DNA of 64,000 bases from Leeuwenhoekiella palythoae (lineage in GTDB: Bacteria > Bacteroidota > Bacteroidia > Flavobacteriales > Flavobacteriaceae), in NCBI RefSeq assembly GCF_900130045.1, contig NZ_FQXT01000001.1, positions 725,014 to 789,013 of the forward strand, read 5' to 3'. The translations under genes were made by a program, and so were the position numbers. Position 1 is the first letter of the stretch. Each line of letters begins with the position of its first letter. Below are positions 1-64,000 of this stretch, piece after piece. The notes beneath the pieces were generated by a model. The model saw nothing but the letters and a program-made list of their open reading frames with translations, was not told the DNA's origin and did not search any database.

Positions 1-2
1 GG

Positions 3-170
3 GCGGTATTCGGCGCTTGGGCATTAAGCTTTGGAGTATTTTATTTCATCTCGGTGCAGTATGATGTATTCTTATCCTTCCTAACCTTACCGGCCTGGAT
101 AAGCTGCGGAATCCTGTTTTTAATTTTCAGTAAATTTTATCAAACTAAAACTGCTCCGTTGAGTACGTAA
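3..170 (+). CDS. C-terminal end of a membrane protein, probably a transporter (partial)
   Basis: An open frame enters the window from the left and ends at a TAA at 168-170, leaving 55 residues. The translation is very hydrophobic and contains about two membrane-spanning stretches, the second followed by a short polar tail (KFYQTKTAPLST). This is how multi-spanning transporters often end. Its position directly before a pectin operon on the same strand, with a terminator in between, makes a sugar or uronate permease plausible. The family cannot be named from this fragment. Confidence 0.6.
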   Translation, partial: AVFGAWALSFGVFYFISVQYDVFLSFLTLPAWISCGILFLIFSKFYQTKTAPLST

Positions 171-268
171 ACTAGTAATCTTAGATAAACTCCTTCAGGT
201 CAAGCCTAGGAGTATTAAACCTTTTAACGCTGCCCTATAAAGCGTAAACAATAATTATTTGTGTGTGT

Positions 269-308
269 AAATGGTCGTCAAGCTCGCAACTGACGGCCAT
301 TTCTTTTT
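269..308 (+). terminator. Rho-independent terminator after the partial membrane protein gene
   Basis: A 12-bp stem (269-280 with 291-302, one G-T wobble) encloses a 10-base loop and runs into a T-rich tail at 301-308. It lies about 100 bp after the stop codon of the partial gene and before the GH28 gene, separating the two transcripts. Confidence 0.7.
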
Positions 309-321
309 AATAAAATAATAT

Positions 322-341
322 GGGACAGGTAGGGACAGGAT
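322..341 (+). promoter_or_regulatory. Direct repeat GGGACAGG x2, candidate regulator site of the GH28 operon
   Basis: GGGACAGG occurs at 322-329 and again at 332-339, exactly 10 bp apart, about 50 bp before the GH28 start codon. Similar ACAGG-type sites, each pointing toward its operon, lie before the GH106 operon and both SusC genes. This suggests a shared activator or repressor binding on one face of the helix. The motif role is inferred. Confidence 0.4.
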
Positions 342-391
342 GCTCCAAATCAATAAAACGTATATTTTACAGTTAATTTTACTTTTATTGC

Positions 392-1867
392 ATGATGAAC
401 ATAAATTCCACGCCCATACTTTCGCTAATTACGTGCTTAATGCTCTTTTCTTGTAAAGAGCCTAAGGCCTCTGAAAGTAAAACTTCAACACCTGAGTGGA
501 TCAGCGAAGTAGGCGCTGAGGAGATCGAATTCAATAAAAAAGTCTTCTATGTAAATGACTACGATGCCATTGCAGACGGAAGCGCATTAACTACTGCTGC
601 TATTCAAAAAGCGATTGATGCTGCAGCGGTAAACGGAGGCGGAACCGTCACGTTCAAACCGGGAACCTATCTAAGCGGTTCTATTTTTATCAAAGAAAAT
701 GTACATTTTAATATTCCTGAAGGGGTGAAAATTTTGGGTAGCGAGTCGATTGAAGATTACCCCGAGATCGATACGCGCGTTGCCGGTATCGAAATGAAAT
801 GGCCTGCCGCACTCATCAACGTTTTAGATCAAAAAAACGTAACAATTGATGGTGAAGGACAGGTGGACGGCCAGGGAAAAGTATATTGGGATTATTATTG
901 GAACTTACGCGAAGAATATGAACCCAAAGGTTTACGCTGGATCGTAGATTATGATGCCAAACGCCCACGTACCTTCTTACTTCAAAATGCTGAAAATGTT
1001 TTTCTAAAAGACCTCAACATCCAGCGCGCAGGTTTTTGGACGGTGCAAGTACTCTACTCTAACCATATCACAGTAGATGGCTTGACCATTCGCAACAACA
1101 TTGGCGGTCACGGCCCCAGTACCGATGGGATCGATATTGACAGCTCTAAGTATATTTTAGTGCAAAACTGCGATATCGATTGTAATGATGATAATTTTTG
1201 CTTGAAAGCAGGACGGGATTGGGACGGACTACGAGTTGATCGTCCTACCGAATATGTGGTGATTAGAGATTGTATCGCCCTTGCAGGATCTGGCTTAACG
1301 ACCATTGGTAGTGAGACAAGTGGTGATATTCGGCACGTATTTGTTTCTAATATTCAAGGAAAAGGAACCAAAACCGGACTCAAAATAAAATCAGCAACCA
1401 ATCGTGGCGGAACCGTAGAAGACATTCATATGCAAAATATCAAGATGGATAGCGTGGGGACTTTTATGGAAGTTTCGATGAACTGGAATCCTTCATACAG
1501 CTACTCCAAATTACCGGAGGGCTATGATTACGATTCCATCCCAAAACGCTGGAAAACCTTATTAGAAGAAGTTACTCCGCCCGAAAAAGGAATTCCAACA
1601 TTTAAAGATATTAGCATTTCAAACATTGAGGTTCAAGGTGCAAAACGCGCCATTTACGTCAACGGAATGGAAACGTCTACGGTTAATACTATTCAACTGA
1701 CAGATGTACATATTGCTGCACAAGAAGCCGGTCAAATAACGTACAGTAAAGATTGGACCCTTGACAATGTGAGTCTCAATATCGCCGATGGTTCTACGCT
1801 AACTATAGAAAATGCGCCGGCCGTTGAATTCCCTAATACCCTATATATCGCAAATGATGAAGATTAA
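392..1867 (+). CDS. GH28 family polygalacturonase-like lipoprotein
   Basis: This is a right-handed beta-helix glycoside hydrolase of family 28, whose members hydrolyse alpha-1,4 links to galacturonic acid in pectin, often as exo-enzymes on rhamnogalacturonan fragments. The N-terminus has a lipobox (LFSC, Cys21), so it is probably a membrane-anchored lipoprotein. The fold begins near residue 50 with the pectate-lyase-like motif NGGGTVTFKPGTY (81-93). The catalytic motifs STDGID (Asp245) and NDDNFCLKAG (Asp266/267) are present. The usual GHG motif with its histidine reads GSG at 299-301, which is atypical. It is the first gene of a forward pectin operon and overlaps or abuts the GH115 gene. ATG occurs at 392 and 395; either could be the start. 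Confidence 0.9.
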   Translation: MMNINSTPILSLITCLMLFSCKEPKASESKTSTPEWISEVGAEEIEFNKKVFYVNDYDAIADGSALTTAAIQKAIDAAAVNGGGTVTFKPGTYLSGSIFIKENVHFNIPEGVKILGSESIEDYPEIDTRVAGIEMKWPAALINVLDQKNVTIDGEGQVDGQGKVYWDYYWNLREEYEPKGLRWIVDYDAKRPRTFLLQNAENVFLKDLNIQRAGFWTVQVLYSNHITVDGLTIRNNIGGHGPSTDGIDIDSSKYILVQNCDIDCNDDNFCLKAGRDWDGLRVDRPTEYVVIRDCIALAGSGLTTIGSETSGDIRHVFVSNIQGKGTKTGLKIKSATNRGGTVEDIHMQNIKMDSVGTFMEVSMNWNPSYSYSKLPEGYDYDSIPKRWKTLLEEVTPPEKGIPTFKDISISNIEVQGAKRAIYVNGMETSTVNTIQLTDVHIAAQEAGQITYSKDWTLDNVSLNIADGSTLTIENAPAVEFPNTLYIANDED

Positions 1868-4379
1868 TATGAAATTGAACGTTCTACGCCACATTGCTTT
1901 TTCCCTCTGTATGTTGCAGATCACTGCCGCCCGTTCTCAAGCTACAAATCAGTTTGAGCTGGTAACAGATCGTCAAAAAGTGAGTATTGTTTATGATAAA
2001 GACGGAGTTGCACTTGATTCTATTGCTGCACATTTACTCGCTGAAGATATTGAACGCGTAAGTGGATATTTACCCACAGTCACCACAAACCAAAATGCTA
2101 TATCAGGCAACGCAATCGTTATCGGTAATCAAGCCTCTGATCTGATCCAAAGCTTTTCAAAAGTCAGTAAACCACAACAATTAGCTTGGGAAAGCTACAG
2201 CATCGAACTTATAAAACCGAAAAACGGCTCAATTACAAATGCTTTGCTTATTGCAGGTACAGATGCACGCGGAACCGCTTACGGCGTGTTTGACATTTCA
2301 GAAAAAATTGGCGTTTCTCCTTGGTACTGGTGGGCTGATGTAGTGCCAACCAAACAAAAAGAATTAACACTTGAGATCAATTCATTTCAGTCTAAAAGTC
2401 CGAAAGTGAAATACCGTGGTATTTTTCTTAACGATGAAGATTGGGGTTTACAACCTTGGGCAGCGCATACGTTTGAACCCGAAACCGGTGATATAGGTCC
2501 TAAAACCTACGCCAAGATCTTTGAATTGCTACTGCGCCTAAAAGCCAATGCCATCTGGCCGGCGATGCACCCCAGCACCAAAGCCTTTTTTCACTATCCG
2601 GGTAATCTGAAAATGGCTGAAAATTATGAGATCGTTTTAGGCTCTTCACACGCCGAGCCGATGCTGCGCAACAATGTTGACGAATGGGATCACGAGACGA
2701 TGGGTGATTTTAACTATTTCAGCAATAAAAAAGAAGTGCTCAAGTATTGGGAAGATCGCGTAGAAGAAGCTCAAAACGCCAACGGAATTTACACCGTGGG
2801 AATGCGTGGCGTACACGACAGCGGAATGGCGGGCGCAAAAAGCACAGAAGACGCGGCTAATATCCTCAATCAAATCATTCAGGATCAACGGAAACTTTTA
2901 CAAAAGCACGTTGGGAATCCAGACGAAATCCCTCAAGTATTTACTGTTTACAAGGAAGTGCTGGATCTCTATGAATATGGCCTCGAACTTCCGGAAGACA
3001 TCACCCTTATGTGGACCGACGACAACTATGGCTACATTCGCCGATTAAGTAACGCTGAAGAACGCCAACGCAGCGGCGGAAGTGGTGTATATTATCACGC
3101 CTCATACTGGGGAAGACCGCACGATTACCTCTGGTTGAGCACCACCCACCCGGCACTCATTAGAGAAGAACTGCTCAAAGCCTACGACACCGGCGCCGAC
3201 AAGATCTGGATTCTTAATGTAGGCGATCTTAAACCTGCAGAATACACTATGCAGTTCTTTATGGATCTCGCTTTTGATCCCGAATCCTTTAGAAAACCGG
3301 ATAGCTATAAACAACATATGACTGATTTCTACGAAGGAATCTTCGGAAGTGATCTAGGAGCCGAAATTAGCAGCCTGCGGGAAACCTATTATGACCTCGC
3401 CTGGCTCAGAAAACCTGAATTTATGGGGTGGAGTCAAACCGAACCTACGCGTCCCACACATTTGACAGAATTCAGTTTAGAAGAAGAAAATCCGCAGCGG
3501 CGTGCCGCTTATCGACAACTGGAACACAAAGTTCAGGAACTCACCAATAAAATAGATGATGCACAACAAGACGCTTGGTTTCAGCTTGTGACCTACCCTA
3601 TTTTGGGCGCTTCAGCAATGAATCATAAATATTTATATCGGGATTTAGCGAGTTTCAATGCGAAACAGAATCCAGAATTAATGCAAAACTATCAGGATTC
3701 CATCGCGCTAAAACAACAGCAGATTCAGGAGCTTACCAAAAAGTACAACACCCAGATCGCTGATGGAAAATGGAATAAAATGATGCACAGTGCGCCACGT
3801 AATTTACCGGTTTACAAAATACCGGATGCCGTACTTGCTGATGAAGAAGTAAATCGGAAATATTCAAAGCCCGTGATCTCAAGGAAGGTGGCTGACTTTT
3901 CTGATGCAGCAAATTTTAAAGAAGGCTTTCCGCAGGAATTAACAGGTTTAGGGTACTCTAAAACTGCATTACAACTCACGCCTGTTACTCAAAAAGCATA
4001 TTCAGCTACAGATTTTACAGGCAACCCCGTTTTGCATTATGATATAAATCTTGAGCAAAGTCTTGACAACGCTGTCCTTACGCTTACCGCTGTTCCCAAT
4101 CACCCAATCACGGGTGAGCAGCAGTTGCAAATTGGTGTTCAATGGGACGATCAAGCGATACAAATTATCGATTTTAAAACACAAGGAAGAAGCGCAGACT
4201 GGAAGACTAACGTCTTGCGTAATCAGGCACGCGCTTCAGTAAACCTTCAAAAACTCAATCCCGGAAAACATCAATTAAAACTAATTGTAATTGATCCCGG
4301 CGTACTGCCCGATTATTTCACGATTAGCGCAAAACACCAGCCTTTACCCTACACCTTTCAACCACAGGAAACACCTTAA
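1857..4379 (+). CDS. GH115 family alpha-glucuronidase-like protein
   Basis: Family GH115 enzymes remove (4-O-methyl-)glucuronic acid from polysaccharide side chains. The sequence shows the family signatures in order: GTDARGTAYGVFDISE, YRGIFLNDEDWGLQPW, LKANAIWPAMHP, YTVGMRGVHDSGM and WTDDNYGYIRRL. A C-terminal beta-sandwich follows, and the total of about 840 residues is usual for the family. The start is either 1857, overlapping the GH28 stop, or 1869, one base after it; both give an export signal ending near ARSQA. Periplasmic location is expected. In this operon the substrate is more likely a glucuronidated pectin or arabinogalactan side chain than xylan, which is an inference from neighbours. 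Confidence 0.9.
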   Translation: MKINMKLNVLRHIAFSLCMLQITAARSQATNQFELVTDRQKVSIVYDKDGVALDSIAAHLLAEDIERVSGYLPTVTTNQNAISGNAIVIGNQASDLIQSFSKVSKPQQLAWESYSIELIKPKNGSITNALLIAGTDARGTAYGVFDISEKIGVSPWYWWADVVPTKQKELTLEINSFQSKSPKVKYRGIFLNDEDWGLQPWAAHTFEPETGDIGPKTYAKIFELLLRLKANAIWPAMHPSTKAFFHYPGNLKMAENYEIVLGSSHAEPMLRNNVDEWDHETMGDFNYFSNKKEVLKYWEDRVEEAQNANGIYTVGMRGVHDSGMAGAKSTEDAANILNQIIQDQRKLLQKHVGNPDEIPQVFTVYKEVLDLYEYGLELPEDITLMWTDDNYGYIRRLSNAEERQRSGGSGVYYHASYWGRPHDYLWLSTTHPALIREELLKAYDTGADKIWILNVGDLKPAEYTMQFFMDLAFDPESFRKPDSYKQHMTDFYEGIFGSDLGAEISSLRETYYDLAWLRKPEFMGWSQTEPTRPTHLTEFSLEEENPQRRAAYRQLEHKVQELTNKIDDAQQDAWFQLVTYPILGASAMNHKYLYRDLASFNAKQNPELMQNYQDSIALKQQQIQELTKKYNTQIADGKWNKMMHSAPRNLPVYKIPDAVLADEEVNRKYSKPVISRKVADFSDAANFKEGFPQELTGLGYSKTALQLTPVTQKAYSATDFTGNPVLHYDINLEQSLDNAVLTLTAVPNHPITGEQQLQIGVQWDDQAIQIIDFKTQGRSADWKTNVLRNQARASVNLQKLNPGKHQLKLIVIDPGVLPDYFTISAKHQPLPYTFQPQETP

Positions 4380-4381
4380 CT

Positions 4382-6253
4382 ATGAGCTTTCAATTTAAAA
4401 AATATGGTCTAATCATTGTTTTACTCTGTCTATCTCAAGCCTGCATTGCACAACGTCTCATGGAGCACTTAGATCGTGGCGTGGTGGTCATTCCGCAAGA
4501 AGATCAGACTGCGGTAGTCAGCTGGCGGGTTTTAGGTACAGACCCTGACGAACTTCATTTTAATTTGTACCGCCAGACCGGCGAGGAAACACCTCAAAAA
4601 CTGAATACAGCATCTATTTCTGGCGGTACATTTTTTATTGATACTGATATAGATTGGTCTAAAAAAAACACCTGGTTTGTGACTTCGGTTTTAAACGGAA
4701 AAGAAATCAAAGAGCCCGGTACGTTCAGTATTGCGGCAAATGCCGAGCACAAACCTTATCTAAGTATTCCACTTCAAACTCCGGATGGCTACGCTCCCGG
4801 GGATGCCAGCACAGCAGACCTTGATGGAGACGGGCAATACGAGTTGGTTATTCACCAGATGGGAAGAGGGCACGACAACTCCCATCGCGGACTAACAGAC
4901 GACCCTATTTTTCAGGCCTACGAGTTGTCTGGCGAGCTATTATGGGAAATCAACCTCGGAAAAAACATTCGGGAAGGAGCACATTACACACAGTTTTTGG
5001 TTTACGATTTTGACAGCGATGGCAAAGCCGAAATGGTCTGCAAAACAGCAGACGGCACCACCGATGCATTAGGCAATGTCATAGGCGATCCTGAAGCTGA
5101 CTGGCGCGATACCGATGAAAAAAGTAGAACCTACGGCAAGATCCTAAAAGGCCCCGAATATCTCACCGTTTTTGACGGTCAAACCGGGAAAGCACTTGCC
5201 ACAACCGATTATATCGCACCGCGTGGTGACATCAGCAAATGGGGTGGTCACGGTGGAAACGGGGGCAATGACAATACCGGAAATCGCGTAGATCGCTTTA
5301 CCGCTTGTGTGGCCTATTTAGATGGGATTCATCCTAGTTTTGTGATGGGACGCGGTTATTATGGTCGCACCGTGCTTGCCGCTTTTGATTTTAAAAATAA
5401 CAAGATCAGTTCGCGCTGGGTATTTGATAGTGAGAACCGAGAAAATCCGTATTCAGGACAAGGAAATCATAACCTCTCGGTTGCAGATGCCGATGGCGAT
5501 GGTAAAGACGAGATCATCTTTGGCGCAATGGCTATTGATGATGACGGCACAGGAATGTATTCCACCGGTTTTAGACACGGTGACGCGATTCACGTAAGTG
5601 ATCTGGACCCCGATGTCCCCGGCTTAGAACGTTTTGGAATTCACGAGATCGAAAACGGAACGGAAGGTCCGGGAATTGCGCTCTTTTCTATAAAAGACGG
5701 AACCGTTTTATACACCGCCGAACCCAATCGCGATATTGGTCGTGGCGTAGCTGCCAATATAGACACCACCCGTGTAGGTGCGCAAATGTGGTGGCTGGGC
5801 TCCCACGACTTACACGACAACAAAGGAAAAGTAATTGGTAAAGCACCACGCTCTGCCAACTTCCTGATCTGGTGGGATGGCGATTTTAGCCGCGAACTTT
5901 TAGACCGTACCTACATTGCTAAATATGGAAAAGGAATGCTATTCAAGGCCGATGGTGCTACGTGGTCTAAAGGGAGTAAAGCGACACCTTCCTTAAGTGC
6001 TGATATTCTTGGGGATTGGCGTGAAGAATTACTCCTCCCAAGTAAAGAGGGTGACGAGATGCGCATCTACTCCACCACCATTCCTACCATGCAACGTATG
6101 TACACATTGATGCACGACCCGCAATACCGCTTGAGCATCGCTTGGCAAAATGTAGGCTACAATCAACCGCCGCATACCGGTTTTTATATGGGCTATGGAA
6201 TGAAAAAAGCTCCAAAACCCAATATAAAATTGATTCCGGAAACTATAGACTGA
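4382..6253 (+). CDS. PL11 family rhamnogalacturonan lyase
   Basis: This protein has the layout of polysaccharide lyase family 11: a signal peptide (cleavage near ACIAQ), an N-terminal domain beginning RLMEHLDRGVVVI, and a calcium-rich beta-propeller with repeated Asp-Gly motifs (DLDGDGQYE, DFDSDGKAE, DADGDGKDE) plus the WGGHGGNGGND motif. PL11 enzymes cut the GalA-Rha backbone of rhamnogalacturonan I by beta-elimination and leave an unsaturated uronic acid at the new non-reducing end. The GH105 in this locus would remove that sugar. The gene starts two bases after the GH115 stop, so they are cotranscribed. Its 623 residues match the family length. Confidence 0.95.
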   Translation: MSFQFKKYGLIIVLLCLSQACIAQRLMEHLDRGVVVIPQEDQTAVVSWRVLGTDPDELHFNLYRQTGEETPQKLNTASISGGTFFIDTDIDWSKKNTWFVTSVLNGKEIKEPGTFSIAANAEHKPYLSIPLQTPDGYAPGDASTADLDGDGQYELVIHQMGRGHDNSHRGLTDDPIFQAYELSGELLWEINLGKNIREGAHYTQFLVYDFDSDGKAEMVCKTADGTTDALGNVIGDPEADWRDTDEKSRTYGKILKGPEYLTVFDGQTGKALATTDYIAPRGDISKWGGHGGNGGNDNTGNRVDRFTACVAYLDGIHPSFVMGRGYYGRTVLAAFDFKNNKISSRWVFDSENRENPYSGQGNHNLSVADADGDGKDEIIFGAMAIDDDGTGMYSTGFRHGDAIHVSDLDPDVPGLERFGIHEIENGTEGPGIALFSIKDGTVLYTAEPNRDIGRGVAANIDTTRVGAQMWWLGSHDLHDNKGKVIGKAPRSANFLIWWDGDFSRELLDRTYIAKYGKGMLFKADGATWSKGSKATPSLSADILGDWREELLLPSKEGDEMRIYSTTIPTMQRMYTLMHDPQYRLSIAWQNVGYNQPPHTGFYMGYGMKKAPKPNIKLIPETID

Positions 6254-6258
6254 TCGAG

Positions 6259-9200
6259 ATGCACGCCAGTAACACCAAACGTTTTTTAAAACCACTCTTT
6301 ATTCTGTTTTTAATAGGCTTTACCTGGTCAGGACGTGGCCAGCAAAAACAGGAATATTGGCATAACAAACCAAGAACACTTCATTACAAACCGGAGGGGA
6401 ACAGTTTTGTTCTGGTTAATGGTTCTCGAAAATTCAATCGTGCTCTGTACGGTACCAATACCGGTTTTAGAGTAGAAACCGGTGACCTGCCGGAATTTGC
6501 ATTATACCTGCCCGGAATGGGTGGAAATTTCAAACTGGGAATATCTAAGGAAATAGAATCCAAATGGATCACTGAAGCCGACAGCATTACAACCAAATAC
6601 ATTCCCGGAATGATGGAGTACGAAATTCGTGATGCACTCTTAGGCAACGGATTTTTAAAACTTAGTGTTTTGGCTTCAGCAGAAACCGAAGGATTTCTTT
6701 TAAAGGTTGAAGAACATAATATTCCCAAGGCTGTTGCTCTTCATTGGCTTTTTGGCGGTGCCAGTGGAAAGAAATTCCATCGTGATGGCGATATTGGCGC
6801 AGACCCGGAGGCGGTATTTTATCTACAACCGGAATATACCCGGCACAATGCTTATGAACTCAAAGAAAATGGATTTAGGCTTAAGTTTAATTGGGATGCA
6901 AAAAGTCAGACCAATAAAAAAACACTGACCGCGTCTGTTCCTGAAGGACCTCTGAATTTAGGAAGTGCTCACGCTATTCAAAATCCCAATACTCTTCAAC
7001 GAGCTACATTAGATTCACTTCCTGTCATTTATGGCACGGTCGACAGATCTGCCGCGCAAACCTATTATTGGAACATTGAGCATACGATAAACGATACTTC
7101 TGATAAAGCATTAAGCAATGCTTCAGCCTTTAAAAAAGCAAGATTCAAAGCAGATACCTTAGCAAACAGAATTAAACTAAATACTCCTGATCCGTACCTC
7201 AATACCTTAGGTGGTGCGCTGGCTACAGGGGCAGATGCGATTTGGGAGGATCCCGCTTTTTTACACGGTGCCGTAGCCTGGCGGATGCACCTCAACGCAT
7301 GGCGTGGGGCCTATAATGCAGATTTGTTAGGTTGGCACGATCGCGCAAAAACCCATTTTAAAAGCTACGGAAATTCTCAAGTGCTCGAACCCGAACGTGG
7401 ACCCGTTGTCCTTGACAGCAGTCGTAATTTCGCCCGACAGAAAGAGGTTTTGGGTACGGCGATGTTCAGTAAAGGTTACATCAGCAGGCATCCCAACCGC
7501 AATGATCGGGCGCATCACTATGATATGAATCTGGTTTTTATAGACCAGCTCCTTACCTATTTCAACTGGAACAACGATCCCGAGTTTTTAGAGGAAATCT
7601 TTCCGGTAATCGAACGGCATTTGGCTTGGGAAAAGCGTAACTACGACACTAACGATGATGGTTTGTATGATGCATACGCGGCAATCTGGGCAAGTGACGC
7701 CTTGCAATACAGCGGCGGTGCAGTCACGTATACTTCGGCTTATAATTATCGCGCAAATACTTTAGCGGCAAAGCTAGCAGAGCGTCTGGGTAAAGATCCG
7801 CAAGCCTATTTAGATGAAGCCGAAAAGATAAAAACAGCCATTCAGCAAAAATTATGGCTTCCAGATCAAGGGGTGTATGCCGAATACCAAGATGCTTTGG
7901 GCAATCAATTACTTCACACGTCTCCCGGAATTTGGACGGTGTATCACGTCATCGATAAAGCAGTGCCTGATGCATTTCAGCAGCAGCAAGCCTTACATTA
8001 TATTCAAAAGCAAATTCCGCATATTCCGGTGCAGGCCGAAGGACTTCCATACGAAGATCTCGAATTGATTTCCACCACAAACTGGCAACCCTACACCTGG
8101 TCTGTAAACAATGTAGCACTTGCTGAAAACCTCAACACTGCACTGGCCTTCTGGCAGGGTGGGAATCCCGAAGCAGGTTATAAACTTTTTGAAAGCGCTT
8201 TGGTGGAGAGTATGTATTTGGGCGCATCACCGGGTGGCTTTCAGCAGTTATCCTTTTATGATGCGATTCGAGGGGAATTGTATCGGGATTTTGCCGACCC
8301 GATCGGTGTAGCTTCCCGGGCTTTGGTAGAAGGACTTTTTGGTATTCAACCCAATCTTTTGGAACACAAACTAAAAATCAAGCCGGGTTTTCCTGAAGAC
8401 TGGGATCACGCCAGCCTCAATCTTCCTGACCTTGATGTTGCTTTCAAAAAAACCGAAAATACCACAACCTACACAATTGCTAATAAGTTTAAAACCGATG
8501 TAGATCTGGAGCTGGAATTGAGCCTCAATACCACCGCTATCAAAGCGGTTTTAGTCAATGGAAATTCGGTGAATTATCAACTGGTCGCTGAGGCCATTGG
8601 TAAACCGAAAATTTTAATTCCGGCGGGGACTCATAAAAACTATACGATTCAGGTCACTACTGAAGGCACTACGCCTGAAAAACTTCAAAGCAACGCTTTT
8701 TATACGCAAGGAGCAGCTTTTGAACTCAAATCAAATAAAGCAGAACTCCTCGAGCTCAAAGATCCTCAAGGCATTCTGTCTGACACAGCGCTTTCTACGG
8801 AAAAACTTTCAGGAAACATTACCGCTACAACCGGACACAAAATGCTTTTTGTAAAGCTGAAACAGAACGACATGACATGGTGGCAACCGATAGAAATTGA
8901 AATAAAATCAAAATTTCAAATCCTATCTACACAACTGGAAAACGACCATTTGGCGATAACCATTCAAAATAATACCGATGCACAGATTTCCGGTGATTTA
9001 GAGATCAACCATACAGCTGCGCAACAGATAAGTTTCAAAGCTAGAGAATCAGCAACCATAATATTGGCACTGGCGGAATGCTTTCCGGGAACAAACCTGC
9101 TTGAGCTGCGCTTTGCTTCGGGAGAAAAAATTCAGCTGCCATTTACCAATTGGGATATTCCAAACTCCAGCAGAAAGCAGCAATCGATGCCAAACATCAG

Positions 9201-9906
9201 TAGCTTTTTTAATGCACGGGTAGACGAAGTATTTCAGCAGCAGTATTTGAGTCCGCGCCCCCAATCTCCTACCCTGCAACTCCCTACTACCGGCGTTGGC
9301 AATTGGTGTTATCCCAATGTCGCTGAGGATATTCATCTGGATGATAGCGGACTTCGCAAGGCTTCCAAATCCGGAGTTCTTGAGGGATCTAATGAAATCC
9401 TTTACGCAACATCTTCAGAAGAAAATGCGCTCAATATTGCATTCGCCTCAAAATGGGACAACTATCCCGATTCGATCACTATTCCGCTTAGAGGCAAGGC
9501 ATCCCACGCGTATTTGATGATGGCAGGAACCACCAACCCGATGCAAACCCAACTGGTAAATGGCACAGTAACTGTCACCTATACTGATGGAACTACCACA
9601 GTTTTAGAACTTAAAAACCCTGAAAACTGGTGGCCTATCGAGCAGGATTATTTTACCGATGGCTATGCGTTTACCACCGGTGCGCCCAAACCACCTCGGG
9701 TGATTTTTAAAAATGGCGAGATTAAACGCGATTTTAAGGACTATATCAACATTCACGGCTTTACCAATTACGGAATCGATGGTGGCGCAGGAACGATTCT
9801 CGACCTTCCGCTCAACCCACAAAAAACACTAGAAAAACTAACGCTCGAAGCGCAGGCGAATGATGTGATCATCGGGCTGATGAGTATCACATTATTGAAA
9901 CCATAA
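6259..9906 (+). CDS. DUF4450 domain protein, predicted (alpha/alpha)6 glycosidase
   Basis: The open frame extends upstream into the PL11 gene, but ATG at 6259 gives an export signal (FILFLIGFTWSGRGQQ) five bases after the PL11 stop, so I place the start there (1215 residues). The N-terminal part (LHYKPEGNSFVLVNGSRKFN, ALYGTNTGFRVE, LYLPGMGGN) is typical of DUF4450 proteins of Bacteroidota. The middle, around residues 330-720, resembles six-hairpin glycosidases (GADAIWEDPAFLHGAVAWRM, YDTNDDGLYDAYAAIWASD). The C-terminal third is a beta-sandwich. DUF4450 proteins often sit in pectin loci; the bond cleaved is not known to me. Periplasmic location is likely. Confidence 0.8.
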   Translation: MHASNTKRFLKPLFILFLIGFTWSGRGQQKQEYWHNKPRTLHYKPEGNSFVLVNGSRKFNRALYGTNTGFRVETGDLPEFALYLPGMGGNFKLGISKEIESKWITEADSITTKYIPGMMEYEIRDALLGNGFLKLSVLASAETEGFLLKVEEHNIPKAVALHWLFGGASGKKFHRDGDIGADPEAVFYLQPEYTRHNAYELKENGFRLKFNWDAKSQTNKKTLTASVPEGPLNLGSAHAIQNPNTLQRATLDSLPVIYGTVDRSAAQTYYWNIEHTINDTSDKALSNASAFKKARFKADTLANRIKLNTPDPYLNTLGGALATGADAIWEDPAFLHGAVAWRMHLNAWRGAYNADLLGWHDRAKTHFKSYGNSQVLEPERGPVVLDSSRNFARQKEVLGTAMFSKGYISRHPNRNDRAHHYDMNLVFIDQLLTYFNWNNDPEFLEEIFPVIERHLAWEKRNYDTNDDGLYDAYAAIWASDALQYSGGAVTYTSAYNYRANTLAAKLAERLGKDPQAYLDEAEKIKTAIQQKLWLPDQGVYAEYQDALGNQLLHTSPGIWTVYHVIDKAVPDAFQQQQALHYIQKQIPHIPVQAEGLPYEDLELISTTNWQPYTWSVNNVALAENLNTALAFWQGGNPEAGYKLFESALVESMYLGASPGGFQQLSFYDAIRGELYRDFADPIGVASRALVEGLFGIQPNLLEHKLKIKPGFPEDWDHASLNLPDLDVAFKKTENTTTYTIANKFKTDVDLELELSLNTTAIKAVLVNGNSVNYQLVAEAIGKPKILIPAGTHKNYTIQVTTEGTTPEKLQSNAFYTQGAAFELKSNKAELLELKDPQGILSDTALSTEKLSGNITATTGHKMLFVKLKQNDMTWWQPIEIEIKSKFQILSTQLENDHLAITIQNNTDAQISGDLEINHTAAQQISFKARESATIILALAECFPGTNLLELRFASGEKIQLPFTNWDIPNSSRKQQSMPNISSFFNARVDEVFQQQYLSPRPQSPTLQLPTTGVGNWCYPNVAEDIHLDDSGLRKASKSGVLEGSNEILYATSSEENALNIAFASKWDNYPDSITIPLRGKASHAYLMMAGTTNPMQTQLVNGTVTVTYTDGTTTVLELKNPENWWPIEQDYFTDGYAFTTGAPKPPRVIFKNGEIKRDFKDYINIHGFTNYGIDGGAGTILDLPLNPQKTLEKLTLEAQANDVIIGLMSITLLKP

Positions 9907-9910
9907 GAAA

Positions 9911-12064
9911 ATGAAAAATACATTCTGGATCACCACAATCGTTTTTGCTTTAAGCCTCTATGGATGTAAACAAGAACAATATAAAGATGAAACCGCAGAT
10001 AACGCTATAAACCGAAAAGCGGTTGTCACCAGGCACAACGTGCACATTTCTGAAGTAGATACGCTTGCTTCGTTAACCGTGGGCAATGGTGCTTTTGCGT
10101 TTACAACAGATGTCACGGGGTTGCAAAGCTTTCCGGAATATTATCAAAGAGGAATTCCTTTAGGAACCTTGTCTGAGTGGGGTTGGAATGCTAAACCCAA
10201 CGATCAAGGCTATTCCTTTGAGGAAACCTTAAAAGACTATGATCAAAACGGAAGAAAAGTATCTTATGCCACGCAGGTAAAAAGCCCGCAACATGCCAAG
10301 GAAGCTGTTGAATTTTTTCGGTCAAATCCGCATCGGGTACATTTAGGAAATCTGGGGTTTGAACTCACCAAAAAGGATGGAACTCCGGTTAAACCGGAAG
10401 ACCTCAGCGACATGGATCAAACCTTAGATTTATGGACGGGCCTGCTCACCAGTTCGTTTGTTGTTGAAGGTATTCCTGTGCAAGTGAAAACCGCCAGCGC
10501 TCCAGATAGTGACGCCATCGCCGTTCAGGTAAATTCAGCCTTAATTGCAAGTGGCCAATTGAAAATACATCTGCGTTTTGCGGCCCCAACTGCTGCCTGG
10601 ACCGATTATGGCACGCAGTGGGAAAATCCAAAACATTATAAAAGCAGTATAGCAGCGCAAGATGATACTTCTGCCTTGATCGAACGTCAGTTGGATTCAC
10701 TGAACTATAAAGTTGCTCTAAATTGGGAAGGAACGGCCACAGTTTCTGAAAAGAAAGCACACTATTTTCTCGTGGAACCTACAGGAGACCAAATCGCATT
10801 AACCTGCACGTTTGCAGATTCAGAACCGAAAGGAAAGAACGCTACCGAAACCATTTTTAAAAATAGCGCAACAGCTTGGGAAAGCTATTGGTCTAATGGC
10901 GGAATTGTAGATTTCTCAGGAAGTACCAATCCGCGAGCAAACGAACTCGAGCGTCGTGTGGTGCTCTCCCAATACTTGACCAAAGCACAAACTGCCGGAA
11001 AAATGCCACCGCAAGAAACCGGACTTACGTATAACAGTTGGTATGGGAAGCCGCATTTGGAAATGCATTGGTGGCACGGGGTTCACTACGCACTTTGGGG
11101 CAGACCTCAATATTTAAAAAACACATTAAACTGGTATGAAAGTGCCTTTGATAATGCCAAAGCCCTGGCGGAACGTCAAGGATTCAAAGGTGCGAGGTGG
11201 CAAAAAATGACCGATCCGTACGGAGATGAAGGTCCTTCATCTGTAGGTGCTTTTCTGGTTTGGCAACAACCGCATTTCATCACCTTTGCCGAACTGCTTT
11301 ACCGGGCAGACTCTAGCAAAGCAACGCTCAACAAATACAAAGAACGCGTTTTTGCTACCGCAGATTTTATGGCTTCGTTTCCCGATTATGATAAAGAAAA
11401 TGATCGCTATGTATTGGGGCCACCGGTAATTCCTGCACAGGAGCGTTTTGAAAAGACCGAAACCTTCAATCCAACCTACGAACTCGCGTATTGGAATTGG
11501 GCGCTCAAAACCGCTTCAAGATGGAAAGAACGCGTTGGCGAATCTGTTCCTGAGCAATGGACGGAGGTTCTTGAGAAGCTTTCGGATTTGCCGGTTCAAG
11601 AGGATTATTATTTGGCCACAGAAAGCGCCACAGATTCCTACACCAACCCTGAGTTCTTAACCGATCATCCTTCGGTTTTTGGAGCCTATGGGATGCTCCC
11701 GGAAACGTCCTTACTCAACAAGGCTACGATGCGCAATACTTTTGATAAAGTTTGGGAAGTGTGGACATGGGAAGATACCTGGGGCTGGGATTTCCCGATG
11801 ACAGCGATGACCGCTGCGCGATTGGGAATGCCTGAAAAAGCTGTAGATGCCTTATTTATGGATGTACAAACCAACACCTATCTTAAAAATGGTCACAACT
11901 ATCAAGAAGAACGTTTAACGCTGTATATGCCCGGTAACGGCGGTTTGCTTACTGCGGTGGCGATGATGTGCGCGGGTTGGGATGGCTCAGAAACTAAAAA
12001 TCCCGGATTCCCAAAAGACGGAAGCTGGGATGTAAAATGGGAAGGCCTGGAACCGTTTTTCTGA
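9911..12064 (+). CDS. Unassigned putative (alpha/alpha)6-barrel glycosidase lipoprotein
   Basis: I do not recognise a named family with confidence. The N-terminus is a lipoprotein signal (LSLYGCKQE). A beta-sandwich-like domain follows, beginning near VTRHNVHISEVDTLASLTVGNGAFAF, a phrase resembling the start of GH65/GH95-type proteins. The C-terminal half is rich in Trp and acidic residues (YNSWYGKPHLEMHWWHGVHY, WQKMTDPYGDEGPSS, YWNWALKTASRW, TWGWDFPMTAMTAARLGM), as in (alpha/alpha)6 barrels with an acidic active site. It is the last gene of the forward pectin operon, four bases after the DUF4450 gene, so a role in rhamnogalacturonan side-chain or oligosaccharide cleavage is likely. Confidence 0.6.
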   Translation: MKNTFWITTIVFALSLYGCKQEQYKDETADNAINRKAVVTRHNVHISEVDTLASLTVGNGAFAFTTDVTGLQSFPEYYQRGIPLGTLSEWGWNAKPNDQGYSFEETLKDYDQNGRKVSYATQVKSPQHAKEAVEFFRSNPHRVHLGNLGFELTKKDGTPVKPEDLSDMDQTLDLWTGLLTSSFVVEGIPVQVKTASAPDSDAIAVQVNSALIASGQLKIHLRFAAPTAAWTDYGTQWENPKHYKSSIAAQDDTSALIERQLDSLNYKVALNWEGTATVSEKKAHYFLVEPTGDQIALTCTFADSEPKGKNATETIFKNSATAWESYWSNGGIVDFSGSTNPRANELERRVVLSQYLTKAQTAGKMPPQETGLTYNSWYGKPHLEMHWWHGVHYALWGRPQYLKNTLNWYESAFDNAKALAERQGFKGARWQKMTDPYGDEGPSSVGAFLVWQQPHFITFAELLYRADSSKATLNKYKERVFATADFMASFPDYDKENDRYVLGPPVIPAQERFEKTETFNPTYELAYWNWALKTASRWKERVGESVPEQWTEVLEKLSDLPVQEDYYLATESATDSYTNPEFLTDHPSVFGAYGMLPETSLLNKATMRNTFDKVWEVWTWEDTWGWDFPMTAMTAARLGMPEKAVDALFMDVQTNTYLKNGHNYQEERLTLYMPGNGGLLTAVAMMCAGWDGSETKNPGFPKDGSWDVKWEGLEPFF

Positions 12065-12268
12065 TTATGAATTAAAAATTCTGAATTACTGAATATATCA
12101 ATATCGGAAAAATTAGAAGGAATCATAGCTTCCTAAGGTTCAAAACAGTCGTAAAAAGCTCCAGAAGATTGGATTGATAGCAACGAAGAGCTGGAGTTGA
12201 TTCTTGAAGCATCTTTGATGAGAAGCTGAAACAAGTTCAGCATGACGACTCAAAAAACCTAAATGTTA

Positions 12269-12288
12269 GCGCGCGATTGCATCGCGTG
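12269..12288. repeat. Short GCGCGATTGCATCGCG hairpin repeat between convergent operons
   Basis: The sequence GCGCGATTGCATCGCG, able to fold back on itself, recurs at 52404-52420 and 53015-53034, and in an extended form at 33128-33168 and 51776-51818. Here it lies between the ends of two convergent operons. The 240-bp gap (12065-12304) also holds a CTGAAACAAGTTCAGCATGACG stretch containing the inverted pair CTGAA/TTCAG. No gene is seen there. Confidence 0.6.
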
Positions 12289-12304
12289 CTTGTATATAAA
12301 AACC

Positions 12305-13246
12305 TTACTTATCGAGAAACACCTCCTGAATCGCTTTCAATTCTTCAGTTGAAACCTGTATCGCTGTACCGTGACGTATACCGTCAGGAAAAGAAACCTG
12401 ATCAGAAATATCAGTCCAATTTTTTAAGTCGGTTGATTGTACAGCGCCGTATTGATGATCTGTATACTTATCAAAATACACCAACCACTTGCCATCCTTC
12501 TGAATCGCGGTAGGGCCTTCTGCCCAATACTTACCGGTGATGGGAGCGCTCGCTTCAGAATAAGGTCCGATCAAATGTTGCGCAGTAGCTACTTTTAAGT
12601 TCTTACGCGCAGGTTCACGAGTTTCATCTTTTAAGAACATCACATACTTTTCACCATCCCATTGAATCATTGCATCTATCGAGTTAAAACCGGGTTCGTA
12701 TAAGACTTTGGCCTTGGTAAACGCTTTAAAATCTTTGGTGATGGTATAATACATTCTGTGATTGTAACCGGCATCTTTTTCTGATTGCGTTTCCGGGAAC
12801 AGGCCGGGGATTGTGGTCGCCCAGTAGATCATATATTCATCATTTTGCGCATCATAGGTAATTTCCGGAGCCCAGCAGTTACGCGCTGTTTCCTCGTGCT
12901 GCATCACCGGGATGAGTTGCTGCTCAGACCAGTTGATCAAATCTTTAGAAAAAGCATAACCAATTCCACGTTCGGTCCAACCGGTGGTCCAAACCATATG
13001 ATAGACGCCGTCTCCACCTTTGATCACTGCAGGATCCCGCATTAATTTTTGCTCGCCAACTTCAGGTGTAAGAATCGATTGATCATCATTCAACGATTGC
13101 CAATGTAAGGCATCGGTACTGTAGGCTAAATGCAAACCGTCTTCTCCATTTCCTTTAAAATAGGTAAAAATATAGGCTGGATCTTGAGCTTTACACGAGG
13201 TGAAAGCTAAAGCTAGTATTAGACAAATAGAGAGGTTTTTGAGCAT
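12305..13246 (-). CDS. GH43-like five-bladed beta-propeller glycosidase lipoprotein
   Basis: The protein has a lipobox (AFTSCKAQ) and then a five-bladed beta-propeller of the GH43 type. The three expected acidic motifs are visible: LMRDPAVI (general base Asp), FNSIDAMIQWDG (pKa-modulating Asp) and WAEGPTAI (acid Glu). CWAPEITYD is another conserved blade motif. GH43 members commonly act on arabinose, xylose or galactose linkages; the subfamily and substrate cannot be set from sequence alone. It is the last gene of the reverse pectin operon. ATG codons at 13255 and 13246 are both possible starts; I prefer 13246 for a more compact signal peptide. A pair of inverted repeats lies between it and the esterase gene. 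Confidence 0.8.
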   Translation of the reverse strand: MLKNLSICLILALAFTSCKAQDPAYIFTYFKGNGEDGLHLAYSTDALHWQSLNDDQSILTPEVGEQKLMRDPAVIKGGDGVYHMVWTTGWTERGIGYAFSKDLINWSEQQLIPVMQHEETARNCWAPEITYDAQNDEYMIYWATTIPGLFPETQSEKDAGYNHRMYYTITKDFKAFTKAKVLYEPGFNSIDAMIQWDGEKYVMFLKDETREPARKNLKVATAQHLIGPYSEASAPITGKYWAEGPTAIQKDGKWLVYFDKYTDHQYGAVQSTDLKNWTDISDQVSFPDGIRHGTAIQVSTEELKAIQEVFLDK

Positions 13247-13289
13247 AGGTAACATGTGTATAGTTAATTTGGTTCGAAGCAGACCGTCC

Positions 13290-13353
13290 TCTCGAGCGTA
13301 GTCGAGAAGTTATTAATCTCATTTTATAATCATAAGGTCTCGACTGCGCTCGA
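13290..13353. repeat. Inverted pair of TCTCGACTRCGCTCGA-type repeats
   Basis: TCTCGAGCGTAGTCGAGA at 13290-13307 and TCTCGACTGCGCTCGA at 13338-13353 are nearly inverted copies of one another. Each can fold alone, and together they can form a longer hairpin. They sit between the esterase and GH43 genes of the reverse operon and could act as a processing or mRNA-stability element. Such repeats are common between genes in Flavobacteriia. Confidence 0.6.
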
Positions 13354-13393
13354 CCTGACACCTAGATGTTTAGCGTAAACTAATTGATGCCAT

Positions 13394-14338
13394 TTATTCA
13401 GTAATCAAGTCGTGCTTTTTCATCCAAAGGCTTAATGCTGCGGGCCAGGAATCGGCCGTGTGGGTGCCTCCCATTCCAAAACCGTGGCCGCCATCTTCGT
13501 ATAAATGCATTTCCGCAGGAACTCCGGCATCTTTCAATGCTAAGTAGTAGTTAATGCTGTTTTCTACAGGAACCGCATAATCATCGGTGGCGTGCGCCAG
13601 AAAAGCCATCGGGGTTTCGGGCGTTACTTGATACTCGCCGCTATACGCATACGCAGCGCCTCTGGAGGCTTTCTTCCCTAATAAATTATCCTTAGAACCC
13701 TGATGCGTAATACCATTTTGCATACTGATCACGGGATAGATCAACACCGAAAAATCGGGTTTTGCGGAAACGCCTTCGGTGGCATCATAAACCTTATCAG
13801 CATAATGCGTAGCTGCGGTTGATGCTAAATGCCCTCCCGCAGAAAAGCCCATGATTCCCACTTTTGAAGTATCAATTCCGTAAGTAGAGGCCTGCTCGCG
13901 CACATAGCGAATGGCACGCTGTACATCCTGTAGTGGCCCTATGCTTTTATCTTCCATAATCGCATCGCTGGGGAGTCTGTATTTCAATACAAAACCGGTT
14001 ACGCCTTGCTCGGCAAACCAGGCAGCAAGTTTGTAGCCTTCTTTATCAATCGCCAAATGACCATAACCACCACCCGGACAAATCACTACGGCAGTTCCGT
14101 TGGCCTTGACGGCTTCGGGCTCGTAAATGGTCAACGTAGGATCGGTAACCTTATCTACACCATACACCTGCCCGTTATCAGCGTGTTGTACTTCTTGATA
14201 GGCTGCATCGGTTTTACTGTTAGGAACTCCGTTTTCCCAAAGTTTGACTTCCTTTTGTGCGTGAAGACTGTTCATACTCACAAAACTAACGCCTAAAACC
14301 CATACGAATACCGAATAAACGGATTTATAATTCTTCAT
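13394..14338 (-). CDS. Secreted alpha/beta-hydrolase esterase of the pectin locus
   Basis: An export signal (ending SLHAQ, about residue 28) precedes an alpha/beta-hydrolase fold. Oxyanion motif CPGGGYGHLA lies at 87-96. The nucleophile is Ser166 in GFSAGGH, the acid is Asp252 or Asp253 in ATDDYAVP, and the base is His285 in DGGHGFG. Related proteins in polysaccharide loci are acetyl or other carbohydrate esterases, so removal of acetyl groups from rhamnogalacturonan is the likely task. The start codon lies inside the 3' end of the GH2 gene (14-bp overlap), suggesting translational coupling. The exact esterase family is not certain. Confidence 0.85.
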   Translation of the reverse strand: MKNYKSVYSVFVWVLGVSFVSMNSLHAQKEVKLWENGVPNSKTDAAYQEVQHADNGQVYGVDKVTDPTLTIYEPEAVKANGTAVVICPGGGYGHLAIDKEGYKLAAWFAEQGVTGFVLKYRLPSDAIMEDKSIGPLQDVQRAIRYVREQASTYGIDTSKVGIMGFSAGGHLASTAATHYADKVYDATEGVSAKPDFSVLIYPVISMQNGITHQGSKDNLLGKKASRGAAYAYSGEYQVTPETPMAFLAHATDDYAVPVENSINYYLALKDAGVPAEMHLYEDGGHGFGMGGTHTADSWPAALSLWMKKHDLITE

Positions 14339-17291
14339 AAAATTCTATTTCTACTATACGCAACTGCCCTTTGGCTGCTGCCGCTTTATCGTCTTTAAAT
14401 AAATCAAGTTCCTTATTGGGATCAACCTCAACAATATCATTAAAGCCATCTTCCTCCTTTTGAGCGCCGGCCAACTGCACCGTGATCTCATCAGTTTTTA
14501 CTGTTTTCAGAGGAATGGTGATATACCCAAGACTTTGCCAGGACTCGCCCTCAAAGAGGACTTCATCCCCTGCTAAAATACGTAAAGGATATTTTTTTCT
14601 GCGCCAACCGGTCAATTTAATCACGCATTCATTGACCTCAGCTTCTTTGGCTAAGGTATAGGTGATCCAACCGGTTTTTGCTTGACCGTCATTGCGCCAT
14701 TCGGTGAGTTCGTTATCATCATAACTCAGATACGGTTCATCTTCTTCATTAGCGGTTCGTGCCGAACGAATAAACACCGGCTTACGTTTCCATGAAAAAG
14801 AAAGTGTTTTGGGTGTAGGACCGCGGTCGAGATAAGATGACAAATCTGCTCCGGGTAATACATTTGCCAATCCGTTTTGGGTTTCAAATGCTTCGGAATC
14901 CAATTGTATAGAAGCATTTTTGATTCCGGAAGCTTTAGCTTTAATCTTGATGCTCCCGGCCTGCGTCGTAGATTGAATCATCACGCGATTTACACCATTT
15001 TCAACCGGAAGCACTTTCGACTGAATGTAATTATCAGGACCATCTGCAATACCACCCAGCCAGGTTGCCGGACCATCCAGTTCAAATTCGATCTTAGAAT
15101 TATCAATTGGACAACGCTGCCCGTCTTTATCGACCACTTCAACTTCAAAAAGGGCAACATCCGCACCATCAGCTTTAAATGGAAGTTGTGCTTCTAAACG
15201 CTTCAATCGTATGCTATGTGGTGTTCCTGCGGTGGTCTTTTCTGCTGTGCTCAGGATCCTTCCTTCGGCATCATAGCTCACGGCTTTGACACTACCGGTT
15301 TCAAACCTTAGATCTTCAAACGTAAACAGAAAACTGTAAGCTTTCTTACCAAAGCCTTGCGACGTTCCGTTGATAAAAAGTTCGACTTTTTCGCCGGTAG
15401 AAACCACATAAAAATCTTTTTGTGTGCCGGGTTGATAATTCCAATGCCCCAACATATGCGTGCCGTGCTCTTCTGTATCTACCCAGCCATTCCACATCAC
15501 CTGATGTGCAAAATAGCCGTCTTTAGGAATACGCATCGGGTCTACTTCCCCACTCGTACGGTAATTTTGTTCCCCGCGATAATGCGTGTTGGAGTCTGAA
15601 AAAATAATATTCACACCCCCCGAACTCACGCGGTGACCGGTTCCCGGGCGGGCTTCATAATAATCATGCCAGCGAATAACATCCTCGATCGCGTGCCGAT
15701 CCTGATTGTGATTGTAAGACGTTGCCGGTTCCCCTTTGTATAAAGGTCCGTCGCCTTCTTTATGAAAAGGTGGTGAAAACTCATCCCAATATTTGCGCAT
15801 CCCTTCATCCCGACTGTACTCAGTAGCCCACATCGGGATTCCTGCACTTTTATTGATGTAAAGCATCTCGCCACCATATTCTGCTTCACGGCTATCTAGC
15901 ATTTCACGCGAACCAATAGCACGCCCGCCATAGGGGTCGTAGGTATCGCGTAAGCTCTTCATCTCGGCCATATGCGCCTCACTAATGGACTCATTCCCGC
16001 TTTCATAAAACACAATACTGGGATTATTTCTATTGTAGATTATTGCGTCGCGCATCAGGTTGGTACGTTGTTTCCAATGGTCGCCTTGAGAATCTTTTTC
16101 GGCATCCCCGGCAGGCATCGCTTGGAGCAGGCCCACGCGATCGCAAGACTCGATATCCTGTTTCCACGGAGTCACGTGCATCCAACGTACAAGATTTCCG
16201 TTGCCTTCGACGATCATACGATTACTAAAATCACTCAACCACGCCGGGACAGACATCCCGATCGCCGGCCACTCATTACTGGTGCGCTGGGCATAGCCTT
16301 TCATTTGCAATACGCGATCGTTGAGATAAACTTTTCCTTCTTTGAATTCGGTCTTTCTAAAACCGGTTTGGGTACTGACTTCATCAATGACGTTACCATC
16401 AACTTTCAACATCGATTTAACCGTATACAAATACCCGTAACCCCAACTCCAAAAATTCAAATCATTGAGACGTTGTGCTGCGGAAACTATCGTGCGCTCC
16501 CCCGGTTTAAGACTAGTTTCCGCTCCCGTAAATTCAGCAACCTTTTTATTATCCAGGTCAAAAACAGCTACCGAATATTGAAAGGTTTTAGATGAGTCAT
16601 ATTCGTTTTTTACTTCAGATTCGACGTGCACAGTCGCTGAGGCCTGTGGAATATCAAAAGCCATAGCATAGACATAAACTCCCGTAGTTTCAAGATTTGA
16701 ATACAGCGGAAGCGTTTGATATAAGTTATCGGTAATGTGCAGAAATACGTTTTTAGGAATCCCGCCGTAGTTTGCATTAAAATTGATGTTATTCCACCTG
16801 TAGGTTGCATTAGTGCTGCGCTGACGGTAATGCCAATCATTGTCAATGCGCAAGGCAATAGAATTCTCCTTCCCGTCAAATACAACGATATCGCTAAGAT
16901 CTAAACCAAAAGCCATTACCCCGTTTTCGTGCAAACCTATCTGTTTCCCATTTACAAAAATGTCTCCACCTTGACGGATGCCTTCAAATTCTAAAAAGAT
17001 CTTTTGTCCCTTTGCCGCTTCCGGAAGTACAAAATTTTTACGGTACCAAACAATTCCTGTGCTGTGCTCATCAATGGATTTTAAAAAGGCCTCCTCTTGA
17101 TTGTACGCGTGCGGCAATGTTACCTCCGTCCATCCTTCGGTGTCAAAAGAAGTAGCCTCAGCACCTTCAATCTCACCGGTTTTAAACTGCCAATCGCTAT
17201 TGAAATTATAGGTTTGGCGCTGTGCAAAAAGGCTTTGCAGCGTAACTGCAAAGCCTAGTAGCATAAGTATATTTTTTAAGCGTTTAGGCAT
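14325..17291 (-). CDS. GH2 family glycoside hydrolase with C-terminal F5/8-type binding module
   Basis: Signal peptide (ending SLFAQ), then the GH2 jelly roll (residues about 30-190; HSTGIVWYRKNF, GGDIFVNGKQIG), an immunoglobulin-like domain, and the catalytic barrel. The acid/base is Glu434 in YESGNES and the nucleophile Glu491 in MWATEYS. Residues after about 850 (YLSYDDNELTEWRND, WITYTLAKEAEVNECVIKL) form a discoidin-like F5/8 type C module that may bind carbohydrate. GH2 enzymes of this layout are beta-galactosidases, beta-glucuronidases or alpha-arabinosidases; in a pectin locus beta-galactosidase on side chains is plausible. It lies between GH105 and the esterase in one reverse operon. 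Confidence 0.9.
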   Translation of the reverse strand: MPKRLKNILMLLGFAVTLQSLFAQRQTYNFNSDWQFKTGEIEGAEATSFDTEGWTEVTLPHAYNQEEAFLKSIDEHSTGIVWYRKNFVLPEAAKGQKIFLEFEGIRQGGDIFVNGKQIGLHENGVMAFGLDLSDIVVFDGKENSIALRIDNDWHYRQRSTNATYRWNNINFNANYGGIPKNVFLHITDNLYQTLPLYSNLETTGVYVYAMAFDIPQASATVHVESEVKNEYDSSKTFQYSVAVFDLDNKKVAEFTGAETSLKPGERTIVSAAQRLNDLNFWSWGYGYLYTVKSMLKVDGNVIDEVSTQTGFRKTEFKEGKVYLNDRVLQMKGYAQRTSNEWPAIGMSVPAWLSDFSNRMIVEGNGNLVRWMHVTPWKQDIESCDRVGLLQAMPAGDAEKDSQGDHWKQRTNLMRDAIIYNRNNPSIVFYESGNESISEAHMAEMKSLRDTYDPYGGRAIGSREMLDSREAEYGGEMLYINKSAGIPMWATEYSRDEGMRKYWDEFSPPFHKEGDGPLYKGEPATSYNHNQDRHAIEDVIRWHDYYEARPGTGHRVSSGGVNIIFSDSNTHYRGEQNYRTSGEVDPMRIPKDGYFAHQVMWNGWVDTEEHGTHMLGHWNYQPGTQKDFYVVSTGEKVELFINGTSQGFGKKAYSFLFTFEDLRFETGSVKAVSYDAEGRILSTAEKTTAGTPHSIRLKRLEAQLPFKADGADVALFEVEVVDKDGQRCPIDNSKIEFELDGPATWLGGIADGPDNYIQSKVLPVENGVNRVMIQSTTQAGSIKIKAKASGIKNASIQLDSEAFETQNGLANVLPGADLSSYLDRGPTPKTLSFSWKRKPVFIRSARTANEEDEPYLSYDDNELTEWRNDGQAKTGWITYTLAKEAEVNECVIKLTGWRRKKYPLRILAGDEVLFEGESWQSLGYITIPLKTVKTDEITVQLAGAQKEEDGFNDIVEVDPNKELDLFKDDKAAAAKGQLRIVEIEFYEEL

Positions 17292-17301
17292 CCCTTAAAT
17301 T

Positions 17302-18426
17302 TTAGTATTCTAAACGGTACAATTCGGCTCCTGCCAGCAGAAAGCACCCCAAACCATAGTCTTCAAAATCAGGGATCTTCTCATAAGATAGGGGCTGCCC
17401 GTCTTTTGGTTCTTTTCCGGTGGATTGTAACCAACCTAAAAAGCCATTCTCGTGAAGCGATTCTGAGACCATCGCATTCCAAGCTTTGGTAATTACCGGC
17501 AAGTACTTTTCACGGTCTAATAAATCGTTGTTGATTCCATAGGCGATTCCGTAGACAAATAAAGCCGTACCCGAAGTTTCTTTCCCTCCAAAATGTGTTG
17601 GGTCGTGCAAACTCACATTCCAAAACCCATCTTCGCGCTGTACTTTTACAAGGGCTTCGGCCATCGCCTGCAAGTCTTCAATATACTGCTCGCGGTGCGG
17701 AGCATCTTCAGGAATGATCGAAAGCGTCTTTGCCAACGCAGCGATCACCCAACCATTACCACGACTCCAATACGAGTCTTCTCCGTTAGGCTCAGTGTAC
17801 GGCGGATCAAAATCAGCGTCACGCCACCACAAACCATCTTCCGGATTGAACAAACCCTTTTCACCAATAACGTTGCGGCTTTCCATATACATCTCGTACA
17901 TCTTTTCAAAATAGCGCGCATCATTTTCCAGTACGCCCATTTTAGCAAAAACCGGCATTCCCATTTGTATGGCATCGATCCAATCCCAATCGCCATTTTG
18001 TGGTGTTACCAAAAACTTTTGCATACAGGCTCTGGTGTTCTTCAGCTTTTCAGGATCGGGTTGCAAATTGTACAAATCAATGTAAGTCTGCGCTGCATCA
18101 TAATCATCTGCATTACGGGTTTCATTTCCACTGCGGAAACCCCACTGATGAAAATCGGCCCAATCTAAAGCATATTGATAATATTCTTTTTTAGGGTAGA
18201 TCTCGTGCAAAGCCATCAAACCTTCATAATACACGCCGCGCGTCCAAATGTTACTCGGGCGTTCTTTATTGGTGATGATGGTTTTGCCTACATCAGGCCA
18301 TTTCTTCATAAAATACGCATTGGCAAGTTCCATTTTTGCGAGCACATCATCCCGATTGATTTGTTGCTGCGCCGCACAATTAAAGTTGAATGCTGCCAAA
18401 ACAGCTAAAACCAGTAGTTTTCTCAT
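17302..18426 (-). CDS. GH105 unsaturated rhamnogalacturonyl hydrolase
   Basis: The 374-residue protein is an (alpha/alpha)6 barrel of family GH105, which hydrates the double bond and releases the unsaturated galacturonic acid left by rhamnogalacturonan lyases. Signature segments are RPSNIWTRGVYYEGLMALH, ADDYDAAQTYIDLY, WDWIDAIQMGMPVFA with the presumed catalytic Asp151, and DSYWSRGNGWVIAALA. The N-terminus is a signal with a possible lipobox (FNFNCAAQ). It would act directly on the products of the PL11 lyase in this locus. It sits 10 bp before the GH2 start in the reverse operon. Confidence 0.93.
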   Translation of the reverse strand: MRKLLVLAVLAAFNFNCAAQQQINRDDVLAKMELANAYFMKKWPDVGKTIITNKERPSNIWTRGVYYEGLMALHEIYPKKEYYQYALDWADFHQWGFRSGNETRNADDYDAAQTYIDLYNLQPDPEKLKNTRACMQKFLVTPQNGDWDWIDAIQMGMPVFAKMGVLENDARYFEKMYEMYMESRNVIGEKGLFNPEDGLWWRDADFDPPYTEPNGEDSYWSRGNGWVIAALAKTLSIIPEDAPHREQYIEDLQAMAEALVKVQREDGFWNVSLHDPTHFGGKETSGTALFVYGIAYGINNDLLDREKYLPVITKAWNAMVSESLHENGFLGWLQSTGKEPKDGQPLSYEKIPDFEDYGLGCFLLAGAELYRLEY

Positions 18427-18451
18427 CTATATTCGTTTTATATCTCGTGAA

Positions 18452-21184
18452 TTATTTTGTTTCTATAGCCAATGGCACCAATTGAACAGGCCCCAAAAGT
18501 CCTGAAGGTGTAGGTTCCCAGACGGTGGCATCAAAAGGTTTATAATCTTTATTTACCATATTGATCTCGTAAAAGGTCTTCCATTCTTCCCCGCGCAATT
18601 CTTTAGCGCGAAGTCGGTTTGCTGCCAGATTGGTCACCTTAATGGTTAAAGTATTTTCCCCGGCCTGCAATGCACCAAGATCCAAATGGTATGGCGCCGA
18701 CCAAGCGGTACCCACATAGGTGTCATTCAGCCACACGGCAGCACTTTCTCTTACATCTCCCAGATCAAGTTGCCATGTACCTGCTTCGGTTTCCGGTTTA
18801 GTAAACGTGGTGGTATAGCTTGCAGTACCTGAAAAATGCTCAGCATCTTCGCCAAGTTTCGTCCAGGATTTTAAACTACTCAAAGTCGCAGCTTCCGGAA
18901 GCACAGGTCCTCCTTCTTCAAAGTTGATATTCCATTCAGTTTCTAGCGGAATTCCTTCAGCCATTGGCGTCGTATACGCCCAGTGTTCTTCAGGCAAACT
19001 CCAATTGGTTTTTAAGATCAACGCATCGCCCGAAGCTATTTGCACTTTAACCTCAGCCTGTCCTTCGGTAGTACGAACAGCTGCCGTACCCACTTTTCGC
19101 GTAAGCGGATCTAAAAGCACTGCATTATCGACATTGCCCGATAATGGAATATAGGTATCAATAGCTTCTGAAGTATGATTGACCAAATAGTAAATCTTAG
19201 AATTGCCTTGAGCTCTTCTGATAAATTTCAATCCCGATTCTACTAAGGTTTCAGGATGTACTTCCGCTGCACGTAGACCTGATTCTAAAGCAGTAATGGC
19301 TAAATTATTTTTAGCGATCAGGTCTTGAAGTGCTGCAGTTTGTTGTTCATATTCAAAATATCCGGGAACGCTTTCTGGTAAGCCGGTAAAGATCACAGAA
19401 GCTCCGGCGTTTTTGAGTGCTACCAGTTTTTCTAAACTGGCTAACGGCATGAATTCGCAATCAGGAATTACCAAAGCTTTATAAGTTCCGCCGGGTAAAA
19501 CGATGTTTCCATTTTCTACTTTAGCTTGCTTTAAAAAAGCATCCGAAAGAAAATCGACACCGTAGCCCTTATCCATCAAGGTGTTTGTGGTCTCATAGAA
19601 CGGCGTATCAAGCAACCACTCATTTAAAGAATGGATCTTAAACTGAAAAAATAAATTCCCATCCTTGTAACTATTGTATTGGTCATAAATAGGCCAATAT
19701 AACAAGGTCTCGTTATCTGCTTTTCCTTCTTGTAAAACCGATTGCACATTGCCGAGGTAGCCAAACAATGCCGAAGCATCTTTCCAGATGGTATTCTTCG
19801 GACTAAAATTTACTGAAGCATAGAACTTCCAGCCCGGCCAACCGGCACGCTCCGGAGAATACGTAGAGCCGTGTAAGAAAATATGATTCACGCCATTGAG
19901 CAGTAATTCTTCCGCCTCAGGCTTTGCCTGAGACAAGGCTGTTTTAAAATGTTCTCTAAGCCAGGTAAAAGTTTCTGAGGAAATAAGCGGTTTCCCGGCA
20001 ATATGACCTGCCGAAGAAGAGAATTTGAGCATCACGGGATCTGCATCGCCCGTACGAATATTTTCTTCTTCGCGTCGAAAGCCTTTGATATCAAAAGGCA
20101 TCGAACCAAAAGTCTCACACTCCGGGATATCTGCCGAAGCATAAAGATCAATAAGATTCCCCGGCGAGCCGTGGGCTTGTAATTTGGTTTTAAATCCGTG
20201 TTGGTTTGACCAATCGGTCCAAGGCTCATTGAATTGATGCAGGAGTAAATCAGACAGTGTTTCGCGATAATCGCTCTTAACGCGATTTCCTAAATCGTTA
20301 TCGCTATCACTCAATAAAAGATTGATGTGAGGTTTAAGGTCATAACCCCGCCATTGTTTAAAAAAATCAAAAAACTTCGGTGTAAAGTCGGTACCATAAA
20401 CTTCATAGCTGTCGTTAAAAATCGCGCGCAGATGCCCTTGAATTTCGGAAAATGCTGTATCATAAGGTTGTACATAATCTTCAAATGCCTCTTTAGAGTA
20501 ATGATCTAAGGTATAGCCGGCACCTCCCGGAGCTGCCCGCTTTACTTGCTGCCCGGTTTTGCCGGTAAACAAAGCATAAACCGTGTAAGCAGCATCTTGC
20601 GCGGTCCACTTTAATTTGTTTTCAGTTACATCTGAGGTTAGATCTTTAAAATTATCCTTAGTATCATAAGCCAGCACAGCGCTCAGGGACGCGGGCTGTC
20701 GTTCTTTTGCATCCGGCTTTAATTCTTGATCAAAGACCTCGCCTTGCTTGAGTTCGTACTTTTGAACAACCAATTTGGTCGCGGCAAATTCACGCTCTAC
20801 CTGAGGGCCACCATACGGCCATCCGGTACCCAAAACCATATCTACACCAAGCCCCAGGCTGTCTGCAGTAGTGATTGTAAAATCAAGAAGCTCTAAATAT
20901 TCCGGAGAAAGAAACTCGAGAAATTGTTCTTCTTCGCCTTTAGCTCCATATATAGGAGTGATCTCTACGCCGCCCAATCCGGCTTTTTCAAAAGCGATTA
21001 GATGTTCTTTGATGTTGGGTTTATCAACCGCGCTTCCCATCCACCACCAGCGCGTCCAGGGCTTAGCGGTTTGTGTCAGTTCTGGCCAAAGAGCCGCATC
21101 AGTTGCGACCGCTTGGGTGTCCTGATGTTGACAGCTAAAAAACAATAAGCAACCCACCACTGTGGAAAAAAGAGAAAAACGCAT
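18452..21184 (-). CDS. GH106 family alpha-L-rhamnosidase lipoprotein
   Basis: The sequence shows the GH106 hallmarks: KPWTRWWWMGSAVDKPNIKE, AGLGGVEITPIYGAKGEE and LGTGWPYGGPQVE near the N-terminus, then the long barrel and a C-terminal beta-sandwich (GTWQLDLGDVRESAAVWLND). Family members remove alpha-L-rhamnose from rhamnogalacturonan. An in-frame ATG at 21232 exists, but starting at 21184 gives a clean lipoprotein signal (CLLFFSCQHQ), so I chose that. It is the first gene of the reverse operon and is divergent from the first SusC gene. The shared intergenic region carries several ACAGGAC motifs. Confidence 0.92.
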   Translation of the reverse strand: MRFSLFSTVVGCLLFFSCQHQDTQAVATDAALWPELTQTAKPWTRWWWMGSAVDKPNIKEHLIAFEKAGLGGVEITPIYGAKGEEEQFLEFLSPEYLELLDFTITTADSLGLGVDMVLGTGWPYGGPQVEREFAATKLVVQKYELKQGEVFDQELKPDAKERQPASLSAVLAYDTKDNFKDLTSDVTENKLKWTAQDAAYTVYALFTGKTGQQVKRAAPGGAGYTLDHYSKEAFEDYVQPYDTAFSEIQGHLRAIFNDSYEVYGTDFTPKFFDFFKQWRGYDLKPHINLLLSDSDNDLGNRVKSDYRETLSDLLLHQFNEPWTDWSNQHGFKTKLQAHGSPGNLIDLYASADIPECETFGSMPFDIKGFRREEENIRTGDADPVMLKFSSSAGHIAGKPLISSETFTWLREHFKTALSQAKPEAEELLLNGVNHIFLHGSTYSPERAGWPGWKFYASVNFSPKNTIWKDASALFGYLGNVQSVLQEGKADNETLLYWPIYDQYNSYKDGNLFFQFKIHSLNEWLLDTPFYETTNTLMDKGYGVDFLSDAFLKQAKVENGNIVLPGGTYKALVIPDCEFMPLASLEKLVALKNAGASVIFTGLPESVPGYFEYEQQTAALQDLIAKNNLAITALESGLRAAEVHPETLVESGLKFIRRAQGNSKIYYLVNHTSEAIDTYIPLSGNVDNAVLLDPLTRKVGTAAVRTTEGQAEVKVQIASGDALILKTNWSLPEEHWAYTTPMAEGIPLETEWNINFEEGGPVLPEAATLSSLKSWTKLGEDAEHFSGTASYTTTFTKPETEAGTWQLDLGDVRESAAVWLNDTYVGTAWSAPYHLDLGALQAGENTLTIKVTNLAANRLRAKELRGEEWKTFYEINMVNKDYKPFDATVWEPTPSGLLGPVQLVPLAIETK

Positions 21185-21270
21185 AAAAGAGTGTTGAAAA
21201 TTGAAAATACAATGCATTGCAAAGCGCTTCAAGTTAGGCTAAAATTAGAAGTTCAAGAAGCATTTGCTAT

Positions 21271-21354
21271 CCTGTGCCGTCCTGTGAAAACTATTATTTA
21301 TTGCTCAAATTCGTAATGTACAGGACACCACAGCACGGTAAGTACAGGACAGCT
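21271..21354. promoter_or_regulatory. Cluster of ACAGGAC motifs between the divergent GH106 and SusC operons
   Basis: Read on the reverse strand, 21271-21286 gives CACAGGACGGCACAGG, two ACAGG units 10 bp apart pointing toward the GH106 operon. Read forward, 21320-21334 gives ACAGGACACCACAGC and 21344-21353 gives ACAGGACAGC, pointing toward the SusC gene. A related site precedes the second SusC (26228) and the GH28 operon (322). The orientation follows the direction of transcription each time, as expected for a pathway-specific activator. Confidence 0.45.
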
Positions 21355-21427
21355 ACAACGTTGTAATAGCATAATTTTAACGCAATACTTATCAATTCAT
21401 ATAGTATTCTCTCAAATTATTTAAAAT

Positions 21428-24400
21428 ATGAAACAATTAAACAAATGGATTCTGACGTGCTTAAGCATACTGTGTTTCACAGGCTTAGCTTGGGCACAAG
21501 AAAAGTCAGTGAGCGGAACCGTTACTGATGCACAAGGAATGCCCCTACCGGGAGTAAACGTTTTGGTGCAAGGCACTCAACGTGGAACACAAACCGATTT
21601 TGATGGAAACTTCAGTCTTCAAGCTTCAGAAGGAGAAGTATTGCTTTTTTCATACCTCGGAATGAAATCGATTACACAATCCGTAGGTAGCGCAAATACC
21701 TATACGATAACGATGGAGGCCGACAGTGCCGAACTCGACGAAGTAGTTTTAGTAGGTTATGGTACACAGAAAAAATCTAGCATTACCACTGCCGTAGCTA
21801 CAATGGATACCGAAATTCTAAACCAACGCCCCATCAGTAAGGTTGATCAGGCGATGGTAGGACAAATGGCCGGGGTACGCGTTAAACAAACCAGTGGGGT
21901 TCCCGGAAAAAGTTTTTCAGTACAGGTACGGGGAACAGGCTCGATCTCTGCCGGAAATCAGCCACTTTATGTTATTGATGGATTTCCATTAGAGCCGTCT
22001 ACACAAAATGGCAACGGCGATTTTGGCTCAGGAAATCCTTTAGACAATATCAATCCCGGGGATATCGAGTCTATTCAGGTTTTAAAAGATGCTGCCGCCG
22101 CATCCATTTACGGTTCGCGTGCTTCTAACGGGGTTGTTTTGATCACGACGAAGTCAGGAAAACTGGGCAAACCTAAACTGAGTTTCAACACTTATTACGG
22201 GATCAACAAAACGGTAAAAAAGCTTGATATGCTTAGCGCGGAAGAATGGGTTGATCGGGCTTCGGAGATCATCGATGCCCGCTGGGTAAATTCAGGAGCT
22301 GGTCGTACGGCAGACCAAACGAGCGCAGAACGGCAAGCCATTCTAGGCGGTTTTGACACCAACTTTATCAAAGACGACCGCTGGTTTCAGGAAGGTCATC
22401 CCGGTCTGGATTATATCGACTGGCAAGACGAATTTTTTAGAACCGGCGAAGTAAAGAGCTATCAGCTTTCAGCACGCGGTGGAAACGAATTTGTAAATTA
22501 TTTTATTTCCGGAGAACATCTTAATCAAGATGGTATTGCTTTGGGCGTAAACTACAAGCGCTATTCTGCACGTGCTAATGTGGAAATTACTGCAAGTGAC
22601 AATCTTAAATTTGGTGTGAACATCGCGCCTTCGTATTCGGTAACCCAAGATCCCGGAGTTGAAGGTAAAGACAACTTGATGCACTATGTGGTTTCTGCCA
22701 CGCCTATTTCTGAAGATGGCCTGGATTATAACATTGGCGACAATACCGCTTATGCCTGGGGTCGCAGCGTTCCGAGTCCTATTCGTACTATTGAAAACAC
22801 CATCGGAGAGAATAAAATCTTCAGAACACTCACAACCCTTTATGGAGAATATGAGATCATTGAAGGCTTACGCATTAAATCTTCGCTTAACTTAGATAAT
22901 ACGGAAGCTAAGAACAAATACTTCAGGCCTTCGTTTGTAGATCGTAATAGACAGGCAGCTGGTTCGTTTAGCGCGTATCAGAAGCAAAACTTTGTCAATG
23001 AGAATACAGTAAACTACGATCTCAATTTTAATGACACCCATACCCTATCCTTATTAGGAGGAGCATCGTACAGTATTTTTAAATATGACAATCAGCGCAT
23101 TCTTGCAGCTCAAGGGTTTGGGTCTGATGACATCACTACACTCAATGCAGCAAACAACATCAACGCCAGCGGCACCTATACTTTTGAAACTAAAAAAGTA
23201 CTGCTGTCGTATTTTGGTCGTGCGCAATACGGTTATAAAGACAAGTACTTACTATCGGCGAGTATACGTCGTGATGGCTCGTCTAATTTTGGTCGTGATA
23301 CCAAATGGGGAGTATTTCCTTCAGCATCTTTAGGATGGAATATTGATAAAGAAAAATTCATTGCTGATGTTGATTTTATCAGCAATATGAAACTTAGAGC
23401 CAGCTGGGGTCTTGCAGGTAACAACACTTTTAGTGATGATTACGCCAGTATTTCCAGAATTGGATTTTCTAACTATTCCTACGGTGGAAATTTTGTAACC
23501 GGGCAGGTACCTATCAATTCAGCCAATCCTAACCTCAGCTGGGAAGAGTCTGAGACCATCAATTTTGGTACAGACATCGGATTCTTAAAGGGACGCATTT
23601 TTACTTCTTTTGACTATTACGTAAAAACCAATAAAGACCTTTTATTGAGTGTTCCGGTACCTACCGCTTCCGGGTTTTCGTCAGCGGTGACCAATATTGG
23701 TAAGGTAGAGAACCGCGGTTGGGAACTGGAGTTAACGACCCGCAATCTACAAGGGGGTGCTCTTACTTGGACTACTAATTTCAACATCAGCCACAATACC
23801 AATGAGGTAAAACAATTAGGGCCGGATAACTCCCCGATCCTAGGTGGTTCTTTTGATATTGAACACAATATTCTTCAGGTAGGTCAACCGCTGTACAGTC
23901 TTTATGTAGTACAACAAGACGGTATTCTTTCACAGGAAGATATCGACAACGGCGCCGCACTCTACGGAAATCAGATGGAAGGCGACCCTAAATATGTTGA
24001 TGCTAATGGAGACGGTGTTATAAGTCCGGCAGACCGTGTGATCTCAGGACATCCCAATCCCGATTATGTTTATGGGATGACCAATACGTTTACGTATAAA
24101 GGTTTTGACCTGACCGTTCTGGTTCAGGGACAAACCGGTGGTAAAATCTACTCCACCTTTGGTAGAGCGATTGACCGAACTGGGCAAGGCTATCAGGATA
24201 ACCATTTAGGGTTTATTCGCGATCGCTGGAGATCTCCTGAAAATCCCGGTAACGGCATTGAAGGAAAAGCTTACTCTACCTTTGGTCGTATTAAAAATAC
24301 AGACTGGTTATACTCTTCAGACTACTGGAGAATACGTAACATCACGCTGGGCTACGACTTAGGCGCTGTGATAGACACCAATCTATTTTCGGGCTTACGC

Positions 24401-24544
24401 ATTTATGTTACCGCAGAAAACTGGTTTGGTAATGACCAATACTACGGTGGCTTTAACCCTGAAGCCGTTAACAGCAACGGTGATGATTATGGAGCCTTTC
24501 CACTTTCAAAATCAATTGTTACCGGTCTAAACTTCACCTTTTAA
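21428..24544 (+). CDS. susC-like: SusC/RagA-type TonB-dependent outer-membrane transporter 1
   Basis: Signal peptide (ending GLAWAQ), an N-terminal carboxypeptidase-regulatory-like domain (VSGTVTDAQGMPLPGVNV), the plug (VVLVGYGTQKKSSIT, QPLYVIDGFPLE, GDIESIQVLKDAAAASIYGS) and a beta-barrel ending in an aromatic residue (GLNFTF). SusC proteins import oligosaccharides through the outer membrane with energy from TonB-ExbBD, capped by the partner SusD lipoprotein. The SusD partner starts 10 bp downstream. Given the surrounding enzymes the cargo is probably rhamnogalacturonan oligosaccharides. The first 100 residues are close to those of the second SusC. Confidence 0.95.
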   Translation: MKQLNKWILTCLSILCFTGLAWAQEKSVSGTVTDAQGMPLPGVNVLVQGTQRGTQTDFDGNFSLQASEGEVLLFSYLGMKSITQSVGSANTYTITMEADSAELDEVVLVGYGTQKKSSITTAVATMDTEILNQRPISKVDQAMVGQMAGVRVKQTSGVPGKSFSVQVRGTGSISAGNQPLYVIDGFPLEPSTQNGNGDFGSGNPLDNINPGDIESIQVLKDAAAASIYGSRASNGVVLITTKSGKLGKPKLSFNTYYGINKTVKKLDMLSAEEWVDRASEIIDARWVNSGAGRTADQTSAERQAILGGFDTNFIKDDRWFQEGHPGLDYIDWQDEFFRTGEVKSYQLSARGGNEFVNYFISGEHLNQDGIALGVNYKRYSARANVEITASDNLKFGVNIAPSYSVTQDPGVEGKDNLMHYVVSATPISEDGLDYNIGDNTAYAWGRSVPSPIRTIENTIGENKIFRTLTTLYGEYEIIEGLRIKSSLNLDNTEAKNKYFRPSFVDRNRQAAGSFSAYQKQNFVNENTVNYDLNFNDTHTLSLLGGASYSIFKYDNQRILAAQGFGSDDITTLNAANNINASGTYTFETKKVLLSYFGRAQYGYKDKYLLSASIRRDGSSNFGRDTKWGVFPSASLGWNIDKEKFIADVDFISNMKLRASWGLAGNNTFSDDYASISRIGFSNYSYGGNFVTGQVPINSANPNLSWEESETINFGTDIGFLKGRIFTSFDYYVKTNKDLLLSVPVPTASGFSSAVTNIGKVENRGWELELTTRNLQGGALTWTTNFNISHNTNEVKQLGPDNSPILGGSFDIEHNILQVGQPLYSLYVVQQDGILSQEDIDNGAALYGNQMEGDPKYVDANGDGVISPADRVISGHPNPDYVYGMTNTFTYKGFDLTVLVQGQTGGKIYSTFGRAIDRTGQGYQDNHLGFIRDRWRSPENPGNGIEGKAYSTFGRIKNTDWLYSSDYWRIRNITLGYDLGAVIDTNLFSGLRIYVTAENWFGNDQYYGGFNPEAVNSNGDDYGAFPLSKSIVTGLNFTF

Positions 24545-24554
24545 AAAAAGCATC

Positions 24555-26042
24555 ATGAAAAAATATATAACCTTAATCTTGCTAGCTGTATTGGTAGTTT
24601 CGTGTTCAGACGAACTCGACCAAACGCCTATTTCTGAGCAGGGAAGTAATAATTTCTACAGAAATACCGCAGACTTTGAAGCTGCCGTAAACGGAATATA
24701 CAGCACGCTACAGAGCTATCCTATTTATCAATTTTACCTTTCGGAAACCCGTTCAGACAATTTATATGCGGTTTCACCTACAGGTGTGCGTGCTTACGAT
24801 CCTATCAATGCCTTTGATCGTTCACTCGCAACCAATGCCATCGTTGCAGACAACTGGAACACCGATTTCACCGGAATATTTAGAGCGAACACCGTTTTAG
24901 ATCAGATCAATGAAGAGTTGGTACCTGATGGCGCTGTATTGAACCGCATCATAGGAGAAGCACGCTTCTGGAGAGCCTTTTTCTATTTTGATCTGGTGCG
25001 CACCTACGGTAAGGTCCCCGTGTTTGACCGGGTGTATACGCCTACCGAAACTCTGGAGATCCCACGTGCTCCGGTTGCCGAAGTCTATAACCTGATTCTC
25101 GAAGATTTGAATACCGCCATCGATTTGCTCCCGGATTCTTATGGTTCTGACGCACAAGGTAAAGTGACTTCGTGGGCTGCCAAAGCTACCTTAGGCCTCG
25201 TGTATCTCACCCGAAGCGGACCTACCTACGGTATTGAAGGCGCAGGTTTAGATGCTGATGAATACGATCTGGCAGTAACCCAGTTTAATGATATCATCAA
25301 TAACGGACCTTTTGCTTTTGTGAGCGATTACCCTGCTATTTTTGATTACAACAATGAGCACAATGCCGAAATTGTATTGAATATAGAATACCTCTCAGGC
25401 GGTTTAGGAGTTGGAGCTGAATACCCTTCCCTTCCGGTGCCCGATGGCTATTTGCGCGTGAATGGCGTAGGTTTTTCTAATGGGGAAACTGCAAAACAGG
25501 TGGCGACAGATTTGATCAACGCCTACGAGGCAGACGACCTTAGAGACGATCTTGATATTCAAAACGGATATACCGATCAAAATGGAAACTTCAATCCGGT
25601 GCCTTTTTATACGAAATATTTAAATCTGGAACGCGCCGGACAGGACCGCTTTGACTGGGGATTAAATTACCCAATCCTACGTTATACCGATATTTTAACG
25701 ATGAAAGCCGAAGCGATTCTTATGGGAGCAAACGGAACACAAGCTGAAGTAGATGGGATCGTCAATCAAATACGCGACCGTGCCGGTTTAGATCCGGTTG
25801 CCAATGTGGATCTGGCAACGCTCTTAGCGGCCAAACGTCTTGAATTTGCCGGAGAAAGCAGAAGATGGTACGATCTGGTACGTACGGGTACCGTTGTGAG
25901 TACGATCAATGCCTGGATCGCTACCGAAGATGTACAAAACCGAATGCAAACCATGGATGAGAACCAAATCCTGTTCCCGGTACCTAGTTCGCAAATCACG
26001 GTTAAAGAAAACCTGTATGACCAAAATCCGGGGTATGATTAA
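24555..26042 (+). CDS. susD-like: SusD/RagB-type surface glycan-binding lipoprotein 1
   Basis: The N-terminus is a lipoprotein signal (AVLVVSCSDELDQTP). The protein then shows the helical SusD architecture: NNFYRNTADFEAAVNGIYST near residue 33, GEARFWRAFFYFDLVRTYGKVP near 137, and the conserved end RRLEFAGESRRWYDLVRTG-like segment (KRLEFAGESRRWYDLV) followed by LFPVPSSQI and NPGYD. SusD proteins cap the paired SusC at the cell surface and bind the incoming glycan. It follows its SusC partner by 10 bp and ends before a strong terminator. Confidence 0.95.
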   Translation: MKKYITLILLAVLVVSCSDELDQTPISEQGSNNFYRNTADFEAAVNGIYSTLQSYPIYQFYLSETRSDNLYAVSPTGVRAYDPINAFDRSLATNAIVADNWNTDFTGIFRANTVLDQINEELVPDGAVLNRIIGEARFWRAFFYFDLVRTYGKVPVFDRVYTPTETLEIPRAPVAEVYNLILEDLNTAIDLLPDSYGSDAQGKVTSWAAKATLGLVYLTRSGPTYGIEGAGLDADEYDLAVTQFNDIINNGPFAFVSDYPAIFDYNNEHNAEIVLNIEYLSGGLGVGAEYPSLPVPDGYLRVNGVGFSNGETAKQVATDLINAYEADDLRDDLDIQNGYTDQNGNFNPVPFYTKYLNLERAGQDRFDWGLNYPILRYTDILTMKAEAILMGANGTQAEVDGIVNQIRDRAGLDPVANVDLATLLAAKRLEFAGESRRWYDLVRTGTVVSTINAWIATEDVQNRMQTMDENQILFPVPSSQITVKENLYDQNPGYD

Positions 26043-26120
26043 TGCCGGGATATTTTTAGTATTTTTCGATAAAAAGAAGTTGTAGTAATACGCTTTTTCG
26101 CGCAATGCTTCCACAAAAAA

Positions 26121-26149
26121 GCTGTTCTGCTTAAAGAACAGCTTTTTTT
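26121..26149. terminator. Terminator after the first SusC/SusD pair
   Basis: GCTGTTCT (26121-26128) pairs with AGAACAGC (26135-26142) around a 6-base loop. It is followed by seven T residues and preceded by six A residues, so it could work in both directions. It lies about 80 bp after the SusD stop. Confidence 0.85.
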
Positions 26150-26227
26150 ATGCTTACGTGTAAACCTAGATTCTAAATCGATTTAACTTAAAATTAAACT
26201 AATTCTCTAGCTAAAAAGCATCATAGT

Positions 26228-26241
26228 ACAGGACACCTCAA
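26228..26241 (+). promoter_or_regulatory. ACAGGACACC motif before the second SusC gene
   Basis: GTACAGGACACC here is identical over 12 bases to the site at 21318-21329 before the first SusC, and lies at about the same distance (80-100 bp) from the start codon. It supports joint control of both SusC/SusD pairs. The second half-site is less clear (TCAAAC). Confidence 0.4.
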
Positions 26242-26313
26242 ACGTTTTCTTTACCTACTTTCACGATCAAATGTACTTGATACGTTTAATATTCTTAAAT
26301 AATTCTAATACAC

Positions 26314-29300
26314 ATGAAACAAACAAACAAATTTTTTCTACTGTGTTTCAGTATACTGATGCTCTCCACCAGCTTGTGGGCTCAGGAAAAAGCGGTAACC
26401 GGGACCGTTACTGATGCTGACGGAATGCCGCTGCCCGGAGTTAATGTTTTGGTACAAGGCACTCAGCGCGGAACACAAACCGATTTTGATGGTAACTTCA
26501 GCTTACAAGCTGCCCAAGGAGAGACCTTGCTTTTTTCTTTCCTCGGAATGAAATCGATTTCGCAAGTCGTAGGTGCACAAAACACCTATACGATCACTTT
26601 GGAAGAAGACAGTGCCGAACTCGATGCTGTAGTGGTAGTTGGGTATGGAACGCAAAAACAATCTGACCTTACAGGTGCGGTTTCTTCAGTAAGTTCTGAA
26701 GAACTGCTTACACAACCTGTGAGTAACGTATTTCAAGCCTTACAAGGTAAAGCTGCCGGGGTAGACATTACCAGCAGTGAGCGTCCTGGTACGGTAGGAT
26801 CGGTACGTATTCGGGGAAACCGTTCGTTAACTGCGAGTAATGCGCCACTTTATGTAGTAGATGGGGTACCGCTGCTTTCAGCTTCTTCTATTGAAACCAT
26901 AAACCCAAGAGACATCGAGTCGATCAACGTATTAAAAGATGCTTCGGCTACCGCAGTCTATGGATCGCGAGGGGCTAACGGGGTGATCATCGTAACGACT
27001 AAAAAAGGAAAGACCGGCCGATTTACCCTAAACTATTCGGGTACGGTGACCACTTCTGATATCGTAGATCGTGCACCGGCAATGAGTGCTGCAGACTTTA
27101 TTGATTTTAGACGTTGGGCGGCATACAACCTCGATCCTGAGACGTATGCTCACCCAGACAGTCCTACTTTGGCTAATGACACCAATATTTTTGACAGTCC
27201 GCTTGACGGGCAGACTTCACGAGATAATGTTTTGCAAGGTTGGCAAAACGGAAGCTTTGACGCTTCTCGCGTGCGCAACACCGATTGGACTGATTTTGTA
27301 ACGCAAACCGGAATCTTAAGCGAGCATACCTTAAGTGCCAGTGGGGGTACCGAAAAAGTCAACGCTTACGGTTCTGTGGGTTATGTAAATAATAAAGGAA
27401 CGCAAAAAGGACAGTTTTACGAGCGTTATACGGCCAACTTAAGTGCAAGTATTAAACCGGTAGATTGGTTTCAGTTTGATGCCAATTTTAACCTATCGTG
27501 GAGTGAGCAAGATTATGGTTTCTCTACTTTAGGGGGTCGTAGCGGTTCGGTACCTAATGCGATTTACGGCGCTGCTAAAAACATCTACAATATTGCAGTA
27601 CCCTATGATGCCGATGGTAATTTAGTGATCAACCCGGGAGGTGAGACCACCATTTATACCATCATTGGCGAAGAGAATAAGAGTACCCAATTATCGCAAA
27701 CCTTGCGTGCGCTGGGTAGTCTTAGTGCTACCTTTGATTTTGGGGAGATCTACCAACCTTTAAAAGGTTTAGAATACTTAATACGTTTTGGGCCTGACTT
27801 TCGTCACTTCAGAGAAGGGGTTTACATAGACGGAAGTTCATCGCACCGCATCAATTCAGACGGTTCACTAGGTACTAACTATGCGCGTTTGAACAACAGA
27901 CGAGATTTTTCGTGGACGCTGGATAACCAGATCAACTACAGCAAAAGCTTCGGAGAGAAACACAATCTTGATGTAACCTTACTGCAAACCGCTTCTTCTT
28001 GGAATATTGAAAGTTCAGGCATGTCTGCCAACAATATCCCAAAAGCCTCTATGCTGTGGAATAATTTCGGTGCGATAGACCTTACCAATTCGGAAAACAA
28101 TGTAAGTATTGGCTCTAACCTTAACGAGCGTCAGTTGAGTTCGTATATGGTGCGTTTAAACTATGGTTTTGACAGTAAATATTTACTTACAGTTTCAGGA
28201 CGTTGGGATGGTGCTTCACAGTTAGGCGCTGGCAATAAATGGGACTTCTTCTCCTCTGCCGCGCTGGCCTGGAGATTAGATCAGGAAGATTTTCTTGCGA
28301 ATGCAGATTGGGTGAATAACTTGAAGCTGCGTTTAGGATATGGTACTACAGGTAACTCAGCGGTAGATCCATACGCTACTAAAGGAGATATTATTTCGAT
28401 CTTCCTTCCGTTTAACGGACTTTCGAACCAAATCGGGTATACGACCAATGAGCCGTATTATTCCAGATCGCAATTGTCTTTAGCCAACCCAAATCTGGGC
28501 TGGGAGAAAACCACACAGTACAACTTAGGGGTAGACTTCGGTCTGTTTAACAATCGTGTTTCGGGTAGTTTGAACGTGTATAAATCCTATACTTCAGATT
28601 TATTGATGTCGGTTAATATTCCTACCCTGACCGGGTTCCCTTCTACCATCGCTAACATTGGTAGAACCAACAACAAAGGTTTTGAAGCAAGTCTGAATTT
28701 AATTCCGGTAGCGACCGAAAAAGGCTTCCAATGGGCTTCAGATCTTAACGTAGCGTGGCAACGTGACGAAATCGAAGAATTAGCCTACGGCGAAAATGAT
28801 ATGGTAGACAACAACTGGTTTATCGGCGAGTCTATTGGAGTGATTTATGGGTACGATAACGAAGGATTGTGGCAAGACACTCCCGAAGATCAAGCAGAAA
28901 TGGCCTTATGGAATGAGAACGGATACGATTTCAGCCCGGGTAATGTGCGCCCTACCGATCAGAACGGCGATTATGTTATGAATGCTGACGATCGCACGAT
29001 CTTAGGCAATACAACACCACGATGGACTTTAGGTTGGAACAACTCCTTTAGCTACAAAGGTTTTGAATTGAGTACGCTTATCATCTCTCGTTTAGGATAT
29101 AAAGCCAATATAGGCGGTGAGGCAATGACCGCACGTTCTAACCAGCGTGAGATCGATTACTGGACGCCAGACAATACCGATGCTGCTTTTCAAAAGCCTA
29201 TTTTAGGTCAAGCGACTTCAGGATCTCAGGATGAATTCTCAGGGTTATTAGGGATTCAGGATGCCGGTTTTGTTAAGATCAGAAACATTTCACTGGGTTA

Positions 29301-29469
29301 TAATTTTTCTCCTGAGCAAAGCGAAAAAATGGGCTTAAACAACTTGAGAGTGTATGTACAAGCGGTAAACCCGGGAAGTATTTATCAAGGGGCTGCTTGG
29401 TATGATTTTGATACCAACTCAACCATTTTCAACCGAAGCTTTGCTGTAGGTTTAGACATCGGACTATAA
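26314..29469 (+). CDS. susC-like: SusC/RagA-type TonB-dependent outer-membrane transporter 2
   Basis: The protein has a signal peptide (STSLWAQ), a carboxypeptidase-regulatory-like domain, plug motifs (VVVVGYGTQKQSDLTGAV, APLYVVDGVPLL, IESINVLKDASATAVYGSRG) and a barrel ending in VGLDIGL. It forms the second transporter of the pectin locus with the SusD encoded just after it. The first 100 residues match the first SusC closely, while the barrel differs, so the two may take up oligosaccharides of different size or side-chain pattern. That division of labour is an inference. Confidence 0.95.
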   Translation: MKQTNKFFLLCFSILMLSTSLWAQEKAVTGTVTDADGMPLPGVNVLVQGTQRGTQTDFDGNFSLQAAQGETLLFSFLGMKSISQVVGAQNTYTITLEEDSAELDAVVVVGYGTQKQSDLTGAVSSVSSEELLTQPVSNVFQALQGKAAGVDITSSERPGTVGSVRIRGNRSLTASNAPLYVVDGVPLLSASSIETINPRDIESINVLKDASATAVYGSRGANGVIIVTTKKGKTGRFTLNYSGTVTTSDIVDRAPAMSAADFIDFRRWAAYNLDPETYAHPDSPTLANDTNIFDSPLDGQTSRDNVLQGWQNGSFDASRVRNTDWTDFVTQTGILSEHTLSASGGTEKVNAYGSVGYVNNKGTQKGQFYERYTANLSASIKPVDWFQFDANFNLSWSEQDYGFSTLGGRSGSVPNAIYGAAKNIYNIAVPYDADGNLVINPGGETTIYTIIGEENKSTQLSQTLRALGSLSATFDFGEIYQPLKGLEYLIRFGPDFRHFREGVYIDGSSSHRINSDGSLGTNYARLNNRRDFSWTLDNQINYSKSFGEKHNLDVTLLQTASSWNIESSGMSANNIPKASMLWNNFGAIDLTNSENNVSIGSNLNERQLSSYMVRLNYGFDSKYLLTVSGRWDGASQLGAGNKWDFFSSAALAWRLDQEDFLANADWVNNLKLRLGYGTTGNSAVDPYATKGDIISIFLPFNGLSNQIGYTTNEPYYSRSQLSLANPNLGWEKTTQYNLGVDFGLFNNRVSGSLNVYKSYTSDLLMSVNIPTLTGFPSTIANIGRTNNKGFEASLNLIPVATEKGFQWASDLNVAWQRDEIEELAYGENDMVDNNWFIGESIGVIYGYDNEGLWQDTPEDQAEMALWNENGYDFSPGNVRPTDQNGDYVMNADDRTILGNTTPRWTLGWNNSFSYKGFELSTLIISRLGYKANIGGEAMTARSNQREIDYWTPDNTDAAFQKPILGQATSGSQDEFSGLLGIQDAGFVKIRNISLGYNFSPEQSEKMGLNNLRVYVQAVNPGSIYQGAAWYDFDTNSTIFNRSFAVGLDIGL

Positions 29470-29497
29470 TCCTCAATTGAATTCAAAAAAGAAAAAG

Positions 29498-31600
29498 ATG
29501 AAATTAAATATATTAAAAAGAAGTAGTACTATTTTACTCTGTGGCGCGCTCGCTTTGGGCAGCACCTCGTGTAAAGATGATTTTCTCGATGAAGAATTGA
29601 CCAACCAGTACTCCACAGAATATTTTGAAACTGCTCAAGGTCTTGAAGATCTTACAGTTTCCCTTTACGGAAATATCAGATGGCATTTTGGGTACGAATG
29701 GGCCTATGGGTTGACCCTTTACGGTACCGATGAGTTCACCAACGCCAATGACCTCACTAATGAAATGTGGAACACCTATGATAACCGCTTGAACCCGGTA
29801 GGTGCAACGCCCGAAACCGGTGCGGCTAACAACAACGCGACCTCTCCTGCGGCGCTTTGGGATCAGATGTATTACGGGATTGCTTCGGCAAACACCATAA
29901 TCGCTAATGCCGAGGTGATTGAAGATGAGGGCATCCGCAACCGTTGTCTGGCGCACGCGCATTTTTTACGAGGCTATAATTACTACCGCCTTGCCGCACA
30001 ATACGGAGGTGTGGTATTGCAGTTAGAGCCTGCCGAAGGTGTGGTGCGTAACTTTACCCGAGCGACTGATGAAGAGACCTGGGCGCAAGTCATTTCAGAC
30101 TTTAGAGAAGCTTACAATTACTTTGAAGGAGAAGTTTACACCTATGGAAAAGGGGTAACCTGGACTAAAGCTACCGCAGCACACTTTCTTACCAAAGCCT
30201 TATTGTTTAGAGCTTCTGAGCGTAACGACGATTGGAATGCAGAATACATTCAAGGAGACCTGAATGAAGCGATCGAAGCTGCTACTTATGCGATTGACGC
30301 ACGAGGTGGTCTCGCTGCAGATTACCGTGATTTATATGCCAATTGGACGGGTGTTGACAGTGAAGCTGAGCAGTTAGACGAAATTCTAATGGCTGCGCCG
30401 CACAATGCAGATGCATCGACTACAGGACGTTTCGGAAACCGTACGTATAACTATTTCACCCCACAATTTTCTAATTTCTCAGGAGGTTGGGTACGTCGTG
30501 GTGTATGGATTGGAGGTATGGATTTTCAGCGACTGCGTCCTACCGAATATACCTATGCGGTTTTTGATCACGTGAATGATTCGCGTATGTGGAAAACCTT
30601 TAAAACGGTATATGGCGTAAACAATGTGATCAACGCCGATGCCGGGGTAGAATTAGGAGATCCGGGGATTGTAATGATCTTGAATACGAAAGATGACGAT
30701 ACCTATAATGACTTTACTTTTGGTGCCAATATTCAAAACCCAAATTGGTCAGACGTTGATGGTCGCTTACCCGAATGGCGTCAAGGAATGCGTCAAACCG
30801 AAACTTCAGGTTCGCTAACCAGTACTCCGGGGCAGTTTGTACCCAACTCGTTAGTGTTGTATCAAAATGGGCAGTATGTTTCGCCTGATTTTAAGAGTAC
30901 ACCGATTTCAAACTTTTTCGCCGGAATCAACAAAACCGATGACGGTTCTCGTTTCGCAGAAAAAGGAGATGCGCACCGTGACGTGACTATGGCACGCCTG
31001 GCAGAAACCTACTTGCTGCGTGCAGAGTGTTATGCGCGTTTACAGCAATACGGCAATGCGATGAACGACCTCAACACCGTACGTGCGCGTGCTGCTTGGA
31101 AAGAAGGAGAAAATCGTTCGTATTATATCGATGGCTCTGTTGCATTTGAAAACAACAGCCTCAATACCGGTTCGGCAGCTACCAATTATGTCAATTCCAA
31201 TTTGAATATGAATACCTATTACCTTTCTAATCCGGATGTTGAAGTAACCACTGCGGCTTCTGACCTGAGTTTAACCTCTTTCCCAGACAACCTGCCTGAC
31301 GAAGATGAAGCGGTGCTTGCGGCATTAGGCGTTTCCGGGTCGTATGAGCGTGCCCTTCATTTTATCTTAAATGAGCGTACCCGTGAGCATTTAGGCGAGT
31401 GGATGCGTTGGGAAACGCTTTCTCGTACAGGAACTTTGATTCAGCGTGCGCGTGCGTTTAATCCGCAGGCGACCAATATCACTGAGAATAAGCACGAACT
31501 GCGTCCGGTACCGCAATCCTTTATAGACGGATTGCTCAATGAAGACGGTTCTAACCTGTCTCCGGATATGAAAGCCGACTGGCAAAATCCGGGTTATTAA
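29498..31600 (+). CDS. susD-like: SusD/RagB-type surface glycan-binding lipoprotein 2 (long form)
   Basis: The reading frame is open from a TTG at 29477, but ATG at 29498 gives a compact lipoprotein signal (LALGSTSCKDDF). SusD features are present: YFETAQGLEDLTVSLYGN, HFLRGYNYYRLAAQYGGV, ARLAETYLLRAECYARL and the end pattern LNERTREHLGEWMRWETLSRTG, LRPVPQSFID, NPGY. With 700 residues it is longer than most SusD proteins (about 500-600), owing to long inserts in the middle. It lies 28 bp after its SusC and ends before a strong terminator. It probably binds the glycan at the cell surface. Confidence 0.93.
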   Translation: MKLNILKRSSTILLCGALALGSTSCKDDFLDEELTNQYSTEYFETAQGLEDLTVSLYGNIRWHFGYEWAYGLTLYGTDEFTNANDLTNEMWNTYDNRLNPVGATPETGAANNNATSPAALWDQMYYGIASANTIIANAEVIEDEGIRNRCLAHAHFLRGYNYYRLAAQYGGVVLQLEPAEGVVRNFTRATDEETWAQVISDFREAYNYFEGEVYTYGKGVTWTKATAAHFLTKALLFRASERNDDWNAEYIQGDLNEAIEAATYAIDARGGLAADYRDLYANWTGVDSEAEQLDEILMAAPHNADASTTGRFGNRTYNYFTPQFSNFSGGWVRRGVWIGGMDFQRLRPTEYTYAVFDHVNDSRMWKTFKTVYGVNNVINADAGVELGDPGIVMILNTKDDDTYNDFTFGANIQNPNWSDVDGRLPEWRQGMRQTETSGSLTSTPGQFVPNSLVLYQNGQYVSPDFKSTPISNFFAGINKTDDGSRFAEKGDAHRDVTMARLAETYLLRAECYARLQQYGNAMNDLNTVRARAAWKEGENRSYYIDGSVAFENNSLNTGSAATNYVNSNLNMNTYYLSNPDVEVTTAASDLSLTSFPDNLPDEDEAVLAALGVSGSYERALHFILNERTREHLGEWMRWETLSRTGTLIQRARAFNPQATNITENKHELRPVPQSFIDGLLNEDGSNLSPDMKADWQNPGY

Positions 31601-31644
31601 TCCGTACTACACGCTTTAGCCTAGCGGCTCCAGCATGTTATAGC

Positions 31645-31678
31645 AATCCCCGGAAGCTTTTTCTTCCGGGGATTTTTT
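31645..31678 (+). terminator. Strong terminator closing the pectin locus
   Basis: AATCCCCGGAAG (31645-31656) and CTTCCGGGGATT (31663-31674) form a perfect 12-bp stem with a 6-base loop, followed by a T run to 31678. It marks the end of the second SusC/SusD transcript. Confidence 0.95.
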
Positions 31679-31748
31679 ATGGCGCTAAGCTGCTGTGTTA
31701 AAGTATTTTTAAACTTGAGATCCTCCTTCTTTACAAAAGAGATTTTGA

Positions 31749-31756
31749 TATTTTTG
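31749..31756 (+). promoter_or_regulatory. Possible Bacteroidota -7 promoter element of the kinase gene
   Basis: TATTTTTG matches the TAnnTTTG consensus used by the primary sigma factor in Bacteroidota. It lies 22 bp before the TTG start codon of the histidine kinase gene. No convincing TTG -33 element is seen at the usual spacing, so the call is weak. Confidence 0.3.
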
Positions 31757-31777
31757 CCTTCCCTAAATCAGTGAGCA

Positions 31778-32938
31778 TTGCATTCAAAAGAGTATTCACG
31801 CATAAAGAGTCTGGCCGACTTAGATCTGGATTACCAGCAGCTTGTACAAGATTTTAAACTGCTGAGCGAACTCGCCGCAAAAGTCACAGGCACGCAACTT
31901 TCCGAGGTGAATTTGATCGATGCCTATACCCAATGGACCGTTGCCGGAACCCAGAATCAAGCCACACAAAAACCCAGGGAAACTTCCATTTGTAATGTAA
32001 CCATTGAACAGGAGCAGTATTTTGAATCGCTGGTAGCCGAAGATCTTCGTTTTAAAGACTCAACCTATGTGGTAGATGAAGGCTATGTGTTTTACTACGG
32101 GATTCCGCTTAAGCTAGATCAAAACGTGACCGTAGGCAGTTTATGTGTCGCAGGAAAAGATAAAACATCCCTCACCCAAGAGCAAAAAGAACAACTGCAT
32201 CTGATTGCCAAAGAGCTGGAACGTTTGCTACAACAACAGAAACAACAGCAGCTGTTAGAACAGGCGCTAGCCGATTCTAAACGTATGCAGCGCCGGCTGG
32301 CACACGACATTCGCAGTCCGTTAAGCGGACTCTCTCAGTTGCTTTCAACCACCAGCTTAAGCAGCTTGCAGCGCAGCGATCTGGAAAGCTTACTGAGCGA
32401 TGCCGCAGGTACCGCCAGTAGCTTGTTGCAGCTAACCGAAGCTATTTTAGAGGATACCCCACTTCTGGACCAGCAGCTCCACGTTTATGACACCCAAGCC
32501 TTAGCCAAAAAACTAACCGATTTATACAGTCCGCAAGCTCAAGTTAAAGCCATCGCCTTTAATGTGCGTGCGACCCCTTCGGTCCTGCGCTTTCCCCGAA
32601 AAAATCTCCTTCCTATCATTGGTAACCTTATTGCTAACGCGCTAAAGTTCACGCCGACCAACGGAAAAGTTCAAGTTGCAATGCACTTGGCATCTTCCCA
32701 AAAAGCTAAAATCCTTCACGTGAGGGTAGAAGACAACGGCATCGGGATGACTCCCGAAACCCAAGAAGCGGTGCGTACTGGTAGGGCAATCCCACGAAAA
32801 GGAACCCAAGGAGAAACCGGTTATGGACTAGGACTAAGCTTCGTTCGTGAACGCTGCGAGGCCTTGAGCGGCACCTTCCATCTCACTTCTCAAAAAGATC
32901 AAGGAACTACGGTTACCTTAGAACTTCCGGTTATGTAG
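31778..32938 (+). CDS. GAF-domain sensor histidine kinase with a TTG start
   Basis: Residues about 10-155 form a GAF domain (SLADLDLDYQQLVQDFKLLS, VNLIDAYTQWTVAG, YYGIPLKLDQNVTVGSLCV). A short glutamine-rich linker leads to the kinase: H-box His176 in RRLAHDIRSPL, N-box Asn287 in IIGNLIANALKF, G1 DNGIGM at 319-324 and G2 GYGLGLS at 348-354. No membrane segment or receiver domain is present, so it is a soluble kinase. No response regulator is adjacent. No ATG occurs before residue 170 and a stop lies two codons before the TTG at 31778; the GAF domain needs this N-terminus, so TTG is the probable start codon. Confidence 0.88.
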   Translation: MHSKEYSRIKSLADLDLDYQQLVQDFKLLSELAAKVTGTQLSEVNLIDAYTQWTVAGTQNQATQKPRETSICNVTIEQEQYFESLVAEDLRFKDSTYVVDEGYVFYYGIPLKLDQNVTVGSLCVAGKDKTSLTQEQKEQLHLIAKELERLLQQQKQQQLLEQALADSKRMQRRLAHDIRSPLSGLSQLLSTTSLSSLQRSDLESLLSDAAGTASSLLQLTEAILEDTPLLDQQLHVYDTQALAKKLTDLYSPQAQVKAIAFNVRATPSVLRFPRKNLLPIIGNLIANALKFTPTNGKVQVAMHLASSQKAKILHVRVEDNGIGMTPETQEAVRTGRAIPRKGTQGETGYGLGLSFVRERCEALSGTFHLTSQKDQGTTVTLELPVM

Positions 32939-33361
32939 TATTTATAAGATACTGAAGTACGAAAGTAGAAATACGAAATACAGATTAACAGTTGGCCGTA
33001 GCAATTGGCAGGTTTCTGTTTGCTGTTTATGGTTTACCAAACCAGAGACTTTTTTCAACATACGATAACGGAAATACAAAATACAAAAGTAGAAATACGA
33101 AATACGCACATCTTACATTGATGTTTCCGCGCTGCCTGTCCCAATGAAGATTGGGGATCGTATCGCGTGTTTTGAGCACAGGTTATCATTTATAAACATC
33201 GAGAGCAACCCTATATGATTTCAGATTGTGATTTTTGTGTATAGCATCTTGTCTTTCCTGTAGCCATAAATAGCGGTTAGTAGAGATCATATGCACACCC
33301 TAATAATTATCTATATAGTAAAAATGACTATATTTAAGGGCTAACCTTTATTCTATTATAT
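32939..33361. other. Intergenic region with A-rich repeats and a hairpin
   Basis: No gene is seen. The stretch at 32950-33110 contains the phrase AAGTAGAAATACGAAATAC twice (near 32959 and 33088) and AAATACAAAATAC, a low-complexity spacer. A hairpin lies at 33128-33168: outer CGCG arms enclose TCCCAAT/ATTGGGGA. It is an extended version of the short repeat found at 12269 and 52404. The last 100 bp are AT-rich and probably hold the promoter of the next gene. Confidence 0.6.
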
Positions 33362-34699
33362 ATGAGAACACTACCCAGACGTAAGTTCCTACAAAAAACT
33401 GCCTTAGCCTCTGCAGGTTTAAGTTTGACCAATAGCCTTTTAGCACAACCTATTCATTTGTTTTCAGCTAATGACCGTATAAATTTAGGACTTATAGGTT
33501 GCAACGGGATGGGGTGGTCTAATTTGCAGGCACATTTAAAATTGCCTAATGTGACGTGTATTGCCTTAGCAGATGTTGATGAGCGGGTTCTAAATAAACG
33601 CGCTTTAGAACTTCAAAAAAATTCTGGTACTGCACCGAAGCGTTACACTGACTATAGGAAACTCTTAGAGGATAAAGCTATTGATGCGGTTATCATAGGT
33701 ACACCAGACCATTGGCATTGTTTAAATGCTGTGCATGCCTTACAGGCTGATAAGCATGTGTATGTAGAAAAACCATTAGCAAACAGTATCGAAGAATGTA
33801 ATGTGATGCTTGACGCAGCCAAACGCTACAACACTAAAATGGTTCAGGTGGGACAGTGGCAACGAAGTGGGCAACATTATGATGAGGCTGTTAACTATGT
33901 TAGATCAGGAAAACTAGGTCCTATACGTTTAGTAAAGTGTTGGTCGTATCAGGGTTGGATGAATCCCATTCCAGTAAAGCCAAATACAACGCCTCCAAAA
34001 GAAGTGGACTACACCATGTGGTTAGGTCCCGCACCTTCACGCCCCTTTAATGAGAATAGATTTCACTTTAATTTTAGGTGGTTTTGGGATTATGCAGGAG
34101 GACTGATGACCGATTGGGGAGTTCACGAATTAGATATAGCCTTGTATGCGATGAATGCGGGCGCTCCTAAATCTATTTTGGCATCTGGTGGTAAATTTGC
34201 CTATCCCGATGATGCTTCTGAAACTCCAGATACCCTACAAACCGTCTATGAATTTGAAAATTTCAATCTGTTATGGGAGCATGCTACTGGTATTGATGGG
34301 GGTAATTATGGTTCAACAGAAGGTATTGCATTTATTGGAAATAATGGAACTTTAGTGGTCAACCGAGGAGGATGGAAAGTGGTTCCCGAGCGGGAAAGGC
34401 AAAACGATCAATGGATTGATAAAACCCCGGAGGTGTCTTGGAAAGACCGTGAAGGTAATGCCTTAGACAATCACGCTAAAAATTTTGTTGACACTATACG
34501 TAATAACACGCCTACCGAGCTCAAGTGTAATATCGAAGCAGGAGCCAGAGCAGCAATCACAGCGCATATGGGTAATATCGCCTTTAAAACAGGTAATAAA
34601 ATTTATTGGGATGAGCAATCGCAAACGTTCAATAATCCTGAAGCAGATGCCCTTATTCGAGCGAACTACCATAACGGATGGGAACTTCCTAAAATATAG
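33362..34699 (+). CDS. Tat-exported Gfo/Idh/MocA family oxidoreductase
   Basis: The N-terminus carries a twin-arginine signal (LPRRKFLQKTALASAGLSL) and a cleavage region near LLAQP. The Rossmann domain follows (INLGLIGCNGMGWSN, ALADVDERVL, AVIIGTPDHWHCLN) with the EKP motif in HVYVEKPLANS. The C-terminal alpha/beta domain contains DYAGGLMTDWGVHELDIALYA-type motifs. Such secreted NAD(P)-dependent enzymes act on sugars, polyols or glycosidic bonds (GH109-like), probably with a tightly bound cofactor folded before export. Substrate unknown. It stands alone between a repeat-rich spacer and a terminator; the DNA appears somewhat more AT-rich than the pectin genes. Confidence 0.88.
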   Translation: MRTLPRRKFLQKTALASAGLSLTNSLLAQPIHLFSANDRINLGLIGCNGMGWSNLQAHLKLPNVTCIALADVDERVLNKRALELQKNSGTAPKRYTDYRKLLEDKAIDAVIIGTPDHWHCLNAVHALQADKHVYVEKPLANSIEECNVMLDAAKRYNTKMVQVGQWQRSGQHYDEAVNYVRSGKLGPIRLVKCWSYQGWMNPIPVKPNTTPPKEVDYTMWLGPAPSRPFNENRFHFNFRWFWDYAGGLMTDWGVHELDIALYAMNAGAPKSILASGGKFAYPDDASETPDTLQTVYEFENFNLLWEHATGIDGGNYGSTEGIAFIGNNGTLVVNRGGWKVVPERERQNDQWIDKTPEVSWKDREGNALDNHAKNFVDTIRNNTPTELKCNIEAGARAAITAHMGNIAFKTGNKIYWDEQSQTFNNPEADALIRANYHNGWELPKI

Positions 34700-34806
34700 T
34701 CTGAGCTATCCTTGACTGAAACTAAATATGCTGTTTGGCGCCATTCGGTTTATGAATTAACCAAATTGGCGTCAAACTTCTTAAAGATGTTCAGCTTCTT
34801 TGTAAA

Positions 34807-34842
34807 TCTGATCATTTATGAAATGATCAGACCTTCTTTTTT
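34807..34842 (+). terminator. Terminator after the Gfo/Idh/MocA gene
   Basis: TCTGATCATTT (34807-34817) pairs perfectly with AAATGATCAGA (34821-34831) around a 3-base loop, then CCTTCTTTTTT. It ends the oxidoreductase transcript. Confidence 0.8.
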
Positions 34843-35215
34843 AGATGATTACACAACCTTTTGAGCGCGTATCCGTTTCTATCCTCCAGATACGCATGAA
34901 CCTCGAGCTACAGTTTCATTCTAAAAAAACCAACCCCGAGGTTTAGCGACAAGACTTTTAAGTAAATTTATAATGAAAGAAGCCATACCTACCTATATAG
35001 TTTCACGTGAGCTGTGCGATTTAACCCAAAGAATAACGTAAAGACCAAAGGCTTGAAACGGTTTGAATAGCACAACGGTAAGACGACATACACAAGGTTT
35101 CCGATTACTGTTTTCCTTTTGAGGCTTTGAAAAAAGAGTACCTTTTTGAAAATACGAAATGCAAAATATTCCAAAGCTTTTATGTTTCAAATCTGCTGCA
35201 GGCTATACTACTAAA
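34843..35215. other. Intergenic region with no recognisable gene
   Basis: This 370-bp gap between a forward gene and a reverse gene shows no convincing coding sequence. Short reverse frames of 61 and 65 codons overlap one another and have no family features. No tRNA-like fold or strong hairpin was noticed. Confidence 0.5.
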
Positions 35216-36046
35216 TTAAACGTCATCCTGCCGCATCTTATATTCTAATTTTAAGATTAGCTCCTCCAAAAACTTAGTTCTACTCCCCTTTCGGGCTTTG
35301 ATTTCTCCATACGTTTTATAAACTCCATCCAATTTAATATTGAAAAAACCTTCAAAAGAGGCTACTAAAGTACTAAGGTCAGACAACCCATGATTGAGAT
35401 ACTGTGACGCGTGTAAAGCATAAATGAGTTCGACTAAAGCTGTTTTAGACCCAGACCAAAGCATCACATGATACTTCTGAGGTAACGGAACAGTTTCACT
35501 GGGAGAATTTAGAGTCTTAAGAGCATCACGAATATAATGTATAAGGCGATACATGGCTTGCACTTTAGCCCAGAGCATATCATACGCACTACTAAAATCA
35601 GGATAATCGTAGTGGTACAGCATAGGGGTCATTGGAAAATTCTGCTGTGTATTGCGCGTAAAGAACTGATGATCTAAATAGGTGTGTTCTTCCTCCATAT
35701 ACCTTACAAAGTGCATATTGTGGTTAAAGAATTTGTTGATTTTGCGCAATTCCTTCTTATAAAACCTAATCTGGAAAGAAGCGCCAGCTTTCGGTTTTCT
35801 CATTTCACAGGTGCGCATCTCAGTAAAGTATATAAGATAACTCATCGGGCAGGGTTTAAGATGCTTAAAAAAGTGTATTTCATGAGGTACATCTTCAAAA
35901 TCTTCCTGCTCTACGAGCTCCTTGAGACAGATCAGCGTTTTAGATGCAACTTCAATCCCCACCTCTGCCTTTTTCAGGGTTTCAGGTATTACAAATACTT
36001 GAGTTTTTAATTCATGGTGAAAGTTTTGTAGGGTTGTAGCAAACAT
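35216..36046 (-). CDS. RteC-like protein
   Basis: The protein of about 276 residues resembles the RteC family (known from CTnDOT, where RteC activates excision and transfer genes). Visible features are the N-terminal helix MFATTLQNFHHELKTQ, EIHFFKHLKPCPMSYLIYFTEM in the middle, the charged RFYKKELRKINKFFNHNMHFVRYM segment, and the C-terminal TALVELIYALHASQYLN followed by a winged-helix-like end. An upstream ATG at 36103 is possible, but the family-like N-terminus begins at 36046. No mobilisation or integrase genes are nearby, so it is probably a resident relative. It follows the aminotransferase/GNAT gene on the same strand by 92 bp (35 bp from the earlier start). Confidence 0.75.
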   Translation of the reverse strand: MFATTLQNFHHELKTQVFVIPETLKKAEVGIEVASKTLICLKELVEQEDFEDVPHEIHFFKHLKPCPMSYLIYFTEMRTCEMRKPKAGASFQIRFYKKELRKINKFFNHNMHFVRYMEEEHTYLDHQFFTRNTQQNFPMTPMLYHYDYPDFSSAYDMLWAKVQAMYRLIHYIRDALKTLNSPSETVPLPQKYHVMLWSGSKTALVELIYALHASQYLNHGLSDLSTLVASFEGFFNIKLDGVYKTYGEIKARKGSRTKFLEELILKLEYKMRQDDV

Positions 36047-36138
36047 GGTAACATCAGTTAGACAGGTGAGTACATAAGGAGAAATTGATAGGTTCAAAAG
36101 CATTAGGATAGTGAGATAATCTATTGGTCACTCAAAAA

Positions 36139-38550
36139 TTAACCGGAGTGCCCCGTACGCATCATCTCTAATTCCTCCAGAAAAAAATGGTCATCAGTTT
36201 GCACAAAGGCTTGTTTAGGCAGAACTGCAGCCCCTAGTTTGCGCTTCTCAAAATTGGCACTCATCCCAAAATCTATCTGTTTCATGTTCAGTTTTCGGGC
36301 TCTTAAAATGGTTTGATATAAAAGCTGTCTATACGTTTTAAATACTTCTAAATACTTATAATCCATACCAATTAGACTGGGTACATAAACGCCTGAATAA
36401 TTTTTATAGCAAAACATAACCCCTAATAGGCGTTCATCTTCAACAGCCTTAAGAAGAATGCATTCCCAATTGGGATGACTGCGCAAGACTTCAAAAGCCT
36501 CAAGAGGATAAGTAAAGGTATTAAGTCCATAATTTTTACGCTGAACCTGTAGATAGAGCTCGTAATAGACTTTAATGTTTGCGCTACTCACCCGTTGAAC
36601 CACATTAGATTTAACCAAACTTAAATAGGGCTCGATATCTTTCTTGAAATGCTTTTGAGATCGTTTAGAAAGGTATTGGGTATAATCAGCTTCGATCTTA
36701 TGATGTAAGTCTAGCAATACACACGAATCGGGCATATCTATGGGAATATAGCCTTGATCCAAAATCGCCTTTGACCAGTTGTAGTTCAGATCAAAATCGC
36801 GAAGCACGGTCATGGTAACCTTCCTTGTCTGTGCCAGATTTTCAATGTATTCCAACAATTGCTTTAAAGCCAAGGTGACCTGTTGGTGTTCTTCATTCAG
36901 ATAAAGATGGTTTCCTTCAGTAAATAAGCAGCCCAAAGATAATACCCGCGAGGTTTGTAAATAGGGATTACGTTTTCGCTGGTGCTCCAGCAGTTTAGAG
37001 ACCGAAGCCGGAGCCAGCATATCATTTTTCCAAAGACTTTCGGTTAAAAAAGTCATCAATACTGGGCAGTTAGCATCATCCACAATCTGTATATACCAAA
37101 ACCGCCAGTTGTGCTCGGGTTCTTGATTCTGAGTAAAGCTTTGCTCCAAATAGGCAAGCCCATCATAAGTTAGCATATTGAATTTCCCTAGGGTTGTATT
37201 CCAGTGGGTTGCATCAGTCTCAGCAATACTTTTAAATTCCTTAAATTGTAAATCCTGGTTAGTGGTGGCAAAGGGCTTACCATCTACAAAATCCATACGG
37301 AAAGCTTTTCCCACTCGAGAACGGGAATTATCTGTAGCCATAAGGGCGATATCATAATTGCTTATCAATTGCTCCACCAGTTGATCAATATCATCAAAAG
37401 CATTATGGTTGGAGAGAGTAATACGAAGTCCGGTGTTTTTAGCAGGGACTGCGGGAAATAAACCAAGGTTTACATAGATCCCTGCTTCCATCAGGCGTTT
37501 TACAAGAAAGTAACCTGTAGCAGGCAAGCCGGTTCCTATATAGAATACCGGCGAACTATTTCGCGCGATAAGTGGTAAATGGGCCATAACCAATTGTTGA
37601 TTGAAGTAGGCGATGCGATTATTCAGCGCTTCCTGCAGACGATAAATCTCATCAGACAAATGAATGTTTGCCGAGGCTATGGCTGCACCTAACGCACTAG
37701 GTTCTAACTGGGCTGAAAAAGTTAAGGGACCTCCAAAGTTTTTGATTTGGTTATAGAACTTTTTATTCGAACAGATTAAAACGGAACCCGATGCTCCAAA
37801 GGATTTACTTAAGGTTCCAAATACCAACACATGTTCCGGTAGGGTTCCCAGCTGACTCAATACATAGCCCATCCCATTAGCACCTCGCCAGCTCATTCCA
37901 TGTACATCATCAAAGTAGAGATAGAGCTGCGGATATTTTTTAGTGAGTGCTAACAATGCTTTAACCGGTGCATAATCTCCAAACATCGAGTATACCCCAT
38001 CGGCCATATACCATATTTTAGAAACTTTAGAAGAAAGTTTTTGGATCAGGGTTTCCAGCATTTCCAGATTATTGTGGCGTACAAGCTGTACGGGTATTCC
38101 TCGTACTTTAAGGAGCTGCGCTGCATTTTGTACACTCCAATGTACTTGATGGTCCAAGATAACAGCATCTTCATCCCGCACCACCGTCGGGATGACTGCC
38201 AGATGACCCAAGGTGCTGTTCTTGGTAATAATTACAGGATTTTTAAAGAGTAGCTGCAGCTTCTCTTCCAGTTCTTCATAAAGCGGATGCGAAATATAGG
38301 TTTTAGATAAAGGAAATTGGGTACCGTAGCGCAAGAGGGCCTGCATGGCCCCTAATTTGATCCGGTTATTTTGTTCTAAACCTAAATACCCGGTATTTCC
38401 AAAGTGATAACAAGCTTTTCCTTGTACCGTAAGCCATCTACCGGTATGTTGTCTGTCTTCAGCACGCAAATGTACGATACCTTCCGCTTTAGCTTCCGTG
38501 ATCACCTTATCAACGGTATCCCGAAAATTGTTGTGTTTGATTTGAGCCAT
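36139..38550 (-). CDS. Fusion of an AONS-like PLP transferase and a GNAT-type acyltransferase
   Basis: Counted from the upstream ATG at 38589, residues about 25-430 form a fold-type I PLP enzyme of the alpha-oxoamine synthase group (5-aminolevulinate / 8-amino-7-oxononanoate synthase-like). Motifs: YHFGNTGYLGLEQN (61-74), YFDDVHGMSW (225-234) and the PLP lysine Lys262 in GTLSKSFGASG. The remaining part (about 440-816) resembles BioF2/FemAB-like acetyltransferase folds (LSLGCLFTEGNHLYLNEEH, VYYELYLQVQRKNYGLNTF, KQIDFGMSANFEKRKLGA). A condensation of an amino acid with an acyl-CoA followed by acylation is conceivable, but the product is unknown. I prefer the start at 38550 (MAQIKHNNF). It precedes the RteC-like gene. 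Confidence 0.8.
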   Translation of the reverse strand: MAQIKHNNFRDTVDKVITEAKAEGIVHLRAEDRQHTGRWLTVQGKACYHFGNTGYLGLEQNNRIKLGAMQALLRYGTQFPLSKTYISHPLYEELEEKLQLLFKNPVIITKNSTLGHLAVIPTVVRDEDAVILDHQVHWSVQNAAQLLKVRGIPVQLVRHNNLEMLETLIQKLSSKVSKIWYMADGVYSMFGDYAPVKALLALTKKYPQLYLYFDDVHGMSWRGANGMGYVLSQLGTLPEHVLVFGTLSKSFGASGSVLICSNKKFYNQIKNFGGPLTFSAQLEPSALGAAIASANIHLSDEIYRLQEALNNRIAYFNQQLVMAHLPLIARNSSPVFYIGTGLPATGYFLVKRLMEAGIYVNLGLFPAVPAKNTGLRITLSNHNAFDDIDQLVEQLISNYDIALMATDNSRSRVGKAFRMDFVDGKPFATTNQDLQFKEFKSIAETDATHWNTTLGKFNMLTYDGLAYLEQSFTQNQEPEHNWRFWYIQIVDDANCPVLMTFLTESLWKNDMLAPASVSKLLEHQRKRNPYLQTSRVLSLGCLFTEGNHLYLNEEHQQVTLALKQLLEYIENLAQTRKVTMTVLRDFDLNYNWSKAILDQGYIPIDMPDSCVLLDLHHKIEADYTQYLSKRSQKHFKKDIEPYLSLVKSNVVQRVSSANIKVYYELYLQVQRKNYGLNTFTYPLEAFEVLRSHPNWECILLKAVEDERLLGVMFCYKNYSGVYVPSLIGMDYKYLEVFKTYRQLLYQTILRARKLNMKQIDFGMSANFEKRKLGAAVLPKQAFVQTDDHFFLEELEMMRTGHSG

Positions 38551-38782
38551 TTTAAAGAAGTTTGGTTGTATCAGACCGAATCTAACCAATTATTAACACC
38601 TTGAATATCAGCATTAAAAATTCAACAAGTATTATTCCTTTAAACTTTACTATTTATCCCTGAGACTTTACTTTAACTCCAAAAACCTTCATAAAACTCC
38701 TCAACACTATAGATTAAATCCTTTATAATTAAGCAACTAGACAGGCTTTTTAATACATTTAACCTTACAAAACTTGTTCACT

Positions 38783-39160
38783 ATGCGTCCTGATTACGAA
38801 AACGCGTATGCTGAATATCGGATTAAAGCGGGAATCCTGTTTTTATATTATAAACCTGAAGCTTGTCTAAGTCTTAAGGCAGCAGAAGAGGTCGTTCAAG
38901 ATCGTCTTGCCGTCCAAATGGGCCAACCTTATCCGGTATATTGCGATGTACGCCCTATTATAGATTCTGAAAAAGAAGCACGGGATTTCTTATCTCAAAA
39001 TGGCAATGCTTTGGTGCGTGCTCTGGCTTTTCGCATTGATTATCCAGTAACTGAAATTATGATGCAATTTTATTTACAAAACGGATCAGCGGCTATCCCC
39101 ACCCAATTGGTATTTGATATTAGAACTGCATGGAACTTCCTAAGCAGCTTTCGAGAGTGA
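38783..39160 (+). CDS. Small protein of unknown function, possibly STAS-like
   Basis: The protein has 126 residues from ATG at 38783. It is a soluble alpha/beta protein: RIKAGILFLYYKPEACLSLKAAEEVV, a YPVYCDVRPI strand, then GNALVRALAFRIDYPVTEIMMQFYLQ and PTQLVFDIRTAWNFLSSF. The alternation of strands and helices resembles STAS/SpoIIAA-like domains, but I cannot confirm this. It lies 30 bp before an AraC-family gene on the same strand, so the two are likely cotranscribed and may work together in regulation. Confidence 0.65.
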   Translation: MRPDYENAYAEYRIKAGILFLYYKPEACLSLKAAEEVVQDRLAVQMGQPYPVYCDVRPIIDSEKEARDFLSQNGNALVRALAFRIDYPVTEIMMQFYLQNGSAAIPTQLVFDIRTAWNFLSSFRE

Positions 39161-39190
39161 TGATCGCTTCAACTAATTCCTTTCTTGCGT

Positions 39191-40096
39191 ATGAACTACT
39201 TAAACACTCGAGCAAAACAAATCAAAACGATGATTTTAGAAATGGCTAAAGGTAATTTTAACTACCAAATTCCTCGTACAGGCGAAAACAATGAAACTGA
39301 AGCCATTGCAGCATCGCTTAATATGCTGGCTCAGGAATTGAGAGTCTCGTACAATCCTTTTATATTCAATGCGCCGGCTGATAGTATTTTTAAGGTGAGA
39401 CACTACCTCTTTTTGATCAACCCAGAGCATAGTATACTTTCTACAAATTTTGACCTCGATGCAGAACCCACTTTCGTTGATCAAAACTTTTTACATCTGT
39501 TAACGCCAGCTTCAAAAAAAATCTTTAAAAAGCGTTTAAAACAGTTGCTAAAAAAACAATACCCTAGTGTACCTTGTAGATTAGAATTGCGAGCTTCAAA
39601 CACGCTGAACGTACCTTTAGAATGTACACTTTTTAAGTTGCGTTACGATGCAGTTGCCGGTAACTTTCTGGTAGTGGCCTCCCGCATTCAAAGTCTTAAT
39701 CCCTTACTGAAAGAGGATGCTTCAAAAAAAGAATACCCGATACGGAAGCTCGAGGCGCTCAAAAACACACGAGACATACAAAATATTCAGGATGTGAAAG
39801 CCTATCTCCAAGACCACCCGGAAGATCGTATCGCCTCCTTAAAGATCTTGGGAGTACGCTTTGGTCTTAATGAATATAAACTTAAAAAAGGCTTCAAAGA
39901 ACTTTATCAGACCAGCGTATTTAAATACCAATTGCAACAGCGCTTACATAAGGCCAAGCATCTCATTAGGTCCACCACAGACCCCCTATCGAGTATCGCT
40001 TTACAAACAGGCTTTAAGTCCTACGTACATTTTGGGCAGGCATTTAAAAAAGAATTCGGTGTAGCACCCAGTCAGTACCGGAAAATGCACCAATAA
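39191..40096 (+). CDS. AraC-family transcriptional regulator with HAMP-like and PAS-like N-terminus
   Basis: The C-terminal 100 residues are a double helix-turn-helix of the AraC type (LGVRFGLNEYKLKKGFKELY, IALQTGFKSYVHFGQAFKKE, FGVAPSQYRKMH). The N-terminal 40 residues (ILEMAKGNFNYQIPRTGENNETEAIAASL) resemble a HAMP or phosphatase-like linker without membrane helices. Residues about 60-170 look like a PAS-type sensor (INPEHSILSTNFDLDAEPTF). ATG at 39191 is preferred over the TTG two codons earlier. Targets are unknown; the small upstream gene is its probable operon partner. Confidence 0.85.
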   Translation: MNYLNTRAKQIKTMILEMAKGNFNYQIPRTGENNETEAIAASLNMLAQELRVSYNPFIFNAPADSIFKVRHYLFLINPEHSILSTNFDLDAEPTFVDQNFLHLLTPASKKIFKKRLKQLLKKQYPSVPCRLELRASNTLNVPLECTLFKLRYDAVAGNFLVVASRIQSLNPLLKEDASKKEYPIRKLEALKNTRDIQNIQDVKAYLQDHPEDRIASLKILGVRFGLNEYKLKKGFKELYQTSVFKYQLQQRLHKAKHLIRSTTDPLSSIALQTGFKSYVHFGQAFKKEFGVAPSQYRKMHQ

Positions 40097-40177
40097 TCCC
40101 GTACACCTGAGTTTCAATCCCTCATAACATACTGTTTCCCAAACACCTCTCATACCTTTAACCTGTAAACACAAAGC

Positions 40178-41686
40178 ATGTCAAAAGCAGGTTATATAAA
40201 ACAAGTTGCAAGCATGGGAGTAGTACCCCTCTTCATGTTACTATGGGTCTATGCAGCTACGGCTAAGCTGTTGGAGTTCGAAGCTTTTAGCATTCAATTG
40301 GGGCAATCTCCTTTATTAAGTGCCTATGCGGGTATTCTAGTTTGGTTGGTTCCTTTGAGTGAATATGTGTTGAGTACATTATTGTTAATTCCAAAAACGA
40401 AAAATATTGGTTTATATGGGAGTCTGTGTTTGATGACGGCTTTTACCACCTATATCATCATCATTCTCAATTACGCCGATTTTGTTCCCTGCTCTTGCGG
40501 AGGCATTCTCGAAGCTTTAAGTTGGACGGAGCATTTGCTGTTTAATGGCTTCTGTATTATTCTGATCTTGCTAGTCCTTTTTATAAATCGATTGTCTTTT
40601 AGCAATCAGTCACAGCACAGATCTTTAGCAAACGGGCTATTGCCTTTAGGGTCTGGGATGCTTTTTAGTAGTGTTATGGTAATTGTACTTTTTTTGACCT
40701 CAGAAAAGCAAATACATCGAAACAATGCTTTTATACGAAGATATATTCCGCACGTATTTGATCAAAAGCAAGTGTATGATTTAGGAGTGAATTCCTATTA
40801 TATAGCAGGGCTTACCACAGATAGTATCTATCTGGGAAATTCAACCGCTCCCTTTACCTTATTGAGCTTTGATAAAAATCTTTCAGATTTCAATTCTTCA
40901 CAGATAAAGCTTGAAAATGCCTCTGATATCAAATTCTTGGCTTCTAAAGTCAAGGTAAATGATTCTGTGTTATTGCTCTATGATGGTACAGTACCGGTGC
41001 TCTTTAGTGGAGCCTTACAAAGCAGAAAAATAACTCCCCGGCGTACACCATTTTATTTTACCAAACTGCAGCCTTTAGCATCAAATAGATATGCTTTTAC
41101 TTCTAGAGCGGCAGCCACCAATGAAAATGAACTGGGGTTGTATTCTTATGCAGATACCTCTGGTTTTAAACTAATTCCACAAATACTTGAACGACAGGTA
41201 GACGGCATATTTGACGTAGAAGGTTTTTTAACCTTTAATGAGGAGTTGCAGCGCATAATTTATGTGTACCGCTTTCGGAATGAATATTTGATAATGGATA
41301 CCAATCTCAATGAGGTTCATAGAAAAAAGCTTATCGATACGATCAGTATTGCACAATTACAAATAGACACGATTGCTGGAAAAGGCCAACGTAAACTTGG
41401 ATCAAATACTATTCACGTTTCTAATACTATAGCCACCTCGGGCAAGCAACTATATGTTCATTCTAAACGTCTGGGTAAGTACGAGCCAGAGCTGGATGAC
41501 GGACGTTCTATTGTTGATGTCTATGATCTCAATAAGGGCCTGTATACGCATAGCCTATACCTGCAGCATCCAGGGATGAAACCATTGATGGATCTTGCGC
41601 TAAAGAATAATCAAGTCTATGCAATTTGTGGAACTTATTTGATACACTATCAAAAAACAATACAAAATAGAGTAACACCCAATTAA
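40178..41686 (+). CDS. MauE/DoxX-like membrane domain fused to a periplasmic beta-propeller-like domain
   Basis: Residues 1-175 contain about five membrane helices (MGVVPLFMLLWVYAATAKL, LVWLVPLSEYVLSTLLLIP, AFTTYIIIILNYA, LLFNGFCIILILLVLFINRL, MLFSSVMVIVLFL). After the third helix comes VPCSCGGILE, a CxC pair as in MauE-type proteins, which support disulfide formation or maturation of partner proteins. Residues 190-502 form a soluble part built from repeated beta-strand segments, probably a beta-propeller on the periplasmic side. The next gene encodes a small secreted peptide with four cysteines, so the pair may form one functional unit. Confidence 0.75.
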   Translation: MSKAGYIKQVASMGVVPLFMLLWVYAATAKLLEFEAFSIQLGQSPLLSAYAGILVWLVPLSEYVLSTLLLIPKTKNIGLYGSLCLMTAFTTYIIIILNYADFVPCSCGGILEALSWTEHLLFNGFCIILILLVLFINRLSFSNQSQHRSLANGLLPLGSGMLFSSVMVIVLFLTSEKQIHRNNAFIRRYIPHVFDQKQVYDLGVNSYYIAGLTTDSIYLGNSTAPFTLLSFDKNLSDFNSSQIKLENASDIKFLASKVKVNDSVLLLYDGTVPVLFSGALQSRKITPRRTPFYFTKLQPLASNRYAFTSRAAATNENELGLYSYADTSGFKLIPQILERQVDGIFDVEGFLTFNEELQRIIYVYRFRNEYLIMDTNLNEVHRKKLIDTISIAQLQIDTIAGKGQRKLGSNTIHVSNTIATSGKQLYVHSKRLGKYEPELDDGRSIVDVYDLNKGLYTHSLYLQHPGMKPLMDLALKNNQVYAICGTYLIHYQKTIQNRVTPN

Positions 41687-41762
41687 AATATATCGGCCAA
41701 TATCAGGAGTACGACCGAAAACCTGAACTAGAGTAGGTCAATAATTATTAAATTTTACAACT

Positions 41763-42035
41763 ATGAAAAATTTAAAAAAGCAAGTGTTCTTACCGGTAGC
41801 AGCCATTGGACTGGCCCTGGGAGGAGCATTTATGACAAGTGCAGCAAAAGTAAATGCTGCGAGCAATGCCCAGGTACCTGGGTATTATTACGACAATGTT
41901 CAGCTGGAGTGTAGAGACGCCGGGGTTGAATGTAGTACTATTGATACAGGAATTCCCTGTACCGATGGTACGCGTAACCTATTTGAGTTAGATGGAACAA
42001 TGTGTGAAACGCCATTGTATCAAATACCTCAATAG
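41763..42035 (+). CDS. Small secreted cysteine-containing peptide, DUF6520/NVEALA-like
   Basis: This 90-residue protein starts with a signal-like segment (QVFLPVAAIGLALGGAFMTSA, probable cleavage around residues 28-33) and ends as a short acidic peptide with four cysteines (VQLECRDAGVECSTID, GIPCTDG, GTMCETPLY). The charged start MKNLKKQ and the AxxGLALGGAF core resemble DUF6520 peptides of Flavobacteriia. It follows the MauE-like gene by 76 bp and precedes a perfect terminator. Two disulfide bonds are possible. Function is unknown; it could be a secreted peptide matured by the upstream membrane protein. Confidence 0.7.
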   Translation: MKNLKKQVFLPVAAIGLALGGAFMTSAAKVNAASNAQVPGYYYDNVQLECRDAGVECSTIDTGIPCTDGTRNLFELDGTMCETPLYQIPQ

Positions 42036-42043
42036 GCTAAGAG

Positions 42044-42073
42044 AGAACCCGCACCATGTGCGGGTTCTATTTT
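42044..42073. terminator. Terminator shared by convergent genes
   Basis: AGAACCCGCAC (42044-42054) pairs perfectly with GTGCGGGTTCT (42058-42068), followed by ATTTT. It lies just after the small peptide gene and touches the stop codon of the reverse S9 peptidase gene, so it may serve both. Confidence 0.85.
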
Positions 42074-44663
42074 AATAGGCATTTGCTTTCATCCACAGAG
42101 GTTTTTGATCCCCATTAAGATAATGCTCAAACCATGCTAAAATACGATCATTTACGTCCTGTATCGCCTTAAGATTTGAAAAGGCATGACCCTGATCCGG
42201 GTAAAGCAATAAGGTTGATTCTTTACCGGCGCGCTTTAATCCTAGATATAAGGCTATTGATTGGTTGCGATTCACATGATAATCTTCTTTACCGGCATAA
42301 AGGAGTAGTGGCGTGTTCACTTGATCTACTTTCCAAATGGGACTGTTATCCATATAAGCCTGCTGGTTTTCATAATACGGGCCTTGCATACGTCCCTGGT
42401 AATTTTCCAGATGATAAAATTTAGTATTACCCACCCCGTCAACAGTGGTGTATTTTCGTGTCAGATCACTAAGTCCACCACCGGAGACTGCAGCAGCATA
42501 TCGTCCCCCGGACCCAACTATATAATTAACCTCAAAACCTCCAAAGGAATAGCCATTGAGGCCTATTCGCTTAGAATCGATAGCGGTGTTATTAAGAACT
42601 TCTTTCAAAATCAAATCAATGCTTTGTTTTGAGGATTCACCGGGTTGGTTAGACTTATACGTTAAGTCGGGACACAGCACGAAATATCCCTCGCTCCGTA
42701 GCCGCGTATAATTTATCCCCTTACGGTCTCCAAGAAAAGGAACGGAGTAGTGATGTATGGCACCTGCATTTTGCTCATACAAATCAATAATCATAGGATA
42801 GGACTTTGACGCATCGTAAGCAAAAGGGTATAAAAGTGTAGCCTGTAACCCGTCCATTTGTTTTTCATTATCTAGCTGCAGCAACTCGGCTTTTCCGGTA
42901 GTGAAGCGCGTATAGTGTCTATTGGACTGATAGCCCCGTTTGAGTGTTGTGTTAGCCCTATTCCAGAACATGACCCGTGGCGGCAGATCTTGATTTTCCT
43001 CCAGATAGTATAACCCATTTTCTGTTATTTTCGGACTGTAATGCCGTGAAGCCTTAAAAGCGATATTTTTTAGTTTTCCGTTGGCATAACATGCAAAACC
43101 ACTCCTGTATGTCTCATCACTACTTTTTAAATACAGGGGCTTTTCTAAATCTAAAACGTCAGGGGTAAATAATGAAGTACCTTCCCAATCCTGTAAGATT
43201 TTAGGTTCGGTTATCAATCGGTAAGTTCGACCTTGTTCTCGCCCCTGAGTCAGGCGCTTGGCTTGAAGTTTAATTAAATCCACCTGCCAGATATCAAACT
43301 GATCGTAAACCAATAGTTGCGTACCGGTTTTATCAAAACCTGCCAAGCCATAGGGGAAAGGAAAGACACTTTGTGAGGGATCTGCAGTAGACAGGGGTGT
43401 TGGGATGTAGACGGAAAGGTCTATCTCCACCTTCCTTTGGATATCATAAATCAGCCACCTTCCGTTTTTGTAATAATACATAAAACGTCCGTGGGGTTCT
43501 ATTCCGGTATAGGATGTGATCCCTTCAATTTTAGAGGCGCCGTAGATGGAATCACCGGTCATTGTGCTTCGCAATTGAATATCGGCATCATTTATAAGTT
43601 TAATTCTAGGATGGTAGGGCTTGGAATGGGTAAGTAAGATCAGGCTATCATTGGCGGTAAGGTAACTGGTCTGCCAAAGTGAATCGGTTAGCTGTTGATA
43701 CCCATTGGTTTTCAGATTCCAAACCCCATAATCAGCCGTGTTGATATGGGCTTCCACATATCGAGGGTTCATAACTTCATACACATCCTTACTGCGATAA
43801 ATCTCTACACCGGACCCCCAGGCTAATGTCCGTCTTGGTATGCTTTGTATTCGAAAAAACAGGCAATCACCGGTTTTGGAGAACGTGAAAGGCTTATGCG
43901 TAAAGGGTTTGTTTACCTGTTTGTCCGCCGGAAATTCAGCGCGGTTGGTGGCATTAAAGGCCATCAAGGTTTTATCGCCTAGGTTATAGCAAAAGAGTTC
44001 CGGTTCCTTAGTCCCCTGTGGAGTATAATACCATGCAATTTTACTAGAATCGGGATTCCAGATCAATCTGTTGTGTGTTCCGGGTTCTAACTTAAGCGGT
44101 ATCGGTTTTCGTGTTCCTGTTTCAAGATCATAAACTTCAAGTCTGGGAGCGCTTGTATCCTGTAGCGCGTAAACCACCTGAGTTTTCTGGGCGTTTAAAG
44201 CGTAATCCTCTAGGTCCGTTAGATCTTGTTGTCTCCCGTTATTTAGATTCAGAAGCTTTAGGTCAATTGTTCCACTCCTGCTTTCAAGTAGTAGCATATG
44301 TAGATCAGGAATATACGTATAGGCGCTATACCCTTCAAAATGGTTTTGGGTATCCTCTAGTAAATTCACGATTCCAATACCGGTTTGGCTCTTGTAGAAA
44401 CACCAATTTTCATCGAGCGTTACGCTTTGGATATTAGTAAACGCATATTGTTTGTCACCAGACAGTGAACGGATCTCGGTGGTATCCTGTAGGTTTTCAT
44501 AATCTTTGTAAAGTTCCATCCAAGTTCCCTTCGGGGAAGTGCTCCGCAGTTTTAGTGAATACCAAAGCTTATAGTCATCTAGATCAGGTAGTTTCTTAGA
44601 TTGGGCATAGGGAATTCCTATGCCCACAACAAATAGTATAAGGGTGGTCAATAATCTAAACAT
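42072..44663 (-). CDS. S9 family (prolyl oligopeptidase-like) serine peptidase
   Basis: The protein has 863 residues with a signal peptide (GIPYAQS). A long N-terminal beta-propeller (to about residue 600; WNPDSSKIAWYYTPQG, TKTQVVYALQ-like blades) precedes an alpha/beta-hydrolase domain. Catalytic residues: Ser706 in LNGYSFGGFE, Asp794 in YAGKEDYHV and His826 in DQGHAFSN. S9 peptidases cleave oligopeptides; the propeller limits substrate size. The start codon overlaps the SusD stop (TGATG at 44661-44665), indicating translational coupling. In this operon it would degrade peptides brought in by the SusC/SusD pair, in the periplasm or at the envelope. Confidence 0.92.
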   Translation of the reverse strand: MFRLLTTLILFVVGIGIPYAQSKKLPDLDDYKLWYSLKLRSTSPKGTWMELYKDYENLQDTTEIRSLSGDKQYAFTNIQSVTLDENWCFYKSQTGIGIVNLLEDTQNHFEGYSAYTYIPDLHMLLLESRSGTIDLKLLNLNNGRQQDLTDLEDYALNAQKTQVVYALQDTSAPRLEVYDLETGTRKPIPLKLEPGTHNRLIWNPDSSKIAWYYTPQGTKEPELFCYNLGDKTLMAFNATNRAEFPADKQVNKPFTHKPFTFSKTGDCLFFRIQSIPRRTLAWGSGVEIYRSKDVYEVMNPRYVEAHINTADYGVWNLKTNGYQQLTDSLWQTSYLTANDSLILLTHSKPYHPRIKLINDADIQLRSTMTGDSIYGASKIEGITSYTGIEPHGRFMYYYKNGRWLIYDIQRKVEIDLSVYIPTPLSTADPSQSVFPFPYGLAGFDKTGTQLLVYDQFDIWQVDLIKLQAKRLTQGREQGRTYRLITEPKILQDWEGTSLFTPDVLDLEKPLYLKSSDETYRSGFACYANGKLKNIAFKASRHYSPKITENGLYYLEENQDLPPRVMFWNRANTTLKRGYQSNRHYTRFTTGKAELLQLDNEKQMDGLQATLLYPFAYDASKSYPMIIDLYEQNAGAIHHYSVPFLGDRKGINYTRLRSEGYFVLCPDLTYKSNQPGESSKQSIDLILKEVLNNTAIDSKRIGLNGYSFGGFEVNYIVGSGGRYAAAVSGGGLSDLTRKYTTVDGVGNTKFYHLENYQGRMQGPYYENQQAYMDNSPIWKVDQVNTPLLLYAGKEDYHVNRNQSIALYLGLKRAGKESTLLLYPDQGHAFSNLKAIQDVNDRILAWFEHYLNGDQKPLWMKANAY

Positions 44664-46060
44664 CAGTATCCGGGATTTTGGGGGAGCAAGTTTGGATTAG
44701 CACCTAATTCGGTTTCAGGAATAGGAAGCAGGTAGCTTTGGGCACCCCAACCGGGTTTGCTTTCTTGAAGTACGGTCTCCGCTTTATCCCATCGTTTTAA
44801 GTCAAACCAGCGATGCCCAAACTCGGTAAAGAGTTCTGCCCGGCGTTCCGATAAAATCAGGTTTTCAAGTTCTTCTGAAGTCGCAGCATTTAAAGATGAC
44901 AAGCCTGCCCGTAGGCGTATGGCATTGAGATCAGCAAGAGCTTGGGGAATCCGGTTCAGCCTCCAGGCTGTCTCTGCCCGTATCAGATAAAGTTCTCCAA
45001 GTCTTAAGACTTTACTGTACTCCAGTGAGGAGGCAGTACTAAGTTCTTCCCGGTATTTAATGGGAAAGTAGGCCGTGATACCATTCTGGGTGATGCTATC
45101 GATCCAGCTTTCTATTCGTAAATCTCCCGGTTCAAAACTAGTTACAAAGTCAGGATTAAAAGCGGCATAATTACTGCCAAGCACGCTTAATATAAAATTG
45201 CGTCCTTCGAGCGTATTCGCTCCTGCATTCTGAGGCATAAATTGCCAGAGGGTATTTTTGCTCTCTTTTAAAAAAAGTTGATCTAAGGGAATATCCAAAG
45301 TATACAACTCAGACTCTAATACTTCCCCGGCTTTATCATAGGCTTTTTGCCATTCGCCTTGATAGAGGTAAACCCGAGCCAATAGCGCCTTTACCGCAAA
45401 GGCATTGGGCCGAGTACGTTCCGCAGAACTGTAACTTTCCGGGATTAAGGCTTCTGCCTGAATAAGATCACGCACTACTTGAGTATAGACTTCATCTACG
45501 GGCTTTTTTGAAAGCTCTTGATTTACCCGATAATCGGTGGTGGTGACATAAGGAATAGGTCCAAAGAGATTGGATAAATAAAAATGCATCAACCCACGGA
45601 TAAAATACGCTTCACCTAGAGGACGCTCAGCGGCGGTTGCATCAAGAGCGTCAGAGCCAGGGATGCCTTTGATAAGTGCATTTGCCGCGTAAATACTGTT
45701 ATAAGAAGTATTCCAGAAATTGGCTATGGTACGTGTATCGGGGCTTACAGAATGGGTGAAAAAGAAATAGGGATCACTGCTTTGGGATCCAAATTGTTCA
45801 TAGGTATCGGCATAGAGCGCCAGATTAGAACTGATGCCACTTCTACCACCGCTGAGTATACCCTGATCACGCTGAAGCGCATAGATGTCTGTGAGTGCAG
45901 CCTCAGCGGTACGCAGGTCTGTAAATACCGCTTCACCGGTAAGCTGCCCGGGAGGCAGATCTACTTCAATAAACGATTCACAACCTGTCAATATCAGGTT
46001 GAGTAGCACCAAAAAGGCGAGAAAAGGTTTTAGGTGGGTATATAGGAGAATAGGTTTCAT
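44663..46060 (-). CDS. susD-like: SusD/RagB-type lipoprotein of the peptidase operon
   Basis: ATG at 46060 gives a lipoprotein signal (LLNLILTGCESFIEVD), so I start there although the frame is open to 46156. SusD motifs: GEAVFTDLRTAEAALTDIYA, GEAYFIRGLMHFYLSNLFGP, VKALLARVYLYQGEWQKAYD, and the terminal ERRAELFTEFGHRWFDLKRW, LLPIPETEL, NPGY. The neighbour encodes an S9 peptidase and the SusC is of the clade whose plug starts with NAGYY, so the ligand is likely a peptide, as for RagAB of Porphyromonas, rather than a glycan. This ligand is inferred. Confidence 0.92.
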   Translation of the reverse strand: MKPILLYTHLKPFLAFLVLLNLILTGCESFIEVDLPPGQLTGEAVFTDLRTAEAALTDIYALQRDQGILSGGRSGISSNLALYADTYEQFGSQSSDPYFFFTHSVSPDTRTIANFWNTSYNSIYAANALIKGIPGSDALDATAAERPLGEAYFIRGLMHFYLSNLFGPIPYVTTTDYRVNQELSKKPVDEVYTQVVRDLIQAEALIPESYSSAERTRPNAFAVKALLARVYLYQGEWQKAYDKAGEVLESELYTLDIPLDQLFLKESKNTLWQFMPQNAGANTLEGRNFILSVLGSNYAAFNPDFVTSFEPGDLRIESWIDSITQNGITAYFPIKYREELSTASSLEYSKVLRLGELYLIRAETAWRLNRIPQALADLNAIRLRAGLSSLNAATSEELENLILSERRAELFTEFGHRWFDLKRWDKAETVLQESKPGWGAQSYLLPIPETELGANPNLLPQNPGY

Positions 46061-46070
46061 AATAGTAGTT

Positions 46071-49061
46071 TTAAAATTGTATTTGAAGGCCAAGGCTGAA
46101 TTGGCGTAGGAGCGGCAGGTTGGTACTAAATCCGGACTCGGGATCAGCGCCCTCAAAAGGAGTGAATGTCATAAGATTTTGACCTTGAAGAAAAATACTT
46201 GCATTCGTAATAGTCTTAGATACTGTAGGAATACGATAGGATAGATAAGCATTTTTTAACCGTACAAAGGAAGCATCCACAAAATTACCGGAGCTGTTTA
46301 CAAAACGGTTGTATGCGGTAAGGGCGGCTGAATTTCTCCCGGTTGTATAGCGCTGATAGGTAGCCTCATCTCCCGGTTGTTGCCAACGGTCGAGCACAGC
46401 TACCGGTTGATTTATCATGGCTCCCGGGATGTTGGTGATGAGCCCGTTTTTATCCTGTCCTACAAATTGCAACAGGAAACTCAGGTTCCAATTTTTATAA
46501 GATATTTCGTTACCCAGCCCCCCAAAATACTTCGGATCGTAGGAGCGTATGTACTTTCGGTCTTCGGTGAAACTAATGCTTCCGTCACCATTAAAATCAC
46601 GGAATTCATAAATACCGGTTTCCGGATTTACCCCTTGAAGTTCATACAATTGTACCAGATTTAAAGATTCGCCAATAACCAACAGATTAGCATTGGTGGA
46701 GTTTTCCAACCCCGGGTACGAAAGCAACTCATTTTTAAGTAGACTGAAGTTAAACGTGGTCACCCATCTTAGGTCTTTGCCATCCAAATTCACACTACGC
46801 AATTCCAGCTCAAAGCCTCTATTTTCAACTTCGGCGTTAAGATTAGCACGTAAACTGGTAAAGCCGGTTGTGCCCGGCTGAGGTATACCTACTAACTGAT
46901 TGGAGGAGCGGTTTCGAAAGAGGGCTGCAATTACATAGATCCTGTTATTCAATAAGCCGGTTTCCAGAGCCAGCTCTAGTTTTTTATTGGTTTCCCAACT
47001 AAAATTCGGATTGAAAAGCTGCGCCGGAGCAAGACCGTTAAGATCACCATAACTGCGACCACTTAGGGTATAAGCATCTAAATATTCATAGTTGCCTATT
47101 TGATCGTTTCCGGTGATTCCATAACTCGCCCTTAGTTTCCCGAAGCTCAATACGTTTTGATTTTTAAATAATGCTTCTTCAGTAAAAATCCACGCTAGAC
47201 CTGCTGCTCCGAAATTGGCAAAGCGATTGCCGGTTCCAAAGCGGCTACTTCCATCGCGACGCCCGGTAAGGTTAAGCATGTATTTCTTATCCCAGTTTAA
47301 ATTAACACGACCGAAAAAGGCCTGATAGCGATATTGTGAAGATCCGTTATCCAAAATAGTTGTTGTGGTGGCTGACGCCAGATTATCCAATTCCTGATTA
47401 CTTGGGAATCCCTGAGCAGATACATAGAATTGTTCTTCCCGTTGCTGTTGTACGGTAACCCCTGCAAGCAGCGATACATCCAGCTTTTTCCATCGATTCT
47501 CGTAGGTAAGCTGAGGCTCCACGATCCAGGAATCCCTTGAGGCGGTGTTGCTGTACACCACCGAGTAGCGGCTGTCTCGATTGGCTGCCGGGTTATATCG
47601 CGTAGAAGGGAAGAGGCGTTTATCTTCCATCTCGATTTGATTATAACCCAGATTCGCCTTAAAGCTCAGCGCTTTTGTAAGCGCATAGGAAAAAGTCGCA
47701 TTTGCAATTAAGTTGTTTGATTTATACCGGTAGCTTTCATTTAAAATGGCGGCATAAGGATTCCCCCAAGTGTTGCCTGCCCAGTTGAGACTCCCGTCTT
47801 CCGTATACACCTCTGGGGAGTTTGGCGGAATGCGGGTTTGACTGGTAAGATCAGACAAGGGTAATACATTATCCTCACTTACGTAATTCAAGGAAAGATT
47901 GACAGCAAATCGATCATCAGCAGACTGGTGATTCATCGCGCTCAACACCGAAGCTTTGGTATAGTCACTGTTTCCTTCAAAAACCGTGTTTTCGGTTCTA
48001 AGATTGGCACCTATTAAAAATCGCGTTTGTGCACTACCCGTATTTAATCTTAGGTTTACTTCCTGAAACTGCGCTTGATTGCCCAATAGCTTTTCTTGCC
48101 AATCGGTTTCCGGGTTGTCTTCCCAGGTGCCGTTAACATCAAAAGCATTGGAAGGATAAGTGGTGATCTCGTCATTGGCATAAGCTTCTCTGCGCATCTC
48201 CAGATACTGTGAGGTATCCATCAGGTCAACAAACTGAGCCACTTCAGCAATTCCCGTCTGCATATTCAGCGATAAGCTGGTTTTACCCCCCTTTCCTTTT
48301 TTTGTAGTAATTAAAACTACTCCATTAGCCCCGCGCGAACCATAAATAGCCGTCGCATCGGCATCTTTTAGTATTTCAATACTTGCAATATCAGAAGGAC
48401 TCAAGGCATTAAGAGGAGAAACGCTACCGGGAATTACCCGAGCATTGTTGGTAGCAATACCCAGAGAATTTCCTGAAAACGGAACCCCATCCACGATATA
48501 CAGCGGGTCATTGCCCGCGCCTATACTGTTAGTCCCCCGTACCTGAATATCAAAACCCCCACCCGGTACTCCGGTGGTTTGGGTGATATTCACTCCCGCC
48601 ATCCGACCTTGAAGAGCCGCCAGCGGGTTGGTCACCGGCTGCCGCTCGATCTCTTCGGTGGTCACCCGGGCGATACTGCCCGTTTGCTCTCGGCGTGTGG
48701 TATTGTAATACCCGGCGTTGATGGTCACCTCGCCCAGATCGGTGATGTCCTGTTGTAGGGTGATGGTAAATGTGATTTGATTCCCTACCGGTAGGCGTAG
48801 CGTTTTAAACCCAAGATAACTGATGCTTAAAGTATCGCTAGGTTGTGCTTGAATACTGAAAGCACCCTGCATATCGGTTTGCGTACCCGTGTTGCTATTT
48901 AAAAGGCGTATGCTTACGCCCGGAATGGGATTTTGCTCTGTATCGGTAATGGTACCGAATACTGTTTGTTGGGGCATTGCCCAAAGTAGATTTCCTGTTG
49001 CCCAAAATAGGCTAACAAGTATCCACGCAGCCCCCGTAAGGCGCGTAGTCAAAATTTTCAT
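46071..49061 (-). CDS. susC-like: SusC/RagA-type TonB-dependent transporter of the peptidase operon
   Basis: Signal peptide (LLWAMPQ), carboxypeptidase-regulatory-like domain (VFGTITDTEQNPIPGVSI), plug with INAGYYNTTRREQTGSIARV, GNDPLYIVDGVPFSG and IEILKDADATAIYGSRG, and a barrel ending in LGLQIQF. The 996 residues are a normal SusC length. It is the first gene of a three-gene reverse operon (SusC, SusD, S9 peptidase), with 10 bp to SusD. The plug signature and the peptidase suggest peptide uptake. Confidence 0.94.
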   Translation of the reverse strand: MKILTTRLTGAAWILVSLFWATGNLLWAMPQQTVFGTITDTEQNPIPGVSIRLLNSNTGTQTDMQGAFSIQAQPSDTLSISYLGFKTLRLPVGNQITFTITLQQDITDLGEVTINAGYYNTTRREQTGSIARVTTEEIERQPVTNPLAALQGRMAGVNITQTTGVPGGGFDIQVRGTNSIGAGNDPLYIVDGVPFSGNSLGIATNNARVIPGSVSPLNALSPSDIASIEILKDADATAIYGSRGANGVVLITTKKGKGGKTSLSLNMQTGIAEVAQFVDLMDTSQYLEMRREAYANDEITTYPSNAFDVNGTWEDNPETDWQEKLLGNQAQFQEVNLRLNTGSAQTRFLIGANLRTENTVFEGNSDYTKASVLSAMNHQSADDRFAVNLSLNYVSEDNVLPLSDLTSQTRIPPNSPEVYTEDGSLNWAGNTWGNPYAAILNESYRYKSNNLIANATFSYALTKALSFKANLGYNQIEMEDKRLFPSTRYNPAANRDSRYSVVYSNTASRDSWIVEPQLTYENRWKKLDVSLLAGVTVQQQREEQFYVSAQGFPSNQELDNLASATTTTILDNGSSQYRYQAFFGRVNLNWDKKYMLNLTGRRDGSSRFGTGNRFANFGAAGLAWIFTEEALFKNQNVLSFGKLRASYGITGNDQIGNYEYLDAYTLSGRSYGDLNGLAPAQLFNPNFSWETNKKLELALETGLLNNRIYVIAALFRNRSSNQLVGIPQPGTTGFTSLRANLNAEVENRGFELELRSVNLDGKDLRWVTTFNFSLLKNELLSYPGLENSTNANLLVIGESLNLVQLYELQGVNPETGIYEFRDFNGDGSISFTEDRKYIRSYDPKYFGGLGNEISYKNWNLSFLLQFVGQDKNGLITNIPGAMINQPVAVLDRWQQPGDEATYQRYTTGRNSAALTAYNRFVNSSGNFVDASFVRLKNAYLSYRIPTVSKTITNASIFLQGQNLMTFTPFEGADPESGFSTNLPLLRQFSLGLQIQF

Positions 49062-49102
49062 AACTTCGTCGTGTTAAAATGAAACAATAGTTTTAAGCTC
49101 AC

Positions 49103-49142
49103 GCCTTCCCCACTGATTCCACTCTCAGGGAAGGCTTTTTTG
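49103..49142 (+). terminator. Terminator-like hairpin upstream of the reverse SusC operon
   Basis: GCCTTCCC (49103-49110) pairs with GGGAAGGC (49128-49135), followed by six T residues on the forward strand. It lies 40 bp outside the SusC start, oriented against it. It would stop forward transcripts entering from the antisense side of the operon, since no forward gene precedes it closely. Confidence 0.55.
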
Positions 49143-49254
49143 CTTAACACCCGTATCACTGGGTGTTTCTTACTTTTTCATAGGCATTTTTTTATGGCTA
49201 ATTCAAATGTTTATGGCTGAACTATTCAAGCCCGTAGTATTAAACGCATGTTCT

Positions 49255-49412
49255 CCCTCGGTTCAGAATAGGCGCAGGAAGCTCCGAGATTCAGGAGCGG
49301 TAGCGACGCGGAGCTGACAAGGCGGTTTTCGCCCTTAAGGCGAAAAATTCCTAAGCGAGGGTGTCCTTTCTTTTGTTACTTTTCTTTGGACAATCAAAGA
49401 AAAGTAAGGAAC
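49255..49412 (+). repeat. Structured repeat family A, copy 1 (possible noncoding RNA)
   Basis: Four nested or successive helices are visible. Closing helix CCCTCG (49255-49260) with CGAGGG (49356-49361). Helix 2 AGCTCCG (49280-49286) with CGGAGCT (49309-49315). Helix 3 TTTTCGCC (49326-49333) with GGCGAAAA (49339-49346). Helix 4 TTACTTTTCTTTG (49376-49388) with CAAAGAAAAGTAA (49395-49407). The conserved single strands TTCAGAATAG and CCTAAG flank the closing helix. Other copies keep the pairing with different bases. Strand is assigned by convention only. Confidence 0.75.
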
Positions 49413-49831
49413 AACCTCTTATTGCTTTCACGTTTCTAGATACGTCATAAACACGATTAAAATTTGCTAATGCACCAGTGCTAATACAAAAACTGTATAA
49501 GCCCGTGCTGCATGCACTGCACGCAACCCCAACCCAACTACCGAATACTCTTAGGGAATGACCGGTAACCCACGGGTGCTTTAGCAGGATGATGTGCTCC
49601 CGTTAGCACGTATGTCATATGCTATTTAGTTTTAAATTATTAAACAATCTTACTTTTCAATTTGATGGGCTTAACGTCCTGATTTTATAACCTGAAGGGT
49701 ATAGTTCTCTTTTTCTTCAGTATAGCAGGAAGTTCCCATAACCCTCATCCTCAACCCTTCTCCCAAGGAAGAGGGAGTTTGATTCTAACTGCCTTTAGCT
49801 TTAAGATCAAGAAATACTATTCTTTAGCCCT
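49413..49831. other. Intergenic region with a fragment of the structured repeat
   Basis: No gene is seen. The phrase TTTTTCTTCAGTATAGC at 49710-49727 matches the 5' end of the family B copy at 56210 and is cut off after about 28 bp. At 49742-49780 a CCTCATCC...TCTTCC-type stretch resembles the CTCCCTTC hairpins of the 51.6-53 kb tandem units. Confidence 0.5.
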
Positions 49832-49991
49832 CCCTCGGTTCAGAATAGTCGTAGGAAGCTCCGAGATTCAGGAGCGATAGCGACGCGGAGCTGACCAGGC
49901 GGTTTTCGCCCCTAAGGCGAAAAATTCCTAAGCGAGGGGCTCTTTTCTTTTGGTTCGTTTTCTTTGGAGAAGCAAAGAAAATGAACGGAAC
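49832..49991 (+). repeat. Structured repeat family A, copy 2
   Basis: Same architecture as copy 1. Closing helix CCCTCG (49832-49837) with CGAGGG (49933-49938). Helix 2 AGCTCCG (49857-49863) with CGGAGCT (49886-49892). Helix 3 again TTTTCGCC/GGCGAAAA. Helix 4 here is GTTCGTTTTCTTTG (49953-49966) with CAAAGAAAATGAAC (49973-49986), whereas copy 1 has TTAC/GTAA at the same place: both sides changed together. Confidence 0.75.
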
Positions 49992-50573
49992 ATGCTATTG
50001 AACCATTAACGCTATTCTTTTACCTTAAAACAAAAGAAACAACCAACTGTTTACAAAGTTCAGCGCTCTCAAATTTTATAATACGTTTTTGTATCCTACT
50101 TTTAAATCCTTTTAAACATCAAGCCCTTAATACTTGCTTACCTTTGCATTAACTTTTTAGAATGTTTAGTAATCTCGGCAGCTTCTTTGAAGCTCCAACA
50201 CTTTTGTCGCTGTTCAGGATTATTAACATCAGGCATAGTATTGTAGGGCGTCCATTAGGCACCTATGTCATACTGTTTGGAATTGCGGTGCTAAAGCACC
50301 TGATTTAACAATACGCTACAAGGAGCGGTGACCACGATGGTCCAATCTTTAGGGGGAAAGTAAATGAATATAAAAAGCACTAAGGGGTCGATACTACTAG
50401 GTTCCGGAATCAAGTAGTATTGGCTTTGCTTAACAAGATACTAGTCTTCTTCTACAGCTGTAAGAAGCGGCTCAGTGCATTAATTATGAAGTAAATATAT
50501 AATAAATCTAATTAACAACAAATAGTAATTAAAATATATTTTTTGTTGTTATGTAGATTGTTCTATTTGATCT
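49992..50573. other. Intergenic region before the XRE gene
   Basis: No gene is seen in this 580-bp stretch. It contains a GGTGCTAAAGCACC palindrome at 50287-50300. The last 100 bp are very AT-rich with a TTTTTTGTTGTTATG stretch and probably contain the promoter of the next gene. Confidence 0.5.
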
Positions 50574-51056
50574 ATGTCAAGATATAAAGACGAACTTAAT
50601 TTGGCTAAGCTGGGAGCCAACCTGACCAAAAGGCGGGAAGGCTTAAGATTATCAGTGGAAGATGTTTCTGAAATGACTGGTTTTTCTGCGCAAACCATTC
50701 GCAATATCGAAGCCGGTGAAGAAAGTTCGTTGTCTTATGTGATTGCTATTTGTCAAGCATTAGAGTTACATCCTACTAAAGCATTTGATTTTTCAATTCA
50801 ATTGAAACCTCGTTTTAAATTATCTGCAGTACGCGCTGAAAAAACCCGACTTACGCAGCGTATTGATGGGTTTGTAGCTAGCGACTATTTTAAGAAAGGC
50901 CGCACTGCAAAAGATGTTGTGACCGAGCTAAACGAAGTATATCATATTAAAACGACCACCTCAGCCGTCTCGGTGATCCTTAAACGCAAAGTAGATGAGC
51001 AACGCTTAAAAATCACGCAAGATGGGAAACAGCGGATCTATAAAAAGAATTCATGA
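50574..51056 (+). CDS. XRE-family helix-turn-helix regulator with extended C-terminus
   Basis: Residues about 10-70 form a Cro/CI-type helix-turn-helix (LGANLTKRREGLRLSVEDVS, TGFSAQTIRNIEAGEES, VIAICQALEL). The following 80 residues are basic and helical with a second possible DNA-binding segment (FKKGRTAKDVVTELNEVYH, TTTSAVSVILKRKVDEQRLK) and end in RIYKKNS. No membrane or enzymatic domain is present. It stands alone among structured repeats and low-complexity spacers; whether it regulates the cassette or the EPS genes nearby is unknown. Confidence 0.8.
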   Translation: MSRYKDELNLAKLGANLTKRREGLRLSVEDVSEMTGFSAQTIRNIEAGEESSLSYVIAICQALELHPTKAFDFSIQLKPRFKLSAVRAEKTRLTQRIDGFVASDYFKKGRTAKDVVTELNEVYHIKTTTSAVSVILKRKVDEQRLKITQDGKQRIYKKNS

Positions 51057-51319
51057 CGTTTCACGAGTCCAAGATAACTACATGCTTGGAACTTCCCTAC
51101 TTTCTTTTTTTACCTTTTCAAAAAATAACAATAAAGAAACAAGCAATGCCAAACAGAAAACAACGAACAGTGTACAAAAAATAACGAACAAAACTTAATA
51201 AACAAGGAGCAACAAACAGGCAACCAAAAAACAACGATGCTAGTCCATCAGTTCCTGCGCTGCCTGTCCCAAGACATGTAAGAATTATATCGCCTACTCT
51301 TCTTACAACAGCTTCACAA

Positions 51320-51514
51320 CTAGTCTAAATACCCTAATACCTCTTCGACCTGCAATCCACAATATGCAGCAAACTCATATACGGTAACAAATTGATGTGG
51401 CTCCTTTTTATGATAAACTTTAATGTCAGCCAAAAGCTGCCGCCCATAGCGCTCACTTTTTCCGGTGATACACTGTACATCTTTAGGAAATATACACAGG
51501 CGTTTGCTTTTCAT
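51320..51514 (-). CDS. Conserved small flavobacterial protein (64 residues)
   Basis: A short reverse-strand frame encodes MKSKRLCIFPKDVQ, then ITGKSERYGRQLLADIKVYHKKEPHQFVTVYEFAAYC and GLQVEEVLGYLD. The pattern KDVQxITGKSERYGRxLL resembles a small hypothetical protein that I recall as recurrent in Flavobacteriia, with a helix-turn-helix-like composition (helices around 9-31 and 43-60). The function is unknown. The 263 bp before it on the left (51057-51319) are A-rich, with repeated AACAACGAACA-like words and a degenerate GCGCTGCCTGTCCC hairpin at 51257. Confidence 0.6.
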   Translation of the reverse strand: MKSKRLCIFPKDVQCITGKSERYGRQLLADIKVYHKKEPHQFVTVYEFAAYCGLQVEEVLGYLD

Positions 51515-51985
51515 AATCGATTCAATAGATACGCTAGAACAAACCTCAACAGAAAAAACGACAATATTTCGGTATGCCTTTCGGAGTTCCGATAAAATTT
51601 AACAGTAAAACAAAGAATCTGAGACTTCAATAAGACTCATTTTTAATTTGCAACCTCGATTCTTGACATCCGTAAAAACATCCCTCCAAACCTCCCTTCT
51701 AAGGGAGGCTTTCCTATACAGCTCCCTTCTCTTGGGGGAGGTGGTCTGGGGTTGAGGGCAGAACTCATGTCAGGTTCGCGCGCTGCCTGTCCCAATGCAT
51801 ATGGGGAATTGCATCGCGTATCTTTTATTCTAAAATAAACCCAAAATAATAGTATCGAGAATCCAGGTTAACAATAAACTCCCTAAATTCATAAACTTCT
51901 CGATACACTTGAATCCCTGCTACCGCAGGTTTTCAATCACTCGAAGTGACATTACCTATACCCGAAGGATAGTACAAAATATGAT

Positions 51986-52140
51986 CCCTCGGTTCAGAAT
52001 AGACGCAGGGCGTTCCGAAGGACAGGAGCGATAGCGACGCGGAACGAACAAGACGGTTTTCGCCAAAGCGAAAAATTCCTAAGCGAGGGGCTCTTTTCTT
52101 TTGTTACTTTTCTTTGGAGAAGCAAAGAAAAGTAAGGAAC
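51986..52140 (+). repeat. Structured repeat family A, copy 3
   Basis: Closing helix CCCTCG (51986-51991) with CGAGGG (52084-52089). Helix 2 is CGTTCCG (52011-52017) with CGGAACG (52040-52046), both sides changed against AGCTCCG/CGGAGCT of copies 1 and 2. Helix 3 TTTTCGC (52057-52063) with GCGAAAA (52068-52074). Helix 4 TTACTTTTCTTTG (52104-52116) with CAAAGAAAAGTAA (52123-52135). It is followed 27 bp later by a copy of the cassette tail. Confidence 0.75.
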
Positions 52141-52166
52141 ATAGAAAGAAGCATAGTAGAAACAAC

Positions 52167-52245
52167 AAACCCTCCTCCCAGAACGAATCCCGAAAGAAGG
52201 GTTTAAACATCAAGAAATCCTACAAATACGATTCCTAGTTAGGGT
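52167..52245 (-). repeat. Copy of the DUF5675 cassette 3' tail, first
   Basis: A 79-bp stretch from AAACCCTCC to AGTTAGGGT is nearly identical to 53941-54019, which contains the terminator and last four codons of the 68-residue membrane protein gene. Here no gene remains beside it. It is a likely remnant of a duplicated or recombined cassette end. Confidence 0.7.
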
Positions 52246-52779
52246 CTGGTCTTAAATAGGACTCATTTTTTTATTTGCAACCTTAATTCTTGAAATCCGT
52301 AAAACATCCCTCCAAACCTCCCTTCTAAGGGAGGCTTTCCTATACACCCCACTTCTTCTGGGAGGAAGGGCTAAGGTTGAGGGCAGAACTCGTACCAGGT
52401 TCGTGCGCGATTGCATCGCGTACCTTTTATTCTAAAATAATCCCAAAATAATAGTATAGAGTAGCCTGATTAACCCTAAACTCTCTTACTTCAAAGACTT
52501 CTCGATATAATTGAATTCCTGCTCCGCAGGTTTTCAATCACTCGAAGTGACAGGCGTTTACGAAATCCTAGGGATTTGACCCCTTCAAAACCTCCTATTT
52601 CAACAGAAGGCGTTCCTTTGAGAAAGACAGACTCCCTTCCTTTGAAGGAAGGGCTGGGGATGGATGTCAACCCAAACGCTCAACACATAACGCTAAAATT
52701 GCCGACTGAGACTGCCAACTAATTCCGAATTCATCAGAACCCGGAACTTTGAACATTGACTCTTGAACCTATAAACAAA

Positions 52780-52858
52780 AAACCCTCCTCCCGGAACGAA
52801 TTCCGAAAGAAGGGTTTAAACATCAAGAAATTCTACGAATACGATTCCTAGTTAGGGT
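52780..52858 (-). repeat. Copy of the DUF5675 cassette 3' tail, second
   Basis: This is the same 79-bp stretch as at 52167-52245 and 53941-54019, with a few substitutions, 613 bp after the first copy. No coding remnant beyond the last few codons is recognisable next to it. Confidence 0.7.
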
Positions 52859-53200
52859 CTGGCCTAAATAGGACTCATTTTTAATTTGTAACCTTTATTC
52901 TTGACATCCGTAAAAACATCCCTCCAAACCTCCCTTCTATGGGAGGCCTTCCTATGCAACTTCCTTCTCTTGTGGGAGGAAGGGCTAAGGTTGAGGGCAG
53001 AACTCGTACCAGGTTCGCGCGCGATTGCATCGCGTACCTTATATTCTTAAATAAACCCAAAATAATAGTATCGAGAAGCCTGGTTAATAATGAACTCCTA
53101 ACTTCATAGACTTCTCGATATAATTGAATCCCAGCTAAGGCTGGTCTTCATACACTCGAAGTGACATTACCTATACCCGAAGGATAGTACAAAATATGAT

Positions 53201-53262
53201 CCCTCGGTTCAGAATAGACGCAGGGCGTTCCGAAGGACAGGAGCGATAGCGACGCGGAACAT
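53201..53262 (+). repeat. Structured repeat family A, copy 4 (truncated)
   Basis: The 5' half is nearly identical to copy 3 (CCCTCGGTTCAGAATAGACG; helix 2 CGTTCCG at 53226-53232 with CGGAAC at 53255-53260). The match stops at 53261; the rest of the element is missing, and unrelated sequence leads into a family B copy 40 bp later. Confidence 0.7.
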
Positions 53263-53302
53263 ACAATCTTTTTAAGTAATACCTATGCTGATAGTTTAGC
53301 TT

Positions 53303-53448
53303 CCGTTTGGTCAGTATAGCAACAGTTGTCCGTTAAAAATTCATGAAGCCTTAGAAGTAATTTAGGGAGGCGCTTGCAGTTTTTGCAATAGCAAAAAAAC
53401 ACCTATCCAAAAGGTGTCCTTTCTTTTTTGCATCGCCCAAAAAAGAAA
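53303..53448 (+). repeat. Structured repeat family B, copy 1
   Basis: Closing helix CCGTTTGG (53303-53310) with CCAAAAGG (53407-53414), one mismatch. The conserved word TCAGTATAGC follows the 5' arm and CCTAT precedes the 3' arm, as in family A (TTCAGAATAG, CCTAAG). Helix 3 is TTTTTGC (53380-53386) with GCAAAAA (53391-53397). Helix 4 is TTTCTTTTTTG (53420-53430) with CAAAAAAGAAA (53438-53448). The 3' flank to about 53610 is GC-rich with inverted words (CTCGGGCGGCGC, CCGCCTGCG) and no gene. Confidence 0.7.
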
Positions 53449-53634
53449 CAAAAAAGTCTAGGCTTACATAAGCTTCTCTAAATTTTATGCTCGCTCCACT
53501 GCATGCGCTTAACTCGGGCGGCGCACCGTCCTCAAACAGAACCGCCTGCGAACGTTCCGCTCCCTGTAAATTTAACGAGAACCTCTTGATAGGCCGTTTC
53601 CTAAATTCAAACTAAAAATAGTATTCCTTAGTTT

Positions 53635-53796
53635 CCTTTTGGTCAGTATAGCAACAGTTGTCCGTTAAAAATTCATGAAGCCTTGGAAGGAATTTAGGGC
53701 AACTGGTGCGGTTTTCGCCCCCAAGGCGAAAAATACCTATCCAAAAGGCGTCGTTTCTTTTGGTTCGTTTTCTTTAGACGAGTAAAGAAAATGAAC
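53635..53796 (+). repeat. Structured repeat family B, copy 2 (best preserved)
   Basis: Closing helix CCTTTTGG (53635-53642) with CCAAAAGG (53741-53748), perfect. Helix 2 CAGTTGTCC (53655-53663) with GGGCAACTG (53697-53705). Helix 3 TTTTCGCC (53712-53719) with GGCGAAAA (53725-53732). Helix 4 GTTCGTTTTCTTTA (53763-53776) with TAAAGAAAATGAAC (53783-53796). The helix 4 top pair is A-T here and G-C in family A copy 2. The 3' flank to about 53900 recurs after copy 4, and leads into the cassette terminator. Confidence 0.75.
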
Positions 53797-53936
53797 AAAA
53801 CACTATTGGTAGTTAAAATCACTCAAACCGACGTTAGGAGGTTCACGAGCTACCGTAAAATAGAAATCACGCGAGTAAAGAAAAGTAAGGAACATGGAAA
53901 GAAGCATATCAGAAATAACATATGCCATACAGAAAA

Positions 53937-53978
53937 CAAAAAACCCTCCTCCCGGAACGAATCCCGAAAGAAGGGTTT
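53937..53978 (-). terminator. Terminator of the DUF5675 cassette
   Basis: Read on the reverse strand, AAACCC (53978-53973) and GGGTTT (53946-53941) form the base of a hairpin with inner CGGG/CCCG pairing, followed by a T run (A-rich 53932-53941 on the forward strand). It lies 30 bp after the stop of the 68-residue protein gene. Two further copies of this terminator lie at 52167 and 52780. Confidence 0.75.
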
Positions 53979-54008
53979 AAACATCAAGAAATCCTACGAA
54001 TACGATTC

Positions 54009-54215
54009 CTAGTTAGGGTTACTTCGATTTAAAAACCACGTTTTCAAACGTTGAAACAGCCATTTTAAAAACAAAGAAACCACAAAGCTCACACAAGCCC
54101 CTACTCCTGCAAGGACCACTGCCTCCAGCAGCGTATCCCGTTGAATACTGGGCACGGCTGCGGCCACCGTGCCTCCCAACGTGCCTAGTTTTAAAGAAGC
54201 GGTACTAGTGTTCAT
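54009..54215 (-). CDS. Small membrane protein, possibly holin-like
   Basis: The 68-residue protein has a Thr/Ala-rich start (MNTSTASLKLGTLGGTVAAAV), a strong membrane helix (LEAVVLAGVGACVSFVVSLF) and a basic end (KWLFQRLKTWFLNRSNPN). Small size, one or two helices and a charged tail are holin-like, but this is only a resemblance. It overlaps the previous gene by 11 bp and is the last of four overlapping or abutting reverse genes. Its last four codons and the terminator are copied twice upstream in the tandem units. Confidence 0.6.
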   Translation of the reverse strand: MNTSTASLKLGTLGGTVAAAVPSIQRDTLLEAVVLAGVGACVSFVVSLFLKWLFQRLKTWFLNRSNPN

Positions 54216-54444
54216 CTACGTGTTGCTCAGGCTCAGGCAGCTTATCGGCCACCACCGCCTGGCTCACCGCAGTAGCCACGCTACCGGCAACCACCGCATA
54301 CCCGGCAAGACTCAATACAAAGGCCGGGAGGGTCACAGGTGCAGCAAGTAAAGCCGCACCACCACTGGCCAGTCCAATGCCCACGCTACGAAGTATGCGG
54401 AAAAACCGTGGTGTGGGTTTTTGATAACGATCTAAGATATTCAT
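54205..54444 (-). CDS. Small membrane protein of the DUF5675 cassette
   Basis: About 79 residues from ATG at 54444 (an ATG at 54450 is also possible). After a polar start (MNILDRYQKPTPRFFRILRS) come two hydrophobic stretches (VGIGLASGGAALLAAPVTLP, FVLSLAGYAVVAGSVATAV) and an acidic, His-containing tail (DKLPEPEQHVDEH). The family is unknown. Its 5' end overlaps the DUF5675 gene by about 59 bp in another frame, and its 3' end overlaps the next gene by 11 bp, so the four genes are translated as one unit. Two-helix small proteins beside a DUF5675 protein suggest a phage-derived membrane module. Confidence 0.6.
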   Translation of the reverse strand: MNILDRYQKPTPRFFRILRSVGIGLASGGAALLAAPVTLPAFVLSLAGYAVVAGSVATAVSQAVVADKLPEPEQHVDEH

Positions 54445-54844
54445 GAGCATTATAGGTTATCGTTAAATATACAGCCTCCTGGTGTTCCTGCGCCTCACGT
54501 TGCAGTACCAGTAATCGGGCTAGCGCCCTACGCGAATGCAATCCGCGACCTATGCCACTAAGTTCAGAAACCGGTGCGATACAGCCCTGCAATGCTCCCT
54601 GTGCATCATTTGCCGGATGTATTAAGATCCAACTGCGCTTGGGAACATCAACAAGGAGCAGGTGATTCCCAAATTTGCGGGATACTCGAAATTGCACCTC
54701 ATAACGCCCCTCGGGAATACAAGAAACAGATCTGCGATTCTCACGCCAGGGAAGCTCGATCGTAAAGCACAAAAACCTGCCGTTTACAAAAAGTACGCCG
54801 TTGGTACCTGAACGATAGTAACTCCGTTGTAAAACCCACTCCAT
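54386..54844 (-). CDS. DUF5675 family protein
   Basis: ATG at 54844 lies one base after the stop of the upstream gene, giving 152 residues. The sequence fits DUF5675: VLFVNGRFLCFTIELPWREN, SCIPEGRYEVQFRVS, HLLLVDVPKRSWILIHPANDAQGALQGCIAP and AVYLTITYN. The IHPAN and GCI motifs with conserved His and Cys recall LD-transpeptidase-like folds, but no proven enzymatic role is known to me. DUF5675 proteins occur in prophages and in bacterial chromosomes. Base composition is visibly GC-richer than the surroundings. The second half is Arg-rich (GIGRGLHSRRALARLLVLQ). Confidence 0.8.
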   Translation of the reverse strand: MEWVLQRSYYRSGTNGVLFVNGRFLCFTIELPWRENRRSVSCIPEGRYEVQFRVSRKFGNHLLLVDVPKRSWILIHPANDAQGALQGCIAPVSELSGIGRGLHSRRALARLLVLQREAQEHQEAVYLTITYNAHEYLRSLSKTHTTVFPHTS

Positions 54845-54845
54845 C

Positions 54846-55604
54846 TTACGCCGGTTGCGCGACCTGTACCACAGCCATCGCATTAAAGGCCCCATTTTGT
54901 AGGGAATACATCGTTCCGTTCACCTCTTGGTAAAACTCAATACTAAGGGCGTGTACCACCTGGAGTGTGCTGCCGGCTGTGAGGCTTACCTCCAGTGTGG
55001 TAGCAGCCACCTCGGTATTCTGATACGGCAAAATTCCGGTAGTCACACTTTTAAAGAGCGAAGTCTGCTCTTCAAAATCCAGCTCACTGGCCCCACAACT
55101 CAGTTTATAATGCGTAGCTCCCGCGGGTGCCGCGATCTGCACGTGTGGAGTGTAGGCTTCCAGCTCCAGCCCCACCACGCCGGTAGCACGATCATACCCC
55201 ACACTATAGGGAGCAGACAGGGTGGTGCTCAACGGACTGTTTGCATTAAAATCAAAGCCATTGAGGAGCCCTAAATCCCCCTGGGTCAAATTACGAGCGC
55301 CACGGGCAGAAAGCGTATCCGTTTTAATGATTGCCAGCAAAACGGTGGTCAAGCGACTTACCACCTTAGCATCTTTAGCCTGCTGCAGGAGCAGCTGCAT
55401 CGAGCTACGCAATAATTTACCGCCTTTGCCGGCGCGTCCAAATTCCGCCCCGTTTTCTCGGGTACGTTGAAAAGCAGGATCGGTAGCGATACGCTTTTTA
55501 TCGATCCCTCCTTTAAAACGAGCCATGTGCCCGTCTCCACTTTTGTAAAAAGCAATATCTCCGATAGTGCCTTTCAACTTGATAATTCCAGCTTGTTTAG
55601 CCAT
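54846..55604 (-). CDS. Conserved flavobacterial protein of unknown function, first gene of the cassette
   Basis: The 252-residue protein begins MAKQAGIIKLKGTIGDIAFY and continues KSGDGHMARFKGGIDKKRI, then DPAFQRTRENGAEFGRAGKGGKLLRSSM, a pattern I recall as recurring in Bacteroidota next to DUF5675 genes. The N-terminal half is basic and helical with no signal peptide. The C-terminal half (VGLELEAYTPHVQIAAPAGATHYKL onward) is strand-rich with many Thr and Val, possibly a beta-sandwich like phage structural proteins. Function is unknown. It is transcribed first in the four-gene unit and is GC-rich. Confidence 0.7.
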   Translation of the reverse strand: MAKQAGIIKLKGTIGDIAFYKSGDGHMARFKGGIDKKRIATDPAFQRTRENGAEFGRAGKGGKLLRSSMQLLLQQAKDAKVVSRLTTVLLAIIKTDTLSARGARNLTQGDLGLLNGFDFNANSPLSTTLSAPYSVGYDRATGVVGLELEAYTPHVQIAAPAGATHYKLSCGASELDFEEQTSLFKSVTTGILPYQNTEVAATTLEVSLTAGSTLQVVHALSIEFYQEVNGTMYSLQNGAFNAMAVVQVAQPA

Positions 55605-55677
55605 AGTAAAAAGGTTTTAGATTAAGCCACAAAGAACTTGGGCAATCAACCTGAATACTAACGGCAGTGTACATTCC

Positions 55678-55713
55678 TGCCGATTTTGCCGATACTGCCG
55701 ATGCTGCCGGTAA
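55678..55713. repeat. Four 9-bp tandem repeats upstream of the cassette
   Basis: TGCCGATTT, TGCCGATAC, TGCCGATGC and TGCCGGTAA follow one another 75-110 bp outside the start of the first cassette gene. The 9-bp period could be a multimeric protein-binding site or a simple slipped repeat. Confidence 0.6.
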
Positions 55714-56017
55714 AAAAGCCTTACCTATAGCCGCCTTACGAGATAAGGTACTTCTAAGTGATTGGTTTTCCTATGCAGCAATTCTGTTTATCTCATTAGT
55801 ATAAAAATGAAAATACGGAATCAGAAATACAAAATGCATTCGCGCAATGAACTCTCCTTTGCAGTAATTCCGATCCATACCTTAGGTTTTATTTAAGTGT
55901 ATTGGGAGAGAAGCTAATTCTAGGTAAGGAAATAAGTACCATGTGTGATCTCTCCTAACGTCGAGATGACTGATTAGCTTTGATATGAGTAGAGTTTATA
56001 CTCAAGGGCTTTAGTTC

Positions 56018-56135
56018 CCTTTTGGTCAGTATAGCAAGGGTATCCGTTAAAAATTTCTGAAGCCTTAGAAGAAATTTAAGGGAGATGCTTGCCGTAATCA
56101 CCCTCAAAGCGAAAAATACTTATGCAAGCATTTTT
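56018..56135 (+). repeat. Structured repeat family B, copy 3 (degenerate 3' end)
   Basis: It starts CCTTTTGGTCAGTATAGC (56018-56035). Helix 2 is GCAAG (56034-56038) with CTTGC (near 56088-56092), different bases from copies 2 and 4 but still paired. The inner AAATTTC/GAAATTT pair encloses the conserved loop TGAAGCCTTA. Helix 3 and the 3' closing arm are eroded. Confidence 0.6.
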
Positions 56136-56210
56136 TACCGATTACTACAGATTGAAATAGTAGGGCATTTCCTAAAATCAATACTACGAATGCAATTCTT
56201 TAGCCATCTT

Positions 56211-56316
56211 TTTCTTCAGTATAGCGAGAAGGCTCCGTTAAAAATTTTTGAAGCCTTGGAGAAAATTTAGGAGCCTTTTTGCGATTTTGCCTGATAAGGC
56301 AAAAATACCTAAGAAA
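56211..56316 (+). repeat. Structured repeat family B, copy 4
   Basis: Closing helix TTTCTT (56211-56216) with AAGAAA (56311-56316). Helix 2 GGCTCC (56231-56236) with GGAGCC (56270-56275), inner AAATTTT (56242-56248) with AAAATTT (56262-56268) around TGAAGCCTTGG. Helix 3 TTTTGCC (56285-56291) with GGCAAAA (56298-56304). Every helix uses other bases than copy 2, while the linkers TCAGTATAGC and ATACCT are the same. Confidence 0.7.
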
Positions 56317-56796
56317 TGTGCCTCTCTGGAAGACGATTCTTATTACGATTATTATAGGCACATTCAATCTGACCTATTCAAAAAATAGAAAATACAGATT
56401 AAAAAGTGTCTTTTCTTTTCTGCATCCGACGACCGCAGGGAGAGGAATGCACCTGTTGTGCTATATAATTTTGTTAGTCGAATTAGTACTAGTAAAGAAA
56501 ATGAATGAACACAATTAGTAGTAAAAATTCACCAATCAACGTCAGTAGATTCACAAGTTCCCAAAAAATAATAATAAAGAAAAGTAATACAACGGCATCC
56601 CCCACTCAAAGCCCAGGCAAAGGCCATGATAGAGTATGAAAACTGCTGCTAAAAAACGACCTTAAGAGGCATCATTTGGAAACCTTGCAAAATTTCAGAA
56701 CAATGCATTAGAAGTAGTAACTTAAAACAATGAACAACATACCGAGAATAAGGAATAACAAACACTAAATAGGAAATCAGCCACAACAAACCCTAA
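56317..56796. other. Intergenic region with an extended family B flank
   Basis: No gene is supported. From 56400 (AAAGTGTCTTTTCTTTTCTG) the sequence resembles the 3' hairpin side of family B, and 56480-56570 (AGTAAAGAAAATGAATG, GTAGTAAAAATTCAC, GATTCACAAG) matches the flank after copy 2. So copy 4 seems to be split by an insertion of about 80-150 bp. The last 100 bp contain AATAACAAACACTAAATAGG, also found at 58416-58445. Confidence 0.5.
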
Positions 56797-56828
56797 ACAA
56801 AAAAGGACACCTATACCAGCATCCTTTT
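56797..56828 (-). terminator. Terminator of the mannose-1-phosphate guanylyltransferase gene
   Basis: On the reverse strand AAAAGGA pairs with TCCTTTT (56822-56828 and 56801-56807) around a 14-base loop and is followed by a T run. The loop is almost the same as in the terminator at 58468-58502 (GGACACC..A..CAGCATCC), so the two are copies of one element. Confidence 0.7.
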
Positions 56829-56856
56829 AAAAATCATCTAGCAGAATAGCCCTTCC

Positions 56857-57948
56857 CTAAACCAAGTCTGCCCCAAAGTGTTGTTCAACTTCAGCACGTA
56901 TAATTTTCACGTCTTGCTCTTTGGCTTTGGGTATAATCACCAAAACGTCATCGCTATCTACCACGATATAATCCTTGAGTCCTTCTACGACAACCACTTT
57001 CCCTTTTTCAGAACGAATAAGATTGCCTTGCGCTTCACGCAACACCGTTTGAGCATTTACAATGACATTTTTATCCTGATCTTTTTCTAAGTTGTCGTAA
57101 AGTGCACCCCACGCCCCAAGATCACTCCAATCAAAGGTTGCCGGGATTACCCCAACGTGACCACTTTTTTCTAGAATCCCGTAATCGATACTGATGTTCT
57201 CTGCTTTGGCATAGTTGTCCAAAATAAATTGCTGCTCTGCTTCGGTATTTAAAGCCTCAAAACCTGAGTTAAACAACGCATACATTTCCGGAAGGTATTT
57301 CTCAAAAGCTTCGATAATGGCTCTGGCGCTCCAGATAAAGATTCCGGCATTCCAGGAATAATTTCCCTCTGCTAAAAATTGTTTAGCCGTTTCATAATCG
57401 GGCTTTTCCTTAAAAGCTTCCACCCCTTTCACAGCGGCAGTTGAAGCATTATACTGAATGTAGCCGTAGCCGGTATGCGGAAAAGTAGGTTCGATACCCA
57501 AGGTAACCAGCAGTTTTTCTTCCGAAGCATCTTCAGCACACGCTTCAAAAGCCGTATTTAAGTCCGTTAAAAAGGCCTTCTCATTTTCGATCCAGTGATC
57601 GCTAGGTGCTACGATCATTACTCCGTCAGGATTGGCTTTATAGATCTTTAGCGCAGCCAGCAAAATACATGGTGCAGTATTGCGCATCGCAGGTTCTAAA
57701 ACGATATTCTCATCTCTAACTTCAGGAAGTTGCTCGTTTACCAAGCCTTTGTACTTTTCATTAGTTAAAACCAACACGTTTTCTGAAGGTACGGTTTGAG
57801 ACAAACGTCCAAAAGTGCGCTGGATCAAGGTTTCTCCGGCACCTAAAATATCATGAAATTGCTTAGGATAACTTGCTTTACTCAGTGGCCAAAAACGGGA
57901 ACCAACGCCCCCGGCCATTATAATTGCATAGTAGTTGTGGTTTGTCAT
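56857..57948 (-). CDS. manC: Mannose-1-phosphate guanylyltransferase
   Basis: The protein of 363 residues makes GDP-mannose from GTP and mannose 1-phosphate. The nucleotidyltransferase signature MAGGVGSRFWPLSKASYPKQ is at 11-30. Further motifs are LTNEKYKGLV, VAPSDHWIEN, TFPHTGYGYIQYN, VEAFKEKPDYETA and WNAGIFIWSA, and STIDYGILEK-like NISIDYGILEKSG. The bifunctional isomerase domain of some ManC/CpsB proteins is missing, as usual in Bacteroidota. GDP-mannose (or GDP-fucose derived from it) would feed the exopolysaccharide made by the neighbouring genes. It is separated from wzc by a terminator and repeats, so it is transcribed on its own. Confidence 0.93.
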   Translation of the reverse strand: MTNHNYYAIIMAGGVGSRFWPLSKASYPKQFHDILGAGETLIQRTFGRLSQTVPSENVLVLTNEKYKGLVNEQLPEVRDENIVLEPAMRNTAPCILLAALKIYKANPDGVMIVAPSDHWIENEKAFLTDLNTAFEACAEDASEEKLLVTLGIEPTFPHTGYGYIQYNASTAAVKGVEAFKEKPDYETAKQFLAEGNYSWNAGIFIWSARAIIEAFEKYLPEMYALFNSGFEALNTEAEQQFILDNYAKAENISIDYGILEKSGHVGVIPATFDWSDLGAWGALYDNLEKDQDKNVIVNAQTVLREAQGNLIRSEKGKVVVVEGLKDYIVVDSDDVLVIIPKAKEQDVKIIRAEVEQHFGADLV

Positions 57949-58538
57949 CTGGTGAATTAAATAGCGTTAATACGTTATTTGTATAAGTTGTTTCTATGGG
58001 TTTAAATATAGCATTTTTAACCTATTACGTCAGGATTAGGAGCTGAAGCAGCAAGTATGAGGCGTTCAATAGTTGCATTAATATACTGAAATGTAATCCT
58101 TTTAGCTTAAACCTATCGACTTAAAGCCATAAGCTACCACGTAACCCAAAACGAGAAATAGAAAACCACAAACAATAAATAAAGAATAAGGAATTATAAA
58201 CCCAAAACAACAAACACAGAATAATGAATAACAAACAATAAATAGAGAATCAGGAACAACAAACAGTAAACAATAATAGACTCTAGTATAGCACCTCAAT
58301 ACTAAAAGCTATCGACTAAAAACTATAAGCTACCGCGTAACCCGCAACGAGAAACAGAAAACCACAAACAATAAATAAAGAATAAGGAATTATAAACCCA
58401 AAACAACAAAAACAGAATAATGAATAACAAACACTAAATAGGGAATCAGGAACAACAAACCTTAAACAAAAAAAAGGACACCAATACAGCATCCTTTTTT
58501 TTAAGCCTATCGACTATAAGCTAGAACCTAAACACCAT
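57949..58538. repeat. Intergenic tandem repeat of about 196 bp, 2.1 copies
   Basis: The word CTATCGAC occurs at 58113, 58309 and 58507. The two full units share AAACCACAAACAATAAATAA, AGAATAAGGAATTATAAACC and AATAATGAATAACAAACA with a few differences. The A-rich content gives long open reverse frames without family features. The part 57949-58105 holds no feature other than the probable promoter of manC. Confidence 0.8.
58468..58502 (-). terminator. Terminator of the EPS operon after wzc
   Basis: AAAAAAAAGGA (58468-58478) pairs with TCCTTTTTTTT (58492-58502) around a 13-base loop. The A run on the forward strand gives a T run on the reverse transcript. It lies 36 bp after the wzc stop. Confidence 0.85.
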
Positions 58539-60910
58539 TAAAAACTCTTTTTAAAACGCTCCCATAAGGATGCCTTTTCCTGCCCATAAGCATAGCCATA
58601 TTTATTCCCATATCCAAAATTAGCCGTTTTCACATCATTGATCACAAAACTGATGTCATGCAATTTCCCATCATTCTGAGAATCTATGGCAAATTGTAGC
58701 AAGCGTTTTTCGGTATATCCCGCACGCGTCACGTAGATGATGAGGTCAGCATACTGACTGATCAAGAACGTATCAGCAACCAACATAGAGGGCGCAGTAT
58801 CTACGATTACATAGTCGAATCGTTCCCGTAACTCGTCTAACATCGCACCAAATTTCTTTTGACGCAACAACTCAGAAGGGTTCGGAGGAATACTTCCCGA
58901 CAAAAACAACTTTAAATTCGGGTGGAATTTGGAATCATTGATCAAGGTATTCAAAGCATGATCATCATTCACGAGATAATCACTTACCCCTAAAAAGCTT
59001 TTCGATTCGGTATCATAACGCTGCAATTGCGGATTCCGCAAGTCGGCCCCGATGATCACCACCTTTTTCCCGGTATTGGCTAAAGTCATGGCTAAGTTGA
59101 TACTGGTAAAGGTTTTACCCTCCCCTTTGACTGTAGAGGTAGTATAAATACAATACCCCTTACCTTCATGCTTCGCATTCACCAACAAATACTGCAGGTT
59201 GGTCGTCAAAATCCGAAAGGATTCTGCCAATACCGAACGGTCATTTTCTTCGATCAAATCGCTTTCCCCTTTCGCAATCCGTGGTAATTCCCCAATAATA
59301 GGAATACTCTTGGTAAGCTTTTCAATATCTTCCCGGCGCTCGATTTTATTATTTAAAAGGCGTCGAATATAAATCACTAAAAATGGAATCGCTAAACCTA
59401 TAAGGAAGGCTGCTGCTAAAACAATTTTGGGCTTTGGTGACAAGGGGATATTCAAACTATAAGCCGAATCTACGATCTTCGCTTTCGGAGAAGTTGCGGC
59501 TAAAGACAAGGAATTTTCTTCCCGCTTTTGCAATAAAAAGATATAAAGTGCCTCTTTGATCTCTTGCTGTCTAGAAATATCCCGAAATTGACGTTCTTTA
59601 TTGGGTACTGTGGCGATTTGCGCCCCGATAAATCGGCTTTGCTGTCTCAGGTCACGCAAACTGATTTCTAAACTCGATACCGTACGTTCTAAACCACCTA
59701 AAATGGTCTGACGCAATTGCTCGATCTGATTGTTAAGCCGCAAAACCGTAGGGTTTTTATCGGTAGCCCCGCTTAAGATTCGATTGCGTTCCAAGACCAA
59801 TTCGTTATAACTTGCGATCTGTGCATTCACCGATTCCCCTTCTAAACCAATATCTGCCGGCAATAATCCCGTATCCGCATCCTCTTGCAAATAGTTAATG
59901 ATGGATTGCGCGATGGAAAGTTGCGTTTGAATCTCTTGTTCCCGCTTGCGGTATTCACTGGCGTTTTCTACGATCAACTGGGACTCGGTTTCTATATTGG
60001 TTAAGCTGTTTTGTTCTTTAAAACTTTCCAACCCAACTTCTACGGTATCTAACTCCCCACTGATAATTTGTAAACGTTCGTCGATAAATTTAGCGGTATT
60101 CACCGCAACCTCATTTTTATCTTCAATGGCTTCTTTATTATACTCAAAGATCAATTGATCCAAAATATCCTGGGCTTTTTGCTTGACTGGGCTTCCTAAC
60201 CGTAATTCCAATAAGGTCGCATTATCATCCGTCAAATTGATCTGTACTGCTTCCCTATAGCTGTCAGCTACTGATGGGATCGTACGCAATTCGATCAATA
60301 CCCGCTCCTTAAGCACAGGTTCAGGATTCTGTTTAAGTATAAAGGTTCCGTACTCCAATTGAAACAGTTCCCCTACCCTCACGGTCTGCGTTGCACCACT
60401 TTCCGGAAAGGTCAGTAGCAATTCGTCATTGGATCCCGTGTGCTCCACGGTAAACTGATGCAGACCCTTTGTTTTAGCTCCGAGTAAAGCTGCCTCTTCT
60501 AAAGAAACCACTTCTATAACATAGGGCGTATTTGCGTAGAGTTCATCCGTTTTCACCCCATCCAGATCATAATAAACGACATTCAACTTTAAAGCCTGAA
60601 CCGTATTGATCATCAAACGTCGGGATTTCAGCAAACCGATTTCGTTCTCAATAGAGTTGGTACTCATACCTCCTAACAAACCCAAGTCGGCAAACTCAGC
60701 CCCGGCGCCTAAGCCGCCACCTTTGCTTTCTTCATCCTTAATGATTACACTGGCCACAGTATCATATACCGGGATGGTCAGTTTTAAATAGACAAAGGCG
60801 ATTAATAGACAGGTAAAAACCCCAACAAGAAACCACGGCCAATAGCGTAAGTATTTGTCTAATTCTTCACGCAGATTGATTTCTTCGTTTTGTTGATTCA
60901 GTTCGTTCAT
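58538..60910 (-). CDS. wzc: Polysaccharide co-polymerase / tyrosine autokinase (Wzc-type)
   Basis: The protein has an N-terminal Wzz domain with membrane helix 1 (WFLVGVFTCLLIAFVYLKL, about 32-50), a long periplasmic coiled-coil part (about 240-460), helix 2 (IVLAAAFLIGLAIPFLVIYI) and a cytoplasmic BY-kinase domain. Walker A is TVKGEGKT (593-600), Walker A' GADLRNPQ (621-628) and Walker B VIVDTAP (701-707). The end has a tyrosine cluster (Tyr767, 771, 773, 775 in FGYGNKYGYAYG). Wzc controls chain length and export of capsular polysaccharide through Wza by cycling between phosphorylated and free states. It follows wza by 26 bp. Confidence 0.95.
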   Translation of the reverse strand: MNELNQQNEEINLREELDKYLRYWPWFLVGVFTCLLIAFVYLKLTIPVYDTVASVIIKDEESKGGGLGAGAEFADLGLLGGMSTNSIENEIGLLKSRRLMINTVQALKLNVVYYDLDGVKTDELYANTPYVIEVVSLEEAALLGAKTKGLHQFTVEHTGSNDELLLTFPESGATQTVRVGELFQLEYGTFILKQNPEPVLKERVLIELRTIPSVADSYREAVQINLTDDNATLLELRLGSPVKQKAQDILDQLIFEYNKEAIEDKNEVAVNTAKFIDERLQIISGELDTVEVGLESFKEQNSLTNIETESQLIVENASEYRKREQEIQTQLSIAQSIINYLQEDADTGLLPADIGLEGESVNAQIASYNELVLERNRILSGATDKNPTVLRLNNQIEQLRQTILGGLERTVSSLEISLRDLRQQSRFIGAQIATVPNKERQFRDISRQQEIKEALYIFLLQKREENSLSLAATSPKAKIVDSAYSLNIPLSPKPKIVLAAAFLIGLAIPFLVIYIRRLLNNKIERREDIEKLTKSIPIIGELPRIAKGESDLIEENDRSVLAESFRILTTNLQYLLVNAKHEGKGYCIYTTSTVKGEGKTFTSINLAMTLANTGKKVVIIGADLRNPQLQRYDTESKSFLGVSDYLVNDDHALNTLINDSKFHPNLKLFLSGSIPPNPSELLRQKKFGAMLDELRERFDYVIVDTAPSMLVADTFLISQYADLIIYVTRAGYTEKRLLQFAIDSQNDGKLHDISFVINDVKTANFGYGNKYGYAYGQEKASLWERFKKSF

Positions 60911-60936
60911 AAAATCCCTTAAAAAATCAGTTTAAA

Positions 60937-61737
60937 TTAGCGTACAAAAAGCACCACCAGTGAGATCAATACCGAAGCAACCGAAATAAACAAGCCGCTA
61001 TTCGGATTTAAACTGCCGGCCTGGCGTTGCGAATCGTTCAACTCCACATAGAGTACATCATTTTGCTTCAGGTAGTAATACTCGGAATCAATCACACTGT
61101 TATCGGTCAAGTCCAAATAGGCTTTCGTAACCTTTCCATTTTCTTCGCGCATCACTAGGACATTATCCCGCCGTCCATAGATTTGCATATCGCCAGCCAA
61201 CCCCAAGGCTTTAGGGATGGTAAGATATTCATTAGAAATCGTATAAGTTCCCGGTCGTTGCACGGCTCCCAACACCGAAACCTGAAAATTGGAAAGTTTT
61301 ACATTCACGATGGGATTGGTGACGTAAGCAGCGATCATACCTTTTAATTTCTCAGCCAAGGCTACCCGGGTCAGCCCCCTCACGTAAATCGTTCCCAATA
61401 CCGGAAATTCGATATTCCCATTACTATCCACTAAATACGTTTGTAGCTGAGGGGTTCCTCCTACACTAACAGCACCATTTGAAACATTACTCGCTCCGAC
61501 TACAGGAGGGTTAAACGGAAGTGCTGCTTCCTGTTCAATAGCACTTACCGTAATGGTCAGTTCATCATTCGGCTGAATCGTAATAAATGATTTTGCCGGT
61601 TGTTCCATAGCAATTAGAGCCGGTACTTCCAATTCATCCGGTTCGTAAAAATACGTAGTATCTTTCCGAGAAACGCAAGAACTAAAGCATAGGATCATAG
61701 TAACCCAGCACAGCATGTTAAAATAAGAAGACTTCAT
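60937..61737 (-). CDS. wza: Polysaccharide export lipoprotein (Wza-type)
   Basis: The N-terminus is a lipoprotein signal (LCFSSCVSRKD). A polysaccharide export domain follows (SFITIQPNDELTITVSAIEQ, YLVDSNGNIEFPVLGTIYVRGLT), then one SLBB domain (FQVSVLGAVQRPGTYTISNE, IPKALGLAGDMQIYGRRDNV) and a C-terminal membrane helix (LFISVASVLISLVVLF). Wza forms the outer-membrane channel for capsule or exopolysaccharide together with Wzc. With 266 residues it is shorter than E. coli Wza, as is normal in Bacteroidota. It lies between the sugar transferase and wzc in the reverse operon. Confidence 0.94.
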   Translation of the reverse strand: MKSSYFNMLCWVTMILCFSSCVSRKDTTYFYEPDELEVPALIAMEQPAKSFITIQPNDELTITVSAIEQEAALPFNPPVVGASNVSNGAVSVGGTPQLQTYLVDSNGNIEFPVLGTIYVRGLTRVALAEKLKGMIAAYVTNPIVNVKLSNFQVSVLGAVQRPGTYTISNEYLTIPKALGLAGDMQIYGRRDNVLVMREENGKVTKAYLDLTDNSVIDSEYYYLKQNDVLYVELNDSQRQAGSLNPNSGLFISVASVLISLVVLFVR

Positions 61738-61794
61738 CTATAAAATTTGCTCAAAAATAAGATTATCTTTTTAAGGGGAAAGCTTTAAATTAAA

Positions 61795-63141
61795 TTAGTA
61801 GGCTTTTTCCTCTCCTTGTACCGCATTCAAGACGGTTTTAATAATGATCTTCACATCCAACCACAAGCTCCATTTTTCCACATAAAAAATATCCAAACGC
61901 GTTCGGTTGATGATATCGGCCTGCTGTATGATCTCGCCGCGATACCCACGTACTTGGGCTAAACCGGTGATCCCGGGCTTTACAAAGTGGCGTACCAAAT
62001 ATTTATCTACCGAGCTTTGGTATTTTTCGGTATGTACTTCCATATGCGGGCGAGGGCCTACCACACTCATATCCCCGAGCAACACGTTATAGAACTGCGG
62101 CAACTCATCAATACTCGTACGTCGTAAAATACGTCCCAATTTCGTTACCCGTTTATCATTCTTGGTCATCATCTTGGTATCCGCATCCGCCGTGGTGGCC
62201 ATGGATCGAAACTTATAACACCAAAATACCTTACGGTTTACCCCGTGACGCTTTTGCTTAAAATATAGTGGTTCGTTAGAGTCTAAACGTTGCAGCAAAT
62301 AGATCAATGGGCTCAACCATGACAACACCCCTACGATCACCAAGAGGGCAAACACCACATCAAAACTTCGCTTCACTATTTTAGCAAATGGGGTTTCTAG
62401 TGGCAGTTCGCGTAAGTTCAATACAGGAACATTGTCATAGAGCTCAATGGTCATCGCCCGGGTAAAGATCTCCTTATTATCCGGAACGATCTTCAGTTTG
62501 ATCAGGTTATTATCGGCATAGGCCATCAAATTGAATAACTGAGGTTGCGATAAACGCGAAGCTATACAAAAGATCTGGTGCACATCTTTACGCTTAAAAT
62601 AGGCAAAGGCTTCTTCTACTTTCCCTAAATAGGTAGGGCTTTTAGAATGTCCGTTGTCAAAGTAGCCCAGATACCGATAGCCCAAGTCTGGCTCATCAAA
62701 CACCTTACGGATCTTCTTTAAGTTACGATCGCGGCCGATCACCACTACATTCACCGCATTCCCGCCTACTTCCCGATATTTCCCTCGGGCATAATAAAAC
62801 AGGATGCGATAAAGTAGCAAACTTCCAAATAAGCACAACAGTACATTGCGGTGATAGGCAATAGAATGAAGTGGCGTTTGACTCAGGCTAAACCACGCAA
62901 AATAGCCCAGCGTAAACAGCAAATACAGCTGAATGGGTTTATGGATATTGGTAAAAAAGCGTTCTTTCCGGGAAGTAGGATAGTAATCGATCGCATAAGC
63001 ACTCAACAACCACGTGGCATTAAAAAACAGGATAGAATTAATGTCAAAATACAAGTTGGGTATAAACCAAGCAAGCATCCCATTCAGCAAGCTTAAATGG
63101 ATCAAAATACTAATGGGGACGATAAGTGCAGAGCGTTTCAT
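61795..63141 (-). CDS. Polyprenyl-phosphate sugar phosphotransferase (WcaJ/EpsE-type)
   Basis: Four to five N-terminal membrane helices (SILIHLSLLNGMLAWFI, LYLLFTLGYFAWFSL, LLCLFGSLLLYRILFYYA) precede a CoA-binding-like domain (NVVVIGRDRNLKKIRKVFD). A further helix leads to the catalytic sugar transferase domain: KRSFDVVFALLVIVGVLSWL, FKQKRHGVNRKVFWCYKFRSM, RRTSIDELPQFYNVLLGDMS, VGPRPHME and GITGLAQVRGYRGEI. It transfers the first sugar phosphate, often glucose or galactose, to undecaprenyl phosphate and so starts the repeat unit. The exact sugar is not predictable. It is 24 bp after the glycosyltransferase gene. Confidence 0.93.
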   Translation of the reverse strand: MKRSALIVPISILIHLSLLNGMLAWFIPNLYFDINSILFFNATWLLSAYAIDYYPTSRKERFFTNIHKPIQLYLLFTLGYFAWFSLSQTPLHSIAYHRNVLLCLFGSLLLYRILFYYARGKYREVGGNAVNVVVIGRDRNLKKIRKVFDEPDLGYRYLGYFDNGHSKSPTYLGKVEEAFAYFKRKDVHQIFCIASRLSQPQLFNLMAYADNNLIKLKIVPDNKEIFTRAMTIELYDNVPVLNLRELPLETPFAKIVKRSFDVVFALLVIVGVLSWLSPLIYLLQRLDSNEPLYFKQKRHGVNRKVFWCYKFRSMATTADADTKMMTKNDKRVTKLGRILRRTSIDELPQFYNVLLGDMSVVGPRPHMEVHTEKYQSSVDKYLVRHFVKPGITGLAQVRGYRGEIIQQADIINRTRLDIFYVEKWSLWLDVKIIIKTVLNAVQGEEKAY

Positions 63142-63165
63142 AAGTAATTATACTAGGGATCAGTC

Positions 63166-63927
63166 TTAAGAGAGCTTTCGAAGCTTAGGTATCAAGTATT
63201 GTGGGATCTTACGGCCTATTTTAAAGGCTAAGGTTATGGAACCCCAAAGGGGATATCGGTGAATGATATCTAAATCTTCTTTAGACTTTATTTTTTGTAA
63301 GGCGGGGGTGGTACTTTTACCTCCAAGCCGCATTTTGACCAACCAATCGTTGATAAAGTAAGTTTTCAGCTTAGGATTGCTTAGCCAACGCAGCGTGATC
63401 TCATAATCACTGGCGATCCGATACTGCTCCTCAAACAAACCATAAGTTTCAAAGACTTCTTTTTTGACATAGATGGTCGTATGCAAGGGTACCCACCCAT
63501 ACTTAAGATAACGGGATCGAAAGGGCTTCGCTGTATAAATGCGCTTCACCGCATCAGGTTGTTCCCGAGCCACAAACATCCCATTCCCATAGACGATATC
63601 GGCGCTACTGCTTTGAAAAGCCTTCACGATCTCACTTAAGGTACTTGCTTTAGGATAAAAATCGTCGGAATGCAGAATCCCAATGATATCCCCGGTAGCT
63701 GCTTTTATTCCTTTATTTAAAGCGTTATACAAGCCTTTATCCGGTTCGGAAATATAATACCCCAAACGTTCCTTGTAGTCTTCAATAATAGCCTGCGTCC
63801 CATCGGTAGAGCCACCATCGATCACCACATGTTCTATATCAGGATAATCTTGAGCCAGTACCGCTTTAATACACGAACGAATCGTCGCTTTGTTATTGTA
63901 TACAATAGTGATGACAGATATTTTCAA
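63166..63927 (-). CDS. Family 2 glycosyltransferase
   Basis: A GT-A fold transferase of 253 residues. ISVITIVYNNKATI is the N-terminal strand; IEHVVIDGGSTDGTQAIIED and DKGLYNALNKGIKAATGDIIGILHSDDFY give the nucleotide-sugar site with the DxD-like HSDD motif. VPLHTTIYVKKEVF, EQYRIASDYEITLRWL with the presumed catalytic Asp complete the domain, and there is no membrane anchor. It would add a sugar to the lipid-linked repeat unit in the cytoplasm. Donor and acceptor are not predictable. It lies upstream of the initiating sugar transferase in the same reverse operon. Confidence 0.93.
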   Translation of the reverse strand: MKISVITIVYNNKATIRSCIKAVLAQDYPDIEHVVIDGGSTDGTQAIIEDYKERLGYYISEPDKGLYNALNKGIKAATGDIIGILHSDDFYPKASTLSEIVKAFQSSSADIVYGNGMFVAREQPDAVKRIYTAKPFRSRYLKYGWVPLHTTIYVKKEVFETYGLFEEQYRIASDYEITLRWLSNPKLKTYFINDWLVKMRLGGKSTTPALQKIKSKEDLDIIHRYPLWGSITLAFKIGRKIPQYLIPKLRKLS

Positions 63928-63940
63928 AACAACTAAAAGG

Positions 63941-64000
63941 TTAAAATATTAATGGTACTACAATGCTTAAAATGGCTATACTTAAAAATCTAAGCATTTC
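63941..64000 (-). CDS. C-terminal end of a further EPS gene (partial)
   Basis: On the reverse strand a frame enters from the right edge and stops at TAA (63943-63941), 13 bp before the glycosyltransferase start. The 19 visible residues are hydrophobic (MLRFLSIAILSIVVPLIF), as at the end of a membrane protein such as an O-antigen polymerase or flippase, or of a membrane-anchored transferase. The short spacing to the next gene supports a real operon member. Confidence 0.4.
   Translation of the reverse strand, partial: EMLRFLSIAILSIVVPLIF

Follow-up and report, generated by a model that had tools for sequence, protein, structure and literature searches.

The repeats described here are, on balance, best explained as a dispersed, non-coding, non-autonomous mobile element in which selection appears to maintain the folding of the plus strand, most likely in RNA form. 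The window in which they were recognized is a 64,000-nucleotide stretch of contig NZ_FQXT01000001.1 from Leeuwenhoekiella palythoae. Each element is a non-coding, multi-helix unit of ~165 nt, and between 49250 and 56331 a covariance model matched seven copies on the plus strand over their whole length (E values of 8.3e-11 to 4.8e-40); copies were also recovered by direct reading and by a repeat search of the window. The preliminary description had counted eight copies and one fragment, which is correct if the truncated copy at 53200-53262 is counted as a copy, and its order of helices and its linker words TCAG(T/A)ATAG and CCTA were borne out. Copies carry either an A-type or a T-type core, and the features of the window are as follows.

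49250..49409, plus strand: A-type copy 1, with tail, pseudoknot TGTC/GACA (covariance model, E 9.5e-21)
49708..49735 (about), plus strand: short 5' fragment of a T-type copy (direct reading and repeat search; absent from the model matches)
49827..49987, plus strand: A-type copy 2, with tail, pseudoknot core CTC/GAG (covariance model, E 2.9e-22)
51981..52137, plus strand: A-type copy 3, with tail, pseudoknot core CTC/GAG (covariance model, E 2.8e-18)
53200..53262, plus strand: truncated A-type copy, 5' half only (direct reading; pattern match C8:778222; absent from the model matches)
53298..53450, plus strand: T-type copy (covariance model, E 2.6e-18)
53630..53797, plus strand: T-type copy used as reference; every helix and the tail are intact (model E 4.8e-40; fold z -3.35)
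53635..53642, plus strand: reference copy, P1 5' strand CCTTTTGG, pairing with CCAAAAGG at 53741-53748
53749..53752, plus strand: reference copy, predicted pseudoknot 5' strand CGTC, pairing with GACG at 53777-53780
53754..53761, plus strand: reference copy, pyrimidine tract of L1, TTTCTTTT, predicted to run as a third strand in parallel with AAAGAAAA at 53784-53791 (register 8/8)
53763..53796, plus strand: reference copy, tail hairpin P4, with a loop between the 5' arm at 53763-53776 and the purine 3' arm at 53783-53796
56013..56165, plus strand: T-type copy, degenerate 3' part (covariance model, E 8.3e-11)
56203..56331, plus strand: T-type copy core (covariance model, E 3e-23)

The tail is intact in four of the seven model-matched copies (49250, 49827, 51981, and 53630). 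That of the 53298 copy is altered, that of the 56013 copy has degenerated, and in the 56203 copy an insert has displaced it. In this last copy, another palindromic repeat is inserted at the P1 3' strand, and the tail motif resumes near 56402. Other repeat DNA directly adjoins the truncated A-type copy, and the tail hairpin of the 53298..53450 copy is, by eye, common to another repeat on the minus strand. This region of the window is rich in nested palindromic repeats. The model also gave five weaker minus-strand matches in the window (E 0.00084 to 0.039), which we take to be the tail palindrome.

Covariation shows a fold in which a closing helix, P1/P1b, surrounds two hairpins, P2 (which has a conserved apical loop) and P3, and is followed by a tail hairpin, P4. 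All 22 of the significant covarying pairs in a set of 90 sequences lie inside this fold, under a tree-based null of 100 simulations; for an earlier set, 87 sequences kept from 150 aligned rows, the figure was 10 of 11. The test was R-scape-like and written for this analysis. Standard pairs occupy 96.3% of 4341 pair cells, and the covariation score is 0.477, versus 0.140 for shuffled and at most 0.094 for slid controls, in covariance-model alignments that are biased toward the fold by construction. Even the linker words take part: the variable position in TCAG(N)ATAG pairs with that in AAT(N)CCTA (U-A in 54, A-U in 31, and C-G in 3 of 90 rows). Across 53 pair columns in 129 of the 150 aligned rows, G-U mismatches number 201 and A-C mismatches 45, and this excess indicates that one strand folds. 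The folding energy of single sequences is weak evidence for the fold, as z in seven copies spans +0.37 to -4.20 and the opposite strand folds about equally well. The expectation that covariation would rise above background held, and the claim that the fold, not the sequence, is under selection is supported in its first half; the second half fails, since in the T-type alignment hardly any change is seen in the apical loops and linker words.

All four helices of the preliminary description are present, and the fourth, P4, stands inside a predicted pseudoknot with a likely triple helix that had gone unseen. The linker before P4 is predicted to pair with the P4 loop as an H-type pseudoknot whose letters differ between genera. 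Permutation supports this pairing: the mean score was 4.28, versus 3.51 (sd 0.11) for permuted partners, and 0 of 2000 permutations did as well (34 unique pairs, including rows with misplaced P4, at least Haloflavibacter b and c and Altibacter). Column statistics by themselves do not prove the pseudoknot, as none of its pairs individually reached significance once the tree was taken into account (best E 13.9 with 87 sequences and 0.18 with 90). The pyrimidine-rich L1 probably lies in the P4 major groove as a U.A-U/C+.G-C triple helix, a reading that permutation also supports. L1 runs parallel to the purine arm and in register, with a Hoogsteen-compatible fraction of 0.769 versus 0.693 (sd 0.015), matched in 0 of 10000 permutations (45 unique tails), and sliding the register by -2, -1, +1, or +2 lowers the score each time. 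L1 C stands opposite G in 14 of 47 cases and opposite A in 20 of 290, a disparity reached by 6 of 10000 permutations. The test ran in two versions (57/59 and 55/59 tails), the first of which gave 0.729 versus 0.660 (0/5000; C/G measure, 6/5000); in either version the pseudoknot is wrongly placed in some rows (two of the three Leeuwenhoekiella rows among them), and the permutation and triplex scripts put that of the reference copy elsewhere than 53749-53752/53777-53780. Several tails have a poor register (e.g., 2 of 7 or 8 in G095, G649, and G614), partly owing to wrong placement of the pseudoknot by the script. Derivation of L1 as a direct copy of the P4 arm was rejected, scoring 5.94 versus 6.83 for the parallel register (33/59 tails, 29 unique).

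Copies occur in Leeuwenhoekiella and in further genera and families of Flavobacteriales. A strict pattern gave 0 to 25 matches per genome, with none for the reversed control in any of the 13 genomes, and a looser one gave 20 matches in the source genome versus 1 in the control; the cross-genus model searches scored up to seven candidates per genome, and their copy numbers are to be read as "at least." Copy number ranges from 0 to about 25 inside one genus and differs also between orthologous islands. One copy is present in G004 and G005 at a site that is empty in G002, and at another orthologous site A-type and T-type cores replace each other between like flanks. The single empty site found showed neither a clean target-site duplication nor an exact boundary of the insertion. 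For the comparison with MITEs, which have terminal inverted repeats of a known transposase and a target-site duplication, the transposase family covered was Y1_Tnp.

Searches for Y1_Tnp, RVT_1, and TnpB found no mobilizing enzyme. Y1_Tnp (PF01797) was present in 7 of 13 genomes and had no match in the copy-rich G002, G003, G006, and G011; RVT_1 was present in 9 of 27 genomes and had no match in the copy-rich G000, G003, G004, G005, and G011; and a nuclease search confined to the TnpB domain Cas12f1-like_TNB found it in 1 of 27 genomes. Resident RAYT/IS200, RVT_1, and TnpB proteins were thus rejected as required mobilizers. Viral contigs had no match to the strict pattern, and carriage by phage or plasmid was set aside because one plasmid and four phage records gave only short tail-like matches. 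Copies may spread as units through machinery supplied in trans, being read through from neighboring transcripts. The triplex pseudoknot could close and protect the RNA 3' end or serve as a handle for a copying or moving protein, for which the conserved apical loops might be recognition sites.

The same sequence evidence could also come from a fold that acts in single-stranded DNA. On this main rival reading, which we consider rather unlikely, the element is a mobile or recombination site recognized when one strand is exposed in replication. The ends of IS200/IS605 elements and integron attC sites are recognized in single-stranded form. DNA too forms knots and pyrimidine triplexes, so this reading explains the covariation, the G-T excess, and the triplex equally well, and it fits the presence/absence variation of copies. 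Among 123 copies with sufficient flanking sequence, 86 have the plus strand on the negative-GC-skew strand, as do 45 of 66 Leeuwenhoekiella loci when averaged per locus; the bias in Leeuwenhoekiella slightly favors this reading. However, copies of one island are not independent, and the 13 copies from other genera are unbiased (7/13 negative). Y1_Tnp, the enzyme family searched for in this connection, is absent from four copy-rich genomes, and the elaborate fold and conserved apical loops would seem to exceed the needs of known single-stranded sites.

We regard as improbable a non-mobile element that is multi-copy by chance and works as an ordinary small RNA acting in trans or as a 3'-end stabilizer of benefit to the host. 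Conservation across genera fits such a role, and in G253 and G223 apparently orthologous copies stay in place with compensated helices (by eye), a hint of host function. Of the copies outside Leeuwenhoekiella, 18 of 27 follow a same-strand gene (P = 0.12), as do 19 of 25 copies within 150 nt of the upstream gene (P = 0.015). Against this stand the range of copy number within one genus and the Leeuwenhoekiella copies, only 29 of 64 of which share a strand with the upstream gene (the counts of 64 and 27 cover copies flanked by genes on both sides). No conserved promoter or terminator was found around the copies, with neither a TAnnTTTG box nor a T-run, which led us to reject a free-standing small-RNA gene. 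An upstream TTTAG word is enriched in Leeuwenhoekiella (0.50 versus 0.13 in control windows) and more weakly in other genera (0.23 versus 0.12). Copies have no fixed side relative to genes, and a cis-regulator of a neighboring gene was rejected on variable orientation and the lack of a recurring family among the neighboring ORFs in other genera (first residues, by eye). Finally, quasipalindrome correction, in which repair copies one palindrome arm onto the other in REP-like repeats with no selection on the fold, would suit a region full of nested palindromes but is very improbable, as it predicts near-equal G-U and A-C counts and accounts for neither the pseudoknot nor the parallel register of L1 and the purine arm.

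The suggestion that this is not a named RNA class agrees with an Rfam search, which gave no match in the window at the gathering threshold; a permissive search returned eight chance-level matches (E up to 5), every one below gathering. Among mobile-element-linked structured RNAs, HEARO, the IscB omega RNA, and TnpB reRNA are of similar size and contain a pseudoknot; the present element differs in its lack of an Rfam match and in the rarity of the TnpB domain. As is predicted for the present tail, the SAM-II and preQ1-II riboswitches and telomerase RNA form H-type pseudoknots whose L1 occupies the major groove of stem 2; the present element, however, is multi-copy and has no gene link. In the literature searched, which was limited to papers outside subscription and included the available text of the survey PMC2864571, we found no recognized account of it.

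Dispersed copies, presence/absence among relatives, and a conserved RNA-like fold recall the bcr repeats. As described in the accessible portions of PMC6542083 and PMC3446304, bcr1 to bcr18 of the Bacillus cereus group are dispersed non-coding repeats of 100 to 400 bp in a few to >100 copies; bcr1-3 are termed MITE-like, bcr10 and bcr18 have conserved secondary structure and transcribed copies (84/165 and 62/155), and mobility is tied there to a TTTAT motif. They resemble the present element in being dispersed, non-coding, multi-copy, and structured, and differ in the host group from which they are described and, in those portions, in the lack of a described triplex pseudoknot tail. A kinship with known repeat classes had been left open. 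For REP/RAYT the description does not fit. The accessible text of PMC3733652 describes GTAG/CGTC palindromes as single hairpins of 20 to 40 bp, with 8 to 9 bp and an adjoining unpaired tag; in CGTC repeats, found in Bacteroidetes too and without a dedicated transposase, the tag may also be TGTC or CCTC. This tag shares letters with the present pseudoknot 5' strand, and both repeats are dispersed, palindromic, and geneless; however, the present element is far from a single 20- to 40-bp palindrome, and its CGTC-like strand lies 10 to 11 nt from the hairpin and is predicted to pair with the loop. The tail also has, by register, the class IV arrangement of a pyrimidine intrastrand triplex, with a Hoogsteen tract parallel to the hairpin purine arm on one strand. 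The class IV layout in the ITxF work is Hoogsteen, pyrimidine, and purine strand, 5' to 3', and these repeats are linked to unstable loci, with Flexibacter litoralis among the A/T-triplex-rich genomes (PMC4666352, in its accessible text). That work characterizes a G/C-rich purine-motif triplex as DNA, its accessible text describes no larger conserved fold around it, and the words Bacteroidetes and pseudoknot are absent from the text (PMC4666352). The present tail shares the strand order outlined there, and the ITxF database may contain some of these tails as isolated matches. Flexibacter litoralis is a member of the Bacteroidota.

Comparable tails joined to other 5' parts recur across the phylum. 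We tentatively raise the possibility that the triplex-pseudoknot tail marks a superfamily, so far undescribed, of mobile RNAs that are structured, occur across Bacteroidota, and are recognized by a conserved 3' triple helix; a common 3' module (pseudoknot, U/C-rich L1, and purine-armed hairpin) would then be joined to varied 5' folds, of which the A- and T-types would be two. Unnamed dispersed bacterial repeats are generally overlooked. Here, one family has kept its fold through wholesale letter changes across genera: every helix shows covariation, and so does a predicted base triple. Bacteroidota would thereby gain a testable class of structured RNA and a possible new mode of mobility, and the family would offer structural work a natural set of candidate triplex pseudoknots.

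Within the window, a covariance model found seven plus-strand copies with end-to-end matches, four of which keep their tail intact, and reading of the sequence added a truncated copy and a short fragment; if the truncated copy is counted, this bears out the eight copies and one fragment that the preliminary description had placed at 49255-56316. They lie, interspersed with other repeats, where genes are sparse, flanked by a SusC/SusD-like cluster on one side and a polysaccharide locus (ManC-, Wzz-, and Wza-like genes) on the other. Two core types, A-type and T-type, have a common architecture: P1 closes the unit, P1b is a G(N)AT/AT(N)C pair in which N covaries (U-A, A-U, and C-G), P2 is a stem whose letters vary, and P3 is a hairpin, followed by a linker and the tail hairpin P4. 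P1 occurs with several letter sets, such as CCCTCG/CGAGGG, CCTTTTGG/CCAAAAGG, and CTTTTTCT/AGAAAAAG and, by eye, GCTGTAG/CTACAGC in Hanstruepera.

T-type core: TCAGTATAG, with an apical stem-loop around GAAGCCTTGG
A-type core: TCAGAATAG, with apical CCGAAGGACAGGAGCGRTAGCGACGCGG
49250-56331, plus strand: the seven end-to-end copies
51629-53100: tandem-like units of about 610 bp built from other repeats (families D3, D6, D7, and D14), unlike the element
53400-53620, minus strand: a second repeat with several hairpins, apical motif TTTGAG...GAGTT
54386-55604, minus strand: a DUF5675 gene (169 aa) and, overlapping it, a 252-aa ORF with no Pfam match, both isolated within the repeat island
56320-56400: a palindromic insert, ATGTGCC...GGCACAT, ATCTG...CAGAT

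Among 23 T-type sequences (Leeuwenhoekiella, four other genera, and one MAG), 97.1% of cells were paired versus 83.8% when shuffled, and covariation was 0.390 versus 0.145 (slid controls, ≤0.085). For 90 sequences from the model search, 96.3% were paired and covariation was 0.477 versus 0.140 (slid, ≤0.094). Because kinship among copies inflates these counts, we wrote an R-scape-style, tree-aware test, which kept the per-branch substitutions of a FastTree tree, placed them on random columns, and used G with average-product correction as its statistic. In the 87-sequence set, 11 pairs reached significance: 10 had been proposed, and the eleventh lay within one column of a proposed pair. With 90 sequences, 22 pairs reached significance; every one belongs to the set of 54 proposed helix pairs, and each of the five helix groups counted is represented, so the covariation claimed in the preliminary description does exceed background. 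Mismatches were far more often G-U than A-C (201 versus 45 over 53 columns; 35 versus 8 by column), and therefore one strand is constrained, rather than a double-stranded palindrome. We have little doubt that the fold is secure.

Leeuwenhoekiella tails show joint changes in the linker ahead of P4 and in the P4 loop, and a three-letter core (GTC with GAC, or CTC with GAG) matches in 70 of the 71 tails recognized as intact out of 121 copies. These intact tails could be a few inherited blocks. On reading, some cores in insert-bearing tails mismatch (e.g., CTC with GAC at loci L122 and L136), and in the column statistics of the tree-aware test on 90 sequences, pseudoknot pairs supplied none of the 22 significant pairs (best E, 0.18). 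Other genera have different matching letters, which argue for the pseudoknot: CGCC/GGCG, TGCC/GGCA, TGCCC/GGGCA, GGGGC/GCCCT, TCTC/GAGA, TGAT/ATCA, CTTGAC/GTCAAG, and AAAGTGC/GCACTTT. The mean linker/loop score of 34 unique pairs was 4.28, versus 3.51 (SD, 0.11) for permuted partners, and none of 2,000 permutations equaled it. By eye, two apparently orthologous copies from two species of one genus (L256 in G253 and L258 in G223) keep the helices and pseudoknot with different letters.

In an H-type pseudoknot with its parts in this order, the deep groove of stem 2 accommodates loop 1, which lies parallel to the 3′ strand of that stem. In the element, loop 1 is a run of pyrimidines and the P4 3′ strand a run of purines, and, counted from the junction, the two agree position by position in most tails: Leeuwenhoekiella has TTTCTTTT with AAAGAAAA; Aureitalea, Altibacter, genome G048, and MAG.028 have TTTTCTTT with AAAAGAAA; genomes G335 and G073 have TTTTTTT with AAAAAAA; and G656 has TTTTCTTTC with AAAAGAAAG. 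The register is poor in some tails (2 of 7 or 8 positions in G095, G614, and G649). We used 55 of 59 tails (4 skipped); over the 45 unique ones, the triplex-compatible fraction was 0.769, versus 0.693 (SD, 0.015) when permuted, and was reached in 0 of 10,000 permutations. Sliding the register by −2, −1, +1, and +2 gave 0.642, 0.727, 0.614, and 0.555. C faced G in 14 of 47 cases and A in 20 of 290, a difference reached by 6 of 10,000 permutations. As judged from sequence rather than structure, the register is as predicted by a U.A-U/C+.G-C triple helix.

Scanning the species-genome collection with a pattern returned 90 stretches. By eye, real copies occur in Leeuwenhoekiella, Haloflavibacter, Mesonia, Aureitalea, Dokdonia, Hanstruepera, and Altibacter and in a Flavobacteriaceae MAG, a Bacteroidia MAG, and a MAG labeled Hyphomicrobiales; five matches without stems were set aside as chance. 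Contig PAPH01000006.1, from the MAG labeled Hyphomicrobiales, has typical Leeuwenhoekiella-like copies (L190, T-type; L238, A-type) and is probably mis-binned. Strict-pattern counts within the genus ranged from 0 (G007, G008, G009, and G012) to 25 (G004). Covariance model R1 matched 31 of 395 Flavobacteriales genomes at E ≤0.001 (best E <1e-9 in 20), covering 25 of 108 genera, and several of its weakest matches look by eye like tail palindromes only. Model R2, run on 395 genomes across the phylum, matched 30 genomes in 26 of 171 genera, more weakly outside Flavobacteriales (best, 1.1e-12). When 14 of these weaker loci (one of them, however, from the element's own family) were folded and read, most resembled the element's tail in having a pyrimidine loop and a linker that matches the hairpin loop (not clear in L311 and L322), with 5′ folds that differ from the element's; the tail therefore seems wider spread than the element.

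Relatives of the second repeat (53400-53620) at Leeuwenhoekiella loci have a tail with a U-rich loop and with linker and loop matching over up to 8 bp (GCCTTGAT/ATCAAGGC), so this repeat looks like a cousin of the element; it and the copy at 53298 have a P4 palindrome in common, tail to tail. The palindromic insert recurs at loci L119, L120, L136, L142, and L146 and, in several T-type copies, lies at one and the same position in the P1 3′ strand, so that repeats nest within repeats. Other short repeats, among them CTGCATCCGACGACCGCAGG..., TGCCCTGAGCGATAGCCGAAGGG, and AAATCGACGTTAGGAGATTCACGAGC..., are found time and again in the P4 arm or loop (L023, L076, L128, L149, L072, and others); in L076, AAATCGACGTTAGGAGATTCACGAGC... 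stands in tandem downstream of P4.

We consider it likely that the element is mobile. At one site it is present in G004 and G005 and absent in G002, where the matched flanks enclose 58 bp versus 323 bp with the element; no target duplication was visible there, between species too diverged for exact ends. At another, orthologous site, the window's own genome has an A-type core and the congeneric genome G011 a T-type core, with leader and downstream DNA alike. Profile searches found Y1_Tnp, RVT_1, and TnpB each missing from copy-rich genomes. Genome G115 (4.1 Mb), with at least 2 element matches, has 19 RVT_1 matches; many of these score identically, and they probably form an active retroelement family. 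The upstream gene was on the element's strand for 29 of 64 Leeuwenhoekiella copies and 18 of 27 others, and for 19 of the 25 copies within 150 nt of that gene (P = 0.015). No conserved promoter or terminator signal was found at the copies. Negative GC skew tended to go with the plus strand, for 86 of 123 copies and for 45 of the 66 loci in Leeuwenhoekiella, a tendency absent in other genera (7 of 13).

In the portions consulted, Bacillus bcr repeats (PMC6542083, PMC3446304) offered the closest published likeness found for behavior and intrastrand triplex motifs (PMC4666352) the closest for the tail; those portions do not describe the element itself. Our literature search yielded no description recognized as the element, from which absence from the whole literature does not follow. 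The main rival reading is that the fold acts as single-stranded DNA. Most likely, the element is a non-autonomous mobile repeat with a putative transcript selected to fold, and, at a tentative guess, the triplex pseudoknot would serve that folded transcript as a 3′ cap or protein handle.
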